Shown here one piece after another: positions 1 through 64,000 of a stretch of 64,000 nt of DNA. The notes beneath the pieces were generated by a model. It searched no databases. It saw nothing but the letters and a program-made list of their open reading frames with translations, and was not told where the DNA came from. Numbering within the stretch: the stretch's first letter is position 1; every line of letters begins with the position of its first letter. Made by a program: the position numbers and the translations under genes. Origin of the DNA: Lachnospiraceae bacterium (GTDB taxonomy: Bacteria > Bacillota > Clostridia > Lachnospirales > Lachnospiraceae); the NCBI GenBank assembly GCA_030523275.1, contig JAUNIX010000001.1:1-64000 (forward strand), read 5' to 3'.

Positions 1-6
1 GTATAT

Positions 7-79
7 GGGATCATAGCTCAGCTGGGAGAGCACCTGCCTTACAAGCAGGGGGTCACAGGTTCGAGCCCTGTTGGTCCCA
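7..79 (+). tRNA. tRNA-Val (UAC)
   Basis: Full cloverleaf: acceptor arms GGGATCA and TGGTCCC pair, the anticodon loop CTTACAA is closed by CCTGC/GCAGG and gives anticodon TAC, and the T arm is ACAGG-TTCGAGC-CCTGT. The 3' CCA is not encoded. First of three tRNAs in tandem. Confidence 0.97.
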
Positions 80-98
80 TCGTAACCAAAGGTTACAT

Positions 99-185
99 GC
101 CGGCGTGGCGGAACTGGCAGACGCACAGGACTTAAAATCCTGCGGGACTTATACTCCCGTACCGGTTCGATTCCGGTCGCCGGCA
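99..185 (+). tRNA. tRNA-Leu (UAA)
   Basis: Acceptor GCCGGCG pairs with CGCCGGC. Anticodon loop CTTAAAA gives TAA, and a long variable arm (around CGGGACTTATACTCCCG) marks a class II tRNA such as Leu. CCA is not encoded. It lies 19 bases behind tRNA-Val. Confidence 0.97.
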
Positions 186-219
186 TTCCTGTTAATTGAC
201 AACAGGCAACTGAATATTT

Positions 220-293
220 GTGGGTTTAGCTCAGCTGGATAGAGCGTTTGGCTACGGACCAAAAGGCCGGGGGTTCGAATCCTCTAACCCACG
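220..293 (+). tRNA. tRNA-Arg (ACG)
   Basis: Acceptor GTGGGTT pairs with AACCCAC. Anticodon stem TTTGG/CCAAA closes loop CTACGGA with anticodon ACG, expected to be read as inosine-CG. Last tRNA of the cluster; an intrinsic terminator follows within 10 bases. Confidence 0.97.
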
Positions 294-297
294 TAAA

Positions 298-331
298 AAA
301 AAGTTTCCTAAATATTTAGGAAACTTTTTTT
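298..331 (+). terminator. Intrinsic terminator of the tRNA cluster
   Basis: Inverted repeat AAGTTTCCTAAA/TTTAGGAAACTT followed by a run of seven T, directly behind tRNA-Arg. Confidence 0.92.
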
Positions 332-405
332 AGTTTATAAGAAATTACAATCACAATTATGTTAATATATTATTATGAATCATAGTGATTACTTTTGCTT
401 TATAA

Positions 406-468
406 ATGAATGGAAATGAATGAAATTGAATGAAAAAGCTTGAAATTGAAGGAAGAGTGTGCTATATT
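406..468 (+). promoter_or_regulatory. fruR promoter with TGAATGAAA-type repeats
   Basis: TTGAAA (440-445), 17-base spacer, TATATT (463-468). From 406 to 450 the DNA is a run of short direct repeats of the form TGAATGAAA / TGAAATTGAA (for example 421-430 and 441-450), the last overlapping the -35. Repeats of this form are the usual operators of DeoR-type fructose repressors, so autorepression is inferred. The expected start near 475 leaves a leader of only about 13 bases that just contains the AAAAGGAG ribosome site. Confidence 0.7.
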
Positions 469-487
469 ATAGAAAAGGAGTGATAGA

Positions 488-1234
488 ATGCTTACTCAGG
501 AACGTTATCAATATATTTTGAGAGTTTTGGATGATCGAAAAGCAGTATCAGTTGCAGAACTGACAAAAGAATTAAGTATCTCAGAATCAACGATTCGCAG
601 AGATTTGAATGCTCTGGCGAAAATGGGGAAACTTAATAAAGTACATGGTGGTGCTACTTATTTAGAACAACAAAATCGTGTGACCCATGAAGATCAAGTT
701 GAAATCAGAAGACGAATTTATTCTTCTAAGAAAGATGCAATTGGAAGATATGCAGCAACTTTGATTGAACCAGAAGATTTTGTGTATATTGATGCGGGAA
801 CTACAACAGTCAGCATGATTCCATATTTAAATGAGAAAAATGCGATTTATGTAACGAATGCAATGGAAATTGCTTCAAAATTAGTAAGACGTGGTTTTAC
901 GACTTATACACTGGCGGGACGTATTCGTCAAATTACAGAGGCGATTGTTGGCTGTGAAGCAGAGCAATCGATTGATAAATACCATTTTACGAAAGGTTTT
1001 TTTGGTGTAAATGGAATTTCAATCGAAGCAGGATATTCAACTCCTAACATTGAAGAGGCTAGAATAAAGGAAGTGGCTATGAAGCATTGTTATCAAGCGT
1101 TTATTCTGGCAGATAGTTCAAAATTTTCGATTAATTCATCTGTAACATTTGGGAATCTGGAAGATGCTACGATTATTACAGATAAATTAACGGATAATAT
1201 TTATAAGCAAAGTACAAATATAACACTCGTTTAG
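488..1234 (+). CDS. DeoR-family repressor, FruR-like
   Basis: A 248-residue DeoR-family regulator. An N-terminal winged helix-turn-helix (about residues 6-57, core VAELTKELSISESTIRRDL) is followed by the DeoRC sugar-phosphate sensing domain with the motif YIDAGTTTVSMIP. It starts at ATG 488 behind AAAAGGAG. The next gene, 18 bases on, is 1-phosphofructokinase, so the expected ligand is fructose 1-phosphate and the expected role is repression of this operon (inference from gene order; the family includes FruR and LacR). The fructose PTS gene fruA that normally completes the operon is not here. Confidence 0.9.
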   Translation: MLTQERYQYILRVLDDRKAVSVAELTKELSISESTIRRDLNALAKMGKLNKVHGGATYLEQQNRVTHEDQVEIRRRIYSSKKDAIGRYAATLIEPEDFVYIDAGTTTVSMIPYLNEKNAIYVTNAMEIASKLVRRGFTTYTLAGRIRQITEAIVGCEAEQSIDKYHFTKGFFGVNGISIEAGYSTPNIEEARIKEVAMKHCYQAFILADSSKFSINSSVTFGNLEDATIITDKLTDNIYKQSTNITLV

Positions 1235-1252
1235 TAAGAAAGGAAAAGGGCT

Positions 1253-2155
1253 ATGATTTACACGGTAACATTTAATCCAGCAATTGATTATGTAGTAAAA
1301 GTTGATAATTTGACATTGGGCATGGTAAATCGAACAACACAGGAAGATATTTACTATGGAGGAAAAGGAATTAATGTATCGATCGTATTGAATAATCTGG
1401 GAATTAATAGTACAGCATTAGGCTTTGTGGCAGGCTTTACGGGCAGAGAAATTTCAGATGGGGTAGAAGCAATGGGCGTTACATCTGATTTTATTCCTTT
1501 AAGAGAAGGGCTTTCACGAATTAATGTGAAAATTAAATCACAGGAAGAGAGCGAGATCAATGGACAGGGACCATTAATCCATGATGATGAATTGGAAAAA
1601 TTATATCAGAAATTGGATGAAATTCAGGATGGTGATATCCTTGTATTAGCAGGAAGTATACCAAATACATTACCAGAAGACATCTATGAAAAAATTATGG
1701 CTCGTTTACAGAATAAAGATATTAAAATCGTTGTGGATGCAACAAAAGATTTACTTTTAAATGTGTTGAAATATCATCCATTTATGATTAAACCGAATAA
1801 TCATGAATTAGGAGAGATGTTTGGCGTTGTTTTAAAAACAAATGATGAAATTATTACGTATGCGAAAGAGTTACAGAAGCGTGGGGCAAGGAATGTATTA
1901 ATTTCTATGGCCGGAGACGGAGCTATTTTAGTAACAGAAGACGGACAAACTCATATTTCTGCAACGCCAAAAGGAACGGTAAAGAATTCGGTTGGAGCCG
2001 GTGATTCGATGGTAGCAGGCTTTGTTGCAGGATATTTAAAAAATCATAAATATGAAGAAGCCTTAAAAATGGGAATTGCAACAGGCAGTGCAAGTGCATT
2101 TTCGGAAGGATTGGCAACAAAAGAAGCAATTTATCAATTGTTAGAAAATATGTAG
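1253..2155 (+). CDS. fruK: 1-phosphofructokinase (PfkB family)
   Basis: A 300-residue ribokinase/PfkB-family kinase that would phosphorylate fructose 1-phosphate to fructose 1,6-bisphosphate. Visible marks are the N-terminal TFNPAIDYVV start typical of FruK/LacC, the PfkB signature YGGKGINVSIVLNNLG near residues 35-50, and the C-terminal catalytic motif VGAGDS with Asp251 as the base. Length is standard. It is co-directional with and 18 bases behind the FruR-like gene; a terminator follows at 2217. LacC (tagatose-6-phosphate kinase) is the main alternative, less likely beside a FruR-type regulator. Confidence 0.92.
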   Translation: MIYTVTFNPAIDYVVKVDNLTLGMVNRTTQEDIYYGGKGINVSIVLNNLGINSTALGFVAGFTGREISDGVEAMGVTSDFIPLREGLSRINVKIKSQEESEINGQGPLIHDDELEKLYQKLDEIQDGDILVLAGSIPNTLPEDIYEKIMARLQNKDIKIVVDATKDLLLNVLKYHPFMIKPNNHELGEMFGVVLKTNDEIITYAKELQKRGARNVLISMAGDGAILVTEDGQTHISATPKGTVKNSVGAGDSMVAGFVAGYLKNHKYEEALKMGIATGSASAFSEGLATKEAIYQLLENM

Positions 2156-2216
2156 GATTTTTGTTATAATTTTGTCATATTAGGAAAAATAAATATAAAA
2201 AATCGGTAATTTAGAC

Positions 2217-2246
2217 AAAAGAGTTCTTAATTAAGGGCTCTTTTTC
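2217..2246 (+). terminator. Intrinsic terminator after fruK
   Basis: AAAAGAGTTC / GGGCTCTTTT stem around TTAATTAA, ending in a T run. Confidence 0.85.
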
Positions 2247-2355
2247 TTTACAGAAATATTGAAACGTGATAAAATAAAAATGTTTTGTAGGTTAAATGTG
2301 AAATAAAAATGTAATATTTTTTTAAAATAAACGTAAGATGAGCGGAGGAGGATGT

Positions 2356-3027
2356 ATGAAAAGAAATATAATGAGATTTGTGTCACTTAGCATGGTTGCT
2401 GTACTAAGCTTTGGGGTATTAATGACAACAGGACAAAAAGATGTATCTGCAGACACAGCGGATAATGTGGTACAAGAGGTACAAGAAATACAAGAGGCAC
2501 AGGATGAAGTGACATCTATGGATGAAGTAAACTATGACGTTTCAGATACTCTGAAACAGGTAGAAAGTGTTCTTGATCAAACTGAGGGAGTTACTGATTC
2601 GATTGATGCTCCGATTATTACGATAGATCCAACGGCTCAACCTAAGAAGACAACAACCAAAAAGTCAAAACCAACGGGGAAAGATGTTGTAAAATATGCG
2701 AAAAAGTTTGTTGGTAACAAATATAAATGGGGTGGAACTAGTTTGACAAAAGGTGCAGATTGCTCTGGTTTTACACAGTCTGTATATAAACATTTTGGAT
2801 ATAAACTTCCAAGAACATCTTCTGCTCAGCGTAAAGCAGGAAAAGGTGTAAAAGTATCTCAGCGTAAGGCTGGAGATCTTATTTGTTATTCTGGTCATGT
2901 TGCCATCTATATGGGTAGTAATAAAATTGTACATGCAAGTAATTCAAAACCTTATCCAAAAGGTGGAATTAAGATTTCTCGTTATAACTATAGAAAAATT
3001 AAAGCGGTTAGAAGAATCATCAAATAG
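2356..3027 (+). CDS. Secreted NlpC/P60 peptidoglycan hydrolase
   Basis: A 223-residue exported cell-wall hydrolase. A signal peptide (KRNIMRF then a hydrophobic stretch to about residue 27) leads into a low-complexity acidic linker with Gln-Glu-Val repeats, a Lys/Thr-rich segment, and a C-terminal NlpC/P60 domain (about residues 108-223). The catalytic triad is visible: Cys136 in ADCSGF, His181 in GHVAIYMG, and His193 in VHASN. The family cleaves stem-peptide bonds, usually gamma-D-Glu-diamino acid. An earlier in-frame ATG at 2338 was rejected because GGAGGAGG (2343-2350) lies inside that extension and sits correctly before ATG 2356. Stand-alone gene. Confidence 0.93.
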   Translation: MKRNIMRFVSLSMVAVLSFGVLMTTGQKDVSADTADNVVQEVQEIQEAQDEVTSMDEVNYDVSDTLKQVESVLDQTEGVTDSIDAPIITIDPTAQPKKTTTKKSKPTGKDVVKYAKKFVGNKYKWGGTSLTKGADCSGFTQSVYKHFGYKLPRTSSAQRKAGKGVKVSQRKAGDLICYSGHVAIYMGSNKIVHASNSKPYPKGGIKISRYNYRKIKAVRRIIK

Positions 3028-3093
3028 TATGATTTATACAATTTATACAAAAAAGTCGAAAGATATGACAAAAAATATATGCAAAATAACATA

Positions 3094-3122
3094 TTGCATT
3101 TCTGCTTTTTGTCATGTATAAT
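3094..3122 (+). promoter_or_regulatory. Promoter of tRNA-Gln
   Basis: TTGCAT (3094-3099), 17-base spacer, TATAAT (3117-3122), about 48 bases before the tRNA. Confidence 0.75.
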
Positions 3123-3170
3123 ACATAAAGTACTGAGGCGCTGGACAAGCAACAAGGTACTTCATAGTGT

Positions 3171-3242
3171 TGGGCTATCGCCAAATGGTAAGGCCCTGGA
3201 TTCTGATTCCAGTATCTGCAGGTTCGAATCCTGCTAGCCCAG
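3171..3242 (+). tRNA. tRNA-Gln (CUG)
   Basis: Acceptor TGGGCTA pairs with TAGCCCA. The anticodon loop TTCTGAT is closed by CTGGA/TCCAG, giving CTG. The first base U and discriminator G are typical of tRNA-Gln. Single-gene transcription unit with its own promoter and terminator. Confidence 0.96.
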
Positions 3243-3247
3243 CTTTT

Positions 3248-3277
3248 AAAGACACAGCAAACGCTGTGTCTTTTTTT
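3248..3277 (+). terminator. Intrinsic terminator of tRNA-Gln
   Basis: GACACAGC / GCTGTGTC stem with AAAC loop and a seven-T run. Confidence 0.95.
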
Positions 3278-3371
3278 CTATCTAATGCAAAGTTCTACTT
3301 GTTCTTTTATCTAGCAATTTCTTTTATAGCAATTCCTAATAAATGAATTTCAAGTTTCGTATTTATCATTC

Positions 3372-3432
3372 TTGACAAATATATGTATCGATGTTATTCT
3401 GACTGTATTACTTGTAGTGATACAGATAATAC
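3372..3432 (+). promoter_or_regulatory. Promoter and palindromic operator of the GntR-ABC operon
   Basis: TTGACA (3372-3377), 17-base spacer, TATTCT (3395-3400). Directly downstream, 3405-3432 is a 28-base near-palindrome with arms GTATTACTTGTA and TACAGATAATAC. YtrA-type regulators bind such sites, so it is most likely the autoregulatory operator. Confidence 0.75.
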
Positions 3433-3448
3433 GGATTGGAGGGAAAGG

Positions 3449-3832
3449 ATGTTTCAATTAGATTTTCTAAGTAGCGTACCTATTTATGAGCAGTTAATGC
3501 GTAAGATAAAAGAAAATATTATGAAAGGATATTTGAAACCAGGAGATACTCTTCCTTCTGTTAGGAAGATGGCGAGAGACTTGAATGTTACACCAAATAC
3601 TGTACAGAAGGCATATCGGATGTTAGAGCAAGAACAAGTTATTGTCACTGTACGGGGAAAAGGGGCGTTTGTGGCAAATAAAAAACCAGTAATTGATAAT
3701 CGACAGAAAATAGAAGATTTAAATCGACAGATAAAACCACTCGTAATGGAATTGTTGTATACAGGTATGAGTAAGGAAGATATTATACAAATAATCGAAG
3801 AAATTTGTTCTGAAATAAAGGAGGGAAAATAA
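3449..3832 (+). CDS. GntR-family regulator, YtrA subfamily
   Basis: A 127-residue regulator: winged helix-turn-helix of the GntR type (IYEQLMRKIKENIMKGYLKPGDTLPSVR start, recognition region NVTPNTVQKAYRMLEQE, turn VRGKGAFV) and a short C-terminal helical dimerization tail. This is the small YtrA architecture that has no ligand domain. Start at 3449 follows GGAGGGAAAGG; the upstream in-frame ATG at 3383 lies inside the promoter/operator and was rejected. Its stop overlaps the ATG of the ABC ATPase (TAATG), so it heads the operon and probably represses it. Confidence 0.93.
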   Translation: MFQLDFLSSVPIYEQLMRKIKENIMKGYLKPGDTLPSVRKMARDLNVTPNTVQKAYRMLEQEQVIVTVRGKGAFVANKKPVIDNRQKIEDLNRQIKPLVMELLYTGMSKEDIIQIIEEICSEIKEGK

Positions 3833-4710
3833 TGATTCAAATCAGAAACTTATACAAAGGGTATGGTAACGAACCAGTACTTAAAAATATTTCATTGCAT
3901 GTAGAAAAAGGAAGTATACATGGATTGATCGGCCGTAATGGTTCGGGAAAAACGACGATGATCAAGTGTTTGACTGGTATTTATAAACAGGATAAGGGTG
4001 ATATTCGTGTTTGTGGAGAAGAAATATTTGATAATCCAACAGTAAAAGCCAAGATTGGGTATGTGGCAGATCGAAATGAATATTTTCCCAATTATCGTAT
4101 TTATGAGATGGTTGATTTATTTGAAGAGTTATATCCAAGTTTTTCTAGAGAAGATTTCAACGATTATAATGAGGCAATGGCACTAGATGATAGAAAATTG
4201 ATCAAACAGCTTTCAAAAGGACAAAAAATGAGACTGGCGATTATTTTGAATTTGTCTATTCATCCACAAATATTGATTTTGGATGAACCAACAGAGGGAT
4301 TAGATGCAATTGCAAAACGTCAGGTCATGGATTTTATCATCAGTGAAGTAGAAGAAAGGGAAATGACAGTATTTGTTACTTCTCACCATCTTCAGGAATT
4401 AGAAAATTTTTGTGATAGCATTACGATGATCCGGGATGGCAAAATTGTGACCAGTGGAAGTATTGATGATATGAAAGAGTCCGTAACAAAACTGCAAGTT
4501 GTGATGGAAAAAGGACTTCCTCATGGATTTGACCAATGGAATGGTGTTTTGCACTATTCAAATCTTGGAAGCATTTATACAATCGTATGGAAAGATTTTG
4601 ATGAAGATAAGAAAGAAGCACTGCGATTGGCTGGTGCAAGTTTGGTCGAGGAAATACCAATTTCGTTAGAGGAAATATTCCTCTATGAAAATCGGGGACA
4701 GGAGGCATAA
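3832..4710 (+). CDS. ABC transporter ATP-binding protein
   Basis: A 292-residue ATPase subunit. Walker A GRNGSGKT at residues 34-41, signature LSKGQKMRLAI, Walker B ILILDEP with Asp151/Glu152, and a switch His in TSHHLQE. The C-terminal 80 residues beyond the nucleotide-binding domain resemble the extra domain of YtrB/CcmA-like exporters. It overlaps the regulator by one base and its permease by one base (TAATG both times), so coupled translation is expected. Family members export antimicrobial peptides or lipids; the substrate here is unknown. Confidence 0.92.
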   Translation: MIQIRNLYKGYGNEPVLKNISLHVEKGSIHGLIGRNGSGKTTMIKCLTGIYKQDKGDIRVCGEEIFDNPTVKAKIGYVADRNEYFPNYRIYEMVDLFEELYPSFSREDFNDYNEAMALDDRKLIKQLSKGQKMRLAIILNLSIHPQILILDEPTEGLDAIAKRQVMDFIISEVEEREMTVFVTSHHLQELENFCDSITMIRDGKIVTSGSIDDMKESVTKLQVVMEKGLPHGFDQWNGVLHYSNLGSIYTIVWKDFDEDKKEALRLAGASLVEEIPISLEEIFLYENRGQEA

Positions 4711-5840
4711 TGAAGCGATATTATTTTAAACAAAATATAAGTATTTTTATATCTGCTATCATCATTGCATTTCTTTATATCACGATGATAGATTGGGAGT
4801 GGAGAGGGAAGACGACGGAAAATATTCTGGAAATTGTGACAAATTATATGAGATATCTGGAACTTTGGATTGGTATTGCAGCAATAGCGATTACAGGGCG
4901 ATATTTTCGATTTGTTAAGGAACAGCAGGAAGGTGACTTTTTATATACTGTACCGATTTTGAGAGTATCTTTATGGAAAAATCAATGGATTGCGGCTACA
5001 TGCACAATCATGGGTACTTGGTGTATAGCAATGTTATTGTTTTTTGTGAGTGGAGGTTCCTATTTAAAGAGTGTGAAAATAGGATGGTTGCTGCTCAGTG
5101 TAATTGCCCATAGTCTAGTGGATATTTGGTTATTGACCCTTAGTATGTGGTTACAGACAAAAATAAAAAGTAGCCGCAAAGCGTCAGCTGCAATTTTTGG
5201 TGGATTATTTTTGGTCATTTTATTACTTGGAGAAATTTCCAAATGGATGATTGCATATTTGCATGACATGGGAATTGGCTTATTTGCTGTGATACATAAT
5301 GCAGTGGATACTTTTTTGTATTCACATCAGACAATGAATGTGTTCTATAAAGTCGCAAAGGCAGAAATTGGATTTGACCATGATTTTAGCTGGCAAGTGA
5401 GTCATTATGGAATGATTTATATTGGTATTACCGCAATATTGGTGGTGTCAGCAGTGTTAATGATCAGGGATGCTTTTCGAAATAGTGAATATTTTCCAAA
5501 TGTAAAAAAATTACCGATGCTATATGGCATTTGTGCCATTTGGTCTGTTATTTTTACAATCATAAACGAAGTGTTTTTGAGGAAGATAGCATTCAATACA
5601 CAAAATTTTATTATTTACAATTTCGAGGAGAGTGTAAACGCACATCCGGATTTAGGCGTCGATAATTTACAACTTTCTTGTTTTAGCTTTTATGAATATA
5701 ATCATTGGCAGTTTGATTTGCAATCTGCAATGTTTATACTCATACTAAGTATTTTTATTACCGCTTTTATTGTTTATGTTTGGAGAAAACGCAATGTCAT
5801 TTTTGCAAATTGGAAACGAAAAGGGGAGATCAAGGGATGA
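4710..5840 (+). CDS. ABC transporter membrane subunit
   Basis: A 376-residue integral membrane protein with an N-terminal segment at residues 9-27, further hydrophobic helices through about residue 180, then a soluble stretch and a C-terminal membrane segment (ILILSIFITAFIVYVW). It has no recognisable catalytic motif. Position directly behind the ATPase (TAATG overlap) and overlap with the next membrane gene support an ABC-2-like permease in a YtrB/C/D-like exporter. Product name is inferred from context. Confidence 0.78.
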   Translation: MKRYYFKQNISIFISAIIIAFLYITMIDWEWRGKTTENILEIVTNYMRYLELWIGIAAIAITGRYFRFVKEQQEGDFLYTVPILRVSLWKNQWIAATCTIMGTWCIAMLLFFVSGGSYLKSVKIGWLLLSVIAHSLVDIWLLTLSMWLQTKIKSSRKASAAIFGGLFLVILLLGEISKWMIAYLHDMGIGLFAVIHNAVDTFLYSHQTMNVFYKVAKAEIGFDHDFSWQVSHYGMIYIGITAILVVSAVLMIRDAFRNSEYFPNVKKLPMLYGICAIWSVIFTIINEVFLRKIAFNTQNFIIYNFEESVNAHPDLGVDNLQLSCFSFYEYNHWQFDLQSAMFILILSIFITAFIVYVWRKRNVIFANWKRKGEIKG

Positions 5841-6949
5841 AAAAGAAATATTTATGGACCAGAGAAAATTATTGGTTAAACTTGATTACGATGATAATGT
5901 GTGCTGGCAGCATATTCTTTATTAAATTATTTTCGAATATACTTGAGTCGGATGTAGAATATTTGTATGATTTCTCAGATAGAATTGGAGTTAATGAAAT
6001 TGGAAATCGAATAGCTAATTCTTGCTTTTCAGATTATATGGAATTGGCAAATATATGGTATCTGTGTATGTTGTTGGGCATTGCGGTAATCAGTATCTGC
6101 CTTTTTCAGGATATGAAGGCAAAAGAGACACAGGAATGGATGGTTACATTGCCAGTTACGAATAGGGAGGTTTTTTGGCATAAATGGTTGAGGGGAATGA
6201 TTGCTTATACAATACCATTTTTAGTCTATATTGCAGGAATTTTAACCGTTCATCAACGCAATATTATATGGATTCGTGGTCGGTATCTATTAGACATTAA
6301 CTGGAAATTCTTGTTGATACAAGAGCAGCCGATGAGCTATTTAAAAGTATTTGGGATGTTATGGCTTTGGGCAACATCTTGTTATTGCATTTTCTTTTTT
6401 ATACAAGTTGTCTGCAAAAAAGGGATACTGGCTGCGATGATTAGTTTTGGAATCTTATTGACGCCAATTTATACGGCAACGGTTTTGTATAGAGTAGATG
6501 TTTTAAATAGCTATTTGGGAGATAAGGGTGATTTTATTTATCAGATATTCTTATTTCCACTTAATGACAATACTTTTGAAGAAAAGGGTTGGTTGTTTTA
6601 TCCGGAAGCTTATATGCAGAGGTCCTATTCACATATTACAAGTGATTTATATATTGTCCGTATAAGCGATTTGTTTATCGTTGCAATCGTGGTGATTGTT
6701 TGTCTTTTCTTATCTTACCGATATTTTGATCGTATGATGCAGCAGACGCAACCGGGAATTTTTTCTATTTGTTGGACACGCTATGCTATTTTAGCGGGAT
6801 TTGGTTTATGTGTCGGTATGGGACTTTTCATGAATCTTTGTGTTTATCACAATGTTGTTAATAGAGGAATTTTTGTATTTGGAACTTTGATTTTTACTGT
6901 TGCATTCACGCTGATAGTAGATAAATTGATGAAAAGGAGGGGATATTAG
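5837..6949 (+). CDS. Second ABC transporter membrane subunit
   Basis: A 370-residue polytopic membrane protein that starts at ATG 5837, overlapping the previous stop (ATGA). A longer reading from 5780 would invade the preceding gene and has no ribosome site. The segment DMKAKETQEWMVTLPVTNREVFWHKWL resembles the cytoplasmic coupling region of ABC-2 permeases where a substrate exporter is rearranged (TLPVTR-type motif). Likely pairs with the preceding permease and the ATPase. Confidence 0.78.
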   Translation: MKKKYLWTRENYWLNLITMIMCAGSIFFIKLFSNILESDVEYLYDFSDRIGVNEIGNRIANSCFSDYMELANIWYLCMLLGIAVISICLFQDMKAKETQEWMVTLPVTNREVFWHKWLRGMIAYTIPFLVYIAGILTVHQRNIIWIRGRYLLDINWKFLLIQEQPMSYLKVFGMLWLWATSCYCIFFFIQVVCKKGILAAMISFGILLTPIYTATVLYRVDVLNSYLGDKGDFIYQIFLFPLNDNTFEEKGWLFYPEAYMQRSYSHITSDLYIVRISDLFIVAIVVIVCLFLSYRYFDRMMQQTQPGIFSICWTRYAILAGFGLCVGMGLFMNLCVYHNVVNRGIFVFGTLIFTVAFTLIVDKLMKRRGY

Positions 6950-8280
6950 TGATAAGTTTAGGCTTATTTATGGTTATTGTTTTTGCTGTATGTACGACAA
7001 TTATTTTCTTTGCATCTACAAAATTAAATCTACTATATACAAAAGAACAGCGGAATCGTATTAGAAAGATTAGTATGTTATTGAACATCGTAATTTTAGC
7101 TGTAAGTTTTCTTGGGGCTGTCTCCTATAAAGGGCCTGTGGATGAATTGGGAAAAAATAAAATAAATTTAAAAACAGCAACAAGGGAAGATTGGACACAG
7201 GGAGAAAATAAACAATATGTGGAACAGGCATTGAAAATATATGATATTATGGCATACTATCCACATTCTGATATGGTGGGTAGGGAAGATTTTCTCGAGG
7301 CTTTAAGCATGTCTGCATCCAATTTTATAAAAGAATATACAAAATCTCATAATAAAGTAACCTCAGATGATTATTTCAATCCTAATATAGAAAGATTACA
7401 ACTGTTTTTTGATCTTTCACAACAAAATGAATACAAAAAATTATATGAAAAAACAGATTATGGAACCTTTTGTTGAACGGATGCAATAAGTGATGAAGAT
7501 CCAGAAAGATTTACTTACCAGGTGAAAGGAAATGTGGTGCTTTGTTATTGTAAACAGCACAAAACACTGGAAAATATCTTACCTTATCATTTATATGAGA
7601 TGAAGATTGTTAAAGAGTTAGAGAAAAATGGATTGCCAGGACTTGGTGGATGGCTAAAAAAACAGGAAGATTCAGGAATCACTGTTGAGACAAAAGATCA
7701 TCAAAAAATTATCATTAATGCTCAAATGGATGCATATGATGAAGAGAACATCAATGGAGTCACTGTAGGTTATAATGATATGGGGCTTATGCTTCAATTT
7801 AACAGTTGCCTGGGAACTCGGTATCGTTATATTGACGATATGAAAAAATCAGTGGATAAAATTGGCTGGAGCACGGATGATATTATGGAAGATGGGTATG
7901 AAAAAGGGATTTTGTGTCATGCCACAAATACATCGATCAAGAAATTAAAAGAAGAAGAATGTAATCTGACCCCAATCGCAGAACTTGTGATGGATAAAAA
8001 CAACGTAAAACAGTTATGTTTCAACATTACACGATATGATGCCAAGAAGGGAAGCAAATTAATCGTAAACAATGAACAGGAAATTTATCAAATGTTAAAG
8101 TTGATTGGTATGAAGGATGATAAAGCTTTAGAATTGATAAAAGAGCTGAAATGTGTGACAAAGACAGAGACAGGGAGTAAAGATGGTTTTGCATGGAGTC
8201 TTTCTCTGGGAGAAACTCTATCATATGTAAATGAGAATGTTGATTGTAATACTTATGTATTGAAGCTTTCAAAAGAATAA
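6949..8280 (+). pseudogene. Operon-terminal membrane protein with in-frame stop
   Basis: A single reading frame runs from GTG 6949 (behind AAAAGGAGGGG, overlapping the previous stop) to 8280, interrupted by one TGA at 7474-7476. On both sides the frame, codon use and composition are continuous: ...KKLYEKTDYGTFC, stop, TDAISDEDPERFTYQVKGNV... The first part (175 residues) has two N-terminal membrane helices; the second part (about 250 residues from a possible GTG restart at 7522) is soluble and acidic. I do not recognise the family. It would be a 443-residue accessory protein of the ABC system. Either a recent nonsense mutation, a sequencing error, or two separately translated halves. Confidence 0.75.
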
Positions 8281-8336
8281 TGACATTTAAAAAATGATTT
8301 GTTACAATGGCCTTTGAGGAAAGGCAGGTAACAAAG

Positions 8337-8894
8337 ATGAAACATTTAATTTTGGCCTCAGGGTCACCAAGAAGAAAAGAAATATTAGAACAAGTGGGAC
8401 TTGATTTTTGTGTACTTCCAAGCGATGTCGAGGAGATAATCACAAAACAGGTCCCTTCTGACATTGTAATGGAACTTTCAAAGCAAAAAGCAGAAGATGT
8501 ATGGGAAAAATTAGATGACAAAAAACATATAGTCCTGGGAGCGGATACAGTGGTTGCTTATGATGGAAAAATTCTGGGCAAACCAAAGGACGTTGAAGAT
8601 GCAAAAGCGATGCTTCGTATGTTGAGTGGAGAGAAACATTCGGTTTATACAGGGGTAACCTTAGTGAGTGAAAATGGTTTGGAGACTTTTTTTGAGGAGA
8701 CATTAGTAGAGTTTTATGAAATGACAGAAGAAGAAATTAATGTCTATGTAGCGACTGGAGAACCGATGGACAAAGCAGGCGCTTATGGAATTCAGGGGAA
8801 AGCAGCCGCTTTTATCAAAGGAATTGAGGGCGACTATTATAATGTCGTCGGCTTGCCGATTGCAAAAACTTTAAAATTTTTACAGAAAATGTAA
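8337..8894 (+). CDS. Maf family nucleotide pyrophosphatase
   Basis: A 185-residue house-cleaning enzyme that hydrolyses non-canonical nucleoside triphosphates (family substrates dTTP/UTP and modified forms). Diagnostic motifs: N-terminal ASGSPRRKEIL, central ADTVVAYDGKILGKPKDVEDA, and C-terminal YGIQGKAAAFIKGIEGDYYNVVGLP. The start at 8337 removes ten residues compared with the longest frame; the Maf fold begins at MKHLILASGSPR, and AGGAAAGG lies upstream. Unlinked by operon overlap to its neighbours. Confidence 0.95.
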   Translation: MKHLILASGSPRRKEILEQVGLDFCVLPSDVEEIITKQVPSDIVMELSKQKAEDVWEKLDDKKHIVLGADTVVAYDGKILGKPKDVEDAKAMLRMLSGEKHSVYTGVTLVSENGLETFFEETLVEFYEMTEEEINVYVATGEPMDKAGAYGIQGKAAAFIKGIEGDYYNVVGLPIAKTLKFLQKM

Positions 8895-8902
8895 AGTTAT
8901 AC

Positions 8903-9025
8903 TTGAAATGTAAATAATTGTATGATAAGATAATGATTAGAAAGGGATGAAGCATCGAAGCCTTTCATCTGGAATTCTATGTTGCTCTTAATAATGACTA
9001 TCCCCATTTCGTAGAACATTCAGAT
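8903..9025 (+). ncRNA. Candidate structured RNA in the maf-pyrG gap
   Basis: The 333-base gap contains a promoter-like TTGAAA (8903-8908), 17 bases, TAAGAT (8926-8931). The expected start, near 8938, coincides with the first of two adjacent hairpins: GAAAGG (8940-8945) with CCTTTC (8961-8966), containing an inner GATG/CATC, and ATCTGGAATTCTATG (8967-8981) with CGTAGAACATTCAGAT (9010-9025). There is no T-run terminator directly behind. I know no family that matches; antisense, sRNA or a leader for pyrG are all open. Beyond 9030 the gap holds only AT-rich DNA with a TATAAT at 9166-9171 that may start the pyrG transcript. Confidence 0.35.
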
Positions 9026-9227
9026 ATATACCAATCCAATAGATAATGACACAAAACAATTCCTTAAAACAATTACATATTTTATTCTTTCATTTGGTGG
9101 AGATGCAGATTCCTTTTCTTTTTTAGGAATTATGAAAAACACTAGAAAAATCTTTACTTTCTATGTATAATGTGATAGTATTGTGACTTAATTGTAAAGG
9201 TTTTGTATATAAACGGGAGGATAAATC

Positions 9228-10841
9228 ATGCCAGTGAAATATGTATTTGTAACCGGTGGAGTTGTATCTGGTTTAGGAAAAGGAATTACGGCTGCTTCTC
9301 TTGGAAGATTATTAAAAGCCAGAGGATATAAGGTGACAAGTCAAAAATTTGATCCATATATCAATATTGACCCAGGTACGATGAATCCAATTCAGCATGG
9401 AGAGGTATTCGTAACGGATGATGGAGCAGAAACAGATCTTGATTTGGGGCATTATGAAAGATTTATCGATGAAGGATTAAATAAAAAGTCAAATGTCACG
9501 ACTGGAAAAGTATATTGGAGTGTACTTTCCAAAGAACGTCGTGGTGATTTTGGTGGTAATACTGTACAGGTTATTCCACATATTACAAATGAGATCAAAA
9601 GCCGATTTTATCGTGGCAGTGAGGTTGAGACAGCACAGGAAGTTGCGATTATTGAAATTGGAGGTACAGTTGGCGATATTGAAAGTCAGCCTTTCTTGGA
9701 GGCACTTAGACAATTTCAGCATGAAGTGGGCAGAGAAAACTGTATTTTGATCCATGTAACTTTGATTCCTTATTTAAAGGCATCGAAAGAGTTGAAGACA
9801 AAACCAACGCAGGCAAGTGTAAAAGATTTACAGGGAATGGGAATTCAGCCGGATATTCTTGTATGTCGTTCTGATTACCCGTTGGATCAGGCAATTCGCA
9901 GTAAGATTGCACAATTTTGTAATGTAGAATATAGTCATGTTATCCAGAATCTGGATGCAGAAGTATTATATGAAGTTCCATTGATGATGGAACAAGAAAA
10001 ACTGGCTCATGTTGCTTGTGAATGTCTGAAACTACCATGTCCAGAGCCAGACTTGGCAGATTGGATTCAGATGATCAATAGTTGGAAGAACCCAAAACAT
10101 AAAGTAGAGGTTGCACTAGTTGGAAAATATGTCAGTCTGCATGATGCTTATATTAGCGTGGTAGAATCCTTAAAGCATGGTGGCGTTGCTAATGACACAG
10201 ATGTTGAGATTAAATGGGTAGATTCTGAGAGAGTCAGCTCCTATAATGTAAAAGAAGTTCTTGGAAATGTGGATGCGATTATTGTACCAGGTGGTTTTGG
10301 TGATCGTGGTATTGAAGGTATGATCGAATCAATCAAATTTGCAAGAGAAAATCATATTCCTTATTTAGGACTTTGTCTCGGTATGCAGCTTACTCTAGTA
10401 GAATACGCACGTAATGTGATTGGATGGAAAGATGCTCATAGTCATGAGTTTAGTCAGACAACAAGTCATCCGGTGATCCATATTATGCCAGATCAGGACG
10501 GAGTAACAGATTTAGGTGGTACGTTACGTCTGGGATCTTACCCTTGTATTTTGGCAGATGGCTCTAAAGCATATGAAATGTATGGAGAAAAGGAAATCCA
10601 TGAACGTCATAGACATCGATATGAGGTAAACAATGCGTATAGAGATACATTTGTAGAACATGGAATGGCTTTATCGGGATGTTCTCCAGATGGAAGAATT
10701 GTAGAAATGATCGAAATTCCATCTCATCCATGGTTTGTGGCTACACAGGCACATCCTGAATTTAAATCACGACCAAACAAAGCTCATCCATTATTTAAAG
10801 GCTTTATCAAAGCTGCTTTGGAATATCAGCAAGGAAAATAA
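9228..10841 (+). CDS. pyrG: CTP synthase
   Basis: A 537-residue two-domain enzyme that makes CTP from UTP, ATP and glutamine. The N-terminal synthetase domain begins [23 protein letters not shown], and carries [30 protein letters not shown]. The C-terminal class I glutamine amidotransferase has the nucleophile motif GLCLGMQL and the His/Glu pair in AHPEF. Length matches the family. Start ATG 9228 follows CGGGAGG. Monocistronic, with a strong terminator seven bases behind the stop. Confidence 0.98.
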
Positions 10842-10847
10842 TTTAAG

Positions 10848-10882
10848 ACTGTTCCTACAAATGTTGTGGGAACGGTTTTTTT
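10848..10882 (+). terminator. Intrinsic terminator of pyrG
   Basis: A 13-bp stem (ACTGTTCCTACAA with TTGTGGGAACGGT, loop ATG) and seven T. Confidence 0.95.
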
Positions 10883-10883
10883 A

Positions 10884-10954
10884 TTTCATAGAAAATTACG
10901 TTGTAATTTCTATGAAGAGGATGCAATCAGATGCATGCGGACTTATCTGCTTTG
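10884..10954 (+). repeat. Structured interspersed repeat, copy A (internally deleted)
   Basis: Begins with the family's palindrome (10884-10916, core ATTACGTTGTAAT), continues with GAGGATGCAATCAGATGCAT, then jumps straight to the family's right end (GCGGACTTATCTGC at 10937-10950). The roughly 110 bases between are missing relative to copies B and C. It starts one base after the T run of the pyrG terminator. Confidence 0.85.
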
Positions 10955-10980
10955 ATGAAAAATATATGGAGGAACAGAAA

Positions 10981-11925
10981 TTGGAGACAAAATGGAAGAA
11001 AAAATCTGTGGTATTTATTATGGCGGTGATTGCAACCCTTTTATGGGGAAGTGCGTATCCAAGTATTAAAGTTGGATATGAGATGTTTGCGATTGCTGAT
11101 CAAGATATTGGGAGTAAGATTTTATTCGCGGGATATCGATTTGCAGCAGCAGGGATTTTAGTGTGGCTGTTTTTTCTTCTTTCAAAAAAGGAGAACGACA
11201 AATTGCATATTGCAACGTCTAATTGCGGTAAAAGTCGATTGAAGATAATTATATCCTGGTTTTTACTTGGATTGATGCAGACAACAATACAGTACATTTT
11301 CTTTTATCTTGGATTAGCGAATACGACAGGAGCAAAAGGCTCGATTGTAAATTCGTCAGGCGCATTTTTTGGTGTTGTGCTGGCTCCGCTATTTTATCCG
11401 GATGATAAATTAAGTATACGCAAGATCATTGGTTGTCTGGTGGGATTTGCCGGCATTATTTTGATCAATTTAGATGGTAGCAGTTTAGCTGGGTTTAAGT
11501 TGACAGGAGAAGGATTTATACTGATTGCAGCATTGGCGCAGACCCTTGCCTCTTTTTATAGTAAAAAACTGGTGAAGGATATGGATGTGATGGCTGTTAC
11601 CGGAAGTCAGCTATTTTTAGGAGGAATTCCTTTATTGGTCATTGGGTATGGTATGGGAGGAAAATTAGTGCCAAATCTAACGGGAATGTTGCTTTTAGGC
11701 TATATGGCATTACTTTCATCGGTGGCATTTACGATTTGGACGCAGCTACTGAAATATAATCCTGCCAGTGAGATAACGTTTTATAATCTCTTTATTCCAG
11801 TGTTTGGTACCATTTTATCCGGGATTTTTCTTGGTGAGCGGATATTTACGGTTATAAATATTCTTTCGATTGTATGTGTCTGTCTGGGAATTGTATTTGT
11901 AAATAAAAGTGGAAAAAGTAGTTAA
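10981..11925 (+). CDS. EamA/DMT-family transporter
   Basis: A 314-residue inner-membrane drug/metabolite transporter with ten predicted helices in two EamA repeats: first repeat opens FIMAVIATLLWGSAYPSIKVG, second repeat opens GEGFILIAALAQTLASFYSKKLV. The frame is open much further upstream into pyrG, but GGAGGA at 10968-10973 stands seven bases before TTG 10981, which I take as the start; ATG 10966 has no ribosome site. Substrate unknown; family members export amino acids, nucleotides or toxic metabolites. The gap to truA is 33 bases, so the two may be cotranscribed. Confidence 0.88.
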   Translation: METKWKKKSVVFIMAVIATLLWGSAYPSIKVGYEMFAIADQDIGSKILFAGYRFAAAGILVWLFFLLSKKENDKLHIATSNCGKSRLKIIISWFLLGLMQTTIQYIFFYLGLANTTGAKGSIVNSSGAFFGVVLAPLFYPDDKLSIRKIIGCLVGFAGIILINLDGSSLAGFKLTGEGFILIAALAQTLASFYSKKLVKDMDVMAVTGSQLFLGGIPLLVIGYGMGGKLVPNLTGMLLLGYMALLSSVAFTIWTQLLKYNPASEITFYNLFIPVFGTILSGIFLGERIFTVINILSIVCVCLGIVFVNKSGKSS

Positions 11926-11958
11926 TGTGTCATTTGATGAAAATGGGAAGGAGAATCC

Positions 11959-12699
11959 ATGAGAAATATTCGGCTTAAAATCTGTTACGAAGGTACGAGA
12001 TATCAGGGGTGGCAGAGGCAAAAGACAACTGGAAATACAATACAGGGAAAACTGGAAGATATTTTGACGAAAATGACAGGTGAGGATATAGAGATTCATG
12101 GCTCTGGGAGAACAGACGCTGGTGTACACGCAAGAGCACAGGTGGCAAATTTTAAGAGCCATACGACAATGTCTGAATATGAGATCAAGGAATATTTAAA
12201 TCAATATTTACCACTTGATATTGGAGTAACCGAAGTCAAAGAAGTTTCCCCGCGTTTTCATAGCCGTTTAAATGTAATTGGCAAACGTTATATTTATCGT
12301 GTGTGGAATAGCAGTGAGCATAATGTATTTGAGAGAAAATATATGTATCCATTTCTTGGTGAATTGGATTTTGAGCAAATGAATCTGGCAGCTGAGCAAC
12401 TGCTGGGTACCCATGATTTTCAAAGTTTTTGTGGAAAGAAAATAAAAAAGAAATCGACAGTTCGAACGATTAAAAAGTTAGAAATTAAGCGTATTGGTCC
12501 AGAAATCCGTTTTATTTACGAGGGGGATGGATTTTTGTTTCATATGGTGCGTATTTTGACGGGTACTTTGCTGGAAATTGGAACTGGAGAAATGAAAGTA
12601 GAAGAACTTTCTGGTATTTTAGAGAGTCGATTGCGTGAAAAGGCTGGACGAACAGCTCCAGCTTGTGGATTGATTTTGGATGAAGTATTTTATGATTAA
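11959..12699 (+). CDS. truA: tRNA pseudouridine synthase A
   Basis: A 246-residue enzyme that forms pseudouridine at positions 38-40 of the tRNA anticodon arm. The catalytic Asp53 is in GSGRTDAGVHA; the start LKICYEGTRYQGWQRQ and the C-terminal FLFHMVRILTGTLLEIG motif are typical. Starts at ATG 11959 behind GGAAGGAG. Confidence 0.97.
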   Translation: MRNIRLKICYEGTRYQGWQRQKTTGNTIQGKLEDILTKMTGEDIEIHGSGRTDAGVHARAQVANFKSHTTMSEYEIKEYLNQYLPLDIGVTEVKEVSPRFHSRLNVIGKRYIYRVWNSSEHNVFERKYMYPFLGELDFEQMNLAAEQLLGTHDFQSFCGKKIKKKSTVRTIKKLEIKRIGPEIRFIYEGDGFLFHMVRILTGTLLEIGTGEMKVEELSGILESRLREKAGRTAPACGLILDEVFYD

Positions 12700-12700
12700 G

Positions 12701-12729
12701 AGCGCCTCCTTTTTAGGAGACGCTTTTTT
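12701..12729 (+). terminator. Intrinsic terminator of truA
   Basis: AGCGCCTCCT / AGGAGACGCT stem (one mismatch) with six T. Confidence 0.9.
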
Positions 12730-12911
12730 GTTTCATAGGAAATTACGTTGTAATTTCCATGAAACAAAAAAGCTCCGCGAGGATGCGACCAGATGCATAA
12801 GGTAATAAGACTGCTTACAGCAGTCTGCATCTGGCGCACAAAGCGGAGCAAGTCCCTCAGGGACTGAGGGATTTAGGGAGTTCGAGGCGGACTTGTCCGC
12901 TTTTGTTCTTT
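12730..12911 (+). repeat. Structured interspersed repeat, copy B (full length)
   Basis: About 182 bases. The left palindrome (12730-12765) is followed by a long nested stem: GCTCCGC (12772-12778) with GCGGAGC (12843-12849), CCAGATGC with GCATCTGG, and an apical AGACTGCT/AGCAGTCT hairpin. Next come hairpins AGTCCCT/AGGGACT and GCGGAC/GTCCGC. The flanks AACAAAA and TTTTGTT can close the whole element. It begins directly behind the truA terminator. The open frame on the minus strand here is a by-product of the repeat. Confidence 0.9.
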
Positions 12912-12989
12912 CAATTTTCTGAAATTGCAATATAATTTCTATGGAGTATATTTCATTTATTAAGAAAGAATAAAATTTAAAGAATGTCG

Positions 12990-13060
12990 TTGACATTTGT
13001 TCTAGTCTGAGTATAATAGATGATTACAGTGATATTTAACTAAGTTAACAATTGAATATC
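12990..13060 (+). promoter_or_regulatory. Promoter and probable MarR operator
   Basis: TTGACA (12990-12995), 16 bases, TATAAT (13012-13017). Downstream an inverted repeat GATATT (13031-13036) / AATATC (13055-13060) encloses a smaller TTAAC-TAA-GTTAA palindrome, which suits autorepression by the MarR protein that follows. Confidence 0.7.
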
Positions 13061-13095
13061 CAACAAATTTGATAGAATGGGAAAGGAGAATCATG

Positions 13096-13560
13096 ATGGA
13101 AAAAGAGCGTATACAGAAGTTTGAATTAATGATGAACAAAATGCGTCTGATATTTTCCAGAATACGAGGAGATTTAGAACTTCCACAGGGGGAACTGGCA
13201 GCATTGATCACGATTGCTGAGCGTTCACGTCGAATGGAAAGTGGTGAGAATATGTCTGCTTCTACCTCTGATATTGCGAAGCATATGGGTGCAACGATGC
13301 CGGCGACATCAAAGGTGATTCGCAATCTTTCAATGAAAGGATATATTAGGCAGGTTCAGAGCCAATATGATCGCAGAGTCATGCATTTGGCATTGACAGA
13401 AAAGGGAAAAGCAATTTTGGACAACGAAATTTATAAACGACAAGATCTGATGAAAGGCGTTTTGCATAAATTTGGGGAAGAAAAGACAGAACAGTTGCTT
13501 GACCTGATGACAGAATTATTAGTTCTGATGGAGAAGGAGGCAGAGGAGAAAGATGACTAG
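13096..13560 (+). CDS. MarR-family regulator of the ABC exporter
   Basis: A 154-residue winged-helix regulator. The DNA-binding region includes TSDIAKHMGATMPATSKVIRNLSMKGYI and the wing SQYDRRVMHLALTEKGKAIL; coiled helices at both ends should form the dimer. AAGGAG at 13083-13088 gives seven-base spacing to ATG 13096 (ATG 13093 is the alternative). Overlaps the first ABC gene by eight bases, so it is cotranscribed with and probably represses the exporter. Confidence 0.93.
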   Translation: MEKERIQKFELMMNKMRLIFSRIRGDLELPQGELAALITIAERSRRMESGENMSASTSDIAKHMGATMPATSKVIRNLSMKGYIRQVQSQYDRRVMHLALTEKGKAILDNEIYKRQDLMKGVLHKFGEEKTEQLLDLMTELLVLMEKEAEEKDD

Positions 13561-15697
13561 AATTTTGAAATTCGCCAAAAAGCGCTGGTATTTGATGATT
13601 TTAATTGTCGTATTGTTAATTGGTCAGGCGTATTGCGAATTGACCTTGCCACAGTATACATCAAACATTGTAAATGTGGGAATCCAATATAAAGGGATTG
13701 AACGAACGATACCAGAAGTTGTTCGACCAGAAACTTTTCAGGGATTATTGTCAATGATCGACAGGAAAGACCAAGAGATTGTCAAAGATGTATATGAATT
13801 AAAGAAAAAGAAATCAGATAAAGATTTACAAAAATTATATCCGTTATTAAAAAGCAGTGATTTATATGTTTTAAATTATGATGATATGGACGAAGATACT
13901 GCAGATGAAGTAACGGATATAGTGACAGATGCAGAACTCAAGTTGCTTGAAATGATGTCAGCACAAGCTGGAAGCCAGAAGTCACAGCAGATGAAACATG
14001 TGGATATGGATCAGTTAAAAGATGTGATGGGAGATTCTTTGGCAATCGCGTTTATTCAACAGGAATACGATGCCATTGGTATTGATATGGATCAGTATCA
14101 GATGAATTATCTGAAAAAATCGGCGGTTACCATGACCGCTCTTGCATTTGGAAGTATGGTTATGGCAATTTTAGTTACACTCGTTGCATCTCGTCTTGCA
14201 GCAGTAACCAGCAAAGAATTAAGAGACCGTATTTTCCGCAAAGTGGTATCTTTTTCAAATGAAGAGATGAATCATTTTTCAACGGCATCATTGATCACAA
14301 GATGTACCAATGACGTGCAACAGATTCAGATGGTCATGGTTATGATGTTCCGAATGGTATTGTATGCACCGATCATTGGAATTGGTGGAATTTTCAAGGT
14401 GTTAAAAACGGATACATCAATGGTGTGGATTATCGCACTGGCAGTAGTCTTATTAATTGGAATTGTTATGCTTTTGATGTCTGTGACAATGCCAAAATTT
14501 AAGATGATGCAAGATTTAGTAGACCGTGTAAATTTGGTCGCAAGAGAGATTTTAACAGGTATTCCGGTTATCCGAGCATTCAGCCGTGAAAAATACGAAG
14601 AACAGAGATTTGATGTAGCAAATAAAAATTTGATGAAGACACAGTTATTTACGACACGTATGATGACATTCATGATGCCAACGATGATGTTTATTATGAA
14701 TGGAGTTTCTGTATTGATCATTTGGGTGGGATCCCATGGAGTTGATACTGGAACGATCCAGGTTGGAGATATGATGGCATTTATCACTTATACAATGCAG
14801 ATTATTATGGCATTCTTAATGCTTACAATGATTTCTATCATGCTTCCACGTGCATCGGTTGCAGCAGAACGTATTGATGAAATCTTAGAATCTGAAACAT
14901 TGATTACAGATGCCAAGGATGCAAGTGACATAACAGGTGCTGGAGAAGTAGAATTCCATGATGTAAGTTTTGCTTATCCTGGAGCAGAGGAAGAAGTAAT
15001 CAAACATATTAGCTTTACAGCCAAACCGGGACAGACAACTGCGATTATCGGAAGTACTGGTAGCGGAAAATCAACAATGATTCGTTTGATTCCAAGATTG
15101 TTTGATGTAACAGAGGGAAGCATTACAATCGATGGCACAGATATCCGTCAGATAAAATTAGAGGAACTTCGTCGTAATATTGGTTTTGTACCACAAAAAG
15201 GATTATTGTTCTCAGGAACGATTGATTCAAACTTACGTTTTGGCGCTGAGGATGCACCGGCAGAGCAGATTGAGAAAGCTGCCCAGATTGCTCAGGCAAC
15301 CGAATTTATTGATTCAAAACCAGAAAGATTTGAATCTCCGATCGCTCAGGGTGGAAGCAATGTCTCTGGTGGACAAAAACAACGTCTTGCAATTGCAAGA
15401 GCGATTGCAAAAAATCCGAAAATCTATATTTTTGATGATAGTTTCTCTGCGCTTGACTATAAAACTGATGTAGCACTTAGAAAAGCGTTAAATCAGGAGG
15501 TTGGAGACGCGACAGTTTTAATTGTTGCTCAACGAATTAGCACAATTCTTCATGCAGATAAGATACTGGTACTTGATGAAGGAAGAATTGTTGGTCAGGG
15601 AACACATGAAGAATTACTGAAAACAAATCAAGTATATCAGGAAATTGCCCGCAGTCAGTTAAGTCAAAAGGAATTAGATAGAAATGAGGAGGTGTAA
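13553..15697 (+). CDS. Heterodimeric ABC exporter half, degenerate-site subunit
   Basis: A 714-residue fused membrane/ATPase half-transporter: type IV exporter membrane domain (about 10-430, with an unusual insert of some 130 residues between the first two helices, roughly 35-190) then a nucleotide-binding domain. Walker A GSTGSGKS starts at Gly500 and the signature SGGQ at Ser605. The catalytic Glu after Walker B is Asp629 (IFDDS), and the switch His is Gln660 (VAQR). These are the hallmarks of the non-hydrolysing site partner in LmrCD/BmrCD-type exporters. Probably a multidrug or lipid exporter with the next gene. Confidence 0.93.
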   Translation: MTRILKFAKKRWYLMILIVVLLIGQAYCELTLPQYTSNIVNVGIQYKGIERTIPEVVRPETFQGLLSMIDRKDQEIVKDVYELKKKKSDKDLQKLYPLLKSSDLYVLNYDDMDEDTADEVTDIVTDAELKLLEMMSAQAGSQKSQQMKHVDMDQLKDVMGDSLAIAFIQQEYDAIGIDMDQYQMNYLKKSAVTMTALAFGSMVMAILVTLVASRLAAVTSKELRDRIFRKVVSFSNEEMNHFSTASLITRCTNDVQQIQMVMVMMFRMVLYAPIIGIGGIFKVLKTDTSMVWIIALAVVLLIGIVMLLMSVTMPKFKMMQDLVDRVNLVAREILTGIPVIRAFSREKYEEQRFDVANKNLMKTQLFTTRMMTFMMPTMMFIMNGVSVLIIWVGSHGVDTGTIQVGDMMAFITYTMQIIMAFLMLTMISIMLPRASVAAERIDEILESETLITDAKDASDITGAGEVEFHDVSFAYPGAEEEVIKHISFTAKPGQTTAIIGSTGSGKSTMIRLIPRLFDVTEGSITIDGTDIRQIKLEELRRNIGFVPQKGLLFSGTIDSNLRFGAEDAPAEQIEKAAQIAQATEFIDSKPERFESPIAQGGSNVSGGQKQRLAIARAIAKNPKIYIFDDSFSALDYKTDVALRKALNQEVGDATVLIVAQRISTILHADKILVLDEGRIVGQGTHEELLKTNQVYQEIARSQLSQKELDRNEEV

Positions 15698-15700
15698 GTC

Positions 15701-17563
15701 ATGGCAGGAAGAAGACACAGAGGTCCGGGAGCTGCAGCTGCACCTGCAGAAAAAGCAAAAGATTTTAAAGGTACATTTAAAAAATTAGTAAATTATTTAA
15801 GCCGCTATCATTTGGCAATCATTATTGTGATTTTATTTACGATTGGAAGTACACTATTTAACATCGTAGGTCCCAAAATTCTTGGTAAGGCGACCACAGA
15901 AGTATTTAATGGTTTGATCAGTAAGATACAAGGTGGAGCCGGTATTGATTTTGATAAGATTGCAAAGATTCTTTTGACATTGCTTTGCTTATATTTGATT
16001 AGTTCTATCTTTAGTTATATTCAGGGATTTATTATGGCAAGCGTTTCTCAGAATGTTGCTTATAATCTGAGAAAAGAAATATCAGAGAAAATTAATCGTT
16101 TGCCAATGAATTTCTATGATAAAACGACTTATGGAGAGGTCTTATCAAGGATCACCAATGATGTTGATACGCTTGGAATGGGACTGAACCAGACGATGCA
16201 TCAGTTGATCACATCAGTTGCAACGATCATTGGGGTCTTTATTATGATGATGTCGATCAGTCCATTGATGACATTGATTGCAGTTATTACGCTACCAGTA
16301 TCGGCAATCTTAGTTATGTTGGTCGTAAAACGTTCACAGAAATATTTCATGGCTCAGCAGGAATATTTAGGTCATGTCAATGGTCAGATTGAAGAAGTTT
16401 TTGGTGGACACGGTATTGTTAAATTATTTAATAAAGAAGAAACTGTTTTACATGAATTTGAAACAACAAATGAAGTTTTATATCAGTCTGCATGGAAATC
16501 ACAGTTTTTATCTGGATTAATGCAGCCAGTTATGGCCTTTGTCGGTAACTTAGGATATGTAGCAGTTGTTGTCATCGGTGGATACTTAAGCATCAAGGGA
16601 ACGATCGAAGTTGGTGATATTCAGTCCTTTATCCAGTATGTGAAACAGTTTACACAGCCTGTATCTCAGTTAGCACAGGTATCTAATATGTTACAGTCTA
16701 CCATGGCTGCATCGGAACGTGTATTTGAGTTTTTAGATGGACCGGAAGAAGAACAGGAATCATTTATGCATGAGACATTAATCGATCCGGAAACTGGAAA
16801 GGAAAGAAATGTAACACCAGATGATCTGACAGGTGAAGTTGCATTTGAACATGTAAACTTTGGTTACACCAGAGATAAGAGAATCATAAATGATTTTAAT
16901 GTTCAGGTAAAACCAGGACAGAAAATTGCGATTGTTGGACCGACTGGGGCTGGTAAGACAACACTTGTAAAATTATTGATGCGTTTTTATGATATTGACG
17001 ATGGAGCAATTACGTTAAATGGTTACGATGTACAGGGATTTGACCGTTCTGAATTAAGAGAGGCTTTCGGTATGGTACTACAGGATACATGGTTATTTAA
17101 AGGCACGATCATGGAGAATATCCGTTATGGAAGACTGGAAGCGACCGATGAAGAAGTCATTGAGGCAGCAAAGGCAGCACATGTACACCATTTTATTCAG
17201 ACACTTGCAGATGGATATAATACGGAATTAAATGAAGAGGCATCCAATATTTCTCAGGGGCAGAAGCAGTTGCTTACGATTGCCCGTGCCATTTTGGCAG
17301 ATAATAAGATCTTGATCTTAGATGAGGCGACAAGTTCTGTTGATACGAGAACCGAAGTATTGATTCAGGAAGCAATGGATAATCTGATGAGAGGACGAAC
17401 CAGTTTTGTTATTGCTCATCGTTTATCAACGATCAAAAATGCAGATGTGATTTTGGTATTAAAAGATGGTGATGTCATCGAACAAGGTAATCACGAAGAA
17501 TTGATGGCACAGAAGGGATTCTACTGCGATTTATATAATTCTCAGTTTGAAGAGACAGCTTAA
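15701..17563 (+). CDS. Heterodimeric ABC exporter half, catalytic-site subunit
   Basis: A 620-residue half-transporter, three bases behind its partner. Six-helix membrane domain (about 30-345), then the ATPase domain with Walker A GPTGAGKT from Gly413, canonical Asp541-Glu542 (LDEATSS) and switch His573. Its signature is altered to ISQGQKQ (from Ser518), which pairs across the dimer with the Asp629 site of the first subunit. So the alterations all fall at one composite ATP site, as in characterised heterodimeric exporters. Basic, Ala-rich N-terminus precedes the membrane. Confidence 0.94.
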   Translation: MAGRRHRGPGAAAAPAEKAKDFKGTFKKLVNYLSRYHLAIIIVILFTIGSTLFNIVGPKILGKATTEVFNGLISKIQGGAGIDFDKIAKILLTLLCLYLISSIFSYIQGFIMASVSQNVAYNLRKEISEKINRLPMNFYDKTTYGEVLSRITNDVDTLGMGLNQTMHQLITSVATIIGVFIMMMSISPLMTLIAVITLPVSAILVMLVVKRSQKYFMAQQEYLGHVNGQIEEVFGGHGIVKLFNKEETVLHEFETTNEVLYQSAWKSQFLSGLMQPVMAFVGNLGYVAVVVIGGYLSIKGTIEVGDIQSFIQYVKQFTQPVSQLAQVSNMLQSTMAASERVFEFLDGPEEEQESFMHETLIDPETGKERNVTPDDLTGEVAFEHVNFGYTRDKRIINDFNVQVKPGQKIAIVGPTGAGKTTLVKLLMRFYDIDDGAITLNGYDVQGFDRSELREAFGMVLQDTWLFKGTIMENIRYGRLEATDEEVIEAAKAAHVHHFIQTLADGYNTELNEEASNISQGQKQLLTIARAILADNKILILDEATSSVDTRTEVLIQEAMDNLMRGRTSFVIAHRLSTIKNADVILVLKDGDVIEQGNHEELMAQKGFYCDLYNSQFEETA

Positions 17564-17575
17564 ATATGCTATAAT
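17547..17575 (+). promoter_or_regulatory. Promoter within the 3' end of the ABC gene
   Basis: TTGAAG (17547-17552), 17 bases, TATAAT (17570-17575), placing the mutase gene under its own start. Confidence 0.6.
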
Positions 17576-17635
17576 AACCATAAGTATGTATGGTAAGGTT
17601 GATAGGAGTAATTGGCTGTAAAAAGGAGAAAAAAT

Positions 17636-19132
17636 ATGGATAATTTATTGAAACTGCAGAATGGAAGCGACATTCGTGGAATTGCCGTTGATGGTGTCGA
17701 AGGTGAGAAAGTAAACCTGACAGGAGACATTGCAAATCGTGTTGGTCAGGGATTCGTTGAATGGTTGTCGAAAAAGACAGGCAAAGACGCAAAAGACTTA
17801 CGGATTGGAGTGGGTCATGATTCACGTATCACCGCGGATGCTATGAAAAATGGTGCGATGGCAGGGATGGAATCCAAAGGTGCCAAAGTTTACGATTGTG
17901 GACTGGTATCAACACCATCGATGTTTATGACGATTGTCTTTCCAGAAACAAAGTTTGATGGCTCCATTATGATTACAGCAAGTCATCTTCCATTTAACCG
18001 CAATGGATTAAAGTTCTTTGATCAGGATGGTGGTTTAGAAAGCACAGACATCAAAGATATTTTAACAATCGCGCAGGATTGTGAAGTTGCAGAGACAGCA
18101 GGAAAAGCAGAAACTTTTGATAGCTTATCTTTGTATACTGAGAGTCTTTGTGAGAAGATCAAAGCCGGAGTTGCAGCAGAGGATTATGATCACCCGTTAG
18201 CAGATCTCCATGTAGTGGTAGATGCCGGTAACGGTGCAGGTGGTTTCTTTGCAGAGCGTGTATTGGCAGTACTCGGAGCAGACATTTCCGGTAGCCAATT
18301 CCTAGAACCAGATGGTATGTTCCCAAATCATATTCCAAACCCTGAAAATGCACAGGCGATGGAAGCAATTAAGAATGCTGTATTAGATAACAAAGCAGAT
18401 TTAGGTATTATCTTTGATACCGATGTGGATCGTATGTCTGCTGTATTGTCAGATGGTTCCGAAGTTAACCGTGACAGCATCATCGCTATGATGGCAGCAA
18501 TTATCGCGAAAGATTATCCGGGTGGAACGATTGTTACCGATTCTGTTACATCAGATCGACTGACACGTTTCTTAGAGGGTAGTCTTGGTATGAAGCAGCA
18601 TCGTTTTAAACGTGGATATAAGAATGTTATCAACGAATCCAAACGTTTGAATGATGAGGGAATCGTATCTCCATTGGCAATTGAGACTTCTGGGCATGGC
18701 GCATTGAGTGAAAACTATTTCCTTGATGATGGTGCTTACATGGCTGTTAAATTATTAATTGCCGCAGCACTTGCAAAGAAAGAAGGAAAACAGCTTCAAT
18801 CCTTTATCGCAGCATTAGAACCTGAATTTGAATCAAAAGAATACCGTATGAAACTTTTATGTGAAGATTTCAAGACATATGGGCAGGATGTGTTAAAGAA
18901 ATTCGAAGAAAGAGCCAATGAACAGGGTATTTATGTTGTTCCTAATTCTTATGAAGGAATTCGTATTTCTTTTGATTCTGATGAAGTTAAGGGATGGGCA
19001 TTATTACGATTATCCTTGCATGATCCATTAATGCCATTAAATATTGAAGGATTCCGTGAAGGTGACTGTGATAAGATTGCTGACATTGTCAGAGGACTTT
19101 TGAAAGATTTAGATCAATTAGATGTATTATAG
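17636..19132 (+). CDS. Alpha-D-phosphohexomutase (phosphomannomutase/phosphoglucomutase)
   Basis: A 498-residue cytoplasmic mutase that interconverts hexose 1- and 6-phosphates. The phosphoserine loop is TASHLPFNRNGLKFF, the metal-binding loop DTDVDRMS, and the sugar-binding loop ETSGHGAL. The C-terminal phosphate-binding segment YEGIRISFDSDEVKGWALLRLSLHDP is also present. ATG 17636 follows AAAAGGAG; a TTG start 24 bases earlier has no site. The active loop reads SHLP rather than SHNP, as in several clostridial homologues. Feeds nucleotide-sugar and cell-envelope synthesis. Which hexose it prefers cannot be told here. Confidence 0.93.
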   Translation: MDNLLKLQNGSDIRGIAVDGVEGEKVNLTGDIANRVGQGFVEWLSKKTGKDAKDLRIGVGHDSRITADAMKNGAMAGMESKGAKVYDCGLVSTPSMFMTIVFPETKFDGSIMITASHLPFNRNGLKFFDQDGGLESTDIKDILTIAQDCEVAETAGKAETFDSLSLYTESLCEKIKAGVAAEDYDHPLADLHVVVDAGNGAGGFFAERVLAVLGADISGSQFLEPDGMFPNHIPNPENAQAMEAIKNAVLDNKADLGIIFDTDVDRMSAVLSDGSEVNRDSIIAMMAAIIAKDYPGGTIVTDSVTSDRLTRFLEGSLGMKQHRFKRGYKNVINESKRLNDEGIVSPLAIETSGHGALSENYFLDDGAYMAVKLLIAAALAKKEGKQLQSFIAALEPEFESKEYRMKLLCEDFKTYGQDVLKKFEERANEQGIYVVPNSYEGIRISFDSDEVKGWALLRLSLHDPLMPLNIEGFREGDCDKIADIVRGLLKDLDQLDVL

Positions 19133-19143
19133 GTATGATTCAT

Positions 19144-19186
19144 AAAAGGAGCAAAATGAAGAATTTTCTTCATTTTGCTCCTTTTT
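19144..19186 (+). terminator. Intrinsic terminator of the mutase gene
   Basis: A perfect long stem, AAAAGGAGCAAAATGAAGAA with its complement, then T run. Confidence 0.96.
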
Positions 19187-19256
19187 GTGTTATTTGGTTA
19201 TAATTTATCTCAATATATATAAAATTTAATCGACATTTATTTGAATCAGTGAAAGT

Positions 19257-19291
19257 AAAAAGCTCAAGCGAGGGAGTCACTTGAGCTTTTT
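19257..19291. terminator. Orphan terminator-like hairpin
   Basis: AAAAAGCTCAAG / CTTGAGCTTTTT stem, symmetrical enough to end transcripts on either strand. No gene ends here: the nearest upstream gene already has its own terminator 70 bases earlier. The whole gap 19133-19518 holds nothing else I recognise. A short RNA starting behind TATAAT near 19199 could end here, but no good -35 is visible. Confidence 0.5.
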
Positions 19292-19518
19292 GAGGGGAGT
19301 ATAAATAATTAATAAGTGGTTATATAGTATAGAAAGCCATAAAACTGACTTACTACTTACTCATTGTATAATTTCTTGAAGCGAAATGCAAGCTTTTTAG
19401 AAAAAAAACTACATTATTTATAGAATTTTTATGTTTGTTCAATTGAAAAAAATTTTTTGTATAAAAGATGAAGAAATGTACAAACTATTACTGTAATCAA
19501 AGAAAGGAGATTATAGAA

Positions 19519-19710
19519 ATGGCAAAAAATTATTCAAATTCAACTAATTCTAATAATCAGTCAACAAATGCAAACAACAAAAACCAGGCTTCAAACAAGA
19601 ATAAAGCAAGCAACAAAGCTTCTAATTCAAGTAACAAAACATCTAATGCAAGTAATAAAGCTTCCAACGCAAATAACAGTTCTAACGAATCTGGAAGTAA
19701 CTGCAGATAG
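19519..19710 (+). CDS. Asn/Ser-rich low-complexity small protein
   Basis: A 63-residue protein made almost wholly of Asn, Ser, Lys and Ala in a loose SNxASNK repeat, opening MAKNYSNSTNSNN and ending ESGSNCR. It has no signal peptide and no membrane segment; the single Cys is next to last. AAAGGAG (19503-19509) stands nine bases before ATG 19519, and a strong terminator follows, so it looks like a real single-gene unit. It resembles in composition small clostridial proteins of unknown role; a spore-associated or stress-related role is only a guess. Confidence 0.7.
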   Translation: MAKNYSNSTNSNNQSTNANNKNQASNKNKASNKASNSSNKTSNASNKASNANNSSNESGSNCR

Positions 19711-19742
19711 GAATATTGGATAGGTAAATTTACAGCTGATAG

Positions 19743-19780
19743 AAAGAGATCTTTTTCCATGCGAAAAAGGTCTCTTTTTT
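19743..19780 (+). terminator. Intrinsic terminator of the Asn/Ser-rich gene
   Basis: A 15-bp stem (AAAGAGATCTTTTTC with GAAAAAGGTCTCTTT, loop CATGC) and trailing T. Confidence 0.93.
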
Positions 19781-19835
19781 GTTACTATACAAAATTCATT
19801 GAATAAACTAATAGAAAAAGGTGGAGGAATCATAA

Positions 19836-20123
19836 ATGAGATTTGACAATATTCGTTTAGAACGCGCTTACTGGTTGATGGAGCATTTTCCATCTATTTT
19901 AATCGATGTTCGAGAAGAAGAAGATTATCAGGCATTTCATTTAAAAGGTGCCATCAATATTCCTTATTCAAAATTTGCGAATCAGAAGTTCCGAAAGGAT
20001 ATCATCTATATTGTTTACTGCAATAATGGGATGCAAAGTATGCGTGCGGCCAGAGATCTGGCAATGGACGGATACCAAGTATATAATGTGCTTGGCGGGT
20101 TAAAAGGAAATGAGAAGTATTGA
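19836..20123 (+). CDS. Single-domain rhodanese-like protein
   Basis: A 95-residue rhodanese-homology domain. Landmarks: ILIDVREEEDYQAFHLKGAINIPY (the DVRE/GHI region) and the active-site loop YCNNGMQSMRAA with Cys62 as the persulfide-carrying residue, then the typical GYQVYNVLGGLKG end. Family members move sulfane sulfur; some are phosphatases. It starts at ATG 19836 behind AGGTGGAGG. No sulfur-pathway partner lies alongside. Confidence 0.93.
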   Translation: MRFDNIRLERAYWLMEHFPSILIDVREEEDYQAFHLKGAINIPYSKFANQKFRKDIIYIVYCNNGMQSMRAARDLAMDGYQVYNVLGGLKGNEKY

Positions 20124-20149
20124 CACACAAAGGTATTACAAGGTACAAT
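20120..20149 (+). promoter_or_regulatory. Promoter of the rlmL-like/rdgB/yfcE operon
   Basis: TTGACA (20120-20125) overlapping the rhodanese stop, 18 bases, TACAAT (20144-20149). Confidence 0.65.
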
Positions 20150-20226
20150 AAAAAATATATGTTTTGAGTAAGATAATTGAAGGAAACGAAATTTGTATGG
20201 GATCATACGGAGGAGAATTCATAAAT

Positions 20227-21375
20227 ATGAATAAGATAAAATTGATGGCACCGTGTCATTTTGGTCTGGAAGCAGTATTAAAAAGAGAAATATTAGATTT
20301 GGGCTATGAAATTGACCGTGTGGAAGATGGAAGGGTTACATTTTTAACGGATGCGGCAGGAATTGCAAGAGCCAATATATTTTTGCGGACCGCAGACAGG
20401 ATTCTCTTACAGGTTAGTAGATTTCATGCAAAAACATTCGATGAATTGTTTGAGGGTATCAAAGCAATACCATGGGAAGAATACCTCACGGAAGATGCAA
20501 AGTTTTGGGTGACGAAAGCGTCTACGACTAAGAGCAAGCTTTTTAGTGCGCCTGATATTCAGTCGATTGCCAAGAAAGCTATGGTAGAGCGCATGAAGCA
20601 AAAATACCATAAAAACTGGTTCCAGGAAACCGGCGCTTCTTATCCGATACGAATCTTTTTATTAAAAGATGAAGTGACGGTAGGGCTCGATACTTCCGGG
20701 GAACCATTACATAAGCGTGGTTATCGCCAGTTGACAAGTAAAGCTCCATTGACAGAGACATTAGCAGCGTCGCTTATTTTATTGACACCATGGAAGAAAG
20801 ATCGTATTCTCGTAGATCCATTTTGTGGAAGTGGAACGATTCCGATTGAAGCAGCTATGATCGGTGCGAATATTGCACCGGGAATGAATCGCTCTTTCAC
20901 AGCAGAAAACTGGAAAAATATCATTTCCAAAAAATCATGGTATGAGGCAATCGAGGAAGCGAATGATCTGATCGATGATACTGTGGATATGGACATCCAG
21001 GGATACGATATTGACGGAAGAATGGTTCGTGCGGCACGGCAAAATGCAATCGATGCGGGAGTGGATCATCTGATTCATTTACAGAAGCGGGATGTAAAAG
21101 ATTTGCGACACCCAAAGAAATATGGATTTATCATTACAAATCCACCATATGGAGAGCGTCTTGAAGAAAAGGAACAGCTTCCAGAATTGTATCGTCAGAT
21201 TGGACAGGCTTTCGAGCCGCTTGATACCTGGTCAAAGTATGTGATCACATCTTATGAAGATGCAGAAAAATATATTGGCAAGAAGGCAAATAAAAACCGA
21301 AAAATCTATAATGGTATGTTAAAGACATATTATTATCAATTCTTGGGGCCGAAACCACCGAGAAAACGAGGATAG
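20227..21375 (+). CDS. THUMP-domain class I rRNA methyltransferase (RlmL/YpsC-like)
   Basis: A 382-residue RNA methyltransferase. N-terminal ferredoxin-like plus THUMP region (about 1-155, KLMAPCHFGLEAVLKREI at the start) and a Rossmann methyltransferase domain with the SAM loop VDPFCGSGTIPIEAAMIG and the catalytic NPPY motif (ITNPPYGERL), which marks N2-guanine methylation in the RlmL family. GGAGGAG at 20209-20215 sits 11 bases before ATG 20227; this start is preferred over earlier in-frame codons. Heads a run of three tightly spaced genes. Confidence 0.92.
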   Translation: MNKIKLMAPCHFGLEAVLKREILDLGYEIDRVEDGRVTFLTDAAGIARANIFLRTADRILLQVSRFHAKTFDELFEGIKAIPWEEYLTEDAKFWVTKASTTKSKLFSAPDIQSIAKKAMVERMKQKYHKNWFQETGASYPIRIFLLKDEVTVGLDTSGEPLHKRGYRQLTSKAPLTETLAASLILLTPWKKDRILVDPFCGSGTIPIEAAMIGANIAPGMNRSFTAENWKNIISKKSWYEAIEEANDLIDDTVDMDIQGYDIDGRMVRAARQNAIDAGVDHLIHLQKRDVKDLRHPKKYGFIITNPPYGERLEEKEQLPELYRQIGQAFEPLDTWSKYVITSYEDAEKYIGKKANKNRKIYNGMLKTYYYQFLGPKPPRKRG

Positions 21376-21387
21376 AGGGTATAAATA

Positions 21388-21972
21388 ATGAAAAAACGAA
21401 TTATCTTTGCAACAGGAAATGAAGGAAAAATGAAGGAAGTCCGCATGATTTTAGCGGATTTAGATTATGAAATTGTTTCTATGAAGGAAGCAGGCGTTGA
21501 AATTGAAATTATTGAAGATGGGGAAACTTTTGAGGAAAATGCTTTAATTAAGGCATCTGCAATTGCAAAAGAGACAGGAGAGCTTGTGCTTGCCGATGAC
21601 TCAGGGTTGGAAATTGATTATTTTGACAAAGCTCCAGGTGTGTATTCTGCCAGATATTTAGGAGAGGATACACCTTATGATATCAAAAATGGCATCATTT
21701 TGGAACGCATGGAAGGGGTAGAAGAAGAAAAAAGAACTGCCCGTTTTGTGTGTGTAATTGCGGCTGTATTTCCCGATGGTACAAGCAAGACCGTTCGTGG
21801 AACGATCGAAGGGATGATTGGCTATGAAAGCAGAGGGGAAAATGGGTTTGGATATGATCCGATTTTCTACTTACCGGAGTATGGATGTACTTCGGCTGAA
21901 ATTCCTTTAGAGGAAAAAAATAAAATTAGTCATCGTGGAAAAGCATTGAAGCAGATTAAGGAATTTTTATAG
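21388..21972 (+). CDS. rdgB: XTP/dITP diphosphatase (RdgB/HAM1)
   Basis: A 194-residue house-cleaning pyrophosphatase that removes ITP, dITP and XTP. Motifs: N-terminal IIFATGNEGKMKEVRMIL, the metal-binding LADDSGLEIDYFDKAPGVYSARY, the nucleobase pocket GFGYDPIFYLPEYG, and SHRGKAL near the end. Twelve bases behind the methyltransferase gene. Confidence 0.97.
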   Translation: MKKRIIFATGNEGKMKEVRMILADLDYEIVSMKEAGVEIEIIEDGETFEENALIKASAIAKETGELVLADDSGLEIDYFDKAPGVYSARYLGEDTPYDIKNGIILERMEGVEEEKRTARFVCVIAAVFPDGTSKTVRGTIEGMIGYESRGENGFGYDPIFYLPEYGCTSAEIPLEEKNKISHRGKALKQIKEFL

Positions 21973-21981
21973 GAGGATCTG

Positions 21982-22491
21982 ATGAAAAGGATTTTGGTAA
22001 TTAGCGATTCTCATGGAAGAAATGATGACGTTGAAGGCGTATTGCAGCAGGTTGGAAAGATTGATTATATGATTCATTGTGGTGATCTGGAACGTGGAGA
22101 CGAGTATGTGCGTTCTCTTGTAGATTGTCCAGTAACCATGGTTTCCGGCAACAATGATTATTATCTGGATTTGCCGATGGAAGAAGTAATTGAGATTGAG
22201 GATTATAAGATTTTAGTCACACATGGACATTATTATTATGTCAACTGTGGTACAGATAATTTAAAAGAACATGCACGGGAATTGGGCGTTGACATCGTTA
22301 TGTTTGGACATACTCATGTGCCTTATTTTGAGGTCGATGATGATCTGACAGTGTTAAATCCGGGAAGTTTGACGTATCCTCGTCAGGCAGGACATAAACC
22401 TACCTTTCTGATGATGGAGATTGACGATAATGGAAAAGCTCATTTTGGACATGGCTACTATGGCGCTCATTTCTATGAGTTAAATATATGA
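21982..22491 (+). CDS. YfcE/MJ0936-family metallophosphodiesterase
   Basis: A 169-residue calcineurin-like phosphoesterase. The dimetal ligands are all visible in order: ISDSHGR, HCGDLERGDE, VSGNNDY, THGHYY and GHTHVPYF. The family hydrolyses phosphodiesters of unsettled physiological identity. Often, as here, it sits directly behind rdgB, nine bases apart, suggesting a linked role in nucleotide turnover. Confidence 0.93.
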   Translation: MKRILVISDSHGRNDDVEGVLQQVGKIDYMIHCGDLERGDEYVRSLVDCPVTMVSGNNDYYLDLPMEEVIEIEDYKILVTHGHYYYVNCGTDNLKEHARELGVDIVMFGHTHVPYFEVDDDLTVLNPGSLTYPRQAGHKPTFLMMEIDDNGKAHFGHGYYGAHFYELNI

Positions 22492-22578
22492 ATGGAGCTG
22501 TTATCGAAGTTGAAAAAATGGCTCCGAAGATAATATAGAAGGTTTTATTGCGAACCTCTTACGAAAAAGGAGACAGAA

Positions 22579-23937
22579 ATGAAAAAGAAACAACAATTCG
22601 AGGCAGTGATTGAAAAAGTAGATTTTCCGAACAAAGGGATTTGTACGGTTGAAGATAGAAAAGTAACAGTAAAAGGAACAATCAAAGGGCAGAAGGTACA
22701 GTTTCAGGTGCAGAAGCTTCGCAAAGGCAAAGCGACAGGTCGCCTGTTAGAAATCATCGAATCATCTCCGATGGAAGATGCGAAACCTTCCTGCCCTCAT
22801 TTTGGTGCCTGTGGAGGCTGTTTTTACCAGACAGTCAGCTATGATAATCAGCTAAAGATCAAAGAATCGCAAGTAAAAGAATTATTAGACAGTGTATGTG
22901 AGGGTTATCAGTGGGAAGGCATCAAAGGCAGCCCAAACCAGTGGGGATATCGAAACAAAATGGAATTTTCTTTTGGCGATGAGTATAAAGATGGACCTTT
23001 AGCCCTTGGTATGCACAAAAAAGGTGGATTTTATGACATTGTGACGGTATCAAATTGTAAGATTGTCAATGAAGATTATACGAAAATCCTCACTTGTGTA
23101 CTAGATTATTGTGCAGAGCAAGGATTTTCTTTTTATCATAAAATGTCACATGAAGGATTTTTGCGCCATCTGGTGGTGAGACGAAGTGTCAGCACGGGGG
23201 AAATCCTCGTAAATATGGTAACTTCTTCCCAGCAGACACATGATTTTGCACCATTAGTGGAGCAGATTCGTGCATTACCTTTAAATGGAGAATTGGCAGG
23301 TTTCTTACATACGCTCAATGATTCCCTGTCTGATGTTGTCCAGAGTGACGAAACTCATATTATATATGGAAAAGATTATTTTTATGAACATATTTTAGGT
23401 CTAAAATTTAAAATATCTCCGTTTTCGTTTTTCCAGACCAACTCCAAAGGTGCAGAAGTTCTTTACGAAACGGCAAGAGGTTACATTGGCGAGACTAAAG
23501 ATAAAGTGATCTTTGATTTATATAGTGGAACGGGAACGATTGCGCAAATGTTAGCTCCAGTTGCCAAAAAAGTCATTGGTGTGGAAATCATAGAAGAAGC
23601 GGTCGAGGCTGCCAAAGAAAACGCAACTTTAAATGGACTGGATAACTGCGAATTCATCGCAGGGGATGTGTTAAAAGTCATTGATGATGTGAAGGCGAAA
23701 CCAGACTTTATCGTCTTAGACCCTCCGAGAGATGGAATCCATCCAAAAGCACTGAAAAAGATTATTGACTTCGGAGTCGATTCCATGGTTTATATCAGTT
23801 GCAAGCCGACAAGTCTGGTCAGAGACTTGGAAGTGCTGCAAGAGGCAGGGTATCGGGTGGAAAAAGCATGTGCGGTCGATATGTTTCCGAATACGGTGCA
23901 TACAGAAAGCATTGTGTTGATGAAAAAAGATATGTAG
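22579..23937 (+). CDS. rlmD: 23S rRNA (uracil-5-)-methyltransferase, RlmD/RlmCD-like
   Basis: A 452-residue SAM-dependent m5U methyltransferase. An N-terminal TRAM domain (about 1-60) leads to the Fe-S cysteine cluster CPHFGACGGC, the linker and the methyltransferase fold with FDLYSGTGTIAQMLAP. The catalytic Cys is in YISCKPTSLVRDL. Firmicute members (RlmCD) may modify two uridines, so the exact target is open. Starts behind AAAAAGGAGA. Confidence 0.94.
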   Translation: MKKKQQFEAVIEKVDFPNKGICTVEDRKVTVKGTIKGQKVQFQVQKLRKGKATGRLLEIIESSPMEDAKPSCPHFGACGGCFYQTVSYDNQLKIKESQVKELLDSVCEGYQWEGIKGSPNQWGYRNKMEFSFGDEYKDGPLALGMHKKGGFYDIVTVSNCKIVNEDYTKILTCVLDYCAEQGFSFYHKMSHEGFLRHLVVRRSVSTGEILVNMVTSSQQTHDFAPLVEQIRALPLNGELAGFLHTLNDSLSDVVQSDETHIIYGKDYFYEHILGLKFKISPFSFFQTNSKGAEVLYETARGYIGETKDKVIFDLYSGTGTIAQMLAPVAKKVIGVEIIEEAVEAAKENATLNGLDNCEFIAGDVLKVIDDVKAKPDFIVLDPPRDGIHPKALKKIIDFGVDSMVYISCKPTSLVRDLEVLQEAGYRVEKACAVDMFPNTVHTESIVLMKKDM

Positions 23938-23950
23938 AAATCCTTAATTC

Positions 23951-24058
23951 TCGCGAATGCAATGAGGAGAATGAAACGGATGGGAGGGCTTATAAAGCCC
24001 GAAAATCCGGGGCATTCGACGACTGCTCGCGGTCTGAGAATTTCATTGAAATTCTCAG
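23951..24058. repeat. Nested palindromic element behind rlmD
   Basis: Nested stems: CGAATGC (23954-23960) with GCATTCG (24012-24018), inside it CGGAT (23977-23981) with ATCCG (24005-24009), inside it GGGCTT/AAGCCC. An 11-bp hairpin follows, CTGAGAATTTC/GAAATTCTCAG (24034-24058). No T run follows, so it is not a plain terminator. The rest of the 335-base gap (24059-24272) is AT-rich with no gene I can support. I suspect an interspersed repeat family but see one copy only. Confidence 0.55.
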
Positions 24059-24272
24059 GTTCAAGCATTTTCACAAGCATATTGTGTTTACTGATGAAGG
24101 TGAGAAAATAAGGAATAAGGAGATTAAGGATTATATCAATGTGTCGGTGGTGGTTGATATAGAGTAGGGAGATACAAGAGGGTAGAAGTTTTATAAGTTC
24201 ATAATATGGGGTATAAGTTAAAATATCCAGCATGATATTGTAAGATATGGATAGTTTATAAGGAGAAATACT

Positions 24273-25556
24273 ATGAAAGGTCAGAAAAAGAATCTAAATT
24301 GGGTGAAATGGTATTGTTTGATTTCATTTTCTCTTATTAGTTGTTTTGTTCAGTTCACGATTTATCGTTTTTTTATACAAGTGAATATTCAACAATATTG
24401 GGTGGCTATTCCATTAGTGTGGTATGTGTTTTTGTATGGTGTCAATAAGTATATTGTGAAACTTTACAATGTTGCAGTATCTATTGAGATTTCAGGATTG
24501 TTTGCTCTTTTACTTATATATATATTTGTTCAAAATAGTAGTATATATGTGTTGATAGATAATAAATATCAGTTATTATCTTTCTTTATATGTATCTTGT
24601 TTTTTATTAATTTAGCGATAGCACGTTCTAAGAAAGAAAAGGAAACTGTAGACCAGAAATCAAATTGTCCAAATCATCTCTTTAATTTGTTTTATTTAAA
24701 TACATCAAAGGCACATGAAATAGCAATGTTGATTGATAATAAAATTATGAAAACAATAGAGAAAGAACAAGTTTCAGAAGTGCTTTTAAAACATAACACC
24801 TCCATATTGGCAGGGAAAAAAGATAGTTTAGCTTCTGAAATGGGATACTCGTTGGAAGATAGTTCAAAGAAGAGAGTATATGAGAATTTTGATGTGAAAA
24901 CGACAAAATCAATTATGTTGCGAAAAATATATGAAACAGCATTAAACAACAAAAATGAATCATTGGAAATAGGGGACTTGGTTATATTTGATAATATTGA
25001 ACTTCGGCAGAGAAATATAGATGATACAATAATGATATTAAATGTTTTGCAAGATAGTAAAATTAAAAATCAGGGAAATGATGATTTGGAGATTAATCTT
25101 AATAAGATGATGGAGAAGATGTTAAATGATTTTACTATTGATTATACCTTTTCCTATAAATGGAAAGAAAATGAAGAGAAAAAATACTTAATTCAATTAC
25201 CCTATAAATCATCGGAAAATTTTGAAAATGGTTATCAGCATAATGACTTGCAGTTGGGAAAGTTGAGTTTGATAGGGATATATCGTGGAGAAATTGATTT
25301 TTCCAAGCGCGAAAGTATTTCGTCAAAATTTCTTGAGATAATGACGAAATCATATAATAATGGTAATTCATATAAAGTGGACAAAACAGAAAAAATGAAA
25401 TTGAGTTATGAAGAAACAAAAACAGAAGAATATCAGTTTGACTTTACTCATCAAAAATTAGAAGGAAAATTTTGTTTAATTGATGTCATAGCAGTTATAC
25501 AAGAACTAAATATTGATAAGGAAAAGAAAAATGAAAACAATGCTATACATATATAA
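24273..25556 (+). CDS. Unrecognised membrane protein, partner of the AAA+ ATPase
   Basis: A 427-residue protein with about four N-terminal helices (residues 8-115, for example CLISFSLISCFVQFTIYRFF and LLSFFICILFFINLAIA) and a cytoplasmic part of some 300 residues rich in Lys, Asn and Glu. The stretch FNLFYLNTSKAHEIAMLIDN faintly recalls the start of DUF6414 proteins, not enough for a name. AAGGAG precedes ATG 24273. It overlaps the AAA+ gene by 26 bases and shares its strong AT bias, so the two form a module. Both differ in composition from rlmD upstream, which suggests horizontal acquisition. Confidence 0.85.
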   Translation: MKGQKKNLNWVKWYCLISFSLISCFVQFTIYRFFIQVNIQQYWVAIPLVWYVFLYGVNKYIVKLYNVAVSIEISGLFALLLIYIFVQNSSIYVLIDNKYQLLSFFICILFFINLAIARSKKEKETVDQKSNCPNHLFNLFYLNTSKAHEIAMLIDNKIMKTIEKEQVSEVLLKHNTSILAGKKDSLASEMGYSLEDSSKKRVYENFDVKTTKSIMLRKIYETALNNKNESLEIGDLVIFDNIELRQRNIDDTIMILNVLQDSKIKNQGNDDLEINLNKMMEKMLNDFTIDYTFSYKWKENEEKKYLIQLPYKSSENFENGYQHNDLQLGKLSLIGIYRGEIDFSKRESISSKFLEIMTKSYNNGNSYKVDKTEKMKLSYEETKTEEYQFDFTHQKLEGKFCLIDVIAVIQELNIDKEKKNENNAIHI

Positions 25557-27090
25557 TACAGAAAAGAGAAAATTGTTACAGAAAAAGTTAAGGGACTTTA
25601 CTTTTGTTAGTATTGCTTACTTTTTGGAAAAAAGTGATACTTTGCCAGAACTTGATGAATTATTGGAAGAAGAAGGTTTTGATTATTTTGTAATTGATAT
25701 TTCTAATTTGATAAAAGATGGGGTTTATTATAAAGTGTTTATAGAGAGGTATCTATGGAAACTTTGTGATTCAATAGAAAATCTTCATTTTTGTTTGAGA
25801 GAAGAATACTTACAACTATTTTTAGAGTGGTTTCCTTATTTTTTTGAAGATGAAGAAATTGAAATGGTAGGACGAACAGATAGTAGTGAAAAAGAAAATA
25901 CGCAAGTATTTGATAATAAAATCATTTTACCAATGACATTGTATGCATATAGGAAAAGTGAAACAATTAAAAGTATATGTGAAACAGGGAAAATGATTCC
26001 ATTTGCAAGCTTAATTGAATATTATGAGGGGATAATTCTACGGTATGATATGGATTATATTAAAAAATGGATAAATGATAAGAAAGTGGAATATATTGAT
26101 ATCTCTTCTGTTATTAAAACAATTAAGGTTAGAAATGATCTCTTATTTCCTTTTGAGGTTTTGCTTTACCGTATTTCTTTAGTAAAGAAAATCAAATTCT
26201 GTATAGAGAAAAATTTAATTCAATTAGTTGAGGAATTGCTACCTTTTACATTTTCTGAAGAAATTGATATGGATGATTATATAGAGGAGGTTGAAAAAAG
26301 CGAGGGTAGTAAATTTATTCCAGATATAGAGAAAATAGGAAATATAGCTGATGCAATTAATCAAACACTTAAAGGACATGATGATTTTAAAAAGGACTTT
26401 AAACAAAATCTGTTAAAGTATTCATTTTTAAATAATATAGGTGAACGGAAAATATTTTCAATTATTTTGTGTGGAGAATCTGGGGTTGGAAAAACAGAAT
26501 TTGGGAAAATAGTATCTGAGAAATTGTATCCAAAGGAGCCATTGATAAAAATTAATTTTGGAAATTATTCAAATGAAGGGGTTCTTAACAGTTTGATTGG
26601 TTCACCATTAGGATATGTTGGTAGTGAGGAAGGTGGTGAACTTATTAATAAGATAGAAACTTCAAAAGCAAAGGTGATTCTGATTGATGAGTTTGAGAAA
26701 GCAACTCCTGCTGTTTATAATTTCTTTTATGAGTTATTGGAAGATGGAATATTTACAGATAGACATGGGATACAACATAATTTAGATAGTTATATTATTA
26801 TTTTTACTTCAAATATGACACAATTACAATATCAGAAATATATTCCAGATTCGTTAAAATCGAGATTTGATATGATATATTATTTTGTTGATTTACCAGA
26901 AAAAGAAAAATTAGAATTTATTCAAAATACGGCGCAGACATTAATCACAAAATTAGAAAACCAATTTGGCAAGAGAGTTTCTTATGAAGTTATACAATTG
27001 GAATTGGAAGGATTGGTTGGAAATAGAAATTTGAGGGATATAAAAAGAAAAATTGAAAATATTGTATTTCATGAGTTTTTTAAAGAATAA
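25531..27090 (+). CDS. ClpB-like AAA+ ATPase of unknown function
   Basis: A 519-residue protein. Residues 1 to about 300 are unlike any family I recognise. Residues 300-510 form an AAA_2 module: Walker A GESGVGKT (315-322), pore-loop/GYVG segment GSPLGYVGSEEGGELI, Walker B VILIDEFEK with Asp386/Glu387, sensor 1 IIIFTSNMT and the arginine finger in LKSRFDMIYYF, then a short lid with GNRNLRDIKRKI. This is the arrangement of the second ATPase ring of ClpA/ClpB, alone without a ClpP-binding loop that I can see. ATG 25531 is used, 26 bases inside the upstream gene. Confidence 0.88.
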   Translation: MKTMLYIYNTEKRKLLQKKLRDFTFVSIAYFLEKSDTLPELDELLEEEGFDYFVIDISNLIKDGVYYKVFIERYLWKLCDSIENLHFCLREEYLQLFLEWFPYFFEDEEIEMVGRTDSSEKENTQVFDNKIILPMTLYAYRKSETIKSICETGKMIPFASLIEYYEGIILRYDMDYIKKWINDKKVEYIDISSVIKTIKVRNDLLFPFEVLLYRISLVKKIKFCIEKNLIQLVEELLPFTFSEEIDMDDYIEEVEKSEGSKFIPDIEKIGNIADAINQTLKGHDDFKKDFKQNLLKYSFLNNIGERKIFSIILCGESGVGKTEFGKIVSEKLYPKEPLIKINFGNYSNEGVLNSLIGSPLGYVGSEEGGELINKIETSKAKVILIDEFEKATPAVYNFFYELLEDGIFTDRHGIQHNLDSYIIIFTSNMTQLQYQKYIPDSLKSRFDMIYYFVDLPEKEKLEFIQNTAQTLITKLENQFGKRVSYEVIQLELEGLVGNRNLRDIKRKIENIVFHEFFKE

Positions 27091-27145
27091 CTATAAGTAT
27101 GAAAAGATAAATAATATTATACGGGATTATGAAATAAAGACCAGA

Positions 27146-27253
27146 CCGTCCAGCGGTATACGAAGTGAAATCCGCTGGTACGGACTAGCCTGTGTTGGAT
27201 TGGCGTAAGCTAATCCAATTTGTAACCCCAGTTATCTAACAGTGGGGTACAAA
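27146..27253. ncRNA. Three stacked hairpins, candidate structured RNA
   Basis: In the 350-base gap behind the AAA+ gene: CCAGCGG (27150-27156) with CCGCTGG (27172-27178) extended by CCGT/ACGG; TTGGATTGGC with GCTAATCCAA around a GTAA tetraloop (27195-27218); and TTTGTAACCCCA with TGGGGTACAAA (27219-27253). The three are almost contiguous and higher in GC than their surroundings. No T run follows. It does not match group II domain V or a tRNA on inspection. Confidence 0.4.
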
Positions 27254-27323
27254 TACAATAGGAAATAGGAATCAAATTGCTCGAAACGCTGATTATATAA
27301 GGCTTTAGAGACATTGTAACTGT

Positions 27324-27416
27324 ATGTGACAAATTTAAAAAATGTCACATATTCTGTAAATAACTGAAAATTGCTGAATTAAGAGATTTGAATTTGGGTA
27401 CTAAGCATAGTATAAT
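27324..27416 (+). promoter_or_regulatory. Promoter with upstream inverted repeat for the FadR-type gene
   Basis: Inverted repeat ATGTGACA (27324-27331) / TGTCACAT (27343-27350), then TTGAAT (27388-27393), 17 bases, TATAAT (27411-27416). Confidence 0.65.
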
Positions 27417-27440
27417 GGCAGAAAAGGTTAAGGTGAGATT

Positions 27441-28115
27441 ATGAAAGGAAATAAAATGTTATCACAAAGTGTTGCGGATAATATTCTATCCATGATAACA
27501 ATAGAAAAAAGATTTTCTGTCGGTGATAAATTACCAAACGAACTGGATTTATCAGAAGAATTGAATGTAAGCCGTACAACGCTGCGAGAGGCAATCCGAA
27601 TTTTGGTTGCTTTGGATATACTGGAAATTCAAAGAGGAAAGGGTACATATGTCAAAGAGAATGCGTTTAAGAAGCAACAGGATTTAGAACAGCTATCAAA
27701 CATAAAAGTCAATGCGAAAGATTTATATGAAATGCGTTTGATATTTGAACCGGAGGCTGCATATTATGCCGCTTTAAGGGCAACAGATTCCGAGATAAAG
27801 AGAATCATAGAATTTGGCAAAAGGGTAGAAAAAGAAATCGGCAATCATGAGGACAGAACAGATGATGAACATGCTTTTCATAAAGCGATTGCACAGGCTA
27901 CCCATAATGAATTTATGAATAAACTCATGCCGATTTTATATCAGGCGATTTCAAAGGGTGTATACTTATCTTTACAGAGTGATAAAGCCATTGAAGATAC
28001 AATAAATGATCACAGAATGATTATGGAGTTTTTGGAACAGCGTAACGCAGAGGGCGCAAAAAATGCTATGAGGATTCATATCATGCACGCAATGAAAGAA
28101 TTAGGACTTGATTAA
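27441..28115 (+). CDS. FadR-type GntR regulator with FCD domain
   Basis: A 224-residue regulator. N-terminal GntR winged helix (FSVGDKLPNELDLSEELNVSRTTLREAIRIL, wing IQRGKGTYV) and an all-helical FCD ligand domain (about 95-220) with the metal-binding Asp/His set seen in ARLIFEPEAA-like YEMRLIFEPEAA, DEHAFHKAIAQATHNEF and NDHRMIMEFLEQR. Family members sense small acids or sugar acids. It ends in a terminator, so it does not share a transcript with the acetyltransferase gene behind it; it may still control it. Confidence 0.92.
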   Translation: MKGNKMLSQSVADNILSMITIEKRFSVGDKLPNELDLSEELNVSRTTLREAIRILVALDILEIQRGKGTYVKENAFKKQQDLEQLSNIKVNAKDLYEMRLIFEPEAAYYAALRATDSEIKRIIEFGKRVEKEIGNHEDRTDDEHAFHKAIAQATHNEFMNKLMPILYQAISKGVYLSLQSDKAIEDTINDHRMIMEFLEQRNAEGAKNAMRIHIMHAMKELGLD

Positions 28116-28120
28116 TATTG

Positions 28121-28156
28121 TAGGTTCTTGCTTATGAGACAAGAACCTATATTTTT
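28121..28156 (+). terminator. Intrinsic terminator of the FadR-type gene
   Basis: TAGGTTCTTG / CAAGAACCTA perfect 10-bp stem then a T run. Confidence 0.92.
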
Positions 28157-28163
28157 CAATATA

Positions 28164-28208
28164 GACATCATACAACCGATTGACATCATACAAATAGGAG
28201 GATATAAT
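28164..28208 (+). promoter_or_regulatory. Consensus promoter with tandem repeats
   Basis: TTGACA (28180-28185), exactly 17 bases, TATAAT (28203-28208). The 12-base direct repeat GACATCATACAA occurs at 28164-28175 and 28182-28193, the second overlapping the -35, so a repressor site is likely. Confidence 0.8.
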
Positions 28209-28258
28209 TAGAGTGAGAATAGGATACTTAATATAACGATTTTAGGAGGTATGATGAA

Positions 28259-28879
28259 GTGAAAAAAATTGATTTGTCTACATGGGAACGAACTCTTCAC
28301 TATCAAGTATTCCGAAATAGTGTGAGGCCACAGTATTGTGTGAGCTTTGACCTTGATATTACGAACTTTTTGGCGCAAATCAGATTGAAAGGCTATCCAT
28401 TTACGGTTTCCTTCGTGTTTGCTGTTTCAAAGTGTGCTAATGATGTTAGAGAGTTCCGATACCGCTTTGTAGATGGTGAGCCTGTTGAATTTGAAAGAAT
28501 TAACACAGCATTTACTTATCTGAATAAAGAAACAGAGTTGTTCAAAGTTGTAAATGTGGAAATGCAAGATACGCTAGAAGAATATGTGACAGTGGCAGCG
28601 AGAACTGAAAAAGAACAAAAAGAGTATTTTACTGCTCCGCTAGGAAATGGTGTGTTTCAGTTTTCTGCTTTTCCTTGGGTGAGCTTTACTCATATTTCTC
28701 ACACGGATTCGGGTAAAAAGGATAATGCAACACCATTATTTGATTGGGGTAAATATTATGAAAAGGACGGTAAAATCTTGTTACCATTTTCTGTGCAGGT
28801 ACATCATTCTTTTGTAGATGGTGTGCATATCGGAAAATTAGCAGAAAAATTGCAACACTATTTAGATACTTATGAATGA
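28259..28879 (+). CDS. CatA-like O-acetyltransferase (chloramphenicol acetyltransferase family)
   Basis: A 206-residue member of the trimeric CAT family that acetylates hydroxyl groups from acetyl-CoA. The catalytic motif HHxxxDG is present as VHHSFVDG with His183 and Asp187; the Tyr/Phe-rich pocket segment FSAFPWVSFTHIS is also typical. The start is GTG 28259, eight bases behind AGGAGGT; the two ATG codons in that spacer are out of frame and stop at once. Whether chloramphenicol is the true substrate is uncertain, since chromosomal CAT-like enzymes vary. Behind a full-consensus promoter, cotranscribed with a methyltransferase. Confidence 0.88.
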   Translation: MKKIDLSTWERTLHYQVFRNSVRPQYCVSFDLDITNFLAQIRLKGYPFTVSFVFAVSKCANDVREFRYRFVDGEPVEFERINTAFTYLNKETELFKVVNVEMQDTLEEYVTVAARTEKEQKEYFTAPLGNGVFQFSAFPWVSFTHISHTDSGKKDNATPLFDWGKYYEKDGKILLPFSVQVHHSFVDGVHIGKLAEKLQHYLDTYE

Positions 28880-28897
28880 TGTGTTGGGAGGATAGAT

Positions 28898-29569
28898 GTG
28901 AGAAATCGTAAGGCAGCTTTTTCAGCAGAAAACTATGATAAAGATATTTTAAGTACCATACCGTATTATGATGAGGTTTATAATCAGATAGCGGATGTGG
29001 TTTCCGTTGCATTTTTAAATAAGGCAGTATCTTGGTTGGATATAGGCTGTGGGACTGGTAAAATGGCAAAAGTGGCATTTGAACAATGCAATGTGGAAAA
29101 GATGATTTGTACTGATAATTCATTTGCTATGTTAGAGGTAGCAAGACAAAAAATCGGTTTTTCCAGTGTGGAATTTTTAAATCTTCCAATAGAAGAAATA
29201 AATTATGATTCGCAATTTGATGTGATTACTTCTATTTTGGTGAATCACTACATGACATACGAGGAAAGAATGATAGCTGTTAGAAATTGTTATCATGCCC
29301 TTAAGGAAAAGGGAACTTTTATTACATTTGAAAATTTCGCACCTTGTGATGAGGCAATGAAAAATCTATATCTGAAACGATGGAAAAAATATCAATATAG
29401 AAAAAGGAAAAGTATTAAAGAGTGTGAAAAACATTTGAGCAGGTATAATACAGAATATTTTCCAATAACAATACAAGAACAAATTAGGATTCTAAAAGAT
29501 TGTGGCTTTATGAGTGTAGAGATTTTTTGGTGTTCTTATATGCAGGTTGGAATTTTAGCAAGAAAGTAA
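28898..29569 (+). CDS. Class I SAM-dependent methyltransferase
   Basis: A 223-residue methyltransferase. Motif I is WLDIGCGTGKMAKVA, followed by the acidic residue in MICTDNSFAMLEVARQKI and motif IV FDVITSILVNHYM. The C-terminal third is Lys/Arg-rich. It starts at GTG 28898 behind GGGAGG, 19 bases after the acetyltransferase gene, so the two share a transcript. Substrate unknown; small-molecule and quinone-type methylases look alike at this level. Confidence 0.88.
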   Translation: MRNRKAAFSAENYDKDILSTIPYYDEVYNQIADVVSVAFLNKAVSWLDIGCGTGKMAKVAFEQCNVEKMICTDNSFAMLEVARQKIGFSSVEFLNLPIEEINYDSQFDVITSILVNHYMTYEERMIAVRNCYHALKEKGTFITFENFAPCDEAMKNLYLKRWKKYQYRKRKSIKECEKHLSRYNTEYFPITIQEQIRILKDCGFMSVEIFWCSYMQVGILARK

Positions 29570-29608
29570 TTTTACAAAAGAATCGTATAGGTTGGTGAAA
29601 AAGTAAAT

Positions 29609-29742
29609 ATGGAGAAAACAAAATGGATATATTGTCCTATTTGTGGCAGTAAAACACGTAATAAGATGCGTGAAGATACGGTATTAAAGAAATTTCCTCT
29701 TTATTGTCCGAAATGTAAACAAGAAAATTTAATAAGTGTAAA
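29609..29742 (+). pseudogene. Cysteine-rich KTR protein, 3' end lost
   Basis: The first 44 or so codons read as a Cys-rich KTR protein: two CxxC pairs (YCPICGSKTR and YCPKCKQEN), a zinc-ribbon arrangement, and the KTR signature itself. Such proteins are often carried on conjugative elements. After ISVK the sequence changes into IS3-type transposase in the opposite direction, so the C-terminal end is gone. The frame continues by chance to 29812. Confidence 0.75.
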
Positions 29743-30285
29743 GTCCTTTGACGTAAACTGCGATCCCTGGTCACTGTGGAGGATCAGGCCTTTGCCCGTT
29801 TTATTTTTTTGAAGGGCAATCTTTAGGGTATCGATCGCAAGTACGGCATCGATCCTCTTTCCGTTTAGAGTTGCCACGATCGATCTATCATACAGATCTA
29901 TGATGCTACAGTTGTAGCGTTTGGCTCCATCCGATAAATACAGATAAGTAAAATCGGTACACCATTTTTCATTCGGTCTTTTTGCTGTAAGATCCTGCTT
30001 TAGGAGATGATCAAATTTTTTATATTGTTCTCCCTTATGATAACGGGACTTTCTCGGTCTGCGTATGGAATGGATCTTCCATTCCTGCATATATCTTAAG
30101 ACAGTATTTTGGCTCAGAAATATTTTTTTGCGCTCTAAAAAGACTTTCATCATACGGTATCCCGGACGGCCCTCATATTCATGATAGATCTTCCGGATAG
30201 TCTGTTTGATCGCCTCCTTCCGTTGATGATAGGATGCTTTGCGGTTTTTTCGGTAGTTGTAGTATGCATTTGGACAGATCTTCAT
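29743..30285 (-). pseudogene. IS3 orfB transposase, C-terminus lost
   Basis: About 180 residues of a DDE transposase of the IS3 family: HTH_21 region (YEGRPGYRMMKVFLERK), first catalytic Asp in EKWCTDFTYLYLSDG, second Asp in HSDQGSQFTSKDFT. Beyond that the reading enters the KTR gene's antisense strand, so the catalytic Glu is missing and the enzyme should be dead. Confidence 0.85.
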
Positions 30286-30580
30286 TTTCCTTAAGAGCCA
30301 TCTTACTCCAAAATCTGCCCTGTGTTCGTCAATAAACGGATACTGGTCTAAACGATCTCCTTTGCGAAGAATGCGGCTGCTTTTTCCAGGTGCCCTTGGG
30401 GTATTAAGAAATCGATTTCCTTTTTCGCTTCTGCCAGCTGCTGACGGAGAAGCCTGTTTTCCTCATAGAGTTTCTTTTAATCCTGTTTTTCTGGATTGGA
30501 TCTGCATTCTTCTTCGAACCGTTTGATCCAGCTTCGAACGATTCCCTCGCCCAGATTGTATTCTTTATTGGTACGCGCTG
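29743..30580 (-). mobile_element. IS3-family insertion sequence remnant
   Basis: On the minus strand: an orfA fragment (KEYNLGEGIVRSWIKRFEEEC near 30500-30575), an orfA end broken in frame near 30380-30480 (LRQQLAEAKKEIDFL), and most of orfB (30285 down to about 29743). Both ends are cut: no terminal inverted repeats are visible and the transposase stops before the last acidic residue. It sits between two truncated plus-strand genes, so it marks a deletion. Confidence 0.85.
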
Positions 30581-30639
30581 CTGGACTATGTGACGGTATA
30601 TGATATGGAACGGACATCCGAGTGTAAAAGAGAATAGAT

Positions 30640-30789
30640 GATGTGGTTGACTGGTGTAAAACGAAAACCAATTCTGCCAATGCCGTTATTACAAGAAATG
30701 GGAGAAATTGGTATGTGAATGTAGACAACCGTATTATAACGGTAAATGCGTATAGTTATACGATTATCACAGCACATAAGGAAAAGAAA
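30640..30789 (+). pseudogene. DUF3781 protein remnant
   Basis: An open stretch reads DDVVDWCKTKTNSANAV then NWYVNVDNRIITVNAYSYTI to the stop at 30789, the C-terminal half of a DUF3781 protein. The N-terminal half was lost where the IS3 remnant now ends. Its stop overlaps the next ATG (ATGA), preserving an old operon joint. Confidence 0.7.
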
Positions 30790-31110
30790 TGAAATACACA
30801 ATTCGTGAATTAGAAGCATTTTCAATTATCGGGCAGGAAGTAGAACTTACCAATTATCAGAAAAGAAACATTCAAATCAGTACACAGTTTTGGAGAAAGT
30901 TTAACAGTAATTTGAAGAAATCATATCTTTCACAATCGGGAAACTGGATAAAATATATGAAACTTACGGAAAGGTTTATCAAGAAATATTACCCAATACG
31001 AAGTATATGCCTTTGCAAGAGAAATTTTTACACTTTGAAAGATATGAATATCGTTTTCATTGGAATAGAGAAGATTCGATTATTGAAATTTGGCTACCAA
31101 TTAAGAGTTA
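30789..31110 (+). pseudogene. GyrI-like effector-binding protein, frameshifted
   Basis: The N-terminal part (MKYTIRELEAFSIIGQEVEL... to about SQSGNW) and the C-terminal part (KIYETYGKVYQEI ... HWNREDSIIEIWLPIKS, stop 31108-31110) are in different frames, broken near 30935-30950. Together they fit an AraC-type effector-binding (GyrI-like) domain with an internal deletion. Confidence 0.7.
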
Positions 31111-31143
31111 GTTAAATTTCAAGTTGTGGAGGTGTTTGTGGAT

Positions 31144-31474
31144 ATGAAAAGATATGTTGCGTTATTAAGAGGTATCAATATAAGTGGAAAAAATAAAATT
31201 CCAATGGCAGAGCTAAGAAAAGAAAATCTATGATAATCTGATTTTTATTATGCCGCCAATTACATTTTCTGATGTATATAACAAGATTGGAGAGCCTAAA
31301 GAAGAATTGGAAAAGATAAAGAATTACAATGATTACAATGAATTGATATTCTGGTCTTTTAGTCGAAAATATTATCAAAAAACAAATTGGTGGTCTAAAA
31401 CGGCAAGTTCCAATATCAGTACTAAACTAACAATCAGGACAGCAAATACTGTTAGAAAAATAGTGGGTATGTAA
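31144..31474 (+). pseudogene. DUF1697 protein, internally deleted
   Basis: Starts MKRYVALLRGINISGKNKIP (ATG 31144), the classic DUF1697 opening, then meets a stop near 31230. After it comes the family's C-terminal part YDNLIFIMPPITFSDVYNKI ... KTASSNISTKLTIRTANTV to 31474. About half of a normal 170-180-residue protein is missing in the middle. Confidence 0.75.
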
Positions 31475-31604
31475 TTACTTTTCAAACTTGAATTTGTAGA
31501 TTACGTTTGGCTATTAAATTAAAATATTTATACAGCAGAGCACTGGAGTGTGATTAAGACACATCTAGTGTTTTTTATTGTTAATGATATAATATAGTCC
31601 AATA

Positions 31605-31662
31605 TTAGTTGACGGCTCAACTAAAAATGGTTATACTACAATAGTTGATATATCAACTATTG
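31605..31662 (+). promoter_or_regulatory. Promoter with two MarR operators
   Basis: TTGACG (31609-31614), 17 bases, TATACT (31632-31637). Two perfect inverted repeats share the half-site TAGTTGA: 31605-31624 (TTAGTTGA-CGGC-TCAACTAA, over the -35) and 31639-31662 (24 bases, half CAATAGTTGATA, just after the -10). Occupancy of either would block transcription. Confidence 0.85.
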
Positions 31663-31680
31663 TGAGGAGATGATTATACT

Positions 31681-32112
31681 ATGGAAAAATTATCGAGAGA
31701 TTTGCTGCGTGTTTCCAGAAAGGCGCAGATATGTGTTGGGGCTGTTGTAAAGAAATATAATATTACTGTTGCTGAGGAGCCTTTTTTTATGGCTATCAAT
31801 TCTCATGATGGTGCTACGCAGGAAGAACTGACATCACTTGTTGGTGTAGATAAAGCAATGACAACCAGAGTAATTCATTCGCTGGAAAGCAAGGGGCTGG
31901 TTAAAAGGATGCAGGATGCGAAGGATAAGCGCCAGAACAGGATATATAAAACAGATAAAGTAAATGAAATCAGTGAGATTGTTCTGAAAGATCTCCTGCA
32001 ACTCAATCAGATTTTTACAGCTGGTATCGACAATAATGATTTGGATAATTTTATGCGAACACTTGCTGTTTTGGAGAGAAATATTTCAAATTTTCTGAAG
32101 GAGGAAGAGTAA
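31681..32112 (+). CDS. MarR-family regulator of the MATE gene
   Basis: A 143-residue MarR repressor. DNA-binding core TQEELTSLVGVDKAMTTRVIHSLESKGLV and wing DAKDKRQNRIYKT; helices at the ends for dimerization. Starts at ATG 31681, 19 bases behind the second operator. Its stop is immediately followed by the MATE start, so they are one transcript, with autorepression relieved by an unknown ligand. Confidence 0.94.
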   Translation: MEKLSRDLLRVSRKAQICVGAVVKKYNITVAEEPFFMAINSHDGATQEELTSLVGVDKAMTTRVIHSLESKGLVKRMQDAKDKRQNRIYKTDKVNEISEIVLKDLLQLNQIFTAGIDNNDLDNFMRTLAVLERNISNFLKEEE

Positions 32113-33507
32113 ATGAATCAGTCTATTAAGGATGGCAATGCACAGGGGAATCCACTTGGTTTTGCTCCAATTCCCGGACTTATCAGAAAATTTGCAATTC
32201 CTTCCATCATCGGCATGCTGGTCATGGCGGCATATAATATTACAGATCAGATTTTCATAGGGCATGTGGTTGGCATGTATGGCAATGCAGCTACTAATGT
32301 CGCATTTCCTGTTGTGACATTGACTACTGCATTTTCACAGATGGTTGGCATTGGCACAGCCTCTAATTTTAATATTAATATGGGTGCGAAACAGGAAGAA
32401 GAAGCGAAGAAATTTGTCGGAACGGGTCTGACATTAATGGCTTTTTTTGGTATTTTTATCATGCTTTTTGTCTTTGCTCTTAAGACACCTATATTATGGC
32501 TATGCGGAGCAACAGAAAATGTCTTTCCGTATGCAAGCACCTATCTGGGAATTACGGCTTTTGGTTTTCCGTTTCTTTTGATGGGTAATGCCATGAGTAT
32601 GCTGATCCGTGCGGATGGAAGTCCGAAATACTCTATGGCATATAATATCGTGGGAGCAATCTTGAATGTATTTTTAGATGCATTATTTATGTTTGGGTTT
32701 GATTGGGGTATCAAGGGGGCTGCTTTTGCCACGATCGCCGGACAGATTATTTCATTTGTCATCGGGATTATATATTTTAAAAATTTTAAGACCTTTGATA
32801 TTCATCTGAATATGTTGGGTATTCGTGTGGAATATGCGTTTTCTATTATTAAGCTTGGAACATCCAATTTTATCAATCATATTATTATGATGCTTGTGAA
32901 TATCGTTCTGAACAACATGCTAAGAAAATACGGAGCATTGTCAGTTTATGGCAGTGACATTCCACTTGCAGTCTCGGGAATTGCAGCAAAGTTAAACAGT
33001 GTACTTGCATCCTTTGCTGTAGGGCTTGCTCAAGGCTGTCAGCCGATTCTGGGCTTTAATATGGGAGCGAAGAATTATGACCGTGTTAAGAAAACTTATA
33101 AGACAGCACTCGGTACGGCTCTTTGTATTGGATTGGTTGCCTTTGTAGCATTTCAAATTTTTCCTAGACAGATTACAGGTATCTTTGGAAGTGGTGAAGA
33201 ACTATATTATGAATTTGCGGCAAAATATCTGAGAATATATATGATGATGGTAATCATTTACAGCGTACAGCCTATGACAGTAAACTATTTTACAGGAATC
33301 GGAGATGTAAGGCAGGGTATTATCATTTCTCTTTCCAGACAGGGCTTTTTCCTGATTCCGTTGCTTATCATTATGCCAATATTCTTTGGATTGAATGGCG
33401 TTTTGTATGCGGCACCGATTGCAGACATATTAGCCTGCGTACTGGCACTGTCTCTTATCACAAGGAACTTTAATCATTTGGACACAATGAAGGAGAAAAA
33501 TGTATAA
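32113..33507 (+). CDS. MATE-family multidrug/Na+ antiporter
   Basis: A 464-residue efflux protein with twelve expected membrane helices in two homologous halves. Typical elements are PSIIGMLVMAAYNITDQIFIGHVVG in the first helix and FAVGLAQGCQPILGFNMGAKNYDRVKKTYK in the second half. Zero-base spacing from the MarR gene. Codon and GC content are higher than the surrounding remnants, and remnants lie on both sides, so the cassette may have been inserted. Confidence 0.93.
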   Translation: MNQSIKDGNAQGNPLGFAPIPGLIRKFAIPSIIGMLVMAAYNITDQIFIGHVVGMYGNAATNVAFPVVTLTTAFSQMVGIGTASNFNINMGAKQEEEAKKFVGTGLTLMAFFGIFIMLFVFALKTPILWLCGATENVFPYASTYLGITAFGFPFLLMGNAMSMLIRADGSPKYSMAYNIVGAILNVFLDALFMFGFDWGIKGAAFATIAGQIISFVIGIIYFKNFKTFDIHLNMLGIRVEYAFSIIKLGTSNFINHIIMMLVNIVLNNMLRKYGALSVYGSDIPLAVSGIAAKLNSVLASFAVGLAQGCQPILGFNMGAKNYDRVKKTYKTALGTALCIGLVAFVAFQIFPRQITGIFGSGEELYYEFAAKYLRIYMMMVIIYSVQPMTVNYFTGIGDVRQGIIISLSRQGFFLIPLLIIMPIFFGLNGVLYAAPIADILACVLALSLITRNFNHLDTMKEKNV

Positions 33508-33532
33508 GCAAAGAATGCAACAACTTCCAGGT

Positions 33533-33865
33533 GTGCGCCCAGCGAAGGGCAATTAACCTAACAGGTGCAAAGCCTGTCTGTTTAAGGTCTAACCAACCAG
33601 CAGTAGCGACTCTTGCGTGGTGGTCAGTAATGGCTATTGCACAGCGTAGACAGCAAGCAAGTAGGGTTGCAATGCGATTGAGTCACGAAATGTTGAAATT
33701 GAAAGAGCCAATCATGCTTGACATTGTGGTTAATTGTCAACTGAGGAGAGCCTGTTATTTCTTGAAAACAAGTCCGCCATTTCAACTAGAAGATGGATAA
33801 CAGGCAGTCGGATAGCTTAATAGTACTGATGAAACTGGGTAATGCCAGTGGAGGGAAGTGTAGTG
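33533..33865 (+). mobile_element. 5' fragment of a group II intron
   Basis: Opens with GTGCGCCCAGCGAAGGGCAA, the conserved 5' end (GUGCG) of bacterial group II introns, followed by domain I landmarks such as CAGGTGCAAAGCCTG, GATTGAGTCACGAAATGTTG and GGTAATGCCAGTGGAGGGAA. The sequence breaks off near 33865 into an IS3 fragment. No reverse transcriptase gene and no domain V or VI follow, so it cannot splice. The open frame 33531-33800 inside it is not a gene. Confidence 0.75.
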
Positions 33866-34160
33866 GTATATCAGTTCATTGATGACAATAAAAATGAATA
33901 TGGTCTCAGATCGTTATGCAGAAAGTTCAATTTTTCAACAAACGCTTATTATAGCTATCTCGAAGACCGCAAAAGTGACTATAGAAAGCATAAGGGAATT
34001 ATCCTGAATACAATTAAAAATATATATTATGATAACAACAGGATTATCGGTCAAAGAAAAGAACCGGATATGGTGCACAGACTTTGCATATAAGGCTTGG
34101 AAATGGCAGGGTGCATATCACAACCCCTTGTGGGAGGTTGCTCTTTTATTATTATCAATG
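33866..34160 (+). pseudogene. IS3-type transposase remnant
   Basis: Reads YQFIDDNKNEYGLRSLCRKF ... SYLEDRKSDYRKHKGI, the N-terminal region of an IS3 orfB, to about 34040. After a deletion and frame change it resumes as NRIWCTDFAYKAWKWQGAYH (first catalytic Asp region). No intact frame remains. Confidence 0.7.
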
Positions 34161-34186
34161 TAACATACAGTAAATTTTTTTCAAAA

Positions 34187-35320
34187 TTAATCATTTTTTC
34201 CCTGAAGATCAATCAACACATATTCACTATGCCCCTCGGTTCTCACGGGATACCCCCATCCCGCAAACCCGGAGGAAACAATGACATGGCATCCATTTAT
34301 CTGATATTCTCCATAGTTTAACCCCGTTATTTCATTAAATATTCCGATTGGCCATATTTGTCCGGCGTGGGTATGCCCGGATAGTTGCATATCGATTCCT
34401 TGCTTGCTGTTTTCCCGGCTTTCCAGAGGTTGATGATCGGCAAGGATAAGGTATTTATTTTTATCTGTATGTTTCAAAATCTCTTTTGTTGATGCTCTAC
34501 CGGAGGTATTTCCCCATGCAGCATCTCCTCGTCCCACAAGAATAAGTTCTCCGTTGATTTCTTTATATGAGTCTTCTAAAATCGTAATACCATTTTTCTC
34601 TATCGTGTTTTTTAGTTCTTCACTGGTATAAGCTTTCTTTTGCGAATAAGATTGTCGATCATGATTTCCGTACACATAATAAATTCCATATCGACTCTTG
34701 ATACTTCCTAAGATTTGGAACGCTTTTTCCATATCTTCTTTGGAGGTTTTCTCTTCTACAATATCTCCCCCTAAAACGACAAAATCTAGATCTTGTTTAT
34801 TGATTTCTGCAATTTTATTTTCTAATATTTTAGGATTTTGTATCGTGCCAAAATGAGTGTCTGTGATTAGAGCAATTCGATAATTTCCAAGCTGTTTGTC
34901 TGTTTGCACAAGATAATGAGTCTGGATGGGATGTCCAATATTAAAGAAACCATACACAAATAGGATTAGAGTCATTGCCACTGGCAAAAGTCCACTGCCA
35001 TAAATCTTTTGACCCAAAGTATATAATTTTCCCGGTTCTTTTTTATTCTGTACTTTTCGTATGATCCAGGCAAGAATATCTAATACCAAAGACAATGCCA
35101 AAATGTGAACCACGACCATTGCCCCAGTGCTCCAGACATTCAAGCAGAAAAGTGCTAGTACCACTGTCAGGATTAAATTCCAGATACGAAAACTTTTTTT
35201 CGTACTGTCTGCTCCCCAAAAAATACGTATTCTTCTAAGCAACCGATAAATATACATTCCAGCAAAAAATGCTAGTATACATCCTGTTACAAGATAGCCA
35301 ACTATTATATGAATAGCCAT
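34187..35320 (-). CDS. Membrane-anchored metallophosphoesterase (YkuE-like)
   Basis: A 377-residue protein: about four N-terminal helices (residues 5-135), then a calcineurin-like phosphoesterase domain facing outward or at the membrane. Metal ligands in order: ITDTHFG, LGGDIVEEK, YGNHDR, DHQP and LSGHTHAGQIWP. YkuE-type enzymes act on membrane or nucleotide phosphoesters. GAGGTGAA precedes the ATG on the minus strand. It lies 31 bases in front of the MerR gene (same strand), so it may be cotranscribed as the distal gene. Confidence 0.9.
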   Translation of the reverse strand: MAIHIIVGYLVTGCILAFFAGMYIYRLLRRIRIFWGADSTKKSFRIWNLILTVVLALFCLNVWSTGAMVVVHILALSLVLDILAWIIRKVQNKKEPGKLYTLGQKIYGSGLLPVAMTLILFVYGFFNIGHPIQTHYLVQTDKQLGNYRIALITDTHFGTIQNPKILENKIAEINKQDLDFVVLGGDIVEEKTSKEDMEKAFQILGSIKSRYGIYYVYGNHDRQSYSQKKAYTSEELKNTIEKNGITILEDSYKEINGELILVGRGDAAWGNTSGRASTKEILKHTDKNKYLILADHQPLESRENSKQGIDMQLSGHTHAGQIWPIGIFNEITGLNYGEYQINGCHVIVSSGFAGWGYPVRTEGHSEYVLIDLQGKND

Positions 35321-35351
35321 CGTTTATTCACCTCTTTTCCTTTCTGTTACA

Positions 35352-36107
35352 TTATTCCACAATTTCGATAAATGTCTTATAGAAATCATACAATATCCCA
35401 TCCTCTTTCGCACACAATAAAAACCGGCTAATGATAGTTCCTGTTTTGTATGTTTGTTGTACATGTGTCAACAATTCCGATAAATTGTTTGGATAACCTT
35501 CGCAGACTTGTTCTTTCATCAGACAAACGACAAATTTGTGATGATTGTTTTCCCACAATTTATGGCAAGCAGGAATATCATCAGCCTGTTTAAGAGGAAT
35601 GGTTAGTCCACGCTGTTCCATTTCCAAGTGATCAGAATGTTGTACGCGAGAATATAAATATGGATTTTCGATATATTGTCTTAGTTTATCAATTTCGAGC
35701 AGATCAAAAGAAACAATGCAGTCGGTATCAATATGTGTTTCTGTAAAAGGATGCATTTTCAGTTCCTTTAAGGTATCAATCGCAGTCAGCCGGCGTTGAA
35801 GCTTTTTGATACGCAATTCTAATTCTTGCTGTTGTAATTCTAAATCGTTTATTTTGCTCTTTAATAATAGCTGGTGTTCGTCTGGCGTTGTCTTTTCCAT
35901 TTCAAGAATCTGCTTTAATGGAATACCAAGATTTTTATAAAAAATAATATCAGAAATAGTCATAAGATCTGACACGGTGTACTCTCGATAGTGATTTGTC
36001 TGATTTTTGGTCGGTGATAGGATACCTTTGTCTTCCCAATAACGTAAAGTTGATGTAGGAAGATCAAAAAACTGGGCAATCTCACCGATACGAAATACTT
36101 TGCTCAT
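35352..36107 (-). CDS. MerR-family activator/repressor
   Basis: A 251-residue MerR-type regulator. The DNA-binding domain is FRIGEIAQFFDLPTSTLRYWEDKGIL; a long coiled coil (about 75-112, QQQELELRIKKLQRRL) links it to a C-terminal ligand domain of some 130 residues. The start at 36107 follows GGAGGTTTCCT on the minus strand; a 19-residue longer reading has no support. Divergent from a MATE transporter, with the family's special 19-base promoter spacer between them. Confidence 0.93.
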   Translation of the reverse strand: MSKVFRIGEIAQFFDLPTSTLRYWEDKGILSPTKNQTNHYREYTVSDLMTISDIIFYKNLGIPLKQILEMEKTTPDEHQLLLKSKINDLELQQQELELRIKKLQRRLTAIDTLKELKMHPFTETHIDTDCIVSFDLLEIDKLRQYIENPYLYSRVQHSDHLEMEQRGLTIPLKQADDIPACHKLWENNHHKFVVCLMKEQVCEGYPNNLSELLTHVQQTYKTGTIISRFLLCAKEDGILYDFYKTFIEIVE

Positions 36108-36153
36108 AGGAAACCTCCAACTATATATAGAAAAATTATAGCATAGTTCTCTC

Positions 36154-36184
36154 TTGACCTTCAAGTAACTTTAAGGTTTATACT
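36154..36184 (+). promoter_or_regulatory. MerR-type promoter with 19-base spacer
   Basis: TTGACC (36154-36159), 19 bases, TATACT (36179-36184). The spacer carries the near-perfect palindrome ACCTTCAAGT-A-ACTTTAAGGT, the expected MerR site; binding would unwind and re-align the elements to activate the MATE gene. Confidence 0.88.
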
Positions 36185-36222
36185 TGATCTATAGCATAAA
36201 ATAATTTGCTGGAGGTGGAAGA

Positions 36223-37554
36223 ATGGAAAACTTGACAATGTTTGAAACAGCACAGGAAGTGAATTTTAAAAAGGTTTTGAAATTTATCATTCCTACCTAT
36301 CTGACTTCTTTTTTTAATACATTGTACACCATTGTCGATGGTATTTTTGTCTCTTCTTATGTGGGAACCAATGCACTGGCTGCAATCAATATTGTATATC
36401 CAATCGTAAATGTATTGACGGGAATTGCGTTGCTATTTGCCACTGGTGGAAGTGCGATGGCAGCACTTTACATCGGAGCAGGGAAAAGGAAACGTGCCAA
36501 TCAGGCATTGTCGGTTAGTATTTTGCTTTCTATGGCAACAGGAATGTTCCTTGCTCTTTTGATTTTACTAAATTTATCTCAGATCTTACGGATGCTTGGT
36601 GCTACCAAGGTTACGATGGAACAATGCAAAATTTATAGCTTTTTATGGCTAGTGGGTACACCAGCCGTAGTAGGAAAAGAGTTATTTACTTATTTTATTC
36701 GTGTGGATGGTTCACCTACTTATAGTTTTTTCACGGCTCTTGCCGGTGGAGTGATGAATATTGGCTTAGATTATCTTCTGATTGGACATCTACATATGGG
36801 AATTTTGGGAGCGGCATTGGCGACGGTGTTGGGACTTGTACTTTCTGTGCTGATGGGAATTTATTATTTTATCAGAAGAAAGAAAAGATTACATTTTACC
36901 GTTCGGGGTTTATCCATGCCTATGGGTGTGAAGTGTGCGTTTAATGGGGTATCTGAGTTTGTCAATCAATTGGCAATTGCAATCACAACAATTGTATTTA
37001 ATCGGACTGCGATGATATTTGCAGGAGAAGATGGCATTGCAGCTGTTTCCATTATCATGTATCTGCAGTTTCTTTTTCTTGGAGTTTATTTTGGATATTC
37101 CATGGGAATTTCACCGTTACTAGGGTATGCATATGGAGATCATAAATTTGAAATATGCAAAAAGTTAGAAAAGTATTCGTATCGGTTTTTTACGATTGTG
37201 CCGATTATGATTTATGCTATCACATTTTTGCTTGCACCTTTTGGAGTTTCCTTTTTTGCTGAAGCAGGTAGTAAAGTGTACGCGATTGCAGTTTCAGGGA
37301 TGCGACTGTATGGATTAGGGTTCTTGTTTTCTGGATTTAATATCTTTGTAGCAGTACGAATGATGGCTTATGGAAAAGGGCATCTTTCTGGAACAATTAC
37401 CTTTTTGCGCTCGTTTGCATTGTTGCTTTTGTTTTTGGTGATTTTACCAATATATTGGGGTATGAATGGGATTTGGCTGGCGGTTCCGGCGGCAGAAATT
37501 TTAACTTTGATTGTTTCACTATGGATTGTGTTAACTTCGGAAAAACACCTCTGA
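36223..37554 (+). CDS. MATE-family efflux transporter
   Basis: A 443-residue twelve-helix MATE protein: FIIPTYLTSFFNTLYTIVDGIFVSSYVG in helix 1 region, YFGYSMGISPLLGYAYGDHK in the second half. Start ATG 36223 follows GGAGGTGG. It is the divergent partner and likely target of the MerR gene. Different subfamily from the MATE protein at 32113. Confidence 0.92.
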   Translation: MENLTMFETAQEVNFKKVLKFIIPTYLTSFFNTLYTIVDGIFVSSYVGTNALAAINIVYPIVNVLTGIALLFATGGSAMAALYIGAGKRKRANQALSVSILLSMATGMFLALLILLNLSQILRMLGATKVTMEQCKIYSFLWLVGTPAVVGKELFTYFIRVDGSPTYSFFTALAGGVMNIGLDYLLIGHLHMGILGAALATVLGLVLSVLMGIYYFIRRKKRLHFTVRGLSMPMGVKCAFNGVSEFVNQLAIAITTIVFNRTAMIFAGEDGIAAVSIIMYLQFLFLGVYFGYSMGISPLLGYAYGDHKFEICKKLEKYSYRFFTIVPIMIYAITFLLAPFGVSFFAEAGSKVYAIAVSGMRLYGLGFLFSGFNIFVAVRMMAYGKGHLSGTITFLRSFALLLLFLVILPIYWGMNGIWLAVPAAEILTLIVSLWIVLTSEKHL

Positions 37555-37580
37555 TAATTACTTTTATCAAAAGTTTTTTT
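37552..37580 (+). terminator. Probable terminator of the MATE gene
   Basis: TGATAA / TTATCA stem (TGATAATTACTTTTATCA) and seven T; overlaps the stop codon. Confidence 0.6.
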
Positions 37581-37651
37581 CAGTTATGTTATAATAAATA
37601 TAAGAGAAATATATTGATAAAAGGCGAAATACAGTAAGTGAGGTATCGTAT

Positions 37652-38419
37652 ATGGTTCGTTTGGAGGAGTTAGTAAATCAAAATTATCATAGATTGAATG
37701 AAAATGACTTGTTGATCTGGCGTTACATTCAAAGTCATAAAAAGGAATGTCAAAACATTGCGATTGAGGATTTGGCGCATAAATGTTGTATTTCTAGGAC
37801 GACTATATCTCGATTTACACAAAAACTTTCCTTTCGGGGATTTCGTGAATTTAAAGTGCATCTGCAAATGGAATATGCAAGAGAAAAGGTTGATAGTGAT
37901 AATTTAGTGGATGAAGTTTGTGAAAATTATATACAATGTATCAAAACGGCAAAATCGATGGACATGAGTGAGATATGTGAACATATTTATAAAGCCCGTA
38001 GATTATTTGCATTTGGAACAGGAGAATCTCAACGGGCAGCAGTGGGACTGCTCAAACGATTATTTTTGAATGTCAAACGATTTTTTATTACTGTTCATGG
38101 AAAAAGTGAGATTGATATGGCAATTGAGGATTTAGGACCGGAAGATTTTGCAATGATTATTTCTTTATCTGGTGAAACAGACTTGGCAGTAGAATCGGCG
38201 AAAAAATTAAAAGCAAAAGGCGTTTATACGGTCTCTATTACAAGGCTATCAGAAAATTCATTGGCAAGAATTTGTGATCAGAATCTTTATATTACTGCCA
38301 GCTATTTGATGAATGTAAGTGGAATTCTCGTAGAAACGACGGGAATGTATTTTAACGTCATTGAAATTTTAGGCGCAAGATATATTGCCTATTTAAATGA
38401 CAAAGAGGTTTTGTCTTAA
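37652..38419 (+). CDS. RpiR-family sugar-phosphate regulator
   Basis: A 255-residue RpiR/MurR-type regulator: HTH_6 domain (residues 1-77, with CCISRTTISRFTQKLSFRGFREF) and a SIS sugar-isomerase domain (about 100-240, with ARRLFAFGTGESQRAA and FAMIISLSGETDLAVESAKKLKAKG). It precedes the PTS and 6-phospho-alpha-glucosidase genes and most likely controls them in response to a sugar phosphate, like GlvR. Ribosome site is weak. Confidence 0.92.
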   Translation: MVRLEELVNQNYHRLNENDLLIWRYIQSHKKECQNIAIEDLAHKCCISRTTISRFTQKLSFRGFREFKVHLQMEYAREKVDSDNLVDEVCENYIQCIKTAKSMDMSEICEHIYKARRLFAFGTGESQRAAVGLLKRLFLNVKRFFITVHGKSEIDMAIEDLGPEDFAMIISLSGETDLAVESAKKLKAKGVYTVSITRLSENSLARICDQNLYITASYLMNVSGILVETTGMYFNVIEILGARYIAYLNDKEVLS

Positions 38420-38465
38420 AGTATGAACAGTAGAATGTGAACATGAAAGTTCAGAGATGGGGAAA

Positions 38466-38515
38466 TATAACCAAAAATATCCTATGCACAAAGGGTATTT
38501 TTTGGTTATTTTTTT
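38466..38515 (+). terminator. Intrinsic terminator of rpiR
   Basis: ATAACCAAAAATATCCT with its complement GGGTATTTTTTGGTTAT, then a T run. Confidence 0.9.
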
Positions 38516-38592
38516 GCAATTCTTGTTTCTTATGAACAAAAAATGTGCAAAAGAAAAAGAGCTGTTCCTGTTCCGTGAATGGCCTCAAACCG

Positions 38593-38621
38593 TTGAATTA
38601 CCTATATTTGAAAGATATAAT
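38593..38621 (+). promoter_or_regulatory. Promoter of the PTS/glucosidase operon
   Basis: TTGAAT (38593-38598), 17 bases, TATAAT (38616-38621), 63 bases before the PTS start. Confidence 0.8.
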
Positions 38622-38683
38622 AAAGTCAAATTTAGGACGTCTTGAATTAGTAACTGAAGGTATTTTTGAAAGGAGTTTATGAT

Positions 38684-40765
38684 ATGAAAGGCGCTATGCA
38701 GAAAATACAACGTTTTGGTGGAGCGATGTTCACGCCGGTTTTATTATTTTCTTTTGCCGGTGTTATGGTTGGAATTTCAACGTTATGTCTGACCGAAACA
38801 ATTTTTGGGTCATTGGTAACGGAGACAAGTTTATGGTATCGGATTTGGTTTATGATTCAGGAAGGGGCATGGATGGTTTTCCGTCAAATGCCATTGTTAT
38901 TCGTCATTGGTCTTCCGATTGGACTTGCGAAAAAACAAAATGCACGATGTGTAATGGAAGCATTTGTAACTTATATTACGTTTAATTATTTTCTCTCAGC
39001 AATTTTAAAATTCTGGGGAAGTGGACTAGGAGTGGATTTTGCAGCTCAAGTTGGAGGAACGAGCGGATTAACTGAGATTTGTGGAATTAAAACATTAGAT
39101 TCCGGAATGTTCGGAGCATTGATTATTTCTGGAATTGTAGTTTGGATTCATAATAAATATTTCGATCAGGAACTTCCAGAATGGTTAGGAATTTTTGCAG
39201 GATCAAGTTTTGTTGTTATCATTGCTTTCTTTGTCATGATTCCAACAGCATTTGTTTTTGCTGGTGTATGGCCAAAAGTACAGGCAGGAATGAGAATGTT
39301 ACAGGAATTTTTCAAAGCCAGCGGAGCATTTGGAGTAGGAACTTATGCTTTTTGTGAGAAGATTCTTTTACCGACTGGATTACATCACTTTATTTATTCG
39401 CCATTTACCTTGGATTCTGCAGTTGTACCTGGCGGTATCGCAGCTTACTGGCCATTGCACTTACATGAATTTGCAAGTAGTACTCTTCCATTAAAACAGT
39501 TATTCCCAGTTGGATTTGAGCTGTATGGAAATGCAAAAGTATTTGCACCGATCGGAGTGACACTGGCATTTTATACAACTGCGAAAAAAGAAAAAAAGGA
39601 ACAGGTTCTTGCCTTAATGATTCCAGCAGCTTTAACTTCTATGTTAACCGGAATCACAGAACCAATTGAATTTACATTCTTATTTATTGCACCAGTATTA
39701 TTCCTTGTTCATGCTCTGTTATGTGCATGTATCAATGCGACTATGTATCTGCTTGGAATTACTGGATTATTTGGAAATGGTTTGATTGAGTTTATATCTT
39801 TGAACTGGATTCCATGTGCACAAAATCATTGGCAGACTTATGTTCTCCAGATTATCGTAGGATTGATTTTCTCAGCAATCTGGTTTCTGGTATTTCGATT
39901 CCTGATTTTGAAATTTGATTTTAAAACACCAGGTCGTGAAGATGACGATGAAGAAGCAAAATTATATACAAAACAGGATTATAAAAATAAAAAAGGTGGA
40001 GCAGATTTAGGATATGCGGCACAGATTTTAGAATTCCTTGGAGGAAAAGAGAACATCATTGATGTTACAAACTGTGCGACCAGACTTCGTGTCAATGTAA
40101 AAGATGAAACATTGGTAAAACCAGAAGCAGCCTTTAAGCAGATTGGCGCTCATGGATTAAGTAAAAATGGTTCCGCAATTCAGGTAATCGTAGGACTGTC
40201 TGTTCCGAAAGTGCGTGAGCAATTTGAGGAGTGCTTAGCAGGTAATGGACCAGTGTTTGATATGGAGGCTTTTGGACCGGCTGTTGCAAAAGAAGAACCG
40301 AAATTAGAATTTGGAGAAGGAAGTTTGTATGCACCAATGACAGGAAAAGCAGTTGCACTTTCTGAGGTACCAGATGATGTATTTTCACAAAAAGTGTTAG
40401 GTGATGGAATTGCGATTATCCCGAATGATGGAGAAGTCAAATCTCCAGTAGCCGGCAAGGTAATGGTAGTGTCTGAGACAAAACATGCTTATGCGTTACA
40501 GACAGATACCGGTTTAGAAATTTTGATACATATTGGACTGGATACAGTAAAACTAAATGGTAAAGGATTTACAGCTAAAGTTAAGGCTGGGGATTATGTA
40601 GATCAAGGCACTGTATTATGTAATGTTGATAAAGAATTGTATACCAATGAAAAAAATCCATTGTATACGCCAGTCTTGATTACAAATGTTGCTCAACTAA
40701 AAGAGATGGAAACAATTACGGGAAATGTAACAAAAGGTAAAACAGAAATTATAAAATATAAATAG
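38684..40765 (+). CDS. PTS alpha-glucoside transporter, IICBA fusion
   Basis: A 693-residue phosphotransferase permease in one chain: IIC membrane domain (about 1-425, KIQRFGGAMFTPVLLFSFAGVM), IIB with phosphocysteine 464 in DVTNCATRLRVN, and IIA with phospho-His616 in EILIHIGLDTVKLNGKGF. It imports and phosphorylates alpha-glucosides such as maltose or its isomers. ATG 38684 is chosen, eight bases behind AAAGGAG; the frame is also open to TTG 38666. The gene behind it hydrolyses the product, so the two define the pathway. Confidence 0.94.
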   Translation: MKGAMQKIQRFGGAMFTPVLLFSFAGVMVGISTLCLTETIFGSLVTETSLWYRIWFMIQEGAWMVFRQMPLLFVIGLPIGLAKKQNARCVMEAFVTYITFNYFLSAILKFWGSGLGVDFAAQVGGTSGLTEICGIKTLDSGMFGALIISGIVVWIHNKYFDQELPEWLGIFAGSSFVVIIAFFVMIPTAFVFAGVWPKVQAGMRMLQEFFKASGAFGVGTYAFCEKILLPTGLHHFIYSPFTLDSAVVPGGIAAYWPLHLHEFASSTLPLKQLFPVGFELYGNAKVFAPIGVTLAFYTTAKKEKKEQVLALMIPAALTSMLTGITEPIEFTFLFIAPVLFLVHALLCACINATMYLLGITGLFGNGLIEFISLNWIPCAQNHWQTYVLQIIVGLIFSAIWFLVFRFLILKFDFKTPGREDDDEEAKLYTKQDYKNKKGGADLGYAAQILEFLGGKENIIDVTNCATRLRVNVKDETLVKPEAAFKQIGAHGLSKNGSAIQVIVGLSVPKVREQFEECLAGNGPVFDMEAFGPAVAKEEPKLEFGEGSLYAPMTGKAVALSEVPDDVFSQKVLGDGIAIIPNDGEVKSPVAGKVMVVSETKHAYALQTDTGLEILIHIGLDTVKLNGKGFTAKVKAGDYVDQGTVLCNVDKELYTNEKNPLYTPVLITNVAQLKEMETITGNVTKGKTEIIKYK

Positions 40766-42103
<1,338 letters not shown>

Positions 42104-42121
42104 ATCAAATGTAAAGAAATG

Positions 42122-42166
42122 AGGTATCCCCAAAAAATTTAACTTTTTGGGGATACCTTAGTTTTA
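42122..42166 (+). terminator. Terminator of the alpha-glucoside operon
   Basis: AGGTATCCCCAAAAA with TTTTTGGGGATACCT, followed by TTAGTTTTAT. Confidence 0.88.
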
Positions 42167-42245
42167 TGTCAGCTCCTTTTTTCTTATACATGGACATGGT
42201 ACAGTCAAAATTAAAATGTGCCAATGAGATAAAAAAGTTCTGCTA

Positions 42246-42743
42246 TTATTCTGTAGATGGCTTCCCAGCAGTTTTATAGCGTTGTTCCATATCGTCTGTC
42301 AGTCGCCGGATACGTTCTTTGATTCTTTGGATATTTGGCGGCATTTCTTCTAATGGCATATCATCGTGTACAGCGGTTGTACCAGATTCTAATGCCACTT
42401 CATATAGCCATGTCTTGTATTTGAGTACATCTAGTGCATCCTGCAACTCTGTAATCTGTTCTTCTACAGAGTCTCGTTGATCCATAATGATTTGAAGGCG
42501 TTGTGCAATCGTGGAATCGCCTTGATCACAGAGAACGGTAAATTCTCTGATTTGTTTGATTGTCATCCCTGCTCGTTTGAGTGAAGCAATGATGAATAAT
42601 CGTTCAAAATCAGATTCTTTAAAAATTCGATTCCCATTTTGATCTCGTTCAACAAAAGTTAAAAGACCTTCTTTTCCATAATATCGAATTGTGTGCGGTG
42701 ATAGATTCAGTCGTCTTGCGACTTCACAAACAGTATAGTACAT
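42246..42743 (-). CDS. MerR-family regulator
   Basis: A 165-residue small MerR protein: YTVCEVARRLNLSPHTIRYYGKEGLL, then the coiled-coil MDQRDSVEEQITELQDALDVLK and a short tail. There are no metal-binding cysteines in the tail and little ligand domain, as in the MerR subgroup that senses aldehydes or general stress. Divergent from the five-gene surface operon, with the special 19-base spacer promoter between. Confidence 0.93.
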   Translation of the reverse strand: MYYTVCEVARRLNLSPHTIRYYGKEGLLTFVERDQNGNRIFKESDFERLFIIASLKRAGMTIKQIREFTVLCDQGDSTIAQRLQIIMDQRDSVEEQITELQDALDVLKYKTWLYEVALESGTTAVHDDMPLEEMPPNIQRIKERIRRLTDDMEQRYKTAGKPSTE

Positions 42744-42774
42744 ATATTTCTCCTATTCCTTAAACGAGTCTCCC

Positions 42775-42805
42775 TTGACTGATAGTATACTCTAAGGTTT
42801 ATGAT
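42775..42805 (+). promoter_or_regulatory. MerR-type promoter of the surface operon
   Basis: TTGACT (42775-42780), 19 bases, TATGAT (42800-42805). The spacer centre is the palindrome AGTATACT. Confidence 0.82.
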
Positions 42806-42836
42806 GGTGTCAATACATGGTAAGGAGGTTGTGAGA

Positions 42837-43658
42837 GTGAAAAAATTAATGACAGTTCTTTTATTTGGGTTGGTGACCATTTCTTTGATGGCTTGTGGCA
42901 GTAAACACACTGCATTGTCAAAGTCAACTGACACGACTTCTTCCGAATCGGAAAAAAGTGAAAATAAAAGAAAGGATACTGTGGCAGTAAAATACGAAGT
43001 CGGGGATATCATTCTTGCGGATGGTTCTTTGATTAAAGAAAAAGATTTATCTGATGTGGATGACAAGAATTTACCGATAGCTGTGATTGCAGATGTAAAG
43101 GAGGATAGGCTCGCTTTAGGATTAGGTGTGCATAGAAGCAGCAGTTCCTTGCAATGGGCTTTGAATGGGACCACAGGGGAGCAAACGAAGTTTACGGATA
43201 TTGTATGCACGCTAAAAGATCCTGATAATGAGGAAGCAGATACAGTCGTTTTTACTGGCGATACAGATGGTTTTAATCATTGGGAGTCTATTTGTGCTGT
43301 GGATGCGAAAGGAACGAAAAATGCGAAAAAGAATTATCCGGCATTTCATTTTGTGAACACATATGCAGAAACTTATAAATTGACTGGTGACTATGCTTCG
43401 GGCTGGTATATGCCGAGTATAGCGGAGGTATGTGCGGTATACCGTAACAGAGAGACAATAAATAGATCATTGCAAAAAATATATGAAAAAGATCCTAGTG
43501 CGGCAATGGATGGATTGGGAACAAATTGGTACTGGTCATCCTCACAGTCAGAATCTCAGGATGATTATGCATGGTTTGTACACTATTTTAACGGTTACGT
43601 GAGCGATTGTCCGAAAAATTTCACAAATCTCCATGTATTAGCTGTTCGCAGATTTTAA
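42837..43658 (+). CDS. Lipoprotein with DUF1566-like C-terminal domain
   Basis: A 273-residue exported lipoprotein: signal peptide ends in the lipobox LMACGS. A Ser/Thr-rich linker precedes a domain ending SGWYMPSIAEVCAVYRNRE ... NWYWSSSQ ... AWFVHYFNGYVS, the pattern of DUF1566/Lcl-type C-terminal domains. The start is GTG 42837, eight bases behind AAGGAGG; GTG 42831 is too close. First gene of the MerR-controlled operon. Function unknown. Confidence 0.85.
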   Translation: MKKLMTVLLFGLVTISLMACGSKHTALSKSTDTTSSESEKSENKRKDTVAVKYEVGDIILADGSLIKEKDLSDVDDKNLPIAVIADVKEDRLALGLGVHRSSSSLQWALNGTTGEQTKFTDIVCTLKDPDNEEADTVVFTGDTDGFNHWESICAVDAKGTKNAKKNYPAFHFVNTYAETYKLTGDYASGWYMPSIAEVCAVYRNRETINRSLQKIYEKDPSAAMDGLGTNWYWSSSQSESQDDYAWFVHYFNGYVSDCPKNFTNLHVLAVRRF

Positions 43659-43670
43659 AAGGAGGCGTCT

Positions 43671-45092
43671 ATGGTTTTTAGTAGTTTGCTTTTTTTATTC
43701 CGTTTTTTGCCGGCAGTATTGATTGCATATTATATTGTGCCACGTTCATTGAACAATTTGATCTTATTTTTGTTTAGCCTTATTTTTTATGCATGGGGAG
43801 AGCCAGTCTATATTCTTTTAATGTTGGCATCGATTCTTATGTCTTACACAAGTGGAATTTTCATTGATCGATTTCAGAAGATGGGAAAAAGAAGGACAGC
43901 CAAAGGAATTTTAATTGCTTCCTCCATGATTAGTTTATCGTTTTTAGCATTTTTTAAATATGCAGATTTTGCGATTGAAACAGTGAATCATTTGTCTGGA
44001 ATTGGCATTGATGCGTTGCATATTGCGTTACCAATAGGAATTTCTTTTTATACGTTTCAGACTCTTTCCTATATGATTGATGTATACCGTGGGGAGGCTT
44101 GTGTGCAGAAAAATCTCATTTCATTCGGAGCATATGTAACGATGTTCCCACAGTTGATTGCAGGACCGATTGTTCAGTACAAAACAATTGACCGACAACT
44201 TCGTGTGCGTAAGGAGACAACAGAACAATTTGCAGAGGGAATCCATAGATTTATGATTGGACTTGGCAAAAAAGTTCTGCTTGCAAATAATATTGGATCA
44301 CTTTGGGATACGATACAGGCCATGGATTACATTCAAATGCCGTTATTAACGGCGTGGATGGGGATCGCTGCCTATACCTTTCAGATCTATTTTGATTTTT
44401 CTGCATATTCGGATATGGCAATTGGACTTGGACATATGTTTGGATTTCAATTTTTAGAAAATTTCAATTATCCATATATATCAAAAAGCATTACGGAGTT
44501 TTGGCATCGGTGGCATATTTCACTTAGTACATGGTTTCGGGAATATATCTATATTCCTCTTGGCGGCAATAGAGTGGAGCGGTGGCGTCATGTGTGCAAT
44601 ATTTTGATTGTCTGGTTGCTGACTGGAATCTGGCATGGGGCAAGTTGGAATTTTGTCATATGGGGTATTTACTACGGTGTTTTGCTGTTGATAGAAAAGT
44701 TTATTTTAGGAAAATATTTGAAGCGACTGCCAATGGTGTTTCAACACATTTATTGTATGTTTTTCGTTATGATCGGTTGGAGTTTGTTTGCGTTCGATAA
44801 ACTGGGATACGGAATGGAATTTATAAAATCTTTGTTTGGTATTGGCTGTCAGGAAATTTTGAATCGGGAGACAATTTATCTTCTATCTAATCATGTATGT
44901 TTGCTCGTTTGTTGTATTTTGGGAAGCACGAAACTTCCACAGAAGATAGGAGGATGGGTTATGACAAAGTTGGGTCATAATGAAGTGGTGCAAATCGCGG
45001 TTCAGAATGTATTTTATATTAGTGTATTCTTTTTGTCTGTGGCATGGCTGGTGGATGCAACATTCAATCCATTTTTATATTTTAGATTCTGA
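43671..45092 (+). CDS. MBOAT-family O-acyltransferase
   Basis: A 473-residue polytopic acyltransferase of the AlgI/DltB type. The membrane-buried catalytic His is in LTGIWHGASWNFVIWG, and the region SKSITEFWHRWHISLSTWFREYIYIPLGGN is diagnostic. It would move acyl groups across the membrane onto a surface glycan or polymer. Twelve bases behind the lipoprotein gene and 19 before its DHHW partner, the usual pair order. Confidence 0.95.
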   Translation: MVFSSLLFLFRFLPAVLIAYYIVPRSLNNLILFLFSLIFYAWGEPVYILLMLASILMSYTSGIFIDRFQKMGKRRTAKGILIASSMISLSFLAFFKYADFAIETVNHLSGIGIDALHIALPIGISFYTFQTLSYMIDVYRGEACVQKNLISFGAYVTMFPQLIAGPIVQYKTIDRQLRVRKETTEQFAEGIHRFMIGLGKKVLLANNIGSLWDTIQAMDYIQMPLLTAWMGIAAYTFQIYFDFSAYSDMAIGLGHMFGFQFLENFNYPYISKSITEFWHRWHISLSTWFREYIYIPLGGNRVERWRHVCNILIVWLLTGIWHGASWNFVIWGIYYGVLLLIEKFILGKYLKRLPMVFQHIYCMFFVMIGWSLFAFDKLGYGMEFIKSLFGIGCQEILNRETIYLLSNHVCLLVCCILGSTKLPQKIGGWVMTKLGHNEVVQIAVQNVFYISVFFLSVAWLVDATFNPFLYFRF

Positions 45093-45111
45093 TACTGGAG
45101 GTGACAAGAAA

Positions 45112-46263
45112 ATGAGTATGGAAAGAAAAAAGAAATGGCAGTCACGTGTCACGGTGTTATTGTTCTGTATGCTAATTGGGGGTTTTGGAATTGCTACTAT
45201 TGTAAAACCTTCCAAGAAATTTTCGGAAACAGAAAATCGGGTATTGAAACAAAAACCAAAAATAAGAATCGAATCATTACTAAATGGAGAGTTTGAGACA
45301 GATTATGAGGAATATCTCACAGATCAATTTATATTCAGAGATGATTGGATTGGACTGAAAACTTCAGTAGAGAAAATGCTTTTGAAAAAAGAAAGTAAAG
45401 ACATTTATTTTGCTAAGGATCATTATTTGATCGAGAAACATTCGGACTCTTTTACGACAGATATGGCACAGAGAAATAGGAGGTTGCTTTTTCAGTTTGC
45501 AAAACAGTATCAGGGGCAATTTGGAAAGGAACATATGTCAGTGATGATTGTGCCAAATGCAGTGGATATTCTTGAAAGTAAACTTCCTACCTTTGCTTCA
45601 CCATATAACGAGGATGAGTATTTAGACAAGATTGCCGAAACATTGCCGGATAGCATTTGGTTTGATACGGCTTCTATTTTAAAAGAACATGCGAATGAAG
45701 ATCTTTTTTATCGGACGGATCATCATTGGAAGACGCTTGCAGCATGTTATGTTTATCAGGAGTGGGCAAAGAAACAAGGGTATGATGTACCGGAAATAAC
45801 AGATTACAAGAGGAAAACAGTAACCGATCATTTTGAGGGAACAATACAATCAAAACTTGGAATGAAAACAACGGGTGATACGATTGAATTATTTTTCCCG
45901 AAAGAAGAAATCGACTATACTGTGCAATACGATAAAAATGAAATAAAAGATAGTCTTTATGAGTATTCTGCGTTGAATACAAAAGATAAATACGCAGTGT
46001 ACTTTGGTGGAAATCATTCATTTGTGAAAATCCGTACAAAATCTGATCATGCACGTAAGATTTTGGTGATAAAAGATTCTTATGCCAATTGTTTTATTCC
46101 TTTTATGATCGGAGATTTTCAGGAGATTGATGTTTTGGATATTCGATATACGAATCAGAAATTGAGTGAATTAATAAAAAAGGGAGGATATACAGATTTA
46201 TTGGTTCTCTATAATGCGTCTGGTTTTGCAGAGGATATGAGTATAACGAAATTGATAAATTAA
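45112..46263 (+). CDS. DHHW-family protein (AlgJ/AlgX-like)
   Basis: A 383-residue membrane-anchored extracellular protein with one N-terminal helix (residues 12-33). The signature FYRTDHHWKTLAA gives the family name and includes the catalytic Asp/His of an SGNH-like esterase fold; KDSYANCFIPF supplies the Ser motif region. In known pairs it accepts the acyl group from the MBOAT protein and completes polymer acetylation. ATG 45112 follows GGAGGTGA; the longer open frame enters the MBOAT gene and is rejected. Confidence 0.9.
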   Translation: MSMERKKKWQSRVTVLLFCMLIGGFGIATIVKPSKKFSETENRVLKQKPKIRIESLLNGEFETDYEEYLTDQFIFRDDWIGLKTSVEKMLLKKESKDIYFAKDHYLIEKHSDSFTTDMAQRNRRLLFQFAKQYQGQFGKEHMSVMIVPNAVDILESKLPTFASPYNEDEYLDKIAETLPDSIWFDTASILKEHANEDLFYRTDHHWKTLAACYVYQEWAKKQGYDVPEITDYKRKTVTDHFEGTIQSKLGMKTTGDTIELFFPKEEIDYTVQYDKNEIKDSLYEYSALNTKDKYAVYFGGNHSFVKIRTKSDHARKILVIKDSYANCFIPFMIGDFQEIDVLDIRYTNQKLSELIKKGGYTDLLVLYNASGFAEDMSITKLIN

Positions 46264-46286
46264 GAATTGGGAAGGGAGCGGTCATT

Positions 46287-47429
46287 ATGAAAAAAATACA
46301 ATATTGCGTGATAACTATGTTGATTCTATGTTTGCTTGAGGGTTGTACAAAAAAACAATCATTAGAGACAGGTATGACGCCACAAGAAATGGTACAGACC
46401 ATTATGGAAAGTCAAGAGAAACTTCCGACATTGGAACAAATTGCGCCGGAAGATGAGGAATTTATATCTTACGTATCTAATTATTATCAGATCAACGATG
46501 AACAGGTGGAAGACGGTGACATTTGTTATGCGGATGGAGAGGAAGCCAGTGAAATTGCAGTACTTGTGTTGAAAGATGAGAAGGACTCAGAGACGATTCA
46601 AACAGCATGGAAGGAATATATACAAAATCGTGCCGGAGTTTTTGAGGGCTATGCGCCACAACAGGCAGCAATGGTAAAGGACGGTGTTGTCGTTGGAAAT
46701 GGAAAATATGTGGCATTATTGATCTGTCAGGATACATCAGCGGCAAAAGAAGTATTTTTTAATTGTTTTGGAGAAAATAAGAAAAATTCTTCAAAGAAAA
46801 ATGCTGCATCTAAGGCTGCAAGCAAAAAAGATTCGAAAGAAAATGCAAGTAAAGCAGATGACGCATATGATGCTAGTGCGGTGTTAAAAGCGTGGAAAAC
46901 AGGAGATGATTCGCATTTATCGGATATGAATTTGAAGATTTTAGAGGCTGCAAAAGATGTTATTCATCAAGAAATCAAAGAAAATATGAGCGACTATGAA
47001 AAGGAACTTGCGATTCATGATTGCATTACAAATTCGTCAAGTTTCGATTACAGTGTTTTTCGGCGTTCTTCTGCAGATCAGGTTGAAGAGGGAAGTGATA
47101 CTCCTTATGGTGTGTTAATTGATCAAAAAGCGATGTGTCATGGCTATTCTTCCACCTTTCAATTATTTATGGATATGCTAGACATTGAGTGTATCACGGT
47201 GTTCGGCAAACCGGGAAGTAATGATATGGAACATTCTTGGAATATGGTGCGCTTGGATGGAGAATGGTATTGTGTTGATGTGGCTTGGGATGATCCTATT
47301 GGCGGAAGTCCTGAACACACATATTTTAATGTGACAAGCCAGGAGTTAAGGACCAGCGGAATTCATGAATGGGATGAAACCGATGTACCAGAAGCAACCG
47401 CAACCACTTATCGTTATAAAGAGGAATGA
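46287..47429 (+). CDS. Lipoprotein with DUF4358-like and transglutaminase-like domains
   Basis: A 380-residue exported lipoprotein (lipobox LLEGC at residues 12-16). An N-terminal segment about 25-155 resembles DUF4358; a Lys/Ser/Ala-rich linker follows (about 160-185); the C-terminal part is a transglutaminase-like cysteine-protease fold with Cys284 (AMCHGYS), His316 (MEHSWNMV) and Asp331 (CVDVAWDDP). Such surface enzymes cut or cross-link peptides. It follows the DHHW gene by 23 bases. Confidence 0.85.
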   Translation: MKKIQYCVITMLILCLLEGCTKKQSLETGMTPQEMVQTIMESQEKLPTLEQIAPEDEEFISYVSNYYQINDEQVEDGDICYADGEEASEIAVLVLKDEKDSETIQTAWKEYIQNRAGVFEGYAPQQAAMVKDGVVVGNGKYVALLICQDTSAAKEVFFNCFGENKKNSSKKNAASKAASKKDSKENASKADDAYDASAVLKAWKTGDDSHLSDMNLKILEAAKDVIHQEIKENMSDYEKELAIHDCITNSSSFDYSVFRRSSADQVEEGSDTPYGVLIDQKAMCHGYSSTFQLFMDMLDIECITVFGKPGSNDMEHSWNMVRLDGEWYCVDVAWDDPIGGSPEHTYFNVTSQELRTSGIHEWDETDVPEATATTYRYKEE

Positions 47430-47445
47430 TGAGGAAAGAAAAGGA

Positions 47446-49233
47446 ATGAGCAGATATTTAGATAGAATTGAGGTTCCAAAAGATTTAAAGATGCTGTCAA
47501 AAAAAGAACTTTCAGAATTATGTGGGGAAATTCGCGAGTTGATGATTACCCGATTGGGTGCAACAGGAGGTCATATAGGCTCTAATTTAGGAATGATTGA
47601 AGCGACAGTCGCGTTGCATTATGTTTTTGATTCGCCGGTGGATCAAATTATTTTTGATGTATCCCATCAATGTTATACACATAAATTATTGACTGGAAGA
47701 AAATCTGCGTATCTTGACCCTGAAGAGTATGATTCTGTCAGTGGTTTTACCAATCCTGCGGAAAGTGAACACGATATTTTCTCTATTGGTCATACTTCAA
47801 CGGCAATCAGCCTTGCAAGCGGATTGGCAAAATCACGCGACTTGAAGGGAGAAAAAAATAATGTTATCGCAGTGGTCGGTGATGGTGCATTAAGTGGTGG
47901 GGAGGCTTTGGAAGGATTAAACAATGCTGCTACCTTGGGAAGCAATTTGATTATTGTAATCAATGATAATGATATGAGTATCGCCGAAAATCACGGTGGT
48001 CTATATCAAAATTTAAGGTTGCTGCGTGAAACAGGTGGAACAGCGGAGTGTAATTTATTTCGAGCCCTTGGTCTTGATTACTGTTTTATCCGCAATGGCA
48101 ACAATATAAATACAGTAATTGATGTTTTATCAAGAATTAAACATATAAATCATCCGATTGTCGTTCACATGTGCACGATGAAGGGATATGGATATCTGTT
48201 AGCAGAAAGAAATAAGGAAAACTGGCATTACAAGGACCCTTTTGATGTTGGTACCGGAAAAGTTCTTCTGAAAACCGAAACTCATGATACATATGAGAAT
48301 CTGACACGTGATTTTTTAGTAGAAAAAATGCAAAAAGATTCTACCATTGTTGCCATAACCGCTGGTACGCCAAAAATATTTGGATTTGATGAAAATTTAA
48401 GGAAACAGTATTCAAAACAATTTGTTGATGTGGGAATTGCCGAAGAGCATGCGATTGCTATGGCTTCTGGTATTGCGAAAAACGGCGGGAAACCAGTGTT
48501 TGGTGTTAGTAGTTCCTTCTTGCAAAGAGCTTATGATCAGCTTTCACAGGATTTGGCGCTAAACCATAGCCCAGCGGTCATTTTGGTGTTTTTTGCAGGA
48601 ATCTCGCAAGGAAGTCAAACGCATATGGGTATTTTTGACATTGCACTTGCTATAAATATTCCGAATCTTATTTATTTAGCTCCGACCTGTAAGGAGGAAT
48701 ATTTTCATATGCTGGAATGGGGACTGGAGCAAAATGAAAATTCAGTTATGATTCGTGTACCAGGTATTGTAGCAACAAGTAGAAATGTAGCTTTATTATC
48801 TTCTTATAGTCAGCCTGTACAATATGAAGTTGTAGAACAAGGAAGAAAAGTGGCAATTCTTGCACTGGGTAAGTTTTTTTCTCTAGGCAAGGGTGTAAAA
48901 GATCGATTAGAAGAAGCGACAGGGATAAAAGCTACATTGATTAATCCTCGTTACATAACGGGTGTTGATGTAGAACTTTTGGAACAATTAAAGGAGAATC
49001 ATCAACTCGTTATCATCCTAGAAGATGGTGTGATTGATGGCGGTTTTGGAGAAAAGATTGCCAGGTATTACGGTTGTTCTTCAATGAAAGTGTTAAATTT
49101 TGGAGCCAGGAAAGAATTTGTCGATTGGGTAACAGTAGAAGAACAATATGAGAAATACCATCTGACAGTAGAGCAGATTGTTTCTGATATTTTTTATGAA
49201 CTTAAAAGCCCAGATTTTCCAGAAACTTGTTGA
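47446..49233 (+). CDS. Divergent 1-deoxy-D-xylulose-5-phosphate synthase-like enzyme
   Basis: A 595-residue thiamine-diphosphate enzyme of the DXS family: His-rich start GGHIGSNLGMIEATVALHYVFD, ThDP motif GDGALSGG (145-152) to NDN, and the glutamate of the pyrimidine domain in EEHAIAMASGIA. Where DXS carries DRAG, this protein has FFAG (382-385), so the Arg that helps bind the glyceraldehyde-3-phosphate phosphate is replaced. It may be a true DXS with altered site, or a ThDP enzyme with another substrate. Last gene of the surface operon; a terminator follows. Confidence 0.8.
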   Translation: MSRYLDRIEVPKDLKMLSKKELSELCGEIRELMITRLGATGGHIGSNLGMIEATVALHYVFDSPVDQIIFDVSHQCYTHKLLTGRKSAYLDPEEYDSVSGFTNPAESEHDIFSIGHTSTAISLASGLAKSRDLKGEKNNVIAVVGDGALSGGEALEGLNNAATLGSNLIIVINDNDMSIAENHGGLYQNLRLLRETGGTAECNLFRALGLDYCFIRNGNNINTVIDVLSRIKHINHPIVVHMCTMKGYGYLLAERNKENWHYKDPFDVGTGKVLLKTETHDTYENLTRDFLVEKMQKDSTIVAITAGTPKIFGFDENLRKQYSKQFVDVGIAEEHAIAMASGIAKNGGKPVFGVSSSFLQRAYDQLSQDLALNHSPAVILVFFAGISQGSQTHMGIFDIALAINIPNLIYLAPTCKEEYFHMLEWGLEQNENSVMIRVPGIVATSRNVALLSSYSQPVQYEVVEQGRKVAILALGKFFSLGKGVKDRLEEATGIKATLINPRYITGVDVELLEQLKENHQLVIILEDGVIDGGFGEKIARYYGCSSMKVLNFGARKEFVDWVTVEEQYEKYHLTVEQIVSDIFYELKSPDFPETC

Positions 49234-49271
49234 CATATTCATTCGTATTGCGGTTAACCTATATAGTAAAA

Positions 49272-49325
49272 ATGTAAAAAGATGCAGAGCAAAAGAAGTA
49301 TTTCTGGTGCTCTGCATTTTTACAT
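49272..49325 (+). terminator. Terminator of the surface operon
   Basis: Long stem ATGTAAAAA-GATGCAGAGC with GCTCTGCATTTTTACAT and a T-rich 3' arm. Confidence 0.85.
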
Positions 49326-49426
49326 GTATTTAACATGCATTTGACTGTTCTAGGATAGAAACAGCTATGGTTTTTCCTTATATTATATGTGTATTACAAA
49401 GAATGATATGAGGAAGGGAAACGAAA

Positions 49427-50380
49427 ATGGTTATTAAATTTAAAGATATCTGCAAAAAGTTTGGCAGTTCTTTTGCGATATCCAATATGAATTTTCAGAT
49501 TGAAGACAGAAGTTTTACAACACTTCTTGGCCCTTCAGGATGTGGAAAGACAACGATTCTTCGAATGATTGCAGGATTGGAAAAACCGGATTCTGGTGAA
49601 ATCTGGTTCGATGATAGCTGTATATTTTCCAGTGAAAGAAAAATTGATATTCCACCTGAAAAAAGAAATCTAGGATTTGTATTTCAGGATTTTGCTCTTT
49701 GGCCACATATGACTGTTTTTGAGAACGTGGCATTTGGTTTGCGGGCAAGAAAAGACACAGAAGAACTTGAAAAAAAGATTCAGGATGCACTGGATGCTGT
49801 ACAACTTGGTGACTATAAAGAGAGATATCCAAGTCAGCTTTCTGGTGGACAGCAACAAAGAGTTGGCTTTGCAAGAGCGATTGTAACGAAACCAGACTGT
49901 ATTCTTTTTGATGAGCCATTATCGGCATTAGATGCGATTTTGCGCGATGACATGCGAGTTGAAATGAAATGTTTAACGAAGCAGCTTGGAATAACCAGTG
50001 TATTTGTAACGCATGATCAGATGGAAGCGATGAGCATGAGCGATGACATCATTGTGTTTAAGAGAGGTGCAATAGAGCAGCAGGGGCATCCGGAGGTGAT
50101 TTATCATCAGCCTAAGACGATAACAGTTGCTAAATTTATTGGAAAGTCTAATTGGATTTCGGAAAATCAGATGTTTCGACCAGAATCTGCAAGTTTTCAG
50201 TATATACCTAATGGAAAAGAACTGAAGGCTAGGATTGAAAACGTTCAGTTTATGGGAAATGGATATATGCTGAATTTGATTTCCGGAGGAAAGAAGTGGA
50301 TCATGGAGTCTCCGAATAAATATAATTTAGGCGAGGACGTGTCTGTTTATATCAAAGAAGATAGGATAATTGAAATTTAA
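49427..50380 (+). CDS. ABC importer ATP-binding protein, ferric/AEP type
   Basis: A 317-residue ATPase: Walker A GPSGCGKT, signature LSGGQQQRVGFARA, Walker B CILFDEPLSALD, switch His in VTHDQMEAM; the C-terminal 80 residues form a TOBE-type domain. The family feeds Fe(III), sulfate, spermidine or 2-aminoethylphosphonate importers. Starts ATG 49427 behind AGGAAGGG; begins the four-gene operon. Confidence 0.9.
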   Translation: MVIKFKDICKKFGSSFAISNMNFQIEDRSFTTLLGPSGCGKTTILRMIAGLEKPDSGEIWFDDSCIFSSERKIDIPPEKRNLGFVFQDFALWPHMTVFENVAFGLRARKDTEELEKKIQDALDAVQLGDYKERYPSQLSGGQQQRVGFARAIVTKPDCILFDEPLSALDAILRDDMRVEMKCLTKQLGITSVFVTHDQMEAMSMSDDIIVFKRGAIEQQGHPEVIYHQPKTITVAKFIGKSNWISENQMFRPESASFQYIPNGKELKARIENVQFMGNGYMLNLISGGKKWIMESPNKYNLGEDVSVYIKEDRIIEI

Positions 50381-50396
50381 GAAAGAGGGATAAGAG

Positions 50397-51404
50397 ATGA
50401 AAAAAAGAGTAATTGCTGTGTTGTTGGCGGCTATGATGTGTTGTGTAGGAATTACAGCTTGTGGAAGCAAAAAGACGAATTCTGAAAAAAAATCGAATGG
50501 GAAAGTTGTTGTTTACATGCCAAGTCCAACTGAACTGAATGAAAAGTATGTAGAAGGGTTTAAGGAAAAAACTGGTATAGATGTAGAACTCTTTGAAGGA
50601 ACAACAGGAGAAATTCAGGCAAGACTGGAAGCTGAAAAGGATAATCCAGTAGCAGATGTTGTTGTCCTTGCATCCTGGTCAGATGGTTTGGCAATGAAGG
50701 AAAAGGATCAGTTACTTAGTTATGAACCAAAGAATGCGGACAAATTGTATGACGGCTGGAAAGATAAGGACAACACTTTATTTGGAACAAGTGCATCTGC
50801 TGTTGGAGTTATCTATAATACATCATTAATTAAGAATTTAGATGCTGATTGGTCTGAGCTTGCCAGTGATAAATATAAAGATATGTTGACTGTTCCTGAT
50901 CCAGAAAAGTCAGGTTCTTGTAAGGATTTTCTTGCTGGATACATGCAGGCTACCAATGATGATTGGAGTGCCTGGGAAGGAATGGCGAAAAATGAAATGG
51001 TTGTATCTGGTGCGAACAAAGCAGCTTTGGAATCTGTTGTTACAGGGGAAAAGGCAATTTTAGTGGCAGGTGTAGACTATAACGCATATGCAAATAAAAA
51101 AAATGGGGAACCAATTGATTTCTATTATCCAAAATCTGGGACAGTCATTAATCCTCGTCCAGCGATGATCTTAAAAACAAGCAAAAATGTAGATAATGCA
51201 AAAGCATTTATGGATTATTTGTTGTCTGATGAAGCACAACAGATGGTAGCAGATACCTATTTATTACCAGGTCGCTCTGACATTACTTGTGATAATCGAA
51301 CCAATGTGAGTGATATTCCAGTATTTGAGAACTTGGATTGGGATAAAATCGTAAAAAATTCTACGAATATTGCTGCAAAATTCAATAAAACTTGCGCAAA
51401 ATAG
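50397..51404 (+). CDS. ABC importer substrate-binding lipoprotein
   Basis: A 335-residue binding protein with lipobox GITACGS after a signal peptide. The mature part starts VVVYMPSPTELNEKYVEGF, the type 2 periplasmic-binding fold of the FbpA/PhnS group; ends in DAKAFMDYLLSDEAQQMV-like VDNAKAFMDYLLSDE. No Tyr-Tyr iron motif is obvious, so substrate could be iron or phosphonate. Confidence 0.88.
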   Translation: MKKRVIAVLLAAMMCCVGITACGSKKTNSEKKSNGKVVVYMPSPTELNEKYVEGFKEKTGIDVELFEGTTGEIQARLEAEKDNPVADVVVLASWSDGLAMKEKDQLLSYEPKNADKLYDGWKDKDNTLFGTSASAVGVIYNTSLIKNLDADWSELASDKYKDMLTVPDPEKSGSCKDFLAGYMQATNDDWSAWEGMAKNEMVVSGANKAALESVVTGEKAILVAGVDYNAYANKKNGEPIDFYYPKSGTVINPRPAMILKTSKNVDNAKAFMDYLLSDEAQQMVADTYLLPGRSDITCDNRTNVSDIPVFENLDWDKIVKNSTNIAAKFNKTCAK

Positions 51405-51418
51405 AGGTTATATAAAAT

Positions 51419-53080
51419 ATGGAAAAACAGAATAAGAAAAGTAAAACGATCATTTATGCTGTCATAGCCTTTGCTTTGTTTTGCTTCATCATTGTTCCGG
51501 TTTTGACTGTATTTGCCGAGGCGGTCGTTGTGGATGGCCGCCTTGATTTTTCGAAAGCGGTACAAACAATTGCCAATCAGGATAATTTAACAACAATCGG
51601 AAATTCATTATTGTTAGGAGCTTTAGTTGTCCTTGTTTCTACGATTATTGCAACTCCTCTCGCTTTTTTGCTGGCAAGAACAAAATATGCAGACAAAAAA
51701 TGGCTCGATATTGTTTTAATGATTCCATTTATGACCCCTCCCTATATTTCATCCATGGGTTGGATTTTATTTATGCAAAAGAGAGGTTTGTTCCAGCAAA
51801 TGTTTCCCTGGACAGGAAGTATTTCTGAGAGATTCTTTTCTCTTGGCGGGCTTGTGTTTGTGATGAGCATGCATGTATTTCCTTTTATCACAACAATGCT
51901 AAAAAATGCAATCTTGAATATTGGCATGAATCTGGAAGAGAGTGGGGCAATTAGTGGAGCTGGTTTTTGGTATCGAATCCGTAAAATTATGATGCCATTA
52001 TTGACTGGAAACTATGCGATTGGCATGTTGTTGGTATTTGTAAAAACATTATCGGAATATGGTACACCAGCAACTTTGGGAAAACGAATTGGTTTTTATG
52101 TATTTACAACAGACATTCATCGATATGCAACAACGGCACCGATTGATTTTGGAAAAGCTTCCAGTTTATCAGCAGTCCTTGTTAGTATCTGTCTGGTTAT
52201 GTGGTATATCCAGAATTACATAACATCAAAACATACCTATCATTTGGTTGGAGGAAAAGGACAGAAATATCAGTTATATCACTGTAAAAAACGAACAGAG
52301 ATTTTAGGGGGCATTTATATTGCACTGGTGATTATCCTTGGAATTGGTGTGCCATATTTTGCTGTCATTGTTACTTCTTTGATTAAAGTAAGAGGTTATG
52401 GATTTGCTCCAGGGAATTTTACTTTCCAACATTATATCGAATTGTTTATTTCAAATAGTAAAGGCATACGTGCACTTTTGACTAGCACATTGTTAGGAGT
52501 GCTATCGGCTACTGTAGCAAGTATAATCGGAACTCTGATTGTTGTAGTAACACGCAAGGCGAAACGATGGAAACGAGTGATTGAAGTAGAAGCATTGTTT
52601 CCAGAGATGATTCCAAATATTGTTTTAGTCATTGGAATGATGTTATTTTGGAATAAGATATATAATCTGATTCCAATTTATAATACAATCGGATTTATGG
52701 TGCTCGTATATGCCATTATGTTCTTACCATATACGATTCAGTATGTATCTTCAGCACTGATGCAGATAGGAGATTCTTTCATCGAAGCAGGAAAAGTGTG
52801 TGGTGGAAATTCTTTCTATATATTCCGAAGAATTCTTTTGCCTTTAATTATGAAAGGTGTTATGTATGGCTGGATGATGATCTTTATTATCGTATTTCGT
52901 GAGTTGGTAGGTGCGAGTTTGATATCTCCTCCAAATGTTCAGATGGTATCAACTTTTATTGTACGGGAATTTGAGCAAGGGAGTGCATCTGTTGGCATGG
53001 CAATGGCAGTTATCTGTGTCTTGCTTTCTACTACATTGCTCATTATATTAAATTATGCGACAGATAAAAAGAAAGAGTGA
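51419..53080 (+). CDS. ABC importer permease, two fused membrane domains
   Basis: A 553-residue permease of the FbpB/ThiP type with two binding-protein-dependent domains (about 45-255 and 335-545); each has the EAA loop (NLEESGAISGAGFWYRIRKI and FIEAGKVCGGNSFYIFRRI) that contacts the ATPase. Fourteen bases behind the binding protein. Confidence 0.93.
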   Translation: MEKQNKKSKTIIYAVIAFALFCFIIVPVLTVFAEAVVVDGRLDFSKAVQTIANQDNLTTIGNSLLLGALVVLVSTIIATPLAFLLARTKYADKKWLDIVLMIPFMTPPYISSMGWILFMQKRGLFQQMFPWTGSISERFFSLGGLVFVMSMHVFPFITTMLKNAILNIGMNLEESGAISGAGFWYRIRKIMMPLLTGNYAIGMLLVFVKTLSEYGTPATLGKRIGFYVFTTDIHRYATTAPIDFGKASSLSAVLVSICLVMWYIQNYITSKHTYHLVGGKGQKYQLYHCKKRTEILGGIYIALVIILGIGVPYFAVIVTSLIKVRGYGFAPGNFTFQHYIELFISNSKGIRALLTSTLLGVLSATVASIIGTLIVVVTRKAKRWKRVIEVEALFPEMIPNIVLVIGMMLFWNKIYNLIPIYNTIGFMVLVYAIMFLPYTIQYVSSALMQIGDSFIEAGKVCGGNSFYIFRRILLPLIMKGVMYGWMMIFIIVFRELVGASLISPPNVQMVSTFIVREFEQGSASVGMAMAVICVLLSTTLLIILNYATDKKKE

Positions 53081-53084
53081 TAGA

Positions 53085-54194
53085 ATGAAGGCTTATATCG
53101 CAGGAGGATGCCGGGAACACGGGAGAAATAGTTTTTTAATAGAAGGACACGAATATTCTTTGTTGATCGATTGTGGTATTATGAAAGGCAGTGAACAGAA
53201 ATATCCGTATTTAAGCGATGAACAAATTCGGAAAATCCGCTATTTGTTTTTGACCCATGGTCATAAAGATCATATAGGCGGGCTTGATTGGCTGTATCAG
53301 TGGGGATTTTGTGGAACGATATATCTTGCAAAAGAGACCTATCAGCAGATGAAGCTCAAACCGAAAAATTATGTACTATTAGATCCTGTAGATAGAAATG
53401 AGATAAAAGTAGATAAAGACTTATCGATATATTTTGGAAGAAGTGGGCATTGTATAGGAAGCTTATGGTTTTTACTTTTATTTTGTGGAAAGAAGATGAT
53501 CTTTACCGGAGATTATTGTGAAGATAGTTTGTCATATTACTGTGATTATTTGAGAGATACAGATGCAGATCTGGCATTTGTTGATTGTGCATATGGACAA
53601 AAGACAGGAACTGCAATATATAATCGTGAGAATTTATTAAAGAAAGTGAATGAATGTTTTACTCATCATAAATGCTTATTGTTTCCAGTCCCTAAAAATG
53701 GAAGAGGATTTGATCTGATAAAATTATTGTCATCTTCATTTTATGCAGGAAATATTTACATTGATGATGTTTTGATGCAATGTATGAGTCGATCGAAAGC
53801 ATGGGGAAACTGGATGAAAAACGATGGTATTTCTCAGAAGATTTTGCAAATGAGTATGGATATAATCAGTGATACCTGCGCTATATTTGTGGCTGACGCA
53901 CAGTTAGAGGAAGAAAATAATCAGGTGCTTGCACAAAAAATATTGGAGAGAAAAGGAAGCGTTTTGTTTACAGGACATACAGATTTAAACACATATGCAT
54001 CTCTTTTGTTGCACTGTGGATGCGCCAATCAGTTTATCTATAATGTTCACCAGAATTTGCAAGAAGCACTTGCATTATGTCAGAAAAATCATTGGAATAA
54101 AATAATTCTTACACATTGCGGTGAAGGGTTGTATGTAAATGATGATGAGCGTAATTATTTAAATTTAAAGACAAAGGATCAGATTGAAATATAG
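53085..54194 (+). CDS. MBL-fold metallo-hydrolase
   Basis: A 369-residue metallo-beta-lactamase-fold protein with the metal motif THGHKDHIGG, GHCIGS, FTGDYCEDS, and a late LTHCGEG. The fold extends into a beta-CASP-like region that recalls RNA-processing nucleases. ATG 53085 is chosen; an earlier in-frame ATG (53055) lies inside the permease. Five bases after the permease stop, so it is in the importer operon; the link of an MBL hydrolase to import is unexplained. Confidence 0.82.
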   Translation: MKAYIAGGCREHGRNSFLIEGHEYSLLIDCGIMKGSEQKYPYLSDEQIRKIRYLFLTHGHKDHIGGLDWLYQWGFCGTIYLAKETYQQMKLKPKNYVLLDPVDRNEIKVDKDLSIYFGRSGHCIGSLWFLLLFCGKKMIFTGDYCEDSLSYYCDYLRDTDADLAFVDCAYGQKTGTAIYNRENLLKKVNECFTHHKCLLFPVPKNGRGFDLIKLLSSSFYAGNIYIDDVLMQCMSRSKAWGNWMKNDGISQKILQMSMDIISDTCAIFVADAQLEEENNQVLAQKILERKGSVLFTGHTDLNTYASLLLHCGCANQFIYNVHQNLQEALALCQKNHWNKIILTHCGEGLYVNDDERNYLNLKTKDQIEI

Positions 54195-54224
54195 ATGATA
54201 AGTAAATGAGAAGAACAGATTCTA

Positions 54225-54263
54225 CATCCAAATGGTGGTACCATTATCGGTGGATGATTTTTT
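54225..54263 (+). terminator. Terminator of the importer operon
   Basis: CATCCA-AATGG with CCATT and GTGGATG, then TTTTTT. Confidence 0.75.
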
Positions 54264-54266
54264 CTA

Positions 54267-54362
54267 CATTGACATAATTCGTATTCTGTATAAGTTTTTT
54301 CAAAAACATTGACATTTCGAACATCTATTTGTATGATAGAACAAACATTGACATGTGTCAAA
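54267..54362 (+). promoter_or_regulatory. Promoter with three spaced CATTGACAT repeats
   Basis: CATTGACAT occurs at 54267, 54307 and 54346, about 40 bases apart. The middle copy supplies the -35 TTGACA (54309-54314) with TATGAT (54332-54337) 17 bases on. The last copy lies in the palindrome TTGACA-TG-TGTCAA (54349-54362). A regulator that binds across helical turns is likely. Confidence 0.65.
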
Positions 54363-54382
54363 GTATAAAGGAGATGTAGAAA

Positions 54383-55015
54383 ATGAATATGATGATGATT
54401 TTAACTTTAATTAGTGGAATTGGATGGTGTATTGTTTATGAAGAATGTATCCGCCTTGCCGTAACTCAGAAAACTTATGCGATGCCATTTTGGGCTTTGG
54501 CAATGAATATTACTTGGGAAGGAATTTATTCCTTTACTGATCTAAAATTTGATATGGGAGTTCAGGCAATCGTTAATTTACTGTGGTTTTTCCTTGATAT
54601 TGTTATTTTGGTGACCTATTTTAAATATGGTAAAAAGGAATGGGATAAGGACAGAGCTGATTGGACTTTTTATGCATGGTCTATATTAGGAATTGTAGCA
54701 ATGTTCCTCGTACAGATGGCATTTTATGTAGAATTTGGAACAGCCGGACATTTATCTGCTCAGTATTCCGCGTTTATACAAAATCTGATTATGTCACTTG
54801 CATTTATCAATATGCTTCATAAAAGAAACAGTAGCGAAGGCCAGAGTCTTCTTTTGGCAGTCGCAAAATGGATTGGAACGTTGGCACCAACAATCACGAT
54901 GGGAATCATGTCGACCAATTACGTTGTTTTAGCATGCGGATTATTATGTACTGTGTATGATATAATTTATATTATTTTACTGCAGAAAATGAAAAAAAGT
55001 GAAGAAATAAGATAA
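54383..55015 (+). CDS. Membrane protein resembling transmembrane terpene cyclases
   Basis: A 210-residue protein with about seven helices. The first loop reads QKTYAMPFWALAMNITWEGIY with Glu46, and the last helix has CTVYDIIYIILL with Asp193. In Pyr4/PaxB-type transmembrane terpene cyclases a conserved Glu in the N(I/F)xWE region and an Asp near the last helix are the catalytic acids, and the length and helix number fit. This is recognition by motif only; bacterial relatives are poorly known. It stands alone between two terminators. Confidence 0.5.
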   Translation: MNMMMILTLISGIGWCIVYEECIRLAVTQKTYAMPFWALAMNITWEGIYSFTDLKFDMGVQAIVNLLWFFLDIVILVTYFKYGKKEWDKDRADWTFYAWSILGIVAMFLVQMAFYVEFGTAGHLSAQYSAFIQNLIMSLAFINMLHKRNSSEGQSLLLAVAKWIGTLAPTITMGIMSTNYVVLACGLLCTVYDIIYIILLQKMKKSEEIR

Positions 55016-55044
55016 ACATATGGCAAAAATTTATCATTGCAAAG

Positions 55045-55100
55045 AAAACTGGCACTATAAAAAATTCTAAAACTGGATATTTTAATAGTGTCAGTTTTCT
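55045..55100 (+). terminator. Terminator behind the terpene-cyclase-like gene
   Basis: AAAACTGGCACTAT with ATAGTGTCAGTTTT, T-rich end. Confidence 0.75.
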
Positions 55101-55146
55101 TGTATACTGCTTTCCATATTAAATATATAGGAAAAAGGTGATATAA

Positions 55147-56022
55147 ATGGATAAACAAAGATGGAATTTAAACAAAGAGTTAGCACAGATGTTAAAGGGT
55201 GGAGTTATCATGGATGTAACAACACCAGAACAGGCAAAGATTGCGGAAGAAGCAGGCGCATGCGCTGTTATGGCATTAGAAAGAATCCCAGCGGATATTC
55301 GTGCGGCAGGTGGTGTTTCCAGAATGAGTGATCCAAAGATGATCAAAGGAATTCAGGAAGCAGTTTCTATTCCTGTTATGGCAAAATGTAGAATCGGTCA
55401 TTTTGCAGAGGCACAGATTTTAGAAGCGATTGAAATTGATTATATTGATGAAAGTGAAGTATTATCTCCAGCAGATGATGTTTACCACATTGATAAGACG
55501 AATTTTAAAGTGCCATTTGTCTGCGGAGCAAAAGATTTGGGCGAAGCACTTAGAAGAATCAATGAGGGTGCATCTATGATTCGTACAAAAGGGGAACCGG
55601 GAACTGGAGATGTCGTACAGGCAGTGCGTCATATGAGAATGATGAATCGCGAAATTGCCAAGATTTCCTCTATGCGAGAAGATGAATTGTTTGATGAGGC
55701 AAAAGAACTTCGTGTTCCTTATGAATTAGTACAGTATGTACATGATCATAAACGTCTTCCGGTTGTAAACTTTGCAGCAGGCGGTGTGGCAACACCGGCA
55801 GATGCGGCTTTGATGATGCAGCTAGGTGCAGAAGGAGTCTTTGTTGGTTCCGGTATCTTTAAATCTGGTAATCCAAAGAAACGAGCACAGGCAATTGTAA
55901 AGGCTGTTACCAATTATCAGGATGCCAAATTATTGGCAGAACTTTCAGAAGACCTTGGAGAAGCCATGGTCGGCATCAATGAGCAGGAAATTGAACTTTT
56001 GATGGCTGAAAGGGGCAAATAA
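55147..56022 (+). CDS. pdxS: Pyridoxal 5'-phosphate synthase, synthase subunit
   Basis: A 291-residue (beta/alpha)8 barrel that makes PLP from ribose 5-phosphate, glyceraldehyde 3-phosphate and ammonia. Signature stretches: [61 protein letters not shown]. Full length. Followed after one base by pdxT. Confidence 0.98.
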
Positions 56023-56023
56023 A

Positions 56024-56590
56024 TTGAAAGTAGGAATTTTGGCAGTCCAGGGTGCTTTTCTTGAACATAGGCATAAGATGGAATTATTAGGCGTCGAATG
56101 TGTAGAGTTAAGAAAAAAAGAAGACTTAGATCAGGAATTTGATGGTTTGATTTTACCAGGCGGAGAAAGCACCGTTCAGGGAAAACTTTTACGAGAACTG
56201 GATATGTTTGATGATCTAAAAGAAAGAATTCAAGATGGAGTTCCTACATTGGCAACTTGTGCAGGCCTGATCTTATTAGCAGATAAACTAAGCAATGATG
56301 ATAAGACCTATTTTCAGACAATGCCAATCACCGTCAGAAGAAATGCCTATGGAAGACAATTGGGGAGTTTTTATACGGAAGAAGAATTAAAAGGAATCGG
56401 AAAGATACCGATGACCTTTATCCGCGCGCCTTATGTAGAAGAGGTGGCGGACGGTGTTGAAGTTTTGGCGACTGTTGATGAAAAGATTGTAGCTGTAAAA
56501 TATCATCAGCAAATTGGATTAGCTTTTCATCCGGAACTGGATAAGAGTAATAAAATCCATCAAATGTTTTATCATATGATGGAACCATAA
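56024..56590 (+). CDS. pdxT: Pyridoxal 5'-phosphate synthase, glutaminase subunit
   Basis: A 188-residue class I glutaminase that supplies ammonia to PdxS. The oxyanion start VGILAVQGAFLEHRHKM, loop GGEST, nucleophile in TCAGLILLAD, and the closing AFHPEL are all present. Starts at TTG 56024, one base behind the pdxS stop, which fits the coupled pair. Confidence 0.97.
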   Translation: MKVGILAVQGAFLEHRHKMELLGVECVELRKKEDLDQEFDGLILPGGESTVQGKLLRELDMFDDLKERIQDGVPTLATCAGLILLADKLSNDDKTYFQTMPITVRRNAYGRQLGSFYTEEELKGIGKIPMTFIRAPYVEEVADGVEVLATVDEKIVAVKYHQQIGLAFHPELDKSNKIHQMFYHMMEP

Positions 56591-56625
56591 ACATTCGTTT
56601 ACATGATAATTACATAAAAAAGAGG

Positions 56626-56670
56626 AAGAAGTATGGATGAGAATTTTGATCATCCATACTTCTTTTCTTT
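56626..56670 (+). terminator. Terminator of pdxST
   Basis: AAGAAGTATGGATGA with TCATCCATACTTCTT and T run. Confidence 0.93.
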
Positions 56671-56671
56671 A

Positions 56672-56856
56672 TTTCAAAGGAAATTACGTTGTAATTTCCT
56701 TTGAAATAAAGAACGCTCCGCGAGGATGCGACCAGATGCATAAGGTAATATGACTGCTTATAGCAGTCTGCATCTGGCGCACAAAGCGGAGCAAGTCCTT
56801 CAGGGAATGAGGAATTTAGGAAGTTCAAGGCGGACTTGCCCGCTTTTGTTCTTTAT
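56672..56856 (+). repeat. Structured interspersed repeat, copy C (full length)
   Basis: About 185 bases, matching copy B nearly throughout. The left palindrome 56672-56706 is perfect (TTTCAAAGGAAATTAC with its complement), and its outer arm differs from copies A and B at bases that change on both sides. The closing stem is ATAAAGAAC with GTTCTTTAT. Lies directly behind the pdxT terminator. The remaining 56857-56947 holds only the ktrB ribosome site. Confidence 0.9.
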
Positions 56857-56947
56857 GCGGTCTTAATGCCATCGATTACTTCTTTATGTCGGTTTCATGT
56901 ATGAGGTGGGATAATTAAGGGGAAAGATAGAGTAAGAAGGTGAGACA

Positions 56948-58297
56948 ATGGGATATAAAAATAAAATCAGACATTTATCGTCGTTTCAGATTATTATTTT
57001 TGGATTTGCAATTGTGATTCTGGTTGGAACATTGCTTTTGATGCTTCCCTTTGCAAGTAAAGCAAATGAGGTGACTTCCCTTTTGGATGCATTGTTTACA
57101 GCAACCTCTTCTGTGTGTGTCACGGGTCTTGTTGTTTATGATACAGCCACACATTGGTCGGTTTTTGGCAAGGCGATCATTTTATTGTTAATCCAAATTG
57201 GAGGCATGGGCGTGGTCACAATTGCCGTTTCGGCGGCAATCATTTCCGGCAAGAAAATCGGATTGATGCAGCGTAGTACATTACAGGAAGCGATTTCAGC
57301 ACCAAATGTGGGAGGAATTGTAAGACTGACCAATTTTATTATTCGGGCAACTATTTTGATCGAACTTTTAGGAGCTGCAATCATGATGCCCGTTTTTTGT
57401 CAGGAGTTTGGCATCGGTAAAGGAATCGGTTATGCATTTTTTCACTCAATTTCTGCTTTTTGTAATGCAGGATTTGATTTGATGGGTGAAAAAGGGCAGT
57501 TTTCGTCTCTTACTTCTTATGCATCACAGCCAGTCATCAATGTGACAGTTATGGCATTGATCATCATTGGTGGAATTGGATTTTTAACTTGGGAAGACAT
57601 CAAAACGAATCGATGGCATTTTCATAAATATCGTATGCAGAGCAAAGTGGTCTTGGTGGTATCTGGTGTCTTAATTTTACTTCCGGCAGTTTATTTTTAC
57701 TTCTTTGAGTTTCAAAATGAAGCTTGGCAGGGATATTCGATACCACAGAAAATACTATGTTCCCTTTTTCAAGCGGTAACTCCGAGAACTGCAGGTTTTA
57801 ATACGGTAGATTTGGCACAGTTTCAGGAATCAGGGCAGATGATCGTGATTATTTTAATGTTGATTGGAGGTTCGCCCGGTTCGACAGCAGGAGGAATGAA
57901 AACAACGACGGTTGCTGTTCTTTTTGCATCGGCGATTGCTGTCTTTTGGCGTAGAGAAAGTGCCAGTTTATTTGGAAGGCGTATTCCGGAAAATACAGTA
58001 AAACATGCAGCTACGATTTTGGTTCTGTATTTGTTTTTATTTTTATCGGGAAGTATCACGATTAGTATTGCAGAACAATTGCCGATGTTGACGAGTATGT
58101 TTGAAGCAGCTTCTGCGATTGGAACTGTGGGACTGACGCTTGGAATTACACCAGGATTGGGGATGATATCCAAGATCATTTTGATCATATTAATGTTTTT
58201 TGGGCGGGTCGGTGGACTCACATTAATCTTTGCCGCATTTTTTGGGACACGTAAAAATGTTTCCAGATTACCACAGGAGAAAATTACCGTTGGATAG
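56948..58297 (+). CDS. Potassium uptake membrane subunit (KtrB/TrkH)
   Basis: A 449-residue K+ translocating subunit with four membrane-pore-membrane repeats; the selectivity-filter segments include TSSVCVTGL, SAFCNAGFDL, TPRTAGFNT and ASAIGTVGLT. The GSPGSTAGG segment is also typical. It is followed 24 bases later by the regulatory subunit. KtrB is favoured by length and by the single-subunit partner. Confidence 0.94.
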   Translation: MGYKNKIRHLSSFQIIIFGFAIVILVGTLLLMLPFASKANEVTSLLDALFTATSSVCVTGLVVYDTATHWSVFGKAIILLLIQIGGMGVVTIAVSAAIISGKKIGLMQRSTLQEAISAPNVGGIVRLTNFIIRATILIELLGAAIMMPVFCQEFGIGKGIGYAFFHSISAFCNAGFDLMGEKGQFSSLTSYASQPVINVTVMALIIIGGIGFLTWEDIKTNRWHFHKYRMQSKVVLVVSGVLILLPAVYFYFFEFQNEAWQGYSIPQKILCSLFQAVTPRTAGFNTVDLAQFQESGQMIVIILMLIGGSPGSTAGGMKTTTVAVLFASAIAVFWRRESASLFGRRIPENTVKHAATILVLYLFLFLSGSITISIAEQLPMLTSMFEAASAIGTVGLTLGITPGLGMISKIILIILMFFGRVGGLTLIFAAFFGTRKNVSRLPQEKITVG

Positions 58298-58321
58298 GTA
58301 TTTTGATAGGAGGAATGAGGA

Positions 58322-58966
58322 ATGAAATCAATTTTATTAATTGGACTTGGACGATTTGGCAGACATGCAGCACAAAAATTGGATGAACTAGGACATCAGG
58401 TTATGGCGGTCGATAAAGTGGAAGAGCGGGTCAATGATGTTTTGTCTTATGTGACAAATGCACAGATTGGCGATAGTACGAATCCTGATTTTTTAGAGGC
58501 TTTGGGCGTTGACAACTTTGATGTCTGTATCGTTGCGATCGGCGATGATTTTCAAAGTTCATTGGAGACAACTTCCTTATTAAAAGAACTGGGAGCACAA
58601 TTTGTTGTTTCCAGAGCGGCAAGAGATGTGCATAGAAAGTTTTTGCTCCGAAATGGAGCAGACGAAGTCGTATATCCGGAAAAACAGTTGGCTTCCTGGA
58701 CGGCAATTCGTTATAGTTCTGACCATATTTTTGACTATATTGAGTTAAACGAAGATTATGCCATTTTTGAGATTCCGATTCCAAATTCGTGGGTGGGAAA
58801 AACAATCGGAGAAATAGATATTCGAAACAAATATCATATTAATATTATGGCGGTAAAGACCGGAAAGAAAATGAATCTGACGATCCGCAGCGACACGAGA
58901 TTATCCGCGGACCAAACAATGTTAGTACTGGGTAATAATCGTGATATTCAAAAATGTTTTCGTTGA
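58322..58966 (+). CDS. Potassium uptake regulatory subunit (KtrA/TrkA)
   Basis: A 214-residue cytoplasmic RCK protein: RCK-N with Rossmann motif ILLIGLGRFGRHAA (nucleotide and c-di-AMP-controlled family) and an RCK-C tail from about residue 140. Pairs with the upstream KtrB. Confidence 0.95.
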   Translation: MKSILLIGLGRFGRHAAQKLDELGHQVMAVDKVEERVNDVLSYVTNAQIGDSTNPDFLEALGVDNFDVCIVAIGDDFQSSLETTSLLKELGAQFVVSRAARDVHRKFLLRNGADEVVYPEKQLASWTAIRYSSDHIFDYIELNEDYAIFEIPIPNSWVGKTIGEIDIRNKYHINIMAVKTGKKMNLTIRSDTRLSADQTMLVLGNNRDIQKCFR

Positions 58967-58971
58967 TAACT

Positions 58972-59088
58972 ATTTCCTTTGAAACAAAAAACACTCCGTG
59001 AGGATGTGACCAGATGCATAAAACGGAACAAGTCCCTAAGGGACTGAAGAATTTAGGGAGTTCGAGGCGGAATTGTCCGCTTTTGTTC
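58972..59088 (+). repeat. Structured interspersed repeat, copy D (partial)
   Basis: About 117 bases: only the right half of the terminal palindrome (ATTTCCTTTGAAAC), then a version of the inner stem with TCCGT/ACGGA in place of TCCGC/GCGGA, the AGTCCCT/AGGGACT hairpin and the right end. The apical AGACTGCT hairpin is deleted. No terminator lies before it. Confidence 0.82.
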
Positions 59089-59108
59089 CGATTGGAAGAA
59101 GGGATAAA

Positions 59109-59216
59109 ATGCAAGATATATTATTACTAATTTGTTTTCTCGCGTTGGCGGCGATTGGCTATTATGTGATGAAGATGGTTGATTGTTATATGATAAATTT
59201 GCGGAAGAACCATTGA
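59109..59216 (+). CDS. Small single-helix membrane protein
   Basis: A 35-residue protein, MQDILLLICFLALAAIGYYV then a basic tail, one membrane helix, behind GAAGAAGGG. It sits before the KdpD-like gene, where KdpF-like peptides occur in Kdp operons, but no kdpABC is present. Its size is too small to prove. Confidence 0.45.
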   Translation: MQDILLLICFLALAAIGYYVMKMVDCYMINLRKNH

Positions 59217-59248
59217 CAATGTTATAATAAATGCGGGAGATTGAAGAA

Positions 59249-61207
59249 ATGAACGAGCATATATTAGTGTGTCTGTCATCCGCGCCGTCGAATGCGAAGA
59301 TTATACGAACGGCGTCCAGAATGGCAGACGCTTTTCAAGGAAATTTCACAGCTTTATTTATTGAAACGCCCAATTTTTCTTCTATGAGTCAGGATGATCG
59401 AAGACGATTAAATGCGAATATGAATCTGGCAAAACAATTGGGTGCGAAAATCGAGACATGTTACGGAGACAATATTGCCTACCAGATTTCGGAGTTTGCC
59501 AGATTGTCTGGGGTGACCAATATTGTGATCGGAAGAAGTTTAAGCGGCAGACACCATTTTGTCAAAAAACCATCATTAACAGACCAATTGATTGCTTATG
59601 CACCAAATGTTGACATTCATATTATTCCCGATGGAACTTCCAATCCGTCTTATTTGTCAGAAGAAGCCAAGGAACAGAGAAATACCTTTTTTTCACCGAC
59701 AGATATAGTAAAGTGTCTGGTTTCTTTGGTTGTTGCAACGATTGTGGGCAATTTCTTTCATAAAGCTGGTTTTAGTGAAGCAAATATTATTATGGTCTAT
59801 ATCCTTAGTGTATTAATCACAGCAATCATCACAACGTATAGAGGATATAGCCTTGTAAGTTCTGTCATCAGTGTGGTTGTATTTAATTTCTTTTTTACAG
59901 AACCCAAATATACGCTATTTGCCTATGATAAAGGATATCCGGTGACTTTTTTGGTTATGTTTTTTGCTGCTTTTATGACAGGAGCTTTGGCGGCAAAACA
60001 AAAGGCGCATGCAAAACAACTGGCACAGCTTGCCTGGCGCACAAGATTGTTATTTCACACAAATCAGCAGTTACAGCAGGCAAAGAGCAGAGAAGAAATC
60101 GTGACGGTTACGGCAGAACAGTTGGTAAAATTATTTGACCGGGATATTGTCATCTATTTGATTGAAAATGAGAAATTGGGAGAGCCAAATGTCTTTTTTG
60201 CAAACCAGGGTGCAACACAGGAAGATTATTATATAGATGAAACAGAAAAAATAGTCGCAGAGTGGGTTTTTTTACATAATAAACAAGCGGGAGCAACGAC
60301 AGAGAGATATCGAGACGCAAAATGCCGCTATTTGACAATCCGAGTAAATGATCACATCTATGGGATTGTTGGGATTGCTGCTACAAGGAATCCTTTGGAT
60401 GCATTTGAGAATAGTCTTTTATTTTCTATTTTGGGAGAGTGTGCATTGGCTCTGGAAAATGAAAAAAATTCCCGAGAAAAAGAAGAGGCAAGAATTTTAG
60501 CCAAAAATGAACAATTAAGAGCCAATTTACTGCGAGGGATTTCTCATGATCTGCGCACGCCATTGACCTCTATTTTTGGCAATGCAAGCAATTTACTTAC
60601 CAATGGCGATGAGTTTGATGAAGATACAAAAATGCAATTATATTCTGATATGTATGAAGATTCGATGTGGTTGATCAATCTGGTCGAAAATTTATTATCT
60701 GTGACCAGGTTAGAAGAAGGAAATATGCAGATTCATATGTCGGCGGAGTTGATCGATGAAGTAATCGAAGAAGCGTTGCGTTATATGAAACGACGCAGTT
60801 TACAGCATCAGATTACGGTCAACAATTGTGATGAATTGATATTGGTAAAAATGGATGCACGGTTGATCGTGCAGACATTTATCAATATTCTTGATAATGC
60901 GATCAAATATACTCCGAAAGGATCTAATATTACAATCACAACACAAAAATCCGATAAAACTGCAATTATAGAGATTACAGATAACGGTCCGGGAATTCCA
61001 GATGATGTGAAACCGTATATTTTTGATATGTTTTATAGTGGCACAAAGCAAATAGCAGACAGTCGGCGCAGCATGGGACTTGGTTTATATTTATGCCGAT
61101 CGATTATTCATGCACATGATGGAGCAATTTGCGTTCTTGATCAGAAACCACAGGGAACTATTTTCCGCATTTCGTTGCCAATCGAGGAGGTGACAATCAA
61201 TGAATAA
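59249..61207 (+). CDS. KdpD-like sensor histidine kinase, short form
   Basis: A 652-residue sensor kinase without the N-terminal KdpD Walker-type domain. It contains a Usp-like domain (about 1-130), DUF4118 membrane region (about 155-260, four helices), a GAF domain (about 285-410), HisKA with SHDLRTPLTS and HATPase with DNAIKYTPKG, ITDNGPGIP and SMGLGLYLCRS. Start ATG 59249, eight bases behind GGGAGA; 59231 is the longer alternative. Next to Ktr genes, so it may sense K+ limitation. Confidence 0.88.
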   Translation: MNEHILVCLSSAPSNAKIIRTASRMADAFQGNFTALFIETPNFSSMSQDDRRRLNANMNLAKQLGAKIETCYGDNIAYQISEFARLSGVTNIVIGRSLSGRHHFVKKPSLTDQLIAYAPNVDIHIIPDGTSNPSYLSEEAKEQRNTFFSPTDIVKCLVSLVVATIVGNFFHKAGFSEANIIMVYILSVLITAIITTYRGYSLVSSVISVVVFNFFFTEPKYTLFAYDKGYPVTFLVMFFAAFMTGALAAKQKAHAKQLAQLAWRTRLLFHTNQQLQQAKSREEIVTVTAEQLVKLFDRDIVIYLIENEKLGEPNVFFANQGATQEDYYIDETEKIVAEWVFLHNKQAGATTERYRDAKCRYLTIRVNDHIYGIVGIAATRNPLDAFENSLLFSILGECALALENEKNSREKEEARILAKNEQLRANLLRGISHDLRTPLTSIFGNASNLLTNGDEFDEDTKMQLYSDMYEDSMWLINLVENLLSVTRLEEGNMQIHMSAELIDEVIEEALRYMKRRSLQHQITVNNCDELILVKMDARLIVQTFINILDNAIKYTPKGSNITITTQKSDKTAIIEITDNGPGIPDDVKPYIFDMFYSGTKQIADSRRSMGLGLYLCRSIIHAHDGAICVLDQKPQGTIFRISLPIEEVTINE

Positions 61208-61898
61208 AATACAAATCTTAATTGTGGAGGATGATCCTCCAGTTCGAAATTTGATCACCACAACGTTAAAAGCGCATGGGTATCGTTATTTGAGTGCAGC
61301 AAATGGAGAAACAGCGATTATGGAGGTTGCGACCCATAATCCAGATATCATGCTTCTAGATCTGGGATTACCGGATATGGATGGGGTAGAAGTCATCAAA
61401 CAAATTCGGACCTGGACAGACTTACCGATTATTGTCATTAGTGCGAGAAGTGAAGATATGGACAAAGTGGATGCATTAGATGCCGGCGCAGATGATTATC
61501 TGACAAAGCCGTTTTCCGTAGAGGAGTTATTGGCACGTTTACGGGTGATACAGCGCAGACTTGCAGCGATGCAATGGGAATCTACATCATCTTCCGTATT
61601 TACGAATGGTAAATTACAAATTGATTATGCAGCAGGATGTGCAAGTTTGGCTGGAGAAGAATTGCATCTTACGCCAATCGAATATAAATTGTTATGTGTG
61701 CTTTCAAAAAATGTAGGAAAAGTCCTGACACATACCTATATTACACAGAAGGTATGGGGAAACGGCTGGGAGAATAATATTGCATCTCTAAGAGTTTTTA
61801 TGGCAACTCTCCGCAAAAAAATTGAAAGTGAACCAGATTCTCCACAATATATTCAAACGCATATTGGTATAGGCTATCGTATGTTAAAAGTCGAGTAA
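61200..61898 (+). CDS. KdpE-like response regulator
   Basis: A 232-residue OmpR-type regulator: receiver with phospho-Asp in DIMLLDLGLPDMDG and Lys in TKPF, and a winged helix C-terminal domain (ELHLTPIEYKLLCVLSKNVGKVLTH). Overlaps the kinase gene by eight bases. Confidence 0.95.
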   Translation: MNKIQILIVEDDPPVRNLITTTLKAHGYRYLSAANGETAIMEVATHNPDIMLLDLGLPDMDGVEVIKQIRTWTDLPIIVISARSEDMDKVDALDAGADDYLTKPFSVEELLARLRVIQRRLAAMQWESTSSSVFTNGKLQIDYAAGCASLAGEELHLTPIEYKLLCVLSKNVGKVLTHTYITQKVWGNGWENNIASLRVFMATLRKKIESEPDSPQYIQTHIGIGYRMLKVE

Positions 61899-62066
61899 TG
61901 AAAATAGTCGTTTTTTCTGATTTGTTTATTTTGTACAAATTTCTTAATGAATTCTTAACTTCCATGTTCAATGTGGTAAAAAACAATATGGTAATCTGTG
62001 TTAAATAAGGATAAAATATTAATACAATAGTTGGATTATTTGCATGAAAAGAGCGGAGGGGGAGAG

Positions 62067-63953
62067 ATGCTTCGTACACAACTACAAGAACTATTCGATA
62101 TCATTGAATTAGACGAATATCATTCTGCCAACGTCTTAGCCAAACAATTAGGTGTTAGCGAGAAGACAGTGAGAAATCGTATCAAGGAATTGAAAGTAGT
62201 TCTGAAAGAACATGGAGGAGATATCGTATCCAAGGCTAGATTTGGCTATAAGCTGATCATGACAGATGAAAAAAAGTTTAAAAGCTTTTTACAAGAAGAA
62301 AGTGAGCAATATATTCCAGAAACAAGTCAGGAGCGGAATCAGTTTTTATTGAAATATCTGATCGAATTAGACGGTTATGTAAAAATGGATGATTTATCAG
62401 AAATGCTTTATATTTCGAAATCTTCCTTGTCACGTTCGATTCGAAGTGTAGAAAAAATCATGAACCAGTATGGGGTGGAGCTTGAGCGGAAACCCAATTA
62501 TGGAATCAGAGTCATTGGCGATGAGTTTGATATTCGCCGTCTGTTATGCACCTATTTTATTAAAAGAAAATCCTTTGAAGATATTCGACTGGAAAATGAA
62601 GAAAAATTGATGTGGATGGCGAAACATATTCACGGATTGCTGGTGAAATATGATATCCATCTCACAGAAGTAGCATTTGATAACTTTACCGACTATGTTT
62701 ATGTTGGTGTAAAAAGAATGTGTGAAAATCATTTTTTAAAATTGGATATTACAAATTTTTCGGAAATCGGTATTAAAGAAAGAGGATTTCTAAAGGAATT
62801 AGTTACTGCGATTGAAACTGAATACAATGTACAATATACTCGTGATGAAGAAAATTATATTTTGCTATATCTTGCTGGGAAACAGAGGATTGGGACAGCG
62901 GTCGAGAATGACTATAACTTTGTCATCCGAGAGGAGATTGATCAGTTGGCACTGGATATGATTGCTACAATTAAGCAGGAATATCATATGGATTTTCAAA
63001 AAGATTTTGAATTACGTATGATATTAAATCAGCATTTGGCAGCGATGGATATACGAATCCGATACGGTTTGCCACTGACAAATCCAATGATTGCAGAGAT
63101 AAAGAAAGAATATGCTTTACCATATGAAATGGCATTACAGGCAACGAGAGTTTTGACAGAATATTATCAAACAGAAATATCAGAAGATGAGATCGGATAC
63201 ATTGCCTTGGTGTTTGCACTTGCTTTAGAGAAAAAGGATAGTATAAAAAACAAAGTCAGTATTTTAGTCGTATGTAATTCTGGTAAAAACTTTTTGAAAC
63301 TGATGAAACATCAATATGAAAGAAGTTTTGATGATTACCTGGATAAAATTTATGTTCAAGATGTGTTTGGCTTAGAGAAATTTGATTTTTCTTTAGTTGA
63401 TTACGTATTTACGACAGTACCAATTACGAAAGAGGTTCCTTGTCCTATTTTTGAAGTAGGAGTATTTTTAGGAGACAACGATTTAATGGCGATTGCCAGT
63501 TTATTGGCAAAAGGTTCGGGAAATGTGCTACGTAAATACTACACACCGGAACGGTTTTTGACTGATATCAAGGCAAAGGATAAGAATGATATATTAAAAG
63601 AGATCTGCAATCGCATTTTAGAGCAGGAAGATGTTGGACATGATTTTTACGAACTTGTGCTGGAAAGAGAAAAATATGCACAGATGAAGTATGGTAATAA
63701 GATTGCAATTCCTCATCCGAATAAAATTCTTTCTGATTACACCTTTGTATATGTAGCAGTTCTTCCAGAAGAAGTTTTATGGAATGAAGAGATGGTACAG
63801 GTTATTTTTCTTACATCAGTTGGCAGAGTCAGCGATAGTGATCGTCAGGAATTTTATAAATCAACAGCAAAATTTGCTTTAAATGGGGACGCTGTTCAGG
63901 CCTTGATCGAACATCCTACTTATGAAACATTAATTGAATTATTACAACTTTAA
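62067..63953 (+). CDS. MtlR/ManR-type PRD transcriptional regulator
   Basis: A 628-residue sugar-PTS-controlled regulator. In order: HTH_11 winged helix (SANVLAKQLGVSEKTVRNRIKEL), an Mga-like second helix-turn-helix, two PTS regulation domains (about 170-385), EIIB-like domain (about 395-480, cysteine loop VVCNSGKN), and EIIA-like type 2 domain (about 500-628) with the phospho-His motif IAIPHPNK. It probably activates a PTS operon that lies beyond the window. Start ATG 62067 follows GGAGGGGGAG. Confidence 0.92.
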   Translation: MLRTQLQELFDIIELDEYHSANVLAKQLGVSEKTVRNRIKELKVVLKEHGGDIVSKARFGYKLIMTDEKKFKSFLQEESEQYIPETSQERNQFLLKYLIELDGYVKMDDLSEMLYISKSSLSRSIRSVEKIMNQYGVELERKPNYGIRVIGDEFDIRRLLCTYFIKRKSFEDIRLENEEKLMWMAKHIHGLLVKYDIHLTEVAFDNFTDYVYVGVKRMCENHFLKLDITNFSEIGIKERGFLKELVTAIETEYNVQYTRDEENYILLYLAGKQRIGTAVENDYNFVIREEIDQLALDMIATIKQEYHMDFQKDFELRMILNQHLAAMDIRIRYGLPLTNPMIAEIKKEYALPYEMALQATRVLTEYYQTEISEDEIGYIALVFALALEKKDSIKNKVSILVVCNSGKNFLKLMKHQYERSFDDYLDKIYVQDVFGLEKFDFSLVDYVFTTVPITKEVPCPIFEVGVFLGDNDLMAIASLLAKGSGNVLRKYYTPERFLTDIKAKDKNDILKEICNRILEQEDVGHDFYELVLEREKYAQMKYGNKIAIPHPNKILSDYTFVYVAVLPEEVLWNEEMVQVIFLTSVGRVSDSDRQEFYKSTAKFALNGDAVQALIEHPTYETLIELLQL

Positions 63954-63958
63954 AAGAA

Positions 63959-64000
63959 GTACCGCATTGAAATCTATGATTACCAGATTCAATGTGGTAC
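63959..64000 (+). terminator. Inverted repeat at the window end, probable terminator
   Basis: GTACCGCATTGAAATC with GATTCAATGTGGTAC. Any T run would lie beyond the window. Confidence 0.6.

Follow-up and report, generated by a model that had tools for sequence, protein, structure and literature searches.

Four copies of a repeat of about 180 nucleotides, A to D, lie at positions 10884, 12730, 56672 and 58972 of the window, the whole 64,000-nucleotide stretch of a Lachnospiraceae genome under study. They raise the question of what kind of sequence can be strongly folded, devoid of genes and placed behind pyrG (copy A), truA (copy B), pdxS-pdxT (copy C) and trkA (copy D). The preliminary description had located the copies at these positions, where all four were recovered, and had suggested either an RNA or DNA structure under selection or a non-autonomous mobile element.

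Architecture of the repeat

The architecture is described here on copy B, and all coordinates refer to the forward (+) strand. The Rho-independent terminator of the host gene truA (12702-12729) consists of a stem, GCGCCTCC..GGAGACGC, and a T-tract, as seen in the sequence and in a terminator scan, and this T-tract doubles as the 5' foot of the head hairpin P1 of copy B (12725-12770). In the predicted fold of P1, the T-tract and GTTTCATAGGAAATTAC are followed by the loop GTT and by GTAATTTCCATGAAAC with an A-tract. The mini-hairpin (12771-12784) reads AGC-UCC-GCG followed by AGGAT, for a consensus CGC-UCC-GCG-A-GGAU; in copy B itself the outermost pair is A-G. The core helix (12784-12838), included in a match of the core covariance model R1 at 12770-12840, is composed of P2 (TGCG at 12784-12787 and CGCA at 12835-12838), a bulged A (12788), P3 (CCAGATGCA at 12789-12797 and TGCATCTGG at 12826-12834), the asymmetric bulge TAAGGTAATAA (12798-12808) and the P4 hairpin GACTGCT-TAC-AGCAGTC (12809-12825). 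An accessory hairpin, AGTCCCTCAGGGACT, with a linker (12851-12886) was assigned from the fold and from an alignment by eye with loci L031, L078 and L054; it precedes the 3' end in this genome's own subfamily and in near relatives. The 3' hairpin (12887-12909; GCGGACTTGTCCGC and TTTTGTTCT), identified by a right-end pattern and the terminator scan, forms a terminator-like right end.

Homologues from many genera share a common plan of P1, mini-hairpin, GGAU, P2/P3, P4 and 3' hairpin, in elements of 150-205 nt (about 180 nt for the repeat studied here) with a multi-helix core. Across genera the 5' foot of P1 is T-rich and its 3' foot A-rich, the mini-hairpin has the loop UCC and the consensus CGC-UCC-GCG followed by (A)GGAU, and P2 is either GCGC/GCGC or UGCG/CGCA, followed by one bulged A. 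P3 measures 8-9 bp, with the P4 hairpin sitting flush on it, and its sequence varies by genome (CGGAUUCGG/CCGAAUCCG, GUGAUUCUG/CAGAAUCAC, CCAGAUGCA/UGCAUCUGG, CGCUUUUG/CAAAAGCG and CCCGUGCGG/CCGCACGGG). The asymmetric bulge has 10-11 nt, for example UAAGGUAAUAU or ACAGGAAUUU, and the 3' hairpin often precedes UUUGUUCU. A long closing stem, GCTCCGC/GCGGAGC, was considered as a conserved helix and rejected, since it is mismatched (as GCGAAGC or the like) in roughly half of the 19 near-full copies of the same genome and lacks a partner in most other genera. The argument that the preliminary description had drawn from TCCGC/GCGGA in some copies and TCCGT/ACGGA in copy D falls with this stem.

The other three copies of the window, also on the + strand, differ in completeness. 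Copy C (56672-56854; core at 56713-56783) is a full copy behind the pdxT terminator. Copy A, annotated together with the pyrG terminator (10845-10957), is a deletion derivative with a head at 10884-10916, core fragments and a degenerate right end. Copy D (58972-59089), with the mini-hairpin CAC-UCC-GUG, begins a few bases past the trkA stop codon with no terminator ahead of it; its right end is kept (59067-59088), and the 5' head arm and the P3/P4 region are absent. Copies A and D have the internal losses reported for them, but the accompanying statement that both ends are kept does not hold for D, in which the 5' half of the head hairpin is missing.

Two other features of the window were recorded. 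A perfect sigma-70 promoter consensus (TTGACA-16-TATAAT, 12/12) stands at 12990-13017, just downstream of copy B and before a gene for a MarR-family regulator. A group II intron fragment (RF02005, 58 bits) occupies 33520-33800, adjoining an apparent IS3-type transposase remnant; no reverse transcriptase gene is present in the window, and the matches to the Rfam group II models lie outside the element.

Stability and covariation of the fold

The predicted fold of copy B reaches -97.7 kcal/mol (z = -12.6), a stability equalled by none of 200 shuffled sequences, and that of copy C has a z of -9.2. Covariation over many copies was observed directly and is strong. In 11 hand-chosen cores, aligned by MAFFT without reference to structure, 29 two-sided compensated cells were counted versus 7.9 in shuffles; in 83 distinct model-aligned cores the count was 285 versus 77.4, with a covariation score of 0.521 versus 0.142 for shuffled alignments and at most 0.10 for slid structures. 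The larger alignment was fitted to the model, and its numbers therefore lean towards structure. Among the mini-hairpins, compared by hand and without a count, the stems CGC/GCG, CCC/GGG, CAC/GUG, CAU/AUG, UGC/GCA and GCC/GGC occur, the stem changing while the UCC loop and GGAU usually stay. In 187 copies over many genera, with 77 distinct 12-nt arms, the two arms of P1 were complementary (10 or more of 12 pairs) in 154; 11-12 pairs are formed in 133 of the 187, versus 35 of 540 trials in which the arms were borrowed from other copies.

The decisive covariation resides in the P2/P3 core, in the mini-hairpin and in P1 compared across genera. Some of the specific pairs cited in the preliminary description are not the conserved ones, while selection on the structure itself, which it had proposed, is supported.

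Copies, distribution and insertion sites

The genome (2.91 Mb in 65 contigs, 95% complete) contains about 50-60 copies of the 180-nt repeat, counting full, deleted and truncated ones, so that the expectation of further copies beyond A to D was amply met. BLAST with copy B gave 66 matches, including second matches to the palindromic head; a head pattern searched on both strands gave 62, corresponding to about 50 distinct places, and a right-end pattern 28 places. Since these matches are numerous and both patterns gave none when written backwards, the copies are far beyond chance. Model R1 found 64 places at E <= 1 and 41 at E <= 0.01, and the genome has at least two further subfamilies of other sequence and the same fold. 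The second, comprising ten of the best R1 matches and missed by the DNA search, has the head ATATCAGATGTGAGATGACTCCC...CATCTGATAT, the P3 GGGATTCGG/CCGAATCCC and the end TTGAA; in the third (L099) a TTTCATAGG head is joined to a different core. Heads are nearly always intact, and 3' truncations and internal deletions are plentiful. In another genome, G033, heads of the TTTCATAGGAAATT type are found on quite different bodies, GCCGCTTCC..GGAAACGGC (L033, L041, L048 and L053), suggesting a modular exchange of heads and bodies. Copies also lie at, or a few hundred bases from, the ends of contigs C4, C19, C38, C47, C62 and C28 of the genome studied here (L255, L292, L264, L291, L382 and L381); with several copies so placed, the assembly was probably interrupted by the repeat, and the real number of copies would be somewhat higher.

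The covariance-model search that had been proposed as a check retrieved relatives across the Lachnospiraceae and in other families of Clostridia (genomes G424, G558 and G413). The 17 genomes examined have from 1 to 84 R1 matches each: five congeners have 41, 8, 10, 9 and 1, and genomes of other genera 13-84. In the congener G002 the exact pattern gave a single match, versus 10 for R1. A 20-nt core pattern is present in 71 of 299 genomes drawn from Lachnospiraceae, and the core 20-mer in its exact form is carried by, among others, Coprococcus comes, Blautia glucerasea, Lachnospira multipara, L. pectinoschiza, Eubacterium oxidoreducens, Agathobacter ruminis, [Clostridium] aminophilum, Clostridium fessum, Butyrivibrio and Anaerobium acetethylicum. 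Both the multi-copy spread and the differences in copy number among congeners are direct observations, as is the lineage specificity of the truA copy: at the truA locus of four congeners (protein 79-82% identical) the element is missing, and a terminator or plain intergenic DNA is found instead. The exact core 20-mer did not occur in 2.9 million viral contigs (IMG/VR), and a DNA similarity search of plasmid and phage collections returned no match to the repeat. Absence from viral contigs is unusual for an actively hopping element. Dispersed at non-orthologous sites and without coding capacity, the copies meet the broad definition of a non-autonomous mobile element, in support of the second proposal of the preliminary description.

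A type-1 copy is laid out as a terminator stem, six or seven T, an A or G, and then TTTCATAGG. A Rho-independent terminator stands directly 5' of 31 of the 33 type-1 copies of this genome, versus 4-5% of random positions, and before 45 of 59 in other genomes, where random positions score 16% and T5 positions 24%; of 49 type-2 copies, 13 are preceded by a terminator, near background. The preference was observed together with one of orientation, type-1 copies lying in sense, 3' of the terminator stem-loop. At the P1 foot the A-tract of the element pairs with the T-tract of the terminator, and the two bases at this foot are A/T or G/C in 25 of the 33 copies of this genome (Fisher p = 0.005). Since in tandem arrays the next head comes after the 3' hairpin of the previous copy, the own end of the element can act as the 'terminator'. 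No consistent target-site duplication was seen in ten type-2 copies inspected by eye.

Proposed mobilisation, rival readings and known systems

The repeat is probably a non-autonomous mobile element of Clostridia that targets terminators and is mobilised in trans by an unidentified enzyme; its movement was not observed. Such an element would spread within chromosomes as a short structured interspersed repeat, with type-1 heads inserting one way round some 6-7 nt downstream of an intrinsic terminator stem and type-2 heads at AT-rich sites. Its hairpins would be the recognition signals for the enzyme supplied in trans, its bases at the P1 foot would pair with the T-tract of the target, and the site behind a terminator would offer a safe harbour in which genes remain undisturbed. 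Three points are inferred: transposition in trans, the recognition of the hairpins in single-stranded form (in the manner of HUH/Y1 enzymes or, through RNA, by a reverse transcriptase) and the advantage of the safe harbour.

The search for the enzyme did not yield a universal partner. An autonomous relative was sought through the right end and the type-2 left end, with only short copies or relics as the outcome, and among the genes next to about 130 loci, inspected by eye, no transposase-like family was prominent, the neighbours being unrelated. Y1_Tnp (PF01797) is absent from four of 16 high-copy genomes (G015, G199, G216 and G321, each with at least 13 copies), and RVT_1 from five of the 16 (G015, G183, G199, G307 and G321). 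Genomes without one or the other carry 13-53 copies; some of them are incomplete and others nearly complete, and G199, rated 100% complete, is without both. The genome studied here has one Y1 gene. The congener G002 has 16 Y1_Tnp and 17 RVT_1 matches, many of identical score, indicating recent expansions, yet just 10 copies of the repeat. A hairpin resembling an IS605 end is present in type-2 heads. At L384 (G002:C4:262300-265300) and L305, IS605-type tnpA and tnpB genes are accompanied by a left-end hairpin with the 17-mer AGAAGACTCCCACCTCT, common to type-2 heads. An activity of some other or unknown kind is a serious possibility for the enzyme, a Y1/HUH transposase can be entertained tentatively, and a reverse transcriptase is doubtful.

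By analogy, the closest counterparts would be the BOX, RUP and SPRITE repeats of Streptococcus pneumoniae (PMC3049150), the REP/RAYT system and, for the choice of target, group IIC introns. The pneumococcal repeats, too, are short, non-coding and intergenic, occur in many copies with a strong fold and are probably parasites mobilised in trans; SPRITE also resembles a terminator (PMC3049150). However, judged from their published description and without sequence comparison (PMC3049150), they differ from it in sequence, in fold and in host group; insertion right after host terminators, with pairing of T-tract and A-tract, is unreported for them, and fold conservation across many genera is not known for them. 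REPs and BIMEs, which come with RAYT (Y1) transposases, are like the repeat chromosomal, extragenic, palindromic and of high copy number, with hairpin ends, and the repeat was absent from the phages and plasmids searched; but REPs are of 20-40 nt with GTAG or CGTC tags (PMC3733652), whereas the repeat has 150-205 nt, a complex core and no such tag that was noticed, and the gaps in Y1_Tnp separate it further from the RAYT system. With the PATEs derived from IS200/IS605 it has in common subterminal hairpins, the lack of a visible duplication and an AT-rich target. The 17-mer links type-2 heads to the left end of the tnpA-tnpB element of G002, whereas type-1 heads and the right end are without match, and as a pair the ends match no IS605 found in these genomes; moreover, PATEs are not known to have a conserved RNA-like core. 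Classical MITEs (DDE) differ by their terminal inverted repeats, the repeat having its own hairpin at the left end and a different one at the right, and by the target-site duplication, which was not consistent in the copies inspected. The conservation of the core, far above the need of a MITE interior, hints at a role of its own.

Group IIC introns bind a DNA stem-loop, a spacer and the insertion site, the studied example being from Eubacterium rectale, of the Lachnospiraceae (PMC10190682). They resemble the repeat in being inserted in one orientation, immediately downstream of a terminator-like DNA stem-loop, but intron domains D5/D6, a ribozyme core and an encoded reverse transcriptase are all lacking in the repeat. 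The repeat fails the tested sequence, tag, enzyme or domain features of both REP/RAYT and group IIC introns. In keeping with the lack of a known family name, Rfam 15, searched at gathering and permissive thresholds, gave no family match at gathering score or credible E-value, only chance-level miRNA and leader matches far below threshold. No description of the element was found by literature searches or in papers on structured RNAs and introns, and none of the papers searched contains any of six diagnostic sequence strings. The main text of a large human-microbiome RNA survey discusses palindromic candidates and does not name the repeat; an unnamed candidate in its tables is possible (PMC8040213).

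As a particular case of the mobile element, the repeat might be a bacterial counterpart of a SINE, a gene-less structured RNA copied in trans by a resident reverse transcriptase or RNP, primed at the terminator T-tract paired with the A-tract and integrated behind the terminator by way of this pairing. This is considered unlikely, although the target choice like that of group IIC introns (PMC10190682), the tract pairing and the RNA-like core all agree with it. Heads that are nearly always intact with 3' ends cut at many points could come from synthesis starting at the head, as this reading expects, or from the purging of deletions that reach the host terminator, which would give the same polarity; RVT_1 is missing from five of the high-copy genomes, and expression data are absent.

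Quite unlikely, too, is a functional host RNA, which would regulate or process read-through transcripts (by 3' end protection, back-up or bidirectional termination or protein binding) and be kept by hosts behind many genes, whose mobility would be only historical and whose expression as RNA is untested. It would fit the RNA-like core, in which the unpaired bulge and the UCC/GGAU motifs are conserved, the consistent placement of copies in sense behind terminators, the terminator-like right end and the absence from the phages and plasmids searched, yet the truA copy is lineage-specific, copy numbers differ widely among congeners, truncated and internally deleted copies are numerous, the adjoining genes are unrelated and some subfamilies insert by other habits. 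An excess of G-T over A-C mismatches (37 versus 18 in all refitted stems) is absent for P2/P3 on the model alignment (13 versus 13) and points to a functional sense RNA at most weakly.

That the compensating changes are a mere by-product of mutation, template switching correcting imperfect palindromes without any selected structure, is very improbable: the compensations reported in the head palindromes of copies A, B and C, taken alone, could also arise in this way, and flips of loop orientation in head hairpins (GTT versus AAC, e.g. L015) and the perfect match between the arms of copy C speak for it, whereas P2/P3 stays paired across genera and its bulged A, its asymmetric bulge and the closing sequences are conserved, although correction of palindromes would have removed them, and mini-hairpin stems change with the UCC loop and GGAU usually retained.

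The repeat is apparently a non-coding element that is widespread in gut and rumen Lachnospiraceae and has not been described before. Dozens of genes, with pyrG, truA and pdxT as examples here, have gained a long hairpin downstream, and the repeat could change transcript 3' ends and read-through. Its fold, kept while the sequence is replaced, offers a clean handle for finding the mobilising enzyme, and an element that carries no gene and targets terminators would be a natural start for safe-site insertion.
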